Assembly (NCBI GenBank): GCA_018261815.1 | Contig: JAGTRL010000006.1 | Span: forward strand, 1 to 37,331 | Reading direction: 5' to 3' | DNA from: Pseudomonadota bacterium | GTDB taxonomy: Bacteria > Pseudomonadota > Gammaproteobacteria > Burkholderiales > Burkholderiaceae_C | Length of the DNA: 37,331 nucleotides | In this document: positions 1 to 37,331 of the stretch, in pieces | Numbering within the stretch: the first letter of the stretch is position 1 | Layout: each line of letters begins with the position of its first letter | Notes under the pieces: generated by a model | What the model was told of the DNA's origin: nothing | Seen by the model: only the letters and a program-made list of their open reading frames with translations | Databases searched by the model: none | Translations under genes and position numbers: made by a program

Positions 1-715
1 CGCACTGCTGGGTGACCGGCCGGAGCAGCGCGTGCCGATGTCGCGGCTGCGTGCGCGCGTGGCCGAACGGCTGCTGCAGTCGCAGTCCAGCAATGCCATC
101 CTGACGACCTTCAACGAGGTCAACATGGCCCCGGTGATGGACATGCGCAAGCGCTTCCAGGAGCGCTTCGAGAAGGAGCACGGCGTCAAGATCGGCTTCA
201 TGAGCTTCTTCGTCAAGGCTGCGGTGGCAGCGCTGAAGAAGTTCCCGCTGCTCAACGCCAGCGTCGACGGCACCGACATCGTCTACCACGGCTACTTCGA
301 CATCGGCATCGCGGTGGGTTCGCCGCGCGGGCTGGTGGTGCCGATCCTGCGCAACGCCGACCAGATGAGCTTTGCCGACATCGAGAAGAAGATCGCCGAG
401 TTCGGCGCCAAGGCGCGCGACGGCAAGCTGTCGATGGAGGACCTGACCGGCGGCACCTTCTCGATCAGCAACGGTGGTGTCTTCGGCTCGATGCTCAGCA
501 CGCCGATCATCAACCCGCCGCAAAGCGCGATCCTCGGCGTGCATGCCACCAAGGAGCGCGCGGTGGTCGAGAACGGCCAGATCGTGATCCGCCCGATGAA
601 CTACCTGGCGATGAGCTACGACCACCGCATCATCGACGGACGCGAGGCTGTGCTTGGCCTGGTGACCATGAAGGAGGCGCTGGAAGACCCGGCGCGCCTG
701 TTGTTCGACATCTGA
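1..715 (+). CDS. sucB: Dihydrolipoyllysine-residue succinyltransferase (OGDH E2), 3' part
   Basis: E2 core subunit of the 2-oxoglutarate dehydrogenase complex; transfers the succinyl group from lipoamide to CoA in the TCA cycle. The gene is cut by the window edge. The frame is open from base 2 and shows the C-terminal 237 residues: the end of the subunit-binding linker and nearly all of the acyltransferase domain. The catalytic motif DHRIIDG lies at bases 620-640, with the active-site His codon at 623-625 and Asp at 635-637. The stretch [14 protein letters not shown] is typical of succinyl- rather than acetyl-transferring E2 enzymes. The lipoyl domain must lie upstream. A PspC-type gene follows after 25 bases and lpdA (E3) after that, as expected for an odh operon. 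The reading as odhB/sucB rather than pyruvate dehydrogenase E2 rests on this sequence style and is firm. Confidence 0.95.
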
Positions 716-740
716 TCCCTGCCTGCCCTGGGAGTCCGCC

Positions 741-1055
741 ATGAGCCTGGTCGACGAACTCGCCCGCCTGGAGGAGATGCGTGCCCGCGGCACGCTGTCC
801 GAAGACGAGTTCCAGCGCGCCAAGGCCCGGCTCATCGACACCCAGGCCGAGCCGTCCACGCCGGCCGCGGCAGCCATCAACCGGCTGCGCCGCAGCCGCA
901 GCGACAAGTGGCTGGGCGGCGTGTGCGCCGGGCTCGGCCAGGTGTCCGGCATCGAGCCGTGGATCTGGCGTCTGATGTTCGCGTTGCTCTTCATGTTCGG
1001 CGGCACCGGCCTGTTGGTCTACCTGCTGCTGTGGATCTTCGTGCCGCTCGACTGA
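741..1055 (+). CDS. SHOCT-like plus PspC-domain small membrane protein
   Basis: A 104-residue protein of unknown role. Residues 3-32 ([20 protein letters not shown]...) resemble the short SHOCT-type helical motif found at the ends of oligomeric membrane-associated proteins. Residues about 48-104 form a PspC domain with the [11 protein letters not shown] signature and a long hydrophobic segment at about 76-100. PspC of the phage shock response is an inner-membrane sensor; nothing else of a psp operon is seen here. A good ribosome binding site (GGGAG, about 731-735) precedes the ATG. It sits 25 bases after odhB and 22 bases before lpdA, so it is almost surely co-transcribed with the 2-oxoglutarate dehydrogenase genes. 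Any functional link to the complex is inference. Confidence 0.88.
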
Positions 1056-1077
1056 GCGGCCTCACCCTGGAAAGACC

Positions 1078-2505
1078 ATGTCCAAGAACTTCGACGTCGT
1101 CGTCATCGGCGGCGGCCCCGGCGGCTACATCGCCGCCATCCGTGCCGCGCAACTGGGCCTCAACACCGCCTGCATCGACGAGTGGAAGAACGCTGCAGGC
1201 GGCCCGGCGCCGGGCGGCACCTGCACCAACGTCGGCTGCATCCCGAGCAAGGCGCTGCTGCAGTCGAGCGAGCACTTCGAGCACGCCGGCCATGCCTTTG
1301 CCGACCACGGCATCGGTCTGTCCAACCTGAGCATCGACGTGGCCAAGATGGTCGGCCGCAAGGACCAGGTGGTGAAGCAGAACAACGACGGCATCCTCTA
1401 CCTGTTCAAGAAGAACAAGGTCAGCTTCTTCCACGGCCGCGGCTCGTTCGCGAAGGCGGAAGGCGGCGGCTACCAGATCGCGGTGGCCGGCGACAAGCCG
1501 GAAACGCTGGTCGCGAAGCACGTGATCGTCGCCACCGGCTCCAACGCGCGCGCGCTGCCCGGTGCGGACTTCGACGAAGAACGCATCCTGTCCAACGACG
1601 GCGCGCTGCGTATCGGCGCCGTGCCCAAGACCCTGGGCGTGATCGGCTCCGGCGTCATCGGCCTGGAGATGGGCTCGGTGTGGCGGCGTCTGGGTGCGCA
1701 GGTGACGGTGCTCGAGGCGCTGCCGGTCTTCCTGGGCGCGGTCGACGAGCAGATTGCCAAGGAGGCGCACAAGGCCTTCACCAAGCAGGGCCTGAAGATC
1801 CAGCTCGGCGTCAAGATCGACAGCGTGAAGTCCGCCAAGAAGGGCGTGACGGTGGCCTACACCGACAGCGCCGGTGCCGCGCAGACACTCGACTGCGAAC
1901 GGCTGATTGTCTCCATCGGCCGCGTGCCCAACACCACCGGGCTGAACGCCGAAGCGGTGGGCCTGAAGCTCGACGAGCGCGGCTTCGTCGCGGTGGACGA
2001 CGATTGCCGCAGCAACCTGCCCAACGTGTGGGCAGTGGGTGACGTGGTGCGCGGCCCGATGCTGGCGCACAAGGCCGAAGAAGAGGGCGTGGCCGTGGCC
2101 GAACGCATCGCTGGCCAGCACGGGCACGTCAACTTCAATACCATCCCCTGGGTCATCTACACCAGCCCGGAGATCGCCTGGGTCGGCCAGACCGAACAGC
2201 AGCTCAAGGCCGAAGGCCGCGCCTACCGCGCCGGCACCTTTCCGTTCATGGCCAACGGCCGGGCAAGGGCGCTGGGCGACACCACCGGCATGGTCAAGAT
2301 GCTGGCCGATGCCGCCACCGATCAGATCCTGGGCGTGCACATCATCGGCCCGATGGCCAGCGAACTGATCGCCGAGGCCGTGGTGGCGATGGAATTCAAG
2401 GCCAGCAGCGAGGACATCGCGCGCATCTGCCATGCGCACCCGTCCTTGAGCGAAGCCACCAAGGAAGCGGCGCTGGCCGTGGACAAGCGCACGCTCAATT
2501 TCTGA
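1078..2505 (+). CDS. lpdA: Dihydrolipoyl dehydrogenase (E3)
   Basis: Flavoprotein of 475 residues that reoxidises dihydrolipoamide with NAD+ for the 2-oxoglutarate dehydrogenase complex. The FAD-binding [10 protein letters not shown] motif is at residues 11-20. The redox-active disulfide is C49-C54 in [15 protein letters not shown]. An NAD-binding glycine motif ([13 protein letters not shown]) lies near residue 190, and the C-terminal His-Glu dyad is H454/E459 in HAHPSLSE. Length and motif order are normal. A short insertion before the first cysteine ([10 protein letters not shown]) is seen in other betaproteobacterial E3 proteins as far as I recall. The ATG follows GGAAAG at about 1069-1074. 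zapE begins 14 bases downstream. Confidence 0.97.
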
Positions 2506-2519
2506 TCGGCGCTAAGCCG

Positions 2520-3617
2520 ATGGGCGTGCGCGCGCTCTACCAACGCACGCTGGCAGAGCGTGGCTACAGCGCCGATGCCGCACAGCTGCGCGCCATCGAC
2601 GCGCTGGAGCGCTGCGAAAACGAATGGCTGGCCTACCTGCGCCGTCGCGGCAACGCACTGGCCAAGATGATCAACCGCCCGCCGATCCCGCGCGGTGTGT
2701 ACATGCACGGCGGGGTCGGTCGCGGCAAGAGCTTCCTGATGGACTGCTTCTACCAGTCCGTACCGCTGAAGCGCAAGACGCGCTTGCATTTCCACGAGTT
2801 CATGCGCGAGGTGCACCGCGAGTTGCACGAGTTGCGCGGCACCGCCAACCCACTCGACGAACTGGGCCGGCGCATTGCCCGGCGCTACCGGCTGATCTGC
2901 TTCGACGAGTTCCACATCGCCGACGTCACCGACGCGATGATCCTGCACCGGCTGCTGGACGCGCTGTTCGCCAACCGCGTGAGCATCGTCACCACTTCGA
3001 ACTTCCACCCTGACGCGCTGTACCCGAACGGACTGCACCGCGAGCGCATCCTGCCGGCGATCGAGCTGCTGAAACAGCATCTGGAGGTGCTGAACGTCGA
3101 CGCCGGCACAGACTACCGACAGCGCACGATGGACCAGGTCAAGGTCTATCACACGCCGTTGGGGCCGCAGGCCGATGCGCAGATGCTGGAGGCCTTCGTG
3201 CAACTGGCTGAGGTGCGCGACGAGGAGCCGCGGCTGAACATCGAGCAGCGCGAACTGAAGGCGCGGCGCCGCGCCGGTGGCGTGGTCTGGTTCGATTTTT
3301 CGCAGCTCTGCGGCGGGCCGCGCTCGCAGAACGACTACCTGGAACTGGCGTCGCGATTCCACACGATGCTGCTTTCCAATGTCCCGGCGATGTCGCCGCG
3401 CCTGGCCAGCGAGGCGCGTCGATTCACGTGGCTGGTGGATGTTCTTTACGACCGGCGGGTGAAACTGATCCTGTCGGCCGAGGTCGAACCCGAGTTGCTC
3501 TACACCGAAGGCCCGCTTTGCCACGAATTCCCGCGCACTGCCTCGCGCCTGCAGGAGATGCAGACTGCGGCCTACCTGTCGTTGACTCGGCGCGACGTGG
3601 ACACCGCGCTCACATGA
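2520..3617 (+). CDS. zapE: Cell division protein ZapE (AFG1-family ATPase)
   Basis: AAA+-like ATPase of 365 residues. In E. coli ZapE associates with the division ring and influences FtsZ filaments; the mitochondrial homologue AFG1/LACE1 is linked to respiratory-complex quality control. Walker A is GGVGRGKS at residues 64-71, and Walker B with the family motif is RLICFDEFHIADV around 124-136 (D129, E130). TTSNFHPD and the later FDFSQLCGGPRSQNDYLEL are also family hallmarks. Length is typical. It starts 14 bases after lpdA and its TGA overlaps the ATG of the next gene, so it is probably read from the odh operon transcript. No strong ribosome binding site is visible, which suggests translational coupling. 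Confidence 0.95.
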   Translation: MGVRALYQRTLAERGYSADAAQLRAIDALERCENEWLAYLRRRGNALAKMINRPPIPRGVYMHGGVGRGKSFLMDCFYQSVPLKRKTRLHFHEFMREVHRELHELRGTANPLDELGRRIARRYRLICFDEFHIADVTDAMILHRLLDALFANRVSIVTTSNFHPDALYPNGLHRERILPAIELLKQHLEVLNVDAGTDYRQRTMDQVKVYHTPLGPQADAQMLEAFVQLAEVRDEEPRLNIEQRELKARRRAGGVVWFDFSQLCGGPRSQNDYLELASRFHTMLLSNVPAMSPRLASEARRFTWLVDVLYDRRVKLILSAEVEPELLYTEGPLCHEFPRTASRLQEMQTAAYLSLTRRDVDTALT

Positions 3618-4246
3618 GCTGGCTGGGGCGTTGGCGTGCTGCCGGTCTCGGCCTGCTGCTGGGGTTGACCGCGGTCGTGGCCGTGCATGCGGCCGAGCCC
3701 GATGCCGCGGTGGCCGAGCGCAATCAGATCCAGGCCGAACGCGCAGCGGCCGAAGCCCGCTACAAGCAGGCCGAGGCCGAATGCAACCGGCGCTTCGCCG
3801 TCTCCGGCTGCATCGCCGAGGCCCAGGCGCAGCGCCGCGAGGCAATGTCCGGCCTGCGCATGCGCGAGATCGTGCTCGACGAGGCCCAGCGAAAGGCCGA
3901 TGCGGAAGAGAGCGCGCGGCGCATCGAGGCCAAGCGGGCCGAGGCTGCGAGCAAGCCGGCGCCGGTGCCGCGCGCGGCATCAGCGCCGCCAGCCGTACCG
4001 GCATCGGCCGCGGTCGGCCGTGCGAGCACCGAGCGCGCCCGCCGGCGGTCCAAGACCGCCGACGACGCCACGGCCGCCGTAGCGCGCGTGGCGGCACAGC
4101 AGCGCCGTGCCAGCGAGGCCGCGGCGCACCGGCTGGAAGTGGAGCAGCGCAATGCCGAACGCAGCGCGCGGGGCAAGAAGTCGACGCCGCTGCCGGTGCC
4201 GTCCGCCGCCAGCGTGGCCGCGGCGACCAGCGCTGCGGCGAAATAG
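3614..4246 (+). CDS. Secreted or periplasmic coiled-coil protein, unknown function
   Basis: I do not recognise a family. The protein has 210 residues. Residues 1-27 look like a cleavable signal peptide: a basic start, a hydrophobic core GLGLLLGLTAVVAVHA, then AEP. Residues about 33-112 are rich in Ala, Glu, Arg and Gln with heptad character, predicting a long coiled coil. It contains two cysteines, C57 and C66 (CNRRFAVSGC), which could form a disulfide after export. The C-terminal third is a low-complexity Ala/Pro/Arg/Ser tail. The ATG at 3614 overlaps the zapE TGA (ATGA), which fixes the start; a longer in-frame reading further upstream lies entirely inside zapE and is not used. It ends 7 bases from the convergent phosphatase gene. 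Confidence 0.8.
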   Translation: MSWLGRWRAAGLGLLLGLTAVVAVHAAEPDAAVAERNQIQAERAAAEARYKQAEAECNRRFAVSGCIAEAQAQRREAMSGLRMREIVLDEAQRKADAEESARRIEAKRAEAASKPAPVPRAASAPPAVPASAAVGRASTERARRRSKTADDATAAVARVAAQQRRASEAAAHRLEVEQRNAERSARGKKSTPLPVPSAASVAAATSAAAK

Positions 4247-4253
4247 CGCGGGC

Positions 4254-5021
4254 TCAGGCCAACGGGTCGACGCGCAGGATGGCCAGCGACAGGTTGTCAC
4301 CGCCGCCGCGGGCGCGTTGCCGCGCCTTGTTGACCATCATCTCGCTGGCCTCGCGCGGCGGCAGGGCGCTGAGGATCGCGCCCATCTCCTTGGGCGTGAA
4401 GTAGTGCCACAAGCCGTCGCTGCAGGCCAGCAGCGCATCGCCGAATTCGAGCCTTTCGACCAGCGAGACCGAGATCGGCGGGTCCTGATGCGTGCCCAGG
4501 CAGCCGGTCAGCAGGTTGCCCTGCGGGTGCGTCAGTGCCTCTTCCTCGCTGAGCCGGCCCTCGTCGATCAGCCGCTGCACGAAGGAATGGTCGGTGGTGC
4601 GCGTCACCATGTCCGGCCCGCGGAAGTGATACACGCGCGAATCGCCAGCATGGATGATGGCGCATTCCAACGTCGGATCCACGAGAAAGGCCGCCAGCGT
4701 GCTGTGCGGCTCTTCCTCGGACGTGATGGCCGTCAGCTTGATCATCAGGTGCGACTCCATCACCACCTGGCGCAGCGTGGCGGCGGCATCGTCCTTCGAC
4801 GGCACGTAGCGCTCGAAGATCTGCCGCGCCGTCAGCATCACCTGGTCGGCGGCCTTGCGCCCGCCGCTCTTGCCGCCCATGCCGTCGGCGACGATACCCA
4901 GCGCACAACCCGGCACCCGGTCGTGGGCCATGATCTCGACCTGGTCCTGCTGGTAGGCACGGTCGCCCCGGTGCAAGCCGGTGGCCGCAGAGATCCGGAA
5001 CGCCTGTTCTGGTGCATTCAT
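4254..5021 (-). CDS. PP2C-family serine/threonine protein phosphatase
   Basis: Metal-dependent protein phosphatase of 255 residues, about the size of a lone bacterial PP2C (Stp/PppA) domain. Metal-binding motifs in order: D26 in GDRAYQQD, D46-G47 in GIVADGMGG, ACSDGLWHY near residue 195, and the final GGDNLSLAIL (D242). No transmembrane or extra regulatory domain is seen. The ATG at 5021 (MNAPEQ) is chosen because the family fold begins a few residues later; a longer in-frame start would run into the divergent ydcH-like gene. No cognate Ser/Thr kinase or FHA protein is visible nearby, so its substrate is unknown. It is convergent with the secreted coiled-coil gene. Confidence 0.92.
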   Translation of the reverse strand: MNAPEQAFRISAATGLHRGDRAYQQDQVEIMAHDRVPGCALGIVADGMGGKSGGRKAADQVMLTARQIFERYVPSKDDAAATLRQVVMESHLMIKLTAITSEEEPHSTLAAFLVDPTLECAIIHAGDSRVYHFRGPDMVTRTTDHSFVQRLIDEGRLSEEEALTHPQGNLLTGCLGTHQDPPISVSLVERLEFGDALLACSDGLWHYFTPKEMGAILSALPPREASEMMVNKARQRARGGGDNLSLAILRVDPLA

Positions 5022-5028
5022 GGCTGCG

Positions 5029-5036
5029 AATATAAA
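5029..5036. promoter_or_regulatory. Candidate overlapping divergent -10 elements
   Basis: The 24-base gap between the divergent phosphatase and ydcH-like starts has one AT-rich island. It reads TATAAA (5031-5036) on the plus strand and TATATT (5029-5034) on the minus strand. Either would place a transcription start within a few bases of the adjacent ATG, implying leaderless or nearly leaderless mRNAs. No good -35 element is visible for either direction. Confidence 0.3.
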
Positions 5037-5045
5037 CTCGCGGGC

Positions 5046-5267
5046 ATGGCCGAAAGTCTGCAAATCAATGACAACTTGCACTCGGTGCAGCGGCAATTGA
5101 TCGAACTTCGCATGGAACATGCGGATATGGACGACATGATCGACCGCCTGGCACTGAGCCTGCCGCACGATGACTTGGCGTTGCGGCGCCTGAAGAAGCG
5201 ACGCCTGATGCTGCGCGACCAGATCTCGCGCCTTGAAGTGGAGCTCGATCCTCCGACCCCGGCTTGA
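5046..5267 (+). CDS. YdcH/DUF465 family small protein
   Basis: A 73-residue, charged, helical protein. It carries the family pattern: an EHxxMDxxIxxL-like helix (RMEHADMDDMIDRLAL, residues about 22-37), then a second helix with LKKRRLMLRDQISRLE (about 48-63). The family usually forms a short antiparallel hairpin of coiled coil; its function is not established. It is distinct from SlyX, which has a different helix pattern. The ATG at 5046 gives the usual family length. Its TGA overlaps the TTG start of the helicase gene (TTGA), so translation of the two is probably coupled. Confidence 0.8.
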   Translation: MAESLQINDNLHSVQRQLIELRMEHADMDDMIDRLALSLPHDDLALRRLKKRRLMLRDQISRLEVELDPPTPA

Positions 5268-7276
5268 GCACGCCCGCAGCAGGCCCGTCGGGCGCGTCGT
5301 GTGCCGTGGAGGGCAGCCTGGCGCAGGACGTGGCGCTGGCCTTCTCCAGCCAGGGGCCGCTGATACGCAGCGACCCTTCGCTGGCGCAGCGCGAGGTACA
5401 ACTGCGCCTGGCCGAGCAGGTGGCGCTGGCCATCGAACAGCGCAGCGCGCTGGTGGCGGAGGCCGGCACCGGAGTCGGCAAGACCTTCGCGTACCTGGTG
5501 CCGCTGCTGCTGTCGGGCCGGCGCGCCTTGGTCAGCACCGCCACCAAGAGCCTGCAGGACCAACTGTTCCTGCGCGACCTGCCTCGCCTGTGCGACGCGC
5601 TGGGCGTGCCGGTGACGCTGGCGCTGCTGAAGGGGCGCTCCAGCTACCTGTGCCTGCAGCGCCTGCAGGTCGCACGGCAGGGCGCCGAACTGCCCGACCG
5701 CTGGGCGCTGCGCGCATTGGCCCGCGTCGAGGCCTGGGCCCAGTCCACGCGCAGTGGCGACCTGGCCGAGATCGAGGGCCTGGACGAGCGCTCTCCGGTG
5801 ATCCCGCTGGTGACCTCGACCCGCGAAAACTGCCTGGGCAGCGAATGCCCGCAGTACAAGGCCTGCCATGTGATGCAGGCGCGGCGCGAAGCCATGGCCG
5901 CCGACGTGGTGGTGGTGAACCACCACCTGTTCTTTGCCGACATGGCCCTGCGCGACAGCGGCGTGGCCGAACTGCTGCCCACGGTGGATGCGGCGGTCTT
6001 CGACGAGGCGCACCAACTGGTCGAGGCCGGCGTGCAGTTCCTGGGCACCACACTCGGCACGGCGCAGCTGATCGACTTTGCCCGTGACTTGCTGGTCATC
6101 GGGCTGCAACAGGCGCGCGGCCTGCGCGACTGGAACCTGCTGGCTGGCACGTTGGAACAGGCGGCGCGGCAGTTGCGCCTGCTGTGCGCCGGGCCGTTGC
6201 GCGAGCTGCGTGGCGTGATCAAGCTGCGCTGGGACGAGCGCGCATCGTCCGACGAGTGGGCGAGCGGCTTGCAGCTCGTGGCCGACGCCGCGAAGGCGGT
6301 GGCCGACGCGCTGGCCGAGCTCACCGCCATCGGCCCGGACTTCGACAGGCTGGAACAGCGCGCCCTGACGGTCGCTGAGTTGGCGGCGCTGTTCGTGCAA
6401 CCGGCGGGTGCCGACCAGGTGCGCTGGATCGACGTGTCGCCGCAGCAGGCGCGGCTGGTCGAGTCGCCGCTGGACATCCGCGAGATGCTGAGCGAGCAGC
6501 GACGCGCTACGCCGAAGGCCTGGATCTTCACCTCGGCCACGCTGGGCGACGATGACAAGCTCAGCTGGTTCACCTCGGCCACCGGATTGGAGGATGCGGT
6601 GACGCTGCGCGTCGGCAGCCCCTTCGACTATGCCGCCCACGCCCGCTTCTGGGTGCCAGCGCGCTTCCCCAGGCCCAACGACAGTGCGCACCCGGCGGCC
6701 GTCGGTGCGCTGGCGGCGCGGTGTGCGCAGGCGCTGCGGGGCCGCACCTTCGTGCTGACCACCACGCTGCGCGTGCTGCCGTTGATTGCCGAGGCGCTGC
6801 GCCAGGCGCTGGCGCAGGACGGCGTCGCGATGGAGGTGCTGGTGCAGGGCAGCCAGCCCAAGCGTGCGCTGCTGCAGCGCTTCGGCAGCGGACGCGACTG
6901 CGTGCTGGTCGGCTCGCAGAGCTTCTGGGAAGGCATCGACGTGCCCGGCGATGCGCTGCAGTGTGTGCTGATCGACAAGCTGCCCTTTCCGCCGCCGAAC
7001 GACCCGCTGGTGCAGGCCCGGGTGAAGAAGATCGAAGCGCGCGGCGGCAATGCCTTCGCCGAGTACTTCGTGGCCGAGGCGGCGGTGTCGCTGAAGCAGG
7101 GTGCCGGGCGCCTGATCCGCAGCGAAACCGACCGCGGCCTGCTGGTGGTGTGCGACCCGCGGCTGCGCCAGATGAACTACGGCGCACGGTTGCGCGCCGC
7201 ATTGCCACCGATGGCCGAGTTGTTCGACGAGGCGCAGGTGTTCGAGTGGCTCGCGGCCCTGGCCGCCGAGCACTGA
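5264..7276 (+). CDS. ATP-dependent DNA helicase, DinG/YoaA (XPD-like, Fe-S) family
   Basis: Superfamily 2 helicase of 670 residues. Walker A is AEAGTGVGKT (65-74, K73). Four cysteines, C130, C190, C195 and C201 (in RSSYLC and NCLGSECPQYKAC), match the spacing of the 4Fe-4S cluster of DinG/XPD enzymes. The DEAH box is VFDEAH (245-250). C-terminal motifs VGSQSFWEGIDVPG and QGAGRLIRSETDRG complete the helicase core. Length fits YoaA-type proteins, which act in DNA damage tolerance. The start is TTG at 5264, overlapping the previous stop; no nearby ATG gives the full N-terminus. Whether it is the dinG or yoaA orthologue cannot be settled by eye. Confidence 0.93.
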   Translation: MSTPAAGPSGASCAVEGSLAQDVALAFSSQGPLIRSDPSLAQREVQLRLAEQVALAIEQRSALVAEAGTGVGKTFAYLVPLLLSGRRALVSTATKSLQDQLFLRDLPRLCDALGVPVTLALLKGRSSYLCLQRLQVARQGAELPDRWALRALARVEAWAQSTRSGDLAEIEGLDERSPVIPLVTSTRENCLGSECPQYKACHVMQARREAMAADVVVVNHHLFFADMALRDSGVAELLPTVDAAVFDEAHQLVEAGVQFLGTTLGTAQLIDFARDLLVIGLQQARGLRDWNLLAGTLEQAARQLRLLCAGPLRELRGVIKLRWDERASSDEWASGLQLVADAAKAVADALAELTAIGPDFDRLEQRALTVAELAALFVQPAGADQVRWIDVSPQQARLVESPLDIREMLSEQRRATPKAWIFTSATLGDDDKLSWFTSATGLEDAVTLRVGSPFDYAAHARFWVPARFPRPNDSAHPAAVGALAARCAQALRGRTFVLTTTLRVLPLIAEALRQALAQDGVAMEVLVQGSQPKRALLQRFGSGRDCVLVGSQSFWEGIDVPGDALQCVLIDKLPFPPPNDPLVQARVKKIEARGGNAFAEYFVAEAAVSLKQGAGRLIRSETDRGLLVVCDPRLRQMNYGARLRAALPPMAELFDEAQVFEWLAALAAEH

Positions 7277-7288
7277 ATGGGGGCGATC

Positions 7289-7349
7289 GGTCGCGCCTTT
7301 GTGCGGCCGCTCGCCACACGAAGGCCCTGACCCTCTCTGTGGCCAGGGC
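7289..7349. terminator. Hairpins between convergent helicase and bamD genes
   Basis: The 99-base convergent gap contains two imperfect hairpins. One pairs 7289-7296 with 7301-7308 (8 bp including two G-U pairs, loop CTTT). The other pairs GCCCTG at 7324-7329 with CAGGGC at 7344-7349, extended by an inner CC/GG pair after one mismatch. Neither has a clear U-tract on either strand, so intrinsic termination is only a suggestion; they may act with Rho or as 3'-end stabilisers. Confidence 0.35.
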
Positions 7350-7375
7350 TGAGCGCGCCGTTCAGGCGCCGGGCC

Positions 7376-8224
7376 TCAGTTCCAGATGTGCCACCAAGCC
7401 TTGCCGGAGCGGCGCAGGCCTTCGCTGGGCAGCTTGCTGTTCGGGAAGTTCTGCACGAACACGCGGTTGGCATCGTCGCGCAGCGTCTCCAGGCCGAGCC
7501 GGTCGTAGCTCTGCACCATGATGTACAGGGCCTCCTCGGTGGCCGGTGCGCCCTCGAAATCGACCACCGCCTGCTGTGCCCGGTTCACGGCCGCGACAAA
7601 GGCACCGCGGCGGAAGTAGTAGCGCGCGACATAGAGCTCGTATTCGGCCAGCGTGTTCAGGATGTAGTCCATGCGCACGCGCGCGTCTTCCGAATAGGGC
7701 GACTGAGGAAACTGGGTAACCAGCTGCTTGAAGGCCTGGTACGAATCGCGCGAGGCGCGCGAGTCGCGCTCGGCCAGGTCCTGTCCGGCCAGGCTGCCCA
7801 TGACGCCGATGTCGTCGTTGAAGTTGATCACGCCGCGCAAGTACAGCGCATAGTCCAACGCCGGGCTCGAGGGGTTTAGCTTGATGTAGCGCTCGATCGC
7901 CGCCAGCGCTTGCGCGCGTTCGCCACTGCGCCAGTAGGCATAGGCCAAGTCGAGTTGCGCCTGCTGCGCCAGCAGGGTTCCGGCGGCGCGGCCTTCGACA
8001 CGCTCCAGCGTCTTGATGGCAGCATCCCAGGCACCGGAAGCCATGTCCGACTTGGCGTCTGCATACAATTGTTCGACACCTGGTGGCAGAGCCGACGAAC
8101 CGGCCGGCTGCCCCGGCGGGCCCGGTGGCTGCGTCGGCTTGGAACTGCAGCCCGCCAGCGCCAGACATAGCAGTAGCAAGCCGGCCGCAGTCGAGCGCCA
8201 AACATGGAGAACGGTCATTGACAT
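7376..8224 (-). CDS. bamD: Outer membrane assembly lipoprotein BamD
   Basis: Essential TPR lipoprotein of the BAM complex that folds beta-barrel proteins into the outer membrane. It has 282 residues, with a signal peptide (GLLLLCLALAGC) and lipobox LAGC at 23-26, so C26 is the predicted lipidated residue. TPR-like helices follow, with motifs such as YADAKSDMASG, DLAYAYWRSGER and PQSPYSEDARVRMDYI, the last being a strong BamD hallmark. A second ATG two codons downstream (8218) is an equally possible start. It diverges from rluD, the same arrangement known from many betaproteobacteria and E. coli. A consensus -10 (TATAAT) lies upstream at 8272-8277. Confidence 0.96.
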   Translation of the reverse strand: MSMTVLHVWRSTAAGLLLLCLALAGCSSKPTQPPGPPGQPAGSSALPPGVEQLYADAKSDMASGAWDAAIKTLERVEGRAAGTLLAQQAQLDLAYAYWRSGERAQALAAIERYIKLNPSSPALDYALYLRGVINFNDDIGVMGSLAGQDLAERDSRASRDSYQAFKQLVTQFPQSPYSEDARVRMDYILNTLAEYELYVARYYFRRGAFVAAVNRAQQAVVDFEGAPATEEALYIMVQSYDRLGLETLRDDANRVFVQNFPNSKLPSEGLRRSGKAWWHIWN

Positions 8225-8271
8225 GGTGGCACCGGCGGCGCCCGCTGCGGCAGGGGGTGATGACGGCGCGG

Positions 8272-8277
8272 ATTATA
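8272..8277 (-). promoter_or_regulatory. bamD -10 element
   Basis: Reading on the minus strand, 8277-8272 is TATAAT, a perfect sigma-70 -10 box, in an otherwise GC-rich sequence and 47 bases upstream of the bamD ATG. No convincing -35 is seen about 17 bases further up. The last base is shared with the likely ribosome binding site of the divergent rluD gene. Confidence 0.6.
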
Positions 8278-8288
8278 GGGAGCCGCCT

Positions 8289-9251
8289 GTGCCTTCGAGC
8301 CTGGACGGCACCGACGATCCGCCCGACAGCGACGACACCGTTGGCCACGAATTGCGCGAGCTGACGGTCGACGCCGCGCTGCACGGCCAGCGGCTCGACA
8401 AGGCGCTGGTCACGCTGGCGCCTGAGTTCTCGCGCAACCACCTCCAGTCGCTGGTCGAGCGTGGCCACGTGTGTATCGACGGCAAGGTGGCCGAGGTGGT
8501 GGCGCGCAAGCTGCGTGCCGGCCAGAGCCTGCAGTTGGAACTGGTGCCCACCGAAGAGAGCCTCGCCTTCCGGCCGCAGCCGATGGCGCTGGACATCGTC
8601 TTCGAGGACGAGCACTTGCTGGTGCTCGACAAGCCGGCTGGCCTGGTGGTTCACCCGGCAGCCGGCAACTGGTCCGGCACCTTGCTCAACGGTCTGCTGG
8701 CCCATCACGCTGCGGCAGCGCTTCTGCCGCGCGCCGGCATCGTTCACCGCCTGGACAAGGACACCTCGGGCCTGATGGTGGTGGGCAAGACCCTGCCCGC
8801 GGTGACCGCGCTGTCGCGAGCCATCGCCGCACGCGAGGTGCACCGCCACTACCTGGCGCTGGCCCACGGCCGCGTGCCCTGGGACGAGCGAAGCGTCGAT
8901 GCAGCCATCGCCCGTGATCCGGTCTCCCGAGTCCGCATGGCGGTGCTGGCCTCGGGCAAGCCGGCACGCACCGACCTGCAATGTGTCGCCCGGGCCGCGG
9001 CCTACAGTGCGCTGGCGTGCAAGCTGCACACCGGCCGTACCCACCAGATCCGCGTGCACCTGGCGTGGCTGGGCCATCCACTGGTGGCGGATCTGCTGTA
9101 TGGCGGCGCGCTTGCTCTGGGGCTGCGCCGCCAGGCGCTGCATGCCGCGCGGCTGCGGCTGCAGCATCCGATCGGCGGCGCCTGGTTGGACTTCGAGCGT
9201 CTGCCGCCTGCCGATTTTTCCAAGGCCTGGGCACAGGTCACGCAAGGCTGA
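8289..9251 (+). CDS. rluD: 23S rRNA pseudouridine(1911/1915/1917) synthase RluD
   Basis: Makes the pseudouridines of helix 69 in 23S rRNA, needed for normal 50S function. The preferred GTG start at 8289 gives 320 residues. An S4 RNA-binding domain begins near residue 28 (HGQRLDKALV, then NHLQSLVERGHVCIDG). The catalytic domain carries IVHRLDKDTSGLMVVGKT with catalytic D156, followed by GRTHQIRVHLAWLGHPLVADLLYGG. The GTG is preceded by AGGGAG at 8277-8282, an ideal ribosome binding site. An in-frame ATG at 8223 would add 22 residues, but it overlaps the bamD start and would translate through the bamD -10 box. A still longer reading lies antisense within bamD. Confidence 0.93.
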   Translation: MPSSLDGTDDPPDSDDTVGHELRELTVDAALHGQRLDKALVTLAPEFSRNHLQSLVERGHVCIDGKVAEVVARKLRAGQSLQLELVPTEESLAFRPQPMALDIVFEDEHLLVLDKPAGLVVHPAAGNWSGTLLNGLLAHHAAAALLPRAGIVHRLDKDTSGLMVVGKTLPAVTALSRAIAAREVHRHYLALAHGRVPWDERSVDAAIARDPVSRVRMAVLASGKPARTDLQCVARAAAYSALACKLHTGRTHQIRVHLAWLGHPLVADLLYGGALALGLRRQALHAARLRLQHPIGGAWLDFERLPPADFSKAWAQVTQG

Positions 9252-9274
9252 AGCCGCCGTCCCGGCAGCGGCGT

Positions 9275-9280
9275 TACAAT
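9275..9280 (+). promoter_or_regulatory. Candidate -10 for the scpB-rluB transcript
   Basis: TACAAT (in GCGTTACAATGCG) lies 24 bases after the rluD stop. The same TAnAAT-GCG style appears before ndk and hisZ in this window. No good -35 is visible. If used, the scpB mRNA would have a leader of about 230 bases. Confidence 0.45.
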
Positions 9281-9373
9281 GCGCCGAAATTGGCGCTGCG
9301 CCCGAACACGGCAAACCGATCCGGGCCGCACCCGACGCCATCCATCCGCCCCCGAGGCGCAGGACCTTCTACT

Positions 9374-9487
9374 GTCGAGTAGCACCAGGGCAAGCCTGAT
9401 CCGGCTGTCCCTACTGACATGAGCTTCGATCCACCGACGGTGCGTGACGCACCGCGAACCACGGGTGAACCCCGCGGCCTTCGGGCC
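9374..9487 (+). ncRNA. Candidate structured 5' leader of scpB
   Basis: Consecutive potential stems precede scpB. A: GTC(g)AGTAG at 9374-9382 with CTACTGAC at 9411-9418, enclosing an inner CAGG/CCTG hairpin (9386-9389 with 9395-9398). B: GGTGCG at 9439-9444 with CGCACC at 9448-9453. C: CGGG at 9462-9465 with CCCG at 9471-9474. D: GGCC-TTCG-GGCC at 9476-9487, a UUCG tetraloop. The arrangement suggests a folded leader or cis-regulatory RNA. I do not recognise a known riboswitch class. High GC makes chance stems common, so this is tentative. The rest of the 262-base gap holds only the candidate promoter and a mini-ORF. Confidence 0.35.
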
Positions 9488-9490
9488 TAG
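9419..9490 (+). CDS. Possible 23-codon leader ORF upstream of scpB
   Basis: ATG at 9419 opens a frame of 23 codons ending in TAG at 9488-9490, 23 bases before the scpB ATG. The peptide would begin [10 protein letters not shown] and end in TGEPRGLRA. It spans hairpins B to D of the leader, and its stop directly follows the UUCG hairpin. No clear ribosome binding site precedes the ATG, and I know no family for it. It could be chance; only conservation or ribosome profiling would show that it is translated. Confidence 0.2.
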
Positions 9491-9513
9491 ATCCAACCAC
9501 AAGCACGTTGTCC

Positions 9514-10193
<680 letters not shown>

Positions 10194-10197
<4 letters not shown>

Positions 10198-12173
10198 ACC
10201 CACAAGATTCCGATTTGCCAGGCGTCAGCGCGCCGCAGGCCGACATGGCCGAAGGCGCCACACCGGATCCGGCTGCGCCCCAGGAAGCAGCGGTCGTGGT
10301 CGAAAAGCGCCGGCGCGCGCCACGCAAGAAGCCGGTGGTGGCTGTTTCCGATGCGCCTGAATCTTCGGCTGCCAATCTGCCCGAGGCCGTGCCCACCGAG
10401 TCGCCCGCCGAGCCGGCGACGACCGAAGCCGCGAGCACGGCTCAGGCTTCCGAGCCGGCGTCATCCGCAGAACCAGCGGGCGATGCACCGAGCTCTGCGC
10501 AAGGTAGCGCCGTGCCGCGCGAAGGCGGGCGGCGCAACCGCAACCGCCGGCGCGGCCGGCGTGGCGGCGACGCAGCGCGTGACCTGGCCGGCAACGCTGC
10601 CGTGGACGGCGTGACCGCCGGCGAAGGCGATGCCGCGCCCGCTGCGGCCGAGGCACGCATGCATTTGCCCCAGCCCGAGGTCGGCGAGGTCTTCGCCAAC
10701 GTCGTGTCCGGCGCCTATGACGTCGAGACACCGCCGGCAGAGGGCGAAAGCCTGCCGCTGGTGCCGCCCAAGCGTGTGCTGGCGGCGGAGCCCGATGCGC
10801 CCAAGCTGCAGAAGGTGCTGGCTCAGGCCGGCATCGGCTCGCGTCGCGACATGGAGCAGCTGGTGGCCGAAGGCCGCATCACCGTCAACGGTGAGCCTGC
10901 ACACGTGGGCCAGCGCATCTCCTTCGGCGACCAGCTGCGCATCGACGGCAAGGTGATCAAGGCGCGCATCGCGCCGCCGCCGCCGCGCGTGCTGGCCTAT
11001 CACAAGCCTGCGGGCGAGGTGGTCACGCACGACGACCCGCAGCACCGGCCCACCGTGTTCCGCCGCCTGCCGCGCCTGCCGCAGGGCAAGTGGCAGTCGG
11101 TCGGACGCCTGGACATCAACACCGAAGGGCTGCTGCTGTTCACCAACTCGGGTGAGCTGGCCAATCAGCTGATGCATCCGCGCTTTGGCGTCGAGCGTGA
11201 GTACGCCGTGCGCGTGCTCGGCGTGGTCGACGAGGCCGAACGCGAACGCCTGCTGCAGGGCGTGGAGATCGACGGCCAGACCTGTGCCTTCAAGAGCATC
11301 GAGGACGGCGGCGGCGAAGGCGCCAACCGCTGGTACCGAGTGGTCATCACCGAAGGCCGCAATCGCGAGGTGCGCAGGCTGTTCGAGGCCGTGGGCCATG
11401 CGGTGAGCCGGCTGATCCGCGTGCGCTACGGTTCGGTGGTGCTGCCGCGCGGCCTGCGCCGCGGCCTGTGGGTCGACCTGGATGAGGTGGACGTGTGGAC
11501 GCTGCGCCGCATGGCGCGGCCGAACCCGCGGCCACCGGCACCCAATGGCGAGGGCGCCGAGGCCGGGCCGCCGCAGCCGCGTGCCGACAGCGAGCGGCGC
11601 GGCCGCCGCGGTGGCCGCAAGGGCCGCAACGATCGGCGCCGCGAGGGCGGTGAGCGTCCGCCGCGCATCGATGCCGCCTTGCCTTTCGAGCGTCCCGAAC
11701 GCGGCCCGCGGCCTGAGCGCGCTGAGCGTGGCGAAGGCGGCCCGATCCCCAACCCGCTGCAGCAGACCTTCGACAAGCGCGCCATCCAGCAGGCGCGTGC
11801 GCAGCGCGAGATCAACGAGGACGGGCCGATCCCCAACCCGCTGCAGCAGACCTTCGACAAGCGCGCCATCCAGCAGGAGCGTACGCGCCGCGTCGAGATC
11901 AGCGAGGACGGCCCGATCCCCAACCCGCTGCAACAGACCTATGACAAGCGCTTCGTGCAAAAGGGTCCGGGGCTGAACCTGGGCCGCGGCGGCGGTGGCG
12001 GCAAGAAGAAGCCGGCCGCACCGCGTCAGCCCGACCCGATGCAGACCGCGGTGGGCTACATCGGCGCCGATGCATTCACCCGCAAGTCGGCTGCGGGCCG
12101 CGGTGCGCGGCCGAACCGCGGCAAGCCCGGCGGGCGCAGCGGCGGTGGCGGCGGAGGTGGCCGCGGCCGCTAG
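10194..12173 (+). CDS. rluB: 23S rRNA pseudouridine(2605) synthase RluB with long disordered tails
   Basis: Isomerises U2605 of 23S rRNA. It has 659 residues, over twice the E. coli length (about 290). Residues 1-200 are low complexity (Ala/Glu/Pro/Arg with a basic RRRAPRKK patch). The S4 domain starts near 204 ([20 protein letters not shown]). The catalytic motif is [17 protein letters not shown] with D307, followed by [20 protein letters not shown]. Residues about 435-659 are a second basic, Gly/Arg-rich tail holding three near-identical copies of [18 protein letters not shown] and ending in a Gly/Arg cluster. The tails probably bind RNA or ribosomes non-specifically; that is inference. It overlaps scpB by four bases. 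Confidence 0.93.
11739..11963 (+). repeat. Three in-frame repeats in the RluB C-terminal tail
   Basis: Copies start at 11739, 11823 and 11910 (residues 516, 544 and 573), spaced 84 and 87 bases. Each encodes [10 protein letters not shown](F/Y)DKR followed by AIQQ or FVQK. The DNA is nearly identical over the core, suggesting recent duplication or protein-level selection. The linkers are basic and acidic ([21 protein letters not shown]). Confidence 0.9.
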
Positions 12174-12219
12174 GTCCGCCGGCTCGCGCCCGCGCGACTG
12201 CGCGGACGGCCTGCCGGGT

Positions 12220-12225
12220 TAGAAT
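12220..12225 (+). promoter_or_regulatory. Candidate ndk -10 element
   Basis: TAGAAT (in GGGTTAGAATGCAAAG) lies 40 bases upstream of the ndk ATG in the short rluB-ndk gap. It has the TAnAAT-GC form seen before scpB and hisZ. The -35 region is not convincing. Confidence 0.5.
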
Positions 12226-12265
12226 GCAAAGCTTTGCCAAGTCCTTGATTCAGGAGAGTTTTTTC

Positions 12266-12691
12266 ATGGCCACCGAACGTACCCTGTCGATCATCAAGCC
12301 CGATGCCGTGGCGAAGAACGTGATCGGCCAGATCTACGCCCGCTTCGAATCCGCCGGCCTGAAGATCGCCGCCGCGCGCATGGCCCATCTGTCGCGTGCC
12401 GAGGCCGAGGCCTTCTATGCCGTGCACAAGGCGCGTCCGTTCTTCAACGACCTCGTCAGCTTCATGATCTCCGGCCCGGTGATGATCCAGGTGCTCGAAG
12501 GGGAAGGTGCCATCGCGCGCAACCGCGAGCTGATGGGCGCCACCGACCCGAAGAAGGCCGAGAAGGGCACGATCCGCGCCGACTTTGCCGACAGCATCGA
12601 CGCCAACGCGGTGCATGGCTCCGACGCCGCGGAGACCGCGGCGGTGGAGATTGCCTTCTTCTTCCCGGGCATGAGCATCTACAGCCGTTGA
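12266..12691 (+). CDS. ndk: Nucleoside-diphosphate kinase
   Basis: Balances NTP and dNTP pools by transferring a gamma phosphate through a phospho-histidine. It has 141 residues, the normal length. The N-terminus [20 protein letters not shown] is characteristic, and the catalytic His is H117 in NAVHGSD. The ATG at 12266 follows a strong ribosome binding site (AGGAGAG, 12252-12258); the upstream in-frame ATG lacks one and overlaps the promoter. The rlmN frame begins at or shortly after its stop. Confidence 0.97.
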
Positions 12692-12720
12692 CGGCGGCGA
12701 GCGGCAGGTCGCAGCAGCGC

Positions 12721-13872
12721 ATGGGCGCGGTCAACCTTCTCGAATTCGACCTCGACGGCCTGGCAGCCTACTGCGACGGCCTCGGGGAGAAGCGTTTTCG
12801 TGCGCAGCAGCTGTTCCGTTGGCTGCACCAGAGGGGTGAGGCCGACTTCTCGCGCATGTCCGACCTGGCGCGTTCGCTGCGCGACAAGCTGGCCGGCGTG
12901 GCCGTGGTGCAGGCGCCGGCCTTGATCAGCGAGCAGGCTTCCGCCGACGGCACCATCAAGTGGCTGTTCGACGTGGGCCAGGGCAATGCGGTGGAGACGG
13001 TGTTCATCCCCGAGGTCGACCGCGGCACGCTGTGCGTGTCCTCGCAGGCTGGCTGCGCGGTGGGCTGCCGCTTCTGTGCCACCGGCCACCAGGGCTTCAG
13101 CCGCAACCTGCGCACGGCCGAGATCGTCGGCCAGCTGTGGTTTGCCGAGCGGCGCCTGCGCGAAAAGCTGCAACTGCCCGAGGGCGAGCGTGCCGTCAGC
13201 AACGTGGTGATGATGGGCATGGGCGAGCCGCTGCAGAACTACGCGGCACTGGTCCCGGCACTGCGCGTGATGCTCGACGACCATGCCTATGGCCTGTCGC
13301 GGCGCCGGGTCACCGTCTCGACCTCGGGCGTGGTGCCGATGATCGACCGACTGCGCGACGATTGTCCGGTGGCGCTGGCAGTGTCGCTGCATGCGCCGAA
13401 CGATGCGCTGCGCAGCGAACTGGTGCCGCTGAACCGCAAGTACCCGCTGGCCGAGCTGTTGCAGGCTTGCACGCGCTACCTGGACGCGGCACCGCGCGAC
13501 TTCATCACGCTGGAGTACTGCATGCTGCACGAGGTGAACGACACGCCCGAGCTGGCCCGCCAACTGGTACGGCTGGTGCACGGGCTGGAAGGCGATGCGC
13601 CGGCGCTGCGCTGCAAGCTGAACCTGATTCCCTTCAACCCCTTCCCGGAATCCGGCTTGGTGCGCTCGACGCCGCAGCGCGTGGCCGCCTTCGCCGAGTT
13701 GCTGCGCGAGGCGGGCGTAGTGACCACAGTGCGCAAGACTCGCGGCGACGACATCGCCGCCGCCTGCGGGCAGCTGGCCGGCGAGGTGCAGGACCGCACG
13801 CAGGTGCATCAGCGCATGCGGCGCGTGCCGGTCCGCATCCATGCCGCGGCCTCGGGCGGGGGCGTGGCATGA
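12721..13872 (+). CDS. rlmN: 23S rRNA (A2503-C2) / tRNA (A37-C2) methyltransferase RlmN
   Basis: Radical SAM enzyme of 383 residues (E. coli 384). The 4Fe-4S cysteines C112, C116 and C119 lie in [16 protein letters not shown]. The methylation-cycle cysteines are C105 (TLCVSSQAG) and C349 ([11 protein letters not shown]), with the same spacing as E. coli C118 and C355. [11 protein letters not shown] is a further hallmark. I chose the ATG at 12721 for length match; an in-frame TTG at 12688, overlapping the ndk stop, would add 11 residues and cannot be excluded. The stop overlaps the pilW ATG. In many bacteria it also modifies tRNA A37. Confidence 0.96.
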
Positions 13873-14675
13873 CCCGCCTTTTGGCCTGCTTGGTGTCCGT
13901 CCTGCTGGCCTTTGTGCTGGCAGGCTGCACCAGCACCGTCACCCGCACCGAAGCCAAGGCCGACGCCAAGGAGGCGCCGGCCAAGCCGGACGCGCAGTCG
14001 CTGCAGCGCAGCGCTGCAGTGCGCCTGGAGCTGGCGTCGCTGTACTTCGGCAAGGGCGAATTTCAGACCGCGCTGAACGAAGTGAAGCTGGCCATCCAGG
14101 CCAACCCCGAATACGGCGCGGCCTACAACCTCAGCGGCCTGATCTATGCGGCCCTGGGCAACATGGCACAGGCCGATGCCAGTTTCAACCGCGCGCTGCA
14201 GATCAACCCGCGCGACGGCGACACGATGCAGAACTACGGCTGGGTGCTGTGCCAGAACAAACGTTTTGCTGAAGCCGACGTACAGTTCCAGCAGGCCCTG
14301 GTGCAGCCCAACTACCGCGGCGCTGCCAGGACGCTGCGTGCCATGGGCCTGTGCCAGGCGCGCGACAACCGGTTGGCCGACGCCGAGGCGTCGTTGCTGC
14401 GCTCCTACCAGATCGACCCAAGCAGCGGCGAAACCGCCTATACGCTGGCCGACGTGCAGTACCGCCGCGGCGAGTACGAGCGTGCACGCTTCTATATCGA
14501 CCGCGTCAACAAGTCGACCGAACAGTCCAACGCACAGACGCTGTGGCTGGGTTCGCGCATTGAATACAAGCTGGGCAACCGGGCGCTGGCGTTCGGCCTG
14601 GGCGACCAACTGCGCAAGCGCTACCCGCAGTCGCCGGAAGCCTTGGCCTACGAACAGGGCCGTTTCAATGACTGA
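13869..14675 (+). CDS. pilW: Type IV pilus biogenesis/stability lipoprotein PilW (PilF)
   Basis: TPR lipoprotein (268 residues) that helps the secretin PilQ assemble in the outer membrane in type IV pilus systems. A signal peptide ([17 protein letters not shown]) ends in a lipobox with C19 as the predicted lipid anchor. TPR units follow from about residue 55: [37 protein letters not shown] and [15 protein letters not shown]. The ATG overlaps the rlmN stop and the TGA overlaps the rodZ ATG, so it sits in a coupled run. The identity is supported by both the TPR pattern and the rlmN-pilW-rodZ-ispG order. A generic TPR lipoprotein is the alternative. Confidence 0.9.
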
Positions 14676-15585
14676 GCGCGAAGGCGCGGCGGATGGCGGC
14701 CTGGGCTCGGGCGCCGGTGCGATGCTGCGCGCCGCGCGCGAGCGCCAGGGCTTGCACATTGCGGCGTTGGCCGCAGCCATCAAGATTCCGCAGCGCAAGC
14801 TCGAGGCGCTCGAGGCCGACCGCTTCGACGAACTTCCCGACGCCACCTTCGCCCGTGCGCTGGCCATGACGGTCTGCCGCGCACTGAAGATCGATGCCGC
14901 GCCGGTGCTGGCGCAGCTTCCACAGGTGGGCGGCAAAGGCCTGGCTGCTGTCGCCGGCGGCCTGAACGCCCCTTTCCGCGATCGTCCGGGGCGTGCCGAA
15001 CCGACTGACTTCAGCCCCCTGCGCCATCCGCTGTCCTGGGCTGCATTGGCGGTGCTGGGGGCGGCCGCTGCGGTGTTCGTGCTTCCCCCAGGCTGGTGGG
15101 AAGCCTTCTGGCCTGCCAGCGCACCGGTTCAAGTACCCGCCGCGCCGGCGTCCGCCTCCGCTGCAGCCGCCGCAGCGTCCACGGACCCCTCCGTGTCGCC
15201 AGCGTCGGCACCGTCCCCGGCGGCTTCGGACAACCTTTCAGCCACGCCCGCGACTTTCAGCGGCAGCGCGGCGGTGGCGCCCGCGGTGGAGGTGGTGCAT
15301 TCGGTTCCGGGCGCCGAGACGGGTGCCAGCGCTGTGGTCGACACTGCCGGCGGCTTGGCCGTGCTGCGGGCCACGGATGCCACCTGGGTCGAGGTGGTCG
15401 ATGCCGGCGGGCAGGTGCTGGTGCAGCGGCTGTTGCAGCCCGGCGAAAGCCTGGGGCTGAACGGGAAACTGCCCTTCAAGCTGAAAATCGGCAATGCCGC
15501 GGCCACGCAGTTGCAGTTCCGCGGGCAGGGCGTGGACCTGGCCCCGGTCACGCGAGACAACGTGGCCCGTCTCGAACTGAATTGA
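14668..15585 (+). CDS. rodZ: RodZ-type helix-turn-helix membrane protein
   Basis: RodZ (305 residues) links MreB filaments to the cell-wall elongation machinery. Residues about 18-85 are the HTH_25 domain ([20 protein letters not shown], then [18 protein letters not shown]). A transmembrane segment lies at 122-140 ([18 protein letters not shown]). A Pro/Ala/Ser-rich periplasmic linker runs to about 225. The C-terminal DUF4115-type domain has [19 protein letters not shown] and [13 protein letters not shown]. The ATG at 14668 overlaps the pilW TGA. Domain order is the normal RodZ order. ispG follows after 10 bases, as in E. coli. Confidence 0.93.
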
Positions 15586-15595
15586 CGCGCAGACT

Positions 15596-16876
<1,281 letters not shown>

Positions 16877-16927
16877 CGCCAGCGGCGCTCCCCCCAGGGG
16901 GCGCCGCTGGCGGCCCGGCAAAGCCGG
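16877..16927. repeat. Large palindrome, repeat-element-like, between ispG and hisS
   Basis: Directly after the ispG stop, CGCCAGCGGCG (16877-16887) pairs with CGCCGCTGGCG (16902-16912). The pairing continues inward as CTCCC with GGGGG-type pairs, giving about 16 bp and a 4-base loop. A second small hairpin, CCGGC-AAA-GCCGG, occupies 16915-16927. The look is of dispersed intergenic palindromes that I remember from Comamonadaceae and relatives. It may stop or stabilise transcripts, but there is no U-tract. Only one copy is in this window. Confidence 0.6.
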
Positions 16928-16972
16928 CTCCGCGGCGGCTACTTGAAGGTACGGCGCGAACAGCAACAACCC

Positions 16973-18259
16973 ATGGCAGAACCCATCCAGGCCGTCAAAG
17001 GCATGAACGACATCCTGCCGCCGGAATCGGCGCGCTGGGAATGGTTCGAGCTCCAGGTGCGCGAGCTGATGCACCGCTACGGCTACCTGAATGTGCGCAC
17101 ACCCATCGTCGAGCCCACGCCGCTGTTCGTGCGCGGACTGGGCGAGGTCACCGACATCGTCGAGAAGGAGATGTATTCCTTCGTCGACAGCATGAACGGC
17201 GACCCGCTGACGCTGCGCCCCGAGGCCACCGCGGGCGTGGTGCGAGCGGTCATCGAGCATTCCCTGCTCTACGACGGCGGCAAGCGACTCTTCTATGTCG
17301 GCCCCATGTTCAGGCACGAGAAGCCGCAGCGCGGCCGCTACCGGCAGTTCCATCAGGTGGGGGTCGAGGCGCTGGGCTTTGCAGGCCCCGATGTGGACGC
17401 CGAGGTGATCCTGATGGCGCGCTCGCTGTGGCGCGACCTGGGCCTGGCCGAGGTGCGGCTCGAGGTCAACAGCCTGGGCCAGCCCGAGGAGCGGCGCGCC
17501 CACCGCGCGGCCTTGGTGAAGCACTTCGAGCAGCACCAGGAGTTGCTCGACGCCGACGCGAAGCGCCGCCTGCACAGCAATCCGCTGCGCATCCTGGACT
17601 CCAAGAACCCGGCCATGCAGGCAATGGTGGATGCCGCACCGAAGCTGATGGACTACCTGGGCGAGGCCTCGCTGAAACACTTCGACGCGGTGCTTGCCGT
17701 GCTTGATGCGGTCGGTCAGCCCTACCGCATCAACCCGCGGTTGGTGCGGGGCATGGACTACTACAACCTGACGGTGTTCGAGTGGGTCACCGACAAGCTC
17801 GGTGCGCAGGGCACGCTGTGCGGCGGCGGGCGCTACGACGGCCTGTTCGAGTTGATCGGCGGCAAGCCGGCACCGGCGGTCGGTTGGGGCCTGGGCATCG
17901 AACGCGTTCTTGACCTGCTCAAGCAGGAAGGCATCGACCCCGCGGCGCGCCCCTGGGACGCCTATGTGGTGATCCCCGAAGCGGCCGCGCTGCCGCTGGC
18001 CACCGCCACCGCCGAGGCGCTTCGCGCTGCGGGTCTGTCGGTGTTGCTGCACGCCGCCGGCAAGGACGGCCCGGGCAGCATGAAGTCGCAGTTCAAGAAG
18101 GCCGATGCCAGCGGCGCGCGGCACGCGCTGATCTTCGGCGCTGACGAGCTGGCGCGCGGCGAGGTGGCCATCAAGCCGCTGCGCGATGCCGCGGCGGTGC
18201 AGCGCACCCGTTCGCTGGCCGGCGTGGCGCAGTGGGCGCAAGAACTGCGCACCCCATAA
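16973..18259 (+). CDS. hisS: Histidyl-tRNA synthetase
   Basis: Class II aminoacyl-tRNA synthetase charging tRNA-His; 428 residues, the usual length. The N-terminus is [14 protein letters not shown]. Motif 2 is [19 protein letters not shown], the histidine-specific motifs are [15 protein letters not shown] and [14 protein letters not shown], and motif 3 is [13 protein letters not shown]. The C-terminal 90 residues form the anticodon-binding domain ([30 protein letters not shown] region). The ATG at 16973 is preferred over a TTG ten codons upstream. A paralogue without charging function, hisZ, lies at 25605. Confidence 0.98.
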
Positions 18260-18297
18260 TCCGGCACTTTTTCGAATCCGTCTCGCTCGAAGGACCC

Positions 18298-18987
18298 ATG
18301 GCACAACCTCTAGACCTGCAGGAGCAGGAACAGCTCGACGCGCTCAAGACCTTCTGGAAGAGCTACGGCAACCTGATCACCTGGGCACTGATTGCCGCGC
18401 TGGCGGTGTACGCCGGCCTGAACGGCTGGAAGTGGTGGCAGCGCGACCAATCGGCCAAGGCTGCGGCCATGTTCGACCAGCTCGAGCTGGCCGCACAAGG
18501 TGGTGATGCGCAGCGCGCCGGGCAGATCTTCAGCGACCTGAAGGAGCGCTACCCGCGCACCGTGTTCGCCGAACAGGCCGGGCTGCTGGCCGCGCGGGTG
18601 CAGTTCGATCGCGGCCAGGCCGATGCGGCCAAGGCCAGCCTCAGCTGGGTGGCCGACAACGCCAGCGAAGACGAATACAAGACCGTGGCGCGCCTGCGCC
18701 TGGCGGGCTTGCTGCTGCAGGCCAAGGACTACGATGGCGCGCTCAAGCAGCTCGACGCCGCCAAGGCGCCGACCTTCGAAGCCCTGGTCGCCGATCGCCG
18801 TGGCGATGTGCTGCTGGCACAAGGCAAGACGGCCGAAGCGCGCAGCGCCTACCAGTCGGCCTGGAAGGCGATGGACGAGAAGGTCGAGTACCGGCGCCTG
18901 ATCGATGCCAAGCTGACTGCGCTGGGCGCGCCGCCCGCCGCGGCCTCGGCGCCCGCCGCCGCCAAGGTCATGGAGGCCGGCCAGTGA
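18298..18987 (+). CDS. yfgM: YfgM-type ancillary SecYEG translocon subunit
   Basis: Single-pass inner-membrane protein of 229 residues with a periplasmic TPR-like domain. In E. coli YfgM associates with SecYEG and PpiD and supports periplasmic chaperones. A transmembrane helix at about 24-42 (GNLITWALIAALAVYAGL) follows a short acidic cytoplasmic start with LDALKTFWKSY. Helical repeats follow (AEQAGLLAARVQFDRGQA, ARLRLAGLLLQAKDYDGAL, RRGDVLLAQGKTAEAR). The ATG at 18298 is 38 bases after hisS; a longer in-frame start overlaps hisS. The stop overlaps the bamB GTG. The hisS-yfgM-bamB-der order matches E. coli. Confidence 0.92.
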   Translation: MAQPLDLQEQEQLDALKTFWKSYGNLITWALIAALAVYAGLNGWKWWQRDQSAKAAAMFDQLELAAQGGDAQRAGQIFSDLKERYPRTVFAEQAGLLAARVQFDRGQADAAKASLSWVADNASEDEYKTVARLRLAGLLLQAKDYDGALKQLDAAKAPTFEALVADRRGDVLLAQGKTAEARSAYQSAWKAMDEKVEYRRLIDAKLTALGAPPAAASAPAAAKVMEAGQ

Positions 18988-20114
18988 GGCCGTGGCGCCA
19001 CCGTGCCTTCGCGGGCTGGGGCGCCGTGCTCTTTGCGCTGGCCGCGCTGGTCGGGTGCGCGGCCGACAAGCCCAAGCCCAAGGCGCTGGAAGCGGTGACG
19101 CCCAAGATCGCCGGCCGTCAGGTGTGGGCTGCCAAGGTTGACGGCGTGCGCTTCCCGCTGTCGGTGGTCTCGCGCGACGGCAATTTCATCGTCGCCTCCA
19201 GCGGTGGCACGCTGCTGGGGCTGGAGGCCGAAAGCGGCCGCCAGCTCTGGACCGCCAATGCCGGGGCCCCGCTGAGCGCGGGCGTCGGCAGCGACGGACG
19301 CTTCCACGCCGTGGTGACGGTCGACAACAAGCTGGTCACCTTCGAAGGCAGCAAGGAGCTGTGGCGCGAGCAGCTGAAGTCGCGCGTCAGCACGGCGCCG
19401 CTGGTGGCCGGAGAGCGTGTCTTCGTGATGGGTGTGGACCGCGCGGTCCATGCCTACGATGCCAAGGACGGCAAGCGCCTGTGGACGCTGCAGCGCCCAG
19501 GCGAGGCGCTGACGCTGCTGCACATCGGCGTGCTCGCCGCAGTGAAGGACACGCTGGTCGCAGGGCAGGGCCCGCGCCTGGCCGGCATCGACCCGACTCG
19601 CGGCACGCTGCGCTGGGAGGTGCCGGTGGGCTCGCCGCGCGGCACCAACGAAGTCGAGCGATTGGCCGACCTGATCGGCCCTGCGCTGCGGCTGGGCACG
19701 CGGCTTTGCGCGCGCTCCTTTCAAGCGGCGGTGGGCTGTGTCGATACCGAGACCGGCCGCCTGCTCTGGGCGCGCAACGCTGGCGGGGTCAATGCCATCG
19801 GTGGGGATGAAGAGCTGATCTTCGGCGCCGATGCCACCGACCGCATCGTCGCCTGGAAAACCGACAGCGGCGAGACCGTCTGGACCAGCGAACGCATGCT
19901 GTTCCGGGGCCTGAGCGCGCCAGCCAGCATCGGCCCGACCGTGGCCTTCGGCGACTTCGAGGGCTACGTGCACTTCCTCGACCGCAAGGACGGTCAGACG
20001 TTGCTGCGCCTGCCCACAGACGGCGCGCCGGTGGTCGGCAAGCCGGTGCTGTCGGGCACCACGCTGCTGGTGGTGACGCGCAACGGCGGGCTGTTCGCCT
20101 TCCGGCCGCAATGA
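18984..20114 (+). CDS. bamB: Outer membrane assembly lipoprotein BamB
   Basis: Beta-propeller lipoprotein of the BAM complex (376 residues). The signal peptide [14 protein letters not shown] gives a lipobox with C25 as the anchor. PQQ-like blade repeats follow, for example [43 protein letters not shown] and [16 protein letters not shown]. It starts at GTG 18984, overlapping the yfgM TGA (GTGA), and its own TGA overlaps the der ATG, so all three are likely translated in a coupled fashion. bamD, another BAM member, is also in the window but separately placed. Confidence 0.96.
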
Positions 20115-21448
20115 AGCCGGTTCTGGCCATCGTCGGCCGGCCCAATGTCGGCAAGTCCACACTGTTCAACCGACTGACGCACAGCCGCGACGCGATCGTC
20201 GCCGACTTCGCCGGTCTCACACGCGACCGCCATTACGGCGACGCCAAGGTCGACGGCCGTGAGTTCATCGTCGTCGACACCGGCGGCTTCGAGCCCGACA
20301 CCACCGACGGCATCTTGCGCGAGATGGCCAAGCAGACGCGCCAGGCGGTGGCCGAGGCCGACGTGGTGGTTTTCGTGCTCGACGCGCGCAGCGGGCTGAG
20401 CGGACAGGACCACGAGATCGCACGCTACCTGCGCAGCACCGCAAGGCGCGTGCTGCTGGCGGTGAACAAGGCCGAGGGCATGAACGATTCGCCGAGGCTG
20501 GCCGAATTCCATGAGCTCGGCCTGGGCGAACCGCACCCGATCTCGGCGGCGCATGGGCAGGGTATCCGCAGCCTGATCGAGGCCGCGTTCGAGGGCGAGC
20601 CGGAGCCCGAGGCCGAGCCACTGGAAGAACTGGGCGCCGACAAGCCGATTCGCTTGGCAGTGGCCGGGCGGCCGAACGTCGGCAAGTCGACGCTGATCAA
20701 CACCTGGCTGGGCGAGGAGCGGCTGGTGGCCTTCGACCAGCCCGGCACCACTCGCGATGCGATCCACGTGCCTTTCGAGCACCACGGCAAGCGCTTCGAC
20801 CTGATCGATACGGCAGGGCTGCGCCGCAAAGGCAAGGTGTTCGAGACCATCGAGAAGTTCTCGGTGGTGAAGACGCTGCAGGCCATCGCCGATGCCAACG
20901 TCGTGCTGCTGCTGCTGGATGCCACGCAGGGCGTCACCGACCAGGATGCGCACATCGCCGGCTACATCCTGGAATCGGGCCGCGCGGTGGTGCTGGCCGT
21001 CAACAAATGGGACGCAGTGGATGCCTATCAACGCGAGACGCTGGAACGCTCGATCGTGCAGCGCCTGGCCTTCCTGAAGTTTGCGCCGGTGCAGCGCATT
21101 TCGGCCAAGAAGCGCCAGGGCCTGGGCCCGCTGTGGAAGGCCATCGCCGACGCCCACGCCTCGGCGGTGAAGAAGATGCCCACGCCGGTGCTGACGCGGC
21201 TGCTGCTCGACGCGGTGCAGCACCAGGCGCCCAAGCGGGCCGGCAACTTCCGCCCCAAGCTGCGCTATGCGCATCAAGGTGGCATGAACCCGCCGATCGT
21301 CGTGATCCATGGCAATTCGCTGGAGCACGTGACCGATGCCTACAAGCGCTATCTGGAGGGGCGCTTTCGCGAACATTTCAAGCTGGTGGGCACGCCGATG
21401 CGTGTCGAAATGCGCTCTTCGAAGAACCCTTTTGTGGACCGCGCTTGA
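20111..21448 (+). CDS. der: GTPase Der (EngA), 50S ribosome assembly
   Basis: Essential double-GTPase needed for 50S subunit maturation; 445 residues. The first G domain has GRPNVGKST at 8-16, with DTGGF and the NKAEG motif. The second has GRPNVGKST again near 186, with [10 protein letters not shown] and NKWD. The C-terminal KH-like domain includes [15 protein letters not shown] and [11 protein letters not shown]. Its ATG overlaps the bamB stop by four bases. A 144-base gap to hfq follows, the first real break after yfgM. Confidence 0.98.
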
Positions 21449-21526
21449 TGATCGTGGAACCGGCGGGCCGATTGGCTACTCGAAGCCTGCGTCGCGGACA
21501 ACCGCCTACCACGGTCATGTTGCAGT

Positions 21527-21546
21527 GCACGACGAAGCTGTCGTGC
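21527..21546. promoter_or_regulatory. Inverted repeat upstream of hfq
   Basis: GCACGAC (21527-21533) and GTCGTGC (21540-21546) form a perfect 7-bp stem with a 6-base loop, 47 bases before the hfq start. As DNA it could be an operator; as RNA, a hairpin in the hfq leader or the end of the der message. It has no U-tract. A TTGCAG (21520-21525) and a GATAAG (21551-21556) are nearby but too far apart for a normal promoter. Confidence 0.35.
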
Positions 21547-21592
21547 CTGTGATAAGGTCCTTCTTCCAAGAACTTTCATCACGGAGCATATC

Positions 21593-21835
21593 GTGAGCAA
21601 TAAAGGGCAGTTGTTGCAGGACCCGTTTTTGAACCTGCTGCGCAAGGAGCATGTTCCGGTGTCCATCTACCTGGTCAACGGCATCAAGCTGCAGGGCCAC
21701 ATCGAGTCCTTTGACCAGTACGTGGTGTTGTTGCGCAACACGGTCACGCAGATGGTTTACAAGCATGCCATTTCCACGGTCGTGCCCGGGCGAGCGGTGA
21801 ACTTCCACGCCAGCGAACCTGGCGAGCAGGCCTGA
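21593..21835 (+). CDS. hfq: RNA chaperone Hfq
   Basis: Hexameric Sm-like RNA chaperone that pairs small RNAs with mRNAs; 80 residues with a short C-terminal tail, normal for betaproteobacteria. Sm1 covers [19 protein letters not shown] and Sm2 is YKHAIST, with the start [18 protein letters not shown]. The start is GTG at 21593, preceded by GGAG at 21583-21586. hflX follows closely, the usual hfq-hflX-hflK-hflC order. Confidence 0.98.
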
Positions 21836-21857
21836 AGCCGGCGCGCCATCCACGGCG

Positions 21858-23106
<1,249 letters not shown>

Positions 23107-23114
<8 letters not shown>

Positions 23115-24420
23115 GAACCACCCCGAGCGGCGCAGGCCCGGCATTGGCGATGTCGCCAGCGCGGCGGCAGCACTGCTGCGAGCGCTGTTGCGCCTGCCGC
23201 AACGTCCAGCCCGCGGCCGCGACACGCTGGTGCTGAACAACGGGGGACGCAACGATGGCCCGCCCGATCTGGACGAGCTGTGGCGCGACTTCAACCGCAA
23301 GCTCAGCGGCATGTTCGGCGGCAAGGGCGGAGGCCAGCGGCCGAACCGCAACGTCGACAAACCGCCCGACAGTGGCCCGCCATTCCAGCCCAACATGAAG
23401 AGCGCCGGCATCGGCGCCGGCCTGATCGCCGGTGTCGTGGCCCTGGTCTGGCTGGGCAGCGGCGTGTTCATCGTGCAGGAAGGCCAGCAGGCGGTGGTCA
23501 CTTCCTTTGGGCGCTATGCCTACACCGTGGACGCCGGCATCCAGTGGCGCTTTCCGTACCCCTTCCAGGCGCACGAGACGGTGCCGGTGACGCAGTTGCG
23601 CTCGGTCGAGATGGGCCGGAATACGCCGGTGCCGGCCACCGGCTTGCGCGATTCGTCGATGCTGACTCAAGACGAGAACATCATCGACATCCGCTTCACC
23701 GTGCAATACAGGCTGAAAGACGCGCGCGCCTTCCTGTTCGAGAACCGCAATCCGGACGACGCGGTGGTACAGGCCAGCGAGTCGGCGGTGCGCGAGGTCG
23801 TCGGGCGCAGCAACGTCGACTCGGTGCTGTACCAGGCCCGCGACCTGCTGGCCAGCGATCTGTTGAATTCGGTGCAGGCGCAGCTCGACCGGCTGAACAC
23901 CGGCATCCAGGTGGTGAACGTCAACGTGCAGTCGGTGGCGGTGCCCGATCAAGTGGTGGCGGCCTTCAACGATGCGGTCAAGGCCACAGCCGATCGTGAC
24001 CGCTTCAAGAACGAAGGCGACGCCTATGCCAGCGACGTGATCCCCCGGGCTCAGGGCACGGCAGCACGCCTGCGGGAGGAGGCCGAGGGCTATCGCGCGC
24101 GGGTGACCTCGGTGGCCGAAGGTGATGCGGAACGCTTCCGCTCGGTGCTGGACGAGTACAAGAAGGCGCCAGGCGTGACGCGCGACCGCCTGTACGTGGA
24201 CGCCATGCAGCAGGTGTTCTCGAATGTCAGCAAGGTCATGGTCGACAGCCGCAGCGGCTCCAACTTGTTGTACCTGCCGCTGGACAAGCTGATGCAGCAG
24301 GCCGGCGGCGCCGCCGCGGCGGCGCCGGCACCGCAGCCTGTCGAGGTGCCGGCTGCGGCGCCAGCGACGGACGCGCGTTCGCGTGACGGCGGGCGCAGCC
24401 GTGACCGCGAGATCCGCTGA
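23107..24420 (+). CDS. hflK: FtsH modulator HflK (SPFH-domain membrane protein)
   Basis: With HflC forms the large inner-membrane complex that surrounds and modulates the FtsH protease. It has 437 residues. The cytoplasmic N-terminus contains DGPPDLDELWRDFNRKLS and a Gly-rich stretch. A transmembrane segment lies near 100-120 (GIGAGLIAGVVALVWLGSGV). The SPFH domain starts with FIVQEGQQAVVTSFGRY. A long helical part has EAEGYRARVTSVAEGDAERF, and the tail is Ala/Pro-rich with a basic end. The ATG at 23107 overlaps the hflX end. hflC follows after 19 bases. Confidence 0.97.
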
Positions 24421-24439
24421 CGCCCGCAGGAGACAGAGC

Positions 24440-25321
24440 ATGAATCGAATCGGAATGTTCGCTGCCGCCGCGCTGATCGCGCTGATGATCGCCGCCTCGA
24501 CGATGTTCATCGTCGACCAGCGGCAGGTGGGTGTGGTCTTCGCCCTGGGCGAGATCAAGGAGGTCATCACCGAGCCGGGCCTGAAGTTCAAGCTGCCGCC
24601 GCCGTTCCAGAACGTCGTTTTCCTGGACCGGCGCATTCAGACGCTGGACAACTCGGAGAACCGGCCCATCTTCACCGCCGAGAAGAAGAGCCTGGTGATC
24701 GACTGGCTGGTCAAGTGGCGTATCAGCGAGCCGCGCCAGTTCATCCGCAACAACGGCACCGACTTCCGCAACCTGGAGAACCGCCTGGGCCCGGTGGTGC
24801 AGGCGGCCTTCAACGAGGAGGTGACTCGGCGCAACGTGTCCGGCGTGTTGTCGGTCGAGCGCGAGAAGGTCATGCGCGACGTGCTGGCACGCCTTTCGAA
24901 CGAGGCCAAGGCCTTCGGCATCGAGGTGGTCGACGTGCGCATCAAGCGGGTCGACTTCGTCGCTGACATCACCGACTCGGTGTTCAAGCGCATGGAGTCC
25001 GAGCGCAAGCGCGTGGCCAACGAACTGCGCTCGCAGGGCATGGCCGATGGCGAGAAGATCCGCGCCGACGCCGACCGCCAGCGCGAGGTGATCGTCGCCG
25101 AGGCCTATCGCGATTCGCAGAAGATCAAGGGCGAGGGCGATGCCAAGGCCTCGGCGCTGTATGCCGAGTCCTTCGGCCGCGACCCGCAGTTCGCCAAGTT
25201 CTACCGCAGCCTGGATGCCTATCGCGCGAGCTTCCGCTCTCGATCGGACGTGATGGTGATCGACCCGAACAGCGAGTTCTTCCGCGCCATGCGCGGCAGT
25301 TCGGCTGCGGATTCCAAGTAA
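24440..25321 (+). CDS. hflC: FtsH modulator HflC (SPFH-domain membrane protein)
   Basis: Partner of HflK; 293 residues, normal length. An N-terminal signal anchor ([19 protein letters not shown]) is followed by the SPFH start [18 protein letters not shown], then [18 protein letters not shown]. The coiled region has [19 protein letters not shown], and the C-terminal part ends [15 protein letters not shown], a family hallmark. The ATG at 24440 follows AGGAGA at 24428-24433, which decides the start against a longer in-frame alternative inside hflK. Confidence 0.97.
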
Positions 25322-25347
25322 ACCACGCCGCCTCGACCTGCCGGCCC

Positions 25348-25536
25348 ATGTCGGACCTGCTGCTTGGCGCCGTGGCCCTGATGCTGGTGCTGGAAGGGCT
25401 GCTGCCTTTCCTCAGCCCGGGCAGTTGGCGCTCGATGTTCGAACGTGCCACCCGCCTCAGCGACGGCCAGATCCGCTTCTTCGGACTGAGCAGCATGCTG
25501 ATCGGCGTGGTGCTGCTGCTGATCTACTGGAACTGA
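25348..25536 (+). CDS. DUF2065 (YjeT-like) small membrane protein
   Basis: A 62-residue protein with two hydrophobic segments ([19 protein letters not shown] at about 4-22 and [15 protein letters not shown] at about 47-61). The link carries the family pattern [24 protein letters not shown]. The family is regularly found just downstream of hflC; its function is not known. The gene lies 26 bases after hflC, so it is probably part of the same transcript. Confidence 0.87.
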
Positions 25537-25572
25537 ACCAGCGCGCCGGCTCGGGCGCGGCAGAGCGCTCGA

Positions 25573-25578
25573 TACAAT
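25573..25578 (+). promoter_or_regulatory. Candidate hisZ -10 element
   Basis: TACAAT (in TCGATACAATGGGC) lies 26 bases before the hisZ ATG, in the 68-base gap after the DUF2065 gene. The -35 region is poor. If active it would start transcription about 20 bases before the ATG, separating hisZ-purA from the hfl genes. Confidence 0.5.
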
Positions 25579-25604
25579 GGGCGTTTCCATTCGCGGGTTC
25601 ATTC

Positions 25605-26765
25605 ATGTCGTCTGCGTGGCTGCTGCCGGAGCACATCGCCGATGTCTTGCCGGCGCAGGCGCGCCGCATCGAGGAGCTCCGGCGCAGCCTTCTCGACCGC
25701 TCTCGCGGCTACGGCTTCGAGCTGATCATGCCGCCGCTGCTGGAGCACCTGGACTCCTTGCTCACCGGTACCGGTCATGAGCTGGACCTGCGGACCTTCA
25801 AGCTGGTCGACCAGCTCAGCGGGCGCACGCTGGGGCTGCGCGCGGACACCACGCCACAGGCCGCGCGCATCGACGCCCATCTGCTCAACCGCCAGGGCGT
25901 GACGCGGCTGTGCTACTGCGGTCCGGTGTTGCACACCCGGCCCAGCGGCCTGGGCTCTCGCGAGCCGCTGCAGTTCGGCGCCGAGATCTTCGGCCATGCC
26001 GGGCTGGAGGCCGACCTCGAGGTTCAGGAACTGGCGCTCGACGCATTGCAGGCCACCGGCATCGACGGCCTGCTGATCGACTTGGCCGACGCCCGCCTGG
26101 TGCGCGGGGTGCTGGCCGGGTTGCCGATTGAGGCCACCCAACTGCAGGACGTCGTGGCGGCACTGTCGAAGAAGGATGCGGCGGTGGTCGAGTCGTTGTC
26201 GCAGGGCTTCCCGGTCGAGACGCGGCGCGCGCTGCGCGAGCTGCTGGCGCTGTATGGCGGCGACGAGGTGCTGGGCGCCGCTCGCCGCCTGCTGCCGCAG
26301 CGCGCATTGATTGGCGCCGCGCTGGACGACCTGCAATGGCTGGCCACGCACCTGCGGCGCGACCACCCGCAGGTGCGCTTGGGTTTCGATCTGTCCGACA
26401 TGAGCGGCTATGCCTACTACAGCGGCACGCGCTTCGCGGTCTACGGCGGCGCGTCCAGCGATGCACTGGTGCGCGGCGGCCGCTACGACGAGGTGGGTGC
26501 GGTGTTCGGCCGGCGCCGCCCGGCAGTGGGTTTCAGTCTGGACCTGAAGTTGCTGGCCGAGCATGCGCCGAACCCGCCTCGGGCCAGCGCCGTGCGCGCC
26601 CCCTGGGGCGAGGACCTGAAACTGCGCGCGGCGGTGCGCCGCCTGCGCGAGCTGGGCGAGACGGTGGTGTGCGTGCTGCCCGGCCACGAGAACGAGGGTC
26701 AGGAGTTCGACTGCGACCGCGAACTGATTTCCATCGACGATCAATGGATGCTGCGCTCGCTGTGA
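25605..26765 (+). CDS. hisZ: ATP phosphoribosyltransferase regulatory subunit HisZ
   Basis: HisRS-like protein (386 residues) that pairs with the short form of HisG to make the active first enzyme of histidine synthesis and carries its feedback control. It keeps class II synthetase-like folds ([70 protein letters not shown]) but lacks the anticodon-binding domain of HisS. The ATG at 25605 follows the candidate promoter; longer readings overlap the upstream gene. hisG is not in the window. The hflC-hisZ-purA order is usual in betaproteobacteria. Confidence 0.95.
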
Positions 26766-26787
26766 GGCGGGAGCAGCTTCCCCTTAG

Positions 26788-28152
<1,365 letters not shown>

Positions 28153-28190
28153 AGGTCCCCCCGTCCAACACCACCCATCGGAAGACCCAC

Positions 28191-28712
28191 ATGCTCACCG
28201 ACGACGGCAAACACCTCTATGTATCCTGGGACGAGTACCACATGCTCACCGAGCGGCTGGCGCTGAAGGTGCACAACTCGGGCTGGCAGTTCGACCAGAT
28301 CCTGTGCCTGGCGCGCGGCGGCATGCGCCCGGGCGACGTGCTGTCCCGGGTGTTCGACAAGCCGCTGGCGATCATGTCCACCAGTTCCTACCGCGCCGAG
28401 GCCGGCACCATCCAAGGCCGGCTGGACATCGCCAAGTACATCACCCTGCCCAAAGGCGAACTCGCCGGTCGGGTTCTCCTGGTCGATGACCTGTCGGATT
28501 CGGGCGTCACGCTGCAGGCGGTGGTGGAACGGCTGCGCGGCATGCCGTCGATCAGCGAACTGCGCTCGGCGGTGATCTGGGTCAAGGCCGCGTCGACCTA
28601 CACGCCCGACTATTTCGTCGAGCACCTGCCCACCAGCCCGTGGATCCACCAGCCCTTCGAGGAGTACGACAACCTACCCCCCGACAAGCTGGCGAAGAAG
28701 TTTGTCGTCTGA
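28191..28712 (+). CDS. Phosphoribosyltransferase-family protein, probably purine salvage
   Basis: A type I PRTase of 173 residues. The PRPP-binding motif is VLLVDDLSDSGVT at 95-107, and ILCLARGGMRPGD at 37-49 is the loop that binds pyrophosphate in hypoxanthine/xanthine PRTases. No added domain. The position directly after purA suggests purine salvage (hypoxanthine or xanthine/guanine), but the substrate cannot be read from sequence by eye and the family also has regulatory members. It ends 6 bases before the A-tract of the tRNA terminator, whose hairpin could also act weakly on this strand. Confidence 0.87.
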   Translation: MLTDDGKHLYVSWDEYHMLTERLALKVHNSGWQFDQILCLARGGMRPGDVLSRVFDKPLAIMSTSSYRAEAGTIQGRLDIAKYITLPKGELAGRVLLVDDLSDSGVTLQAVVERLRGMPSISELRSAVIWVKAASTYTPDYFVEHLPTSPWIHQPFEEYDNLPPDKLAKKFVV

Positions 28713-28718
28713 CAGCAG

Positions 28719-28749
28719 AAAAAAGAAAGGGGTCGGCATCGCCGACCCC
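28719..28749 (-). terminator. Intrinsic terminator of tRNA-Leu
   Basis: On the minus strand GGGGTCGGC (28749-28741) pairs perfectly with GCCGACCCC (28737-28729) over a 3-base loop. It is followed by a T-rich run, TTTCTTTTTT (28728-28719). This is the strongest intrinsic terminator in the window, 18 bases past the tRNA 3' end. On the plus strand the same hairpin lacks a good U-tract. Confidence 0.9.
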
Positions 28750-28767
28750 GCTCTTCACATCAACATC

Positions 28768-28852
<85 letters not shown>

Positions 28853-28865
28853 ACATCAAAGAAAG

Positions 28866-28871
28866 ATTTTA
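28866..28871 (-). promoter_or_regulatory. Candidate tRNA-Leu -10 element
   Basis: On the minus strand 28871-28866 reads TAAAAT, within an AT-rich island (28853-28890) that is rare in this window, 13 bases before the mature tRNA 5' end. A TTGATG at 28890-28885 is too close (13 bases) to be an ideal -35. The region must also supply rnr transcription in the other direction. Confidence 0.4.
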
Positions 28872-28918
28872 TCATCAAAGAAACCATCAATCCGGCGCCT
28901 GGCGTTCCCGGTGCTGCC

Positions 28919-31153
28919 TTGCTCAGCGAAGTGGAAGGCCAGGTCGAAGGCCACCAGGACGGACACGGCTTCGTTCGCCGCGACGACGGACAGCCGATGA
29001 TCTACCTGTCCCCCCAGGAAATGCGCGCGGTGCTGCACCGTGACCGGGTGCGCGTTCGCATCGTGCGCTACGACCGCAAGGGCCGCCCCGAGGGGCGCGT
29101 ACTCGACATCATCGAGCGGCGCAAGGCGCCGATCATCGGCCGCCTGTTGCACGAGGCCGGCATCTGGCTGGTGGCGCCGGAGGACCGGCGCTACGGCCAG
29201 GACATCATGGTGCCAAAGAACGCCACCGCCAATGCGGCCGTGGGGCAGGTGGTGTCGATCGAACTGACCGAGCCGCCATCGATGTACTCGCAGCCGATGG
29301 GCCGCGTCATCGAGGTGCTGGGCGAGATCGACGACCCCGGCATGGAGATCGAGATCGCGGTGCGCAAGTACGAGGTGCCGCACCGCTTCTCGCCCGAGAC
29401 GCTGGCCCAGGCGGCGGCGCTGCCCGACAAGCTGCGCCCGGCCGACCGGCGCCACCGCATCGACCTGAGCGACGTGCCGCTGGTCACCATCGACGGCGAG
29501 GATGCGCGCGACTTCGACGATGCGGTGTACTGCGAGCCCTTCACGCGCGGGCGCGGCAAGAGCCTGTTCAAGGGCTGGCGGCTGATCGTCGCCATCGCCG
29601 ACGTCAGCCATTACGTGAAGCCTGGCGAGGCCATCGACAACGATGCCTACGAGCGCGCCACCTCGGTGTACTTCCCGCGCCGCGTGATCCCGATGCTGCC
29701 GGAAAAGCTGTCCAACGGCCTGTGCTCGCTGAACCCTGAAGCCGACCGGCTGGCGATGGTCTGCGACATGGTCATCGCCACCGAGGGCGCGATCGACGCC
29801 TACCAGTTCTATCCCGCGGTGATCTGCTCGCATGCGCGGCTGACCTATACCGAAGTGGCCGCGGTGCTGGCCAATACCCGCGGGCCCGAGGCCCAACGTC
29901 GCGCGGACCTGGTGCCGCACCTGCTGCACCTGCACGAGGTCTATCGTGCGTTGCTGAAGCAGCGCGCGAAGCGCGGCGCGGTGGATTTCGAGACCACCGA
30001 GACGCAGATCGTCTGCGACGAAAACGGCCGCATCGAGAAGATCGTGCCGCGCACGCGCAACGAGGCGCACAAGCTCATCGAGGAGGCCATGCTCGCCGCC
30101 AACGAATGCGCGGCCGGCTTCATCGAGGCGGCGGACCACCCGGCGCTGTTCCGTGTGCACGAGGGGCCCACGCCGGAGCGCCGCGTGACGCTGCAGAACT
30201 ACCTGCGCGCGCTGGGCATCGGCCTGCACCTGAGCGACGACCCGAGCCCTGGCGAGATCCAGACCATCGCACTGGCCACCAAGGACCGGCCCGACGTGAC
30301 GCAGATCCACACGATGCTGCTGCGCTCGATGCAGCAGGCGGTGTACACCAGCGCCAATGCCGGCCACTTCGGCCTGGCCTATGGCGCCTATGCGCACTTC
30401 ACCAGCCCGATCCGGCGCTACCCGGACCTGCTGGTGCACCGCGTGATCAAGGCCATCCTGGGTGAAAAGCGCTACCAGCTCGATGCCGCACTGGTGGCCA
30501 GCATGCCGCCGGCGCCGACACGCCGGCCCGGCAAGGGCCCGGCCAAGCCGCCCAAGGCCCTGAGCAAGGAGCTGGAGACCTGGGAAGTCGCGGGCGCGCA
30601 TTGCAGTGCCAACGAGCGCCGCGCCGACGAAGCCTCGCGCGATGTCGAGGCCTGGCTGAAATGCCGCTTCATGCGCGAGCACCTCGGCGAGGAGTACTCC
30701 GGCACGGTCAGCGCCATCACCAGCTTCGGGCTGTTCGTCACGCTCGACGCGTTGTATGTCGAAGGGCTGGTGCACATCACCGAACTCGGCGGCGAGTACT
30801 ACCGCTACGACGAGGTGCACCAGGAACTGCGCGGCGAGCGCTCCGGCGCACGCTATGCCGTAGGCACGCGGGTGCGCGTGCAGGTCAGCCGGGTCGACCT
30901 GGACAGCCGGCGCATCGATTTCCGCCTGGTGCGCGACAGCGAGCCGGGCCTGCCGGCCACCCGCGCGCGAGGCGAGCGCGCCCGTGCGCACAGTGCGGTG
31001 GAAGAGCTGCAATCGGTGCAGGAGGCCGACCGTGCCGGCAAGACCGAGGCACGGCGCAAGACGGGCAAGAAGACGGCCGCCTCGGGCGCGGCGGCCGCCA
31101 AGCCGACACGCACCACACGCGATCGCAAGACGCCCACGCGCACGCGCCGCTGA
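28919..31153 (+). CDS. rnr: Ribonuclease R (lacking the N-terminal HTH domain)
   Basis: Processive 3'-5' exoribonuclease for structured RNA; 744 residues against about 813 in E. coli. It begins directly with the first cold-shock domain (GQVEGHQDGHGFVRRDD). The second follows, then the RNB domain with the catalytic acidic cluster TIDGEDARDFDDA (D192, D198, D200, D201), SYFP-like YFPRRVIPMLPEKLSNGLCS and the HFTSPIRRYPDLLVHR motif. An S1 domain lies near 600-690 (GTVSAITSFGLFVTLDALYV), and a Lys/Arg-rich tail ends the protein. The usual helix-turn-helix N-terminus is absent. No ATG or GTG lies in frame upstream before stops in the tRNA antisense, so TTG 28919 is used, without a visible ribosome binding site. 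Confidence 0.95.
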   Translation: MLSEVEGQVEGHQDGHGFVRRDDGQPMIYLSPQEMRAVLHRDRVRVRIVRYDRKGRPEGRVLDIIERRKAPIIGRLLHEAGIWLVAPEDRRYGQDIMVPKNATANAAVGQVVSIELTEPPSMYSQPMGRVIEVLGEIDDPGMEIEIAVRKYEVPHRFSPETLAQAAALPDKLRPADRRHRIDLSDVPLVTIDGEDARDFDDAVYCEPFTRGRGKSLFKGWRLIVAIADVSHYVKPGEAIDNDAYERATSVYFPRRVIPMLPEKLSNGLCSLNPEADRLAMVCDMVIATEGAIDAYQFYPAVICSHARLTYTEVAAVLANTRGPEAQRRADLVPHLLHLHEVYRALLKQRAKRGAVDFETTETQIVCDENGRIEKIVPRTRNEAHKLIEEAMLAANECAAGFIEAADHPALFRVHEGPTPERRVTLQNYLRALGIGLHLSDDPSPGEIQTIALATKDRPDVTQIHTMLLRSMQQAVYTSANAGHFGLAYGAYAHFTSPIRRYPDLLVHRVIKAILGEKRYQLDAALVASMPPAPTRRPGKGPAKPPKALSKELETWEVAGAHCSANERRADEASRDVEAWLKCRFMREHLGEEYSGTVSAITSFGLFVTLDALYVEGLVHITELGGEYYRYDEVHQELRGERSGARYAVGTRVRVQVSRVDLDSRRIDFRLVRDSEPGLPATRARGERARAHSAVEELQSVQEADRAGKTEARRKTGKKTAASGAAAAKPTRTTRDRKTPTRTRR

Positions 31154-31161
31154 GGCCGCGC

Positions 31162-32736
31162 CTACGGACGCGGCCTGCGTGCGGCCGCCGCCTCGCGCAT
31201 CAGCTCTGTCAACTCGCCGGCGCGCAGGGCCAGACTGCGGGGCGAGTGGGCCGCTTGCAGGTCTGCCGCATGGCCGTGCAGCCATGCGGCGGCTACCAGC
31301 GCCTGGCGTGCCGACAGGGCATCGCCGTGCGTCGCCGCCAGTTGCGCCCAAAAGCCGCCGGTCCAGCCGGCCAGCACGTCGCCGGTGCCGCCCGTGGCCA
31401 GCAGGCCATTGCCGGTGGGGTTGATGACCAGGTCGCCGTCGGGCAAGGCGATGACGCTGCCCGAGCCCTTCAGAAGCACCATGCTGCGATGGCGCTGCGC
31501 CAGCGTGCGTGCCGCAAGCAGGCGGTCGGCCTGCACTGCGGCCACGTCGCTGCCCAGCAGGCGCGCTGCTTCCAGCGGGTGTGGGGTCAGCACAGTCACC
31601 TGGCCACGTGCGGCGCGGGACTGCAGCGCCTGCTTCAAGCCGTCGTCGGCAGCCAGGGTGTTGAGGGCGTCGGCATCCAGCAGCAGCCGAGGGCAGCGTG
31701 ACAGCAGCACCGGCAGGGCGTCGCGCACCAGCGAACCGCCGCCGCAGCCGCAGACCACCGTGCTGCGCATCAGCGTGGCCGGATCCCCGCGCCACCATTG
31801 AGGCCTGAACATCAGCTCCGGTTGTTGCAGGTCGCAGGCCATGCCGGCTGCATCGAGCAGGCTGACGAACACGCGGCCGGCGCCGCTGGCCAAGGCCGCG
31901 CGCGCGGCCAGCAGGGCGGCACCGGTCATTCCCGGCGCGCCGCCGACCACCGCCAGGTCGCCATGGCTGCCTTTGTGGCTGGCATGGGCGCGTGGCCCCA
32001 GTGCGTGCAGCGCCTCGGCTCCGGCAAGGCGCGCGGTGGCGGCAAATTCGTGGACTGGCACGCCCAGTGTGTCGAGCCAGATCTGCCCCGCGTGGTCTCG
32101 CCCCAGCACGGTGAACAGCCCTGGCTTGAGCGTCAGCAAAGACAGCGTGTGCGAGGCCACCACCGCCGTCGTGCCGAGGCGCTGGCCGGTGTCGGCCTGC
32201 AGGCCCGAGGGCAGGTCCACCGCCAGCACCGTGGCCGCCATGCCGTTGATGGCGGCGATGGCCTCGGCAATCGCTCCGTGCGGTGGCCGAGACGCTCCCA
32301 GGCCGAGCAGCGCGTCGATCACCAGATCGGCGCCTTGCGTGGGTGCAGCCGAGGACAGCGGCACGCCGGCCTGCAGTGCCGCCGCCAGCGCTTGGCGGGC
32401 GTCGTCGGGCAGGCGTTGCGCATCCCCGTAGAGCGTGGCTTGGACCTCGATGCCGGCGCTGTGCAGGTGGGTGGCCGCCACCAGCCCGTCGCCGCCGTTG
32501 TTGCCGGGCCCGCAGGCCACCCAGACGCGCCGCGCATGGGGTGCCACGGCCAGGGCCAGGCGGGCGACGGCCAGGCCGGCACGCTGCATCAGCTCGTGCG
32601 CAGCGTGCCGCGCCAGCGCAGCGGCCTCGATCGCACGCGAGGCCCGCACATCGTGCAAGGGCGCTGGCGCATCGCCGGGAAGGATGCACTGCGGGCGTGC
32701 GAAGGAGGGCGCGGACATGGCAAGTTGCTGCGACAC
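31162..32736 (-). CDS. nnr: Bifunctional NAD(P)HX epimerase / ADP-dependent NAD(P)HX dehydratase
   Basis: Repairs hydrated NADH and NADPH. It has 524 residues and two domains. The N-terminal YjeF_N epimerase half has VWVACGPGNNGGDGLVAA at about 71-88 and VLAVDLPSGLQADTG. The C-terminal NnrD dehydratase (ribokinase-like) half has HKGSHGDLAVVGGAPGMTGAA, VVCGCGGGS, LLDADALNTLA, VLTPHPLEAARLLG and GTGDVLAGWTGGF at about 449-461. Start MSQQLA at 32736; a second ATG at 32718 is possible. It lies 27 bases after dadA on the same strand, so it may be the last gene of an amidase-dadA-nnr transcript. The stop is 8 bases from the convergent rnr stop. Confidence 0.95.
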   Translation of the reverse strand: MSQQLAMSAPSFARPQCILPGDAPAPLHDVRASRAIEAAALARHAAHELMQRAGLAVARLALAVAPHARRVWVACGPGNNGGDGLVAATHLHSAGIEVQATLYGDAQRLPDDARQALAAALQAGVPLSSAAPTQGADLVIDALLGLGASRPPHGAIAEAIAAINGMAATVLAVDLPSGLQADTGQRLGTTAVVASHTLSLLTLKPGLFTVLGRDHAGQIWLDTLGVPVHEFAATARLAGAEALHALGPRAHASHKGSHGDLAVVGGAPGMTGAALLAARAALASGAGRVFVSLLDAAGMACDLQQPELMFRPQWWRGDPATLMRSTVVCGCGGGSLVRDALPVLLSRCPRLLLDADALNTLAADDGLKQALQSRAARGQVTVLTPHPLEAARLLGSDVAAVQADRLLAARTLAQRHRSMVLLKGSGSVIALPDGDLVINPTGNGLLATGGTGDVLAGWTGGFWAQLAATHGDALSARQALVAAAWLHGHAADLQAAHSPRSLALRAGELTELMREAAAARRPRP

Positions 32737-32763
32737 ATTGTGCGACAGCGCGAAGGCGGCGGA

Positions 32764-34038
32764 TCAGGCCTTCAGCCGCTGCGGCTCGAGCCCGCTGACG
32801 TCGATGGATGGATCGCGTCCGGCCATCAGATCGGCCACCACCCGCGCCGAGCCGCAGGACAGAGCCCAGCCGCTGGAGCCGTGGCCCAGGTTCAGCCAGA
32901 TGCCGGGGCTGCGGCTTTGGCCCAGCACCGGCGGTCCGTCGGGCAGCATCGGCCGCGCGCCCTTCCAGGCGCTGGCCTGCGACAACCGGGCTGCGCCGGG
33001 GAACCAGTCGTCCAACACCTTGTACAGCGTGCGCAATGCGGCGGCGTTCATGTGGCCCGGTGCACCACCCAGTTCGGCGCTGCCGGCCACCCGGATGCGC
33101 TGGCCGAGCCGCGAGATGGCAACCTTGAACTTCTCGTCCATGACGGCAGCGCGCGGGCCCAGCGACGTGGGGATGTCGCTCATGCTCAGCGGTGCGGTCA
33201 CCGAGTAGCCATACACCGGCGCAATTGGCAGCGACAGCCCCAGCGGCTTGAGCAGGCGCTGGGCTTGGTGACCGGTGCACAGCAGCACCGCGTCGAAGGC
33301 GGCTTCGGCCGTGGCGTTGCCAGCCAGGTCGCGGCTTAGCAGCTTTGGGCTGGCGCCGGGGCTCAGCGACAGCACCTCCTGCTGGAACAGGAAGTGCGCG
33401 CCGTGGCGCTGCGCCTGCGCCTTGAGCAGGTGGGCGAACTGGCGGCAATTGCCCACCTCGTCCTGCGGCAACGAGATGCCGGCTTGCAGCGGCATCGCCA
33501 CGTTCAGACCGGGTTCGAGCCGATGGCACTGGGCCGGATCGAGCAGTTCGAAGCCGACCTGCAACTCGCCCAGCATGCGCAGCGAGGCCTGGGCCTGGAC
33601 CACGTCGCGCGCGCTGCGCAGCAGCACCAGCACGCCGCGGGCCTGCTCGTACTCCAGGTTCAGCGCCTGCGTCAGCGCGTGCAGCCGCTGGCTGCTGAAG
33701 CGCGCCAGCTGGTACAGGTGGCCGCGGTTGGCCTGGTACACCGCGGGGCGGCAGGCGCGCCACCAGCGCCAGATCCATGGCAGCTGAGCGAGCACGTTGG
33801 CGCCGCCGAAGCGTACCGGCGCGTGTTGGCCGAACATGTGGCGCAGCACCTTCAGCGGCATGCCCGGGGCTGCCCACGGCGTGACGTAGCCGGGCGCGAT
33901 CACGCCGGCGTTGGCGAAGCTGGTCTCGCTGGCCACGCCGGCATGGCGCTCGTAGACCGTGACCTCGTGGCCGTCGGCCGCGAGCTCATGCGCGCTCGTG
34001 ACGCCGACGATGCCGGCGCCGATGACGGCGATGCGCAC
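32764..34038 (-). CDS. dadA: D-amino acid dehydrogenase small subunit (DadA family)
   Basis: Membrane-associated FAD enzyme that oxidises D-amino acids (D-alanine best) to 2-oxo acids and feeds electrons to the respiratory chain; 424 residues. The FAD motif is VIGAGIVGVTSAHEL (GxGxxG at 7-12). Family signatures include ETSFANAGVIAPGYVTPWAAPG and LTRPMTPD-like ARPMLPDGPPVLG near 370, then NLGHGSSGWALSCGSARVVADL. It begins 4 bases after the amidase stop. No alanine racemase (dadX) is adjacent, unlike the classical dadAX operon. Other D-amino acids or sarcosine-like substrates are possible. Confidence 0.93.
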   Translation of the reverse strand: MRIAVIGAGIVGVTSAHELAADGHEVTVYERHAGVASETSFANAGVIAPGYVTPWAAPGMPLKVLRHMFGQHAPVRFGGANVLAQLPWIWRWWRACRPAVYQANRGHLYQLARFSSQRLHALTQALNLEYEQARGVLVLLRSARDVVQAQASLRMLGELQVGFELLDPAQCHRLEPGLNVAMPLQAGISLPQDEVGNCRQFAHLLKAQAQRHGAHFLFQQEVLSLSPGASPKLLSRDLAGNATAEAAFDAVLLCTGHQAQRLLKPLGLSLPIAPVYGYSVTAPLSMSDIPTSLGPRAAVMDEKFKVAISRLGQRIRVAGSAELGGAPGHMNAAALRTLYKVLDDWFPGAARLSQASAWKGARPMLPDGPPVLGQSRSPGIWLNLGHGSSGWALSCGSARVVADLMAGRDPSIDVSGLEPQRLKA

Positions 34039-34042
34039 GCCG

Positions 34043-35431
34043 CTAGCGTCCCGACCCGGCGAGCTCGCACTCGATGGCCAGTGACACGTCGAGCACGGTG
34101 TCGTCCTGCAGCGCCGGCGCCCAGACCATCAGGCCCACCGGCAATTCGTCCTCGGCCTGGCAAGGCAGCGACAGCGCGCAGCCGTCCAGGTAGTTGACGA
34201 CCGAGGGGTTGCGCAACAGCAGCGCATTGGTGGCGAAGAAGGCCTCGTCGTCGTCGATCAGCGGTTGCAGAGGCGGCGCGACGATCGGCACCGTCGGGCA
34301 GATGAAGGCGTCGATGCCCCGGGCCGAGGCTTCCACCTGGGCGATCCAGCGGCGCCGCGCCTGCAGGCGGTCGATGTAGTCGGCCGCCGCGATGCCGCTG
34401 CCGCTGCGGATGCGGGCCAGCACCCGCGGGTCGTAGTCGGCGTGGCGCGCGTCGATTCGGCTGCGGTGCCATGCCCAGGCCTCGGCCGCACCGATCTGGC
34501 CGCTGCTGACGGCCGGCGCATCGTCGGCCGGCAGCGCCAGTTCGACGATCTCGGCCCCGGCGGCGCGCAGTCGCGCAAGGCAGCGTTCGAAGACCCGTTC
34601 GACCGTGGCATCCAGGCCCTCGAGCAGGCCGCCCAGCGGCAGCGCCAGTCGCAGCGCGCGCAGCGGCCGGCCGCGCAGCGCCACGCGGCGTGCCGCCAGC
34701 ACCTCGTGCAGCAGCACGGCGTCGCGTACGCTGCGGGTGATGGCGCAGGCGGTGTCCAGCGTGAAGGACAGCGGCAGGCAGCCTGCGACGGACGTCAGCG
34801 CCTGGGTGTTCTTGAAGCCCACCAGCCCGTGCAGGGCGGCCGGCACGCGGATCGAGCCGCGGGTGTCCGAGCCCAGGGCCGCCCAGGCGGCGCCGGCGGC
34901 CACCGTCACCGCGCCGCCGGAGGTGGACCCGCCAGGAATGCGCGGCATGGCGTCCAGTGCCAGCGTGCCGGCATTGGCGGGCGTGCCGTGGTGCGGATTG
35001 ATGCCGACGCCGGAGAAGGCGAACTCGGTCAGGTTGGTGTGGCCGATCAGCGCCGCGCCGGCGGCGCGCAGGCGTGCCACCACCGGGCTGTCGGCCGCGG
35101 CCGGCAATGCGTCGGACAGTGACTTCGATGCCGCCGTGGTGGGTACGCCGGCCACGTCGAACAGGTCTTTCACCGACACCGCCAGTCCGGCCAGCGCCGG
35201 CACCGGCGCGCCCGCGGCACGCGCCGAGTCCACCGCCATGGCCGTGGTCCGCGCCATGGCGTCGAAGCGGCGCACGAAGGCATGGCGGCAAGCTGGCGCG
35301 TCGGCGGCAACGATGGCACGTTCGATGTCTTCGGCGGCGAGCAACCGCCCGCCGGCCACCTCGGCCACTGCCGCCACCAGGTCGCTGGCAGGCCCGCGTG
35401 CTAGAATTCGACGGTTTGTTGATGCGTTCAT
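34043..35431 (-). CDS. Amidase signature family hydrolase
   Basis: Amide hydrolase of 462 residues. The Ser-cisSer-Lys triad is visible: K88 in VSVKDLFDVAG, S169 in PGGSTSGGA, and S193 in GSDTRGSIRVPAA, with the same 24-residue serine spacing as GatA. It is not GatA by context (no gatB/gatC), and the C-terminal half is divergent. Substrate unknown. The ATG at 35431 overlaps the rpsB promoter region; a GTG at 35377, 18 codons in, would avoid that and keep the whole family domain. It is four bases upstream of dadA, suggesting a shared message and perhaps release of an amino acid from an amide. Confidence 0.92.
   Translation of the reverse strand: MNASTNRRILARGPASDLVAAVAEVAGGRLLAAEDIERAIVAADAPACRHAFVRRFDAMARTTAMAVDSARAAGAPVPALAGLAVSVKDLFDVAGVPTTAASKSLSDALPAAADSPVVARLRAAGAALIGHTNLTEFAFSGVGINPHHGTPANAGTLALDAMPRIPGGSTSGGAVTVAAGAAWAALGSDTRGSIRVPAALHGLVGFKNTQALTSVAGCLPLSFTLDTACAITRSVRDAVLLHEVLAARRVALRGRPLRALRLALPLGGLLEGLDATVERVFERCLARLRAAGAEIVELALPADDAPAVSSGQIGAAEAWAWHRSRIDARHADYDPRVLARIRSGSGIAAADYIDRLQARRRWIAQVEASARGIDAFICPTVPIVAPPLQPLIDDDEAFFATNALLLRNPSVVNYLDGCALSLPCQAEDELPVGLMVWAPALQDDTVLDVSLAIECELAGSGR
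35402..35407 (+). promoter_or_regulatory. Candidate rpsB-tsf -10 element
   Basis: TAGAAT (in GTGCTAGAATTCGACGG) lies 150 bases before rpsB, inside the first codons of the divergent amidase gene as annotated. It has the TAnAAT form of the other promoters in this window. No clear -35 is seen at 17 bases. A leader of about 140 bases would result. Confidence 0.5.
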
Positions 35432-35499
35432 CGCGACGATTGTCGCAGCAGCTGATACGCCTTCATCAGACGACGCCGCGAACCTGGCCGCCGAATGGT

Positions 35500-35520
35500 G
35501 CCGCCCTCGAAGAGGGTGGT
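35500..35520 (+). promoter_or_regulatory. Hairpin in the rpsB leader, possible S2 autoregulation site
   Basis: Bases 35500-35508 pair with 35512-35520 (9 bp with two G-U pairs, loop GAA), 38 bases before the rpsB ATG. In gammaproteobacteria S2 represses its own operon by binding a conserved rpsB leader; whether this hairpin does the same is inference from position. Confidence 0.4.
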
Positions 35521-35557
35521 TCTGGCTGGAGTTCAAGACCCAACCTTCGGAGTAAAC

Positions 35558-36304
35558 ATGACCGTATCCATGCGTGAGATGCTGGAAGCCGGTGTCCATT
35601 TCGGACACCAGACGCGCTTCTGGAACCCCAAGATGGCCCCGTACATCTACGGCCATCGCAACAAGATCCACATCATCAACCTCGAGAAGACGCAGCCGCT
35701 CTTCCTCGATGCGATGAAGTTCGTCCGCCAGTTGGCCGCCAAGCGCGGCACCATCCTGATGATCGGCACCAAGCGCCAGGCGCGCGAGGTCATTGCCGCC
35801 GAGGCGCAGCGCTGCGGCATGCCCTATGTGGACCAGCGCTGGCTGGGCGGCATGCTCACCAACTTCAAGACGGTGAAGGCCTCGCTGAAGAAGCTGAAGG
35901 AGATGCAGGCGCAAAAGGAAGTCGGCATCGAGCAGATGATCAAGAAGGAAGGCCTGATGTTCGAGCGCGAGCTGGCCAAGCTCGAGAAGGACATCGGCGG
36001 CATTCAGGACATGAACGCGTTGCCGGACGCGATGTTCGTCATCGACGTCGGCTACCACAAGATCGCGATCGCCGAAGCCAAGAAACTGGGCATTCCGCTG
36101 ATCGGCGTGGTCGACACCAACCATTCGCCGATCGGCATCGACTACGTCATCCCCGGCAATGACGACTCGGCCAAGGCGGTTGCGCTTTACGCGCGCGCCG
36201 TGTCCGACGCGGTGCTCGAAGGCAAGTCCAGCGCCAGCAGCGATGTGGTGCAGGCTGTCAGCGCCAACGGCGACGAGTTCGTCGAGGTGCGCGAAGGCGC
36301 CTGA
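35558..36304 (+). CDS. rpsB: 30S ribosomal protein S2
   Basis: Ribosomal protein S2, 248 residues, normal for the family. It has the start [20 protein letters not shown], then [54 protein letters not shown] and [18 protein letters not shown]. The ATG at 35558 follows CGGAGT at 35549-35553 region, which fixes the start; a longer in-frame reading would translate through the leader hairpin. tsf follows after a 112-base gap, the standard rpsB-tsf operon. Confidence 0.99.
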
Positions 36305-36349
36305 ACGCCGGCGCCGGTGCGTCCGATGCAGGCCTGAAGCGCCGCATCG

Positions 36350-36382
36350 GCCGCCGGCAACCACCCACCGGCTTGCCGCGGC
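36350..36382 (+). other. Intercistronic hairpin between rpsB and tsf
   Basis: GCCGCCGGCAA (36350-36360) pairs with TTGCCGCGGC (36373-36382), 10 bp with one bulged C and a 12-base loop. It has no U-tract, so it is not a plain intrinsic terminator. It could lower read-through to tsf or mark an RNA processing site. The rest of the 112-base gap holds only the tsf ribosome binding site. Confidence 0.35.
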
Positions 36383-36416
36383 GAGCGCGCCGGCCTGGTT
36401 CGTCATGGAGAAAGAG

Positions 36417-37313
36417 ATGCCCGCAATTACCGCAAGCATGGTCGGCGCGCTGCGCGCCAAGACCGATGCCCCGATGATGGAATGCAAGAAGGCCCTGACC
36501 GAGGCCGACGGCGACATGGAGCGCGCCGAGGAGATCCTTCGCGTCAAGCTCGGCAGCAAGGCCGGCAAGGCCTCGTCGCGCGTCACGGCCGAAGGCGTGG
36601 TGGCTGTCTCCACCGCGGGTCAGAACGCCGCGCTGGTGGAAGTCAACTGCGAAACCGACTTCGTCTCGAAGAACGACGACTTCCTGGCTTTCAGCCAGGC
36701 GGTGGCCGACCTGGTGGCCAGCCGCAATCCGGCGGACCTCGCGGCGCTGGCCGCGCTACCGCTGTCGCAGGCCGGTTTCGGCCCGACAGTCGAAGACGTG
36801 CGCAAGGGCCTGATCGGCAAGATCGGCGAGAACATCAGCGTGCGCCGCTTCAAGCGCTATGCCGATGGCGCCAAGCTGGCGCGCTACCTGCATGGCACGC
36901 GCATCGGCGTGCTGGTCGAGTTCGAGGGTGACGACGTGGCCGCCAAGGACGTGGCCATGCACGTGGCGGCCATGAAGCCAGCGGCGCTGTCCTCGGCCGA
37001 CGTGCCGGCGGACTTGGTCGACAAGGAGCGCAAGATCGCCGCCGAGAAGGCTGCCGAATCCGGCAAGCCGGCCGAGATCGTCGCCAAGATGGTCGACGGC
37101 GCGGTGCAGAAGTTCCTGAAGGAGGTCTCGCTCTTCGACCAGGCCTTCGTCAAGGCGGCCGACGGCAAGCAGACCGTGGGCGCGATGCTCAAAGACAAGA
37201 AGACCACCATCAAGGGCTTCACGCTCTACGTGGTGGGCGAGGGCATCGAGAAGCGGGCCGACGACTTCGCCGCCGAGGTGGCGGCCCAGGTGGCGGCGGC
37301 CAAGGCCCAGTGA
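36417..37313 (+). CDS. tsf: Translation elongation factor Ts
   Basis: Nucleotide-exchange factor for EF-Tu; 298 residues. The N-terminal UBA-like domain ([39 protein letters not shown]) and the core motifs ([37 protein letters not shown]) are all present. The ATG at 36417 is chosen because GGAG at 36407-36410 is well spaced for it; an in-frame ATG at 36405 would add only four residues and contains that site. In other bacteria pyrH and frr follow, just beyond this window. Confidence 0.99.
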
Positions 37314-37331
37314 GCTTTGCCTGGCGCCTGG

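Follow-up and report, generated by a model that had tools for sequence, protein, structure and literature searches.

A candidate long structured 5' leader of the scpB-rluB mRNA in a family of Burkholderiales

Described leaders and the scpB-rluB locus

Ribosome standby sites adjoin structured start regions. A 5'-terminal stem-loop of ompA was reportedly described by Emory in 1992, and Arnold in 1998 is said to be a further source on the ompA 5' UTR. For E. coli, the review PMC2777011 describes elements of the ompA 5' UTR that stabilise the mRNA, and PMC12691595 describes for cfa a long 5' UTR with a stem-loop, a pyrimidine-rich tract and Rho-dependent termination. As in ompA, the leader that we propose for scpB has a hairpin at its putative 5' end and more hairpins before the start. 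The two differ in that mRNA stabilisation is on record for ompA, whereas for the scpB leader it is a prediction, and in that a Shine-Dalgarno core is present in few scpB leaders; no sequence relation between them is claimed. The cfa leader is likewise long with a stem-loop, and its pyrimidine tract may be set beside an excess of C over G in the scpB leader. Rho termination is reported for cfa, whereas for the scpB leader it would be a prediction of the rival reading given below.

The locus lies on a contig of a 4.35 Mb draft genome. The whole stretch of DNA that was analysed, 37,331 nt in length, is called the window here, and the parts of the locus are placed in it as follows.

8013 to 9251, plus strand: upstream gene, putatively rluD (the name used in the preliminary description); an open reading frame whose start is the mechanical ORF start
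9275 to 9280, plus strand: TACAAT, putative -10 element of the scpB promoter, proposed on its family-wide recurrence
9287 to 9513, plus strand: putative untranslated leader of the scpB mRNA, its start assumed 7 nt past the -10 element
9514 to 10197, plus strand: scpB, first gene behind the leader (TIGR00281, 107.9 bits, cut-off 89.2)
10194 to 12173, plus strand: rluB (NF007976, 291.7 bits, cut-off 290), overlapping scpB by 4 nt

rluB is presumably co-transcribed with scpB, and ndk, rlmN, ispG, hisS, bamB, der, hflX and hflK are found downstream on the same strand. We read the gap ahead of scpB as a long structured 5' leader of the scpB-rluB mRNA, whose end hairpins would protect the 5' end and flank a start site poor in Shine-Dalgarno sequence, and we give this reading a probability of about 0.5.

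Promoter position and leader length across the family

The preliminary description had pointed to a TACAAT -10 candidate far ahead of the scpB ATG. This hexamer was found at 9275-9280, and the ATG at 9514 lies 239 nt further on, within a gap of 262 nt that runs from the upstream stop (9251) to scpB. Between 9251 and 9513 there are three hexamers of the form T(A/T)NNNT, of which TACAAT alone matches TATAAT at five of six positions. A strict two-hexamer sigma-70 scan of 9000-9700 returned no promoter.

ScpB was found in 73 of 81 genomes of the genus and in 294 of 299 genomes of the family, the nearest relatives of the protein being those of Rubrivivax, Methylibium, Piscinibacter, Roseateles and similar. 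The family sample is non-random, having been taken by ScpB match rank among the matches listed, and 208 loci were left after the outgroup, identical upstream DNA and loci with less than 250 nt upstream had been removed. Three genomes (G033, G092 and G093) contained two long ScpB matches each, and are perhaps mixed assemblies.

In a scan of 400 nt, 186 of the 208 distinct loci had TACAAT 94-373 nt (median 232) ahead of the scpB ATG; the loci are related by descent, so that such counts are not independent. A single locus in this set had the hexamer in more than one copy. In an earlier set it was found at 149 of 170 loci, where 20 sets of shuffles had it at 0.95 loci on average. When these 149 sites were aligned, 91% had G at -2 and 68% had C at -1, and several loci without TACAAT carried TACACT. 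The homologue of the upstream gene ended ahead of scpB in 107 of 110 loci, and the gap between the two genes had a median of 251 nt (range 54-382, n = 167), falling below 100 nt in one locus of the 167. A leader running from about 9287, as put forward in the preliminary description, is borne out by this comparison of promoter position, in so far as the hexamer predicts the start.

We further found that, in 70 of 71 pairs, identity was higher in the leader than at fourfold sites of the flanking genes, with means of 0.75 for leaders, 0.62 for fourfold sites and 0.62 for shuffled leaders; the clades that supplied these pairs had been chosen for leader similarity and the leaders were aligned with gaps, and conservation is thereby overstated. 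The window's own three pairs gave 0.70, 0.73 and 0.69 for the leader against 0.62, 0.66 and 0.72 for fourfold sites, the third pair being reversed and the last two resting on 65 and 32 sites. The outcome that the preliminary description had set against its own proposal, no conservation across relatives, does not hold at the family level. The leaders split into many small similarity groups, and that of the window has four members.

Among other families of the order, 22 genomes had a ScpB match and 20 of them were taken, the scpB start being unrecovered in one. The 19 other-family genomes (L192-L211) had no match to the upstream gene in about 650 nt before scpB, and the scpB neighbourhood seems to be rearranged between families of the order. 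Several of the upstream ends in these genomes resemble the end of scpA, as judged by eye. A -10-like hexamer was located 153-242 nt before the ScpB match at four of the other-family loci (L193, L194, L206 and L207), and the long leader may therefore extend beyond the family. At one of these (L206) a tRNA-like sequence, again judged by eye, stands directly ahead of scpB.

The composition of the leader bears on the main rival to our reading, a Rho-dependent attenuator, in which a C-rich leader would recruit Rho and transcription would terminate early unless hairpins, ribosomes or a small RNA hid the site. The median C/G was 1.21 in 186 leaders, compared with 1.03 within 186 scpB genes and 1.02 in 184 stretches upstream of the promoter. 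The ratio exceeded 1 in 85% of leaders; that of the window leader was 1.43, and its best 78-nt stretch reached 1.89. The long cfa leader of E. coli (PMC12691595) would be a precedent. However, the C excess is moderate and the region contains stable hairpins, and we regard attenuation by Rho as rather unlikely.

Hairpins of the leader and the scpB start site

The hairpins of the window leader, and the stretch between the last of them and the start codon, are located as follows.

9292 to 9339, plus strand: P1, predicted 5'-terminal hairpin of 12 pairs
9374 to 9418, plus strand: P2, bulged stem with an inner hairpin, -17.0 kcal/mol
9438 to 9454, plus strand: P3, CGGTGCG/CGCACCG hairpin of 7 bp, -10.4 kcal/mol
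9476 to 9487, plus strand: P4, GGCC-UUCG-GGCC hairpin with 4 pairs and a UUCG loop, -5.4 kcal/mol
9488 to 9513, plus strand: stretch before the scpB start, without a Shine-Dalgarno core

P1, which the preliminary description had not listed, starts 5 nt past the assumed transcript start at 9287, and its 5'-terminal place is as putative as that start. Of its 12 pairs, 12 formed in the window and 11, 9 and 11 in the three closest relatives; its segments folded alone gave -20.9 to -25.2 kcal/mol in the four sequences, and at no pair was there a change on both sides in the four-sequence alignment. The other hairpins had been described before. The bulged stem around an inner hairpin at 9374-9418 was present, with eight outer pairs, a bulged G and eight inner pairs, and the four aligned sequences formed 8, 6, 2 and 3 of the outer and 8, 8, 5 and 4 of the inner pairs. 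The GGTGCG/CGCACC hairpin exists, its extent being one pair longer than the 9439-9453 first given, and 7, 7, 6 and 5 of its 7 pairs were formed. The UUCG-capped GGCC hairpin was also recovered, with 4, 4, 3 and 2 of its 4 pairs formed. The 3' end of P4 lies 26 nt before the ATG, and the corresponding distance is 21-26 nt for the hairpins of the three closest relatives. By position P4 appears to be the window's counterpart of the family's pre-scpB hairpin; with four pairs it misses the strict scan given below (stems of at least five pairs) and is outside the 121 hairpins counted there. Two similar short blocks, GATCCACC and GATCCAACC, were seen at 9428-9435 (before P3) and at 9490-9498 (after P4), and the block at 9428-9435 falls within a long invariant run of the leader alignment of the window clade.

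By themselves the window hairpins would be unremarkable in DNA of such high G+C content. The 244-nt fold had an energy of -85.1 kcal/mol with a z of -1.26, and 22 of 200 shuffles were at least equal. Mean fold z was -0.69 in 149 leaders, compared with -1.18 in 82 coding stretches of scpB and -0.50 in 138 stretches from the end of the upstream gene, and whole-leader fold energy, being no better than the coding controls, was dropped as evidence. In local folding of 186 leaders, mean z was -0.53 at 20-65 nt past the -10 start, -0.59 over a 45-nt stretch that stops 15 nt short of the ATG, and +0.19 from -30 to +15. These signals are modest, because the stretch from -15 to +30 was lower still (-0.79) and one mid-leader stretch was as low as -0.48. 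What rises above chance is comparative throughout, namely promoter position, leader length and hairpin placement; the comparison also shows few Shine-Dalgarno cores and pairing kept in a sister clade.

In 121 of 208 leaders there was a stem of at least five pairs whose 3' end lies 12-26 nt upstream of the scpB ATG, against a mean of 37.9 and a maximum of 49 in 30 sets of shuffles. ndk, with its short leader and strong ribosome site, is a ready comparison at the same loci, and there the equivalent stem was found in 7 of 47 cases, without clear excess over the shuffles (mean 4.8, maximum 10). The 121 placed hairpins use 78 different 5' strands, and GCCGG/CCGGC, GCCTGC/GCAGGC and CCACCGC/GCGGTGG are among the types seen in single clades. 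Selection thus probably keeps the location of the hairpin rather than its sequence. A 4-base Shine-Dalgarno core was present in 36 of 186 scpB leaders (23.9 in shuffled tails) and in 46 of the 47 ndk loci, which include duplicates. At these 47 loci the nearest of four -10-like hexamers lay 42-88 nt (median 45) before the ndk ATG, a distance comparison that is indicative, since the ndk scan took four hexamers and the scpB scan one. As both the distances and the cores differ from those of ndk, this neighbour of scpB has neither the long leader nor the scarcity of Shine-Dalgarno cores.

The preliminary description had named compensatory changes in the stems as support for its proposal. Such changes were found in a sister clade, and covariation support in the window's own clade, where four sequences in all align with the window leader, is weak. 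For the latter, RNAalifold gave a covariation penalty of +2.06 with 4 of 41 pairs compensated. The P1-P4 structure had 82.2% of its cells paired and a score reached by 6 of 500 shuffles, and partners slid by 3 columns gave five double-changed cells, the same as the structure itself. Of the structure's own five double changes, four were in P2 and one in P3, and P1 and P4 had no such change. Among the helices, pairing was best in P1 and P3 and worst in outer P2, P2 being poor in two of the four sequences.

The sister clade (clade A) comprises 25 sequences grouped by leader similarity, and its structure has 16 pairs in a 5' hairpin and a terminal hairpin. Paired cells amounted to 88.7% against 83.3 in shuffles, cells altered on both sides to 21 against 7.7, and the covariation score to 0.236 against 0.152, each reached by 0 of 500 shuffles. 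Pairs altered on both sides numbered 7 against 4.5, a value reached by 4 of 500 shuffles, and further pair types were reached by 24 of 500; related sequences can beat shuffles without any structure, and these figures are to be read accordingly. Slid partners were 25-53% paired, a comparison that favours the structure, since it was derived from the same alignment. When the 5' hairpin was realigned alone, it gave 7 double-changed cells against 2.2 (0 of 500 shuffles), and one slid version scored 0.114 against 0.128. In clade C, RNAalifold placed a compensatory change in 12 of 46 predicted pairs (covariation term -3.17), and in clade D the covariation term was +0.11; some of the pairing in both clades takes in the -10 element itself, which is expected to lie outside the RNA. 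For 20 leaders of the part of the family denoted L212-L251, the MAFFT alignment left the variable hairpins out of register and gave an empty consensus fold.

Pairing was also compared between pairs of leaders. A first, ungapped version kept 48 of 207 changed pairs against 18 of 74, and a second, loosely aligned version gave 0.24 against 0.24. Neither gave a signal, owing, we think, to the inclusion of unrelated or misregistered pairs. The third version used stricter identity limits that were set after these two null versions, and we cite the strictest of its three cut-offs, at which close relatives (76-97% identity) kept 56 of 105 changed pairs in the terminal hairpin, compared with 127 of 277 when the partners were slid and 27 of 103 among the control hairpins. 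Double changes were kept in 15 of 20 cases in the terminal hairpin, 2 of 20 for slid partners and 17 of 24 in control hairpins. At the looser cut-offs of 0.68 and 0.72, fractions of 0.43 and 0.49 were kept, with 0.35 and 0.42 for slid partners. The margin of the terminal hairpin over its own slid partners in this test is small. We take the comparisons together as supporting hairpins throughout the leader, and as moderate support for a special standing of the terminal one.

The same findings bear on the possibility that the promoter is kept in place close to where the upstream gene ends and the intervening DNA is simply tolerated, the hairpins near the start reflecting a general avoidance of structure over the ribosome site. 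Ordinary folding of the whole leader would fit such an account, as would the division of the leaders into many small groups. It is harder to reconcile with the pairs maintained in clade A, with the rarity of short gaps and with the lack of a clear excess of the positioned hairpin at ndk, and we consider it unlikely.

Under the favoured reading, a long leader with structured ends, RNA polymerase would start about 7 nt past TACAAT, and P1 would close the 5' end of the transcript and, by analogy with ompA, slow decay that depends on the 5' end. P4 or its counterparts would lie just upstream of the ribosome footprint and would prevent other parts of the leader from pairing with the Shine-Dalgarno-poor start site. 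As a net result, the stability and translation of the scpB mRNA, and hence condensin dosage, would be set. Transcription start, decay, translation and any regulation are in this respect predictions of the reading. The hairpin may also be likened to standby sites, in that it would adjoin the ribosome footprint at a weak start site.

A more speculative extension, which we hold to be improbable, is that a cis-regulatory leader present in most of the family couples the ScpB condensin and RluB 23S rRNA pseudouridylation to the state of the cell, by way of position-fixed hairpins that act through Rho attenuation or masking of the start site. If the favoured reading is right, a large family of environmental bacteria would set its condensin dosage in part after transcription begins. 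A leader of this kind could also escape sequence-based RNA searches, since the placement of the hairpin is kept and its sequence is not.

Known RNA families, terminators and small reading frames

Rfam 15 at the gathering score gave nothing in the leader when the whole window was searched, in line with the earlier remark that no known riboswitch was recognised there. A tRNA gene at 28771-28852 on the minus strand is the sole Rfam match at threshold in the window. Over 9150-9650, a search at E up to 10 gave three matches, all well under gathering, and Rfam matched none of the 12 loci searched out of 29 relative loci. A riboswitch or other known RNA was rejected as a candidate, with nothing at threshold at gathering and relaxed settings. 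Of the 25 most enriched 8-mers listed, none was shared by more than 25 of 149 leaders, and a riboswitch-like core common to the family was not seen in these sequences. Full-text literature searches returned no account of an scpB leader, going by titles and the starts of abstracts.

We then consider a covariance model of the clade A 5' hairpin (R1). Across the 81 genus genomes, 22 of its matches exceeded 40 bits, and every one of them lay upstream of scpB. Because 21 of these were the sequences that built the model, the informative part of the search is that nothing else scores as high. Five weaker matches elsewhere each lay inside at least one long open frame, and in two of them the frame resembled a histidine kinase by eye. 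On the window R1 gave 33 weak matches, none in the leader. As the strong matches were confined to scpB and the window leader had no match at all, the clade A 5' hairpin was rejected as a wider element. A further possibility is a feedback or ligand-sensing leader, bound by a product of the operon or by a metabolite. A long hairpin-bearing leader ahead of an operon, with no described RNA family at threshold, is what such a sensor might look like. The lack of a broadly shared block among the enriched words listed and the restricted matches of R1 argue against it, and we judge it very unlikely.

The preliminary description had also allowed that the gap might carry a small RNA. This suggestion lost ground, as there were 0 intrinsic-terminator-like sites in 9000-9700. 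For a separate small RNA or leader peptide encoded in the gap, one could cite a promoter-like element of its own and the many chance open reading frames of G+C-rich DNA. Upstream frames ending near the scpB start numbered 89 against 83.8 in shuffles (n = 186), and 151 against 147.8 when GTG and TTG starts were included (n = 186). Together with the missing terminator, this makes a product of its own from the gap highly improbable, and control by an upstream reading frame or leader peptide was rejected for want of enrichment.

A mini-hairpin abutting the ATG was rejected as a general feature: it reached position -1 in 27 of 170 loci where 10.8 would be expected, and a single clade supplied roughly half of the 27. 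In L108, L148, L154, L163, L190 and their relatives, the sequence directly ahead of the scpB ATG is a perfect TGAC-GAAA-GTCA mini-hairpin, identical in all 13 aligned members.

The 8 nt downstream of the terminal hairpin included four or more T for 8 of 21 hairpins in L212-L251, compared with 1 of 100 elsewhere, and intrinsic attenuation is possible in that part of the family because of these T-rich tails. A CCTTTTCCCGGAA-like block was seen past the terminal hairpin, in the last 30 nt before scpB, in L226, L240, L243, L249, L250 and others of L212-L251, where it lends the terminal hairpin a terminator-like or pyrimidine-tract look.
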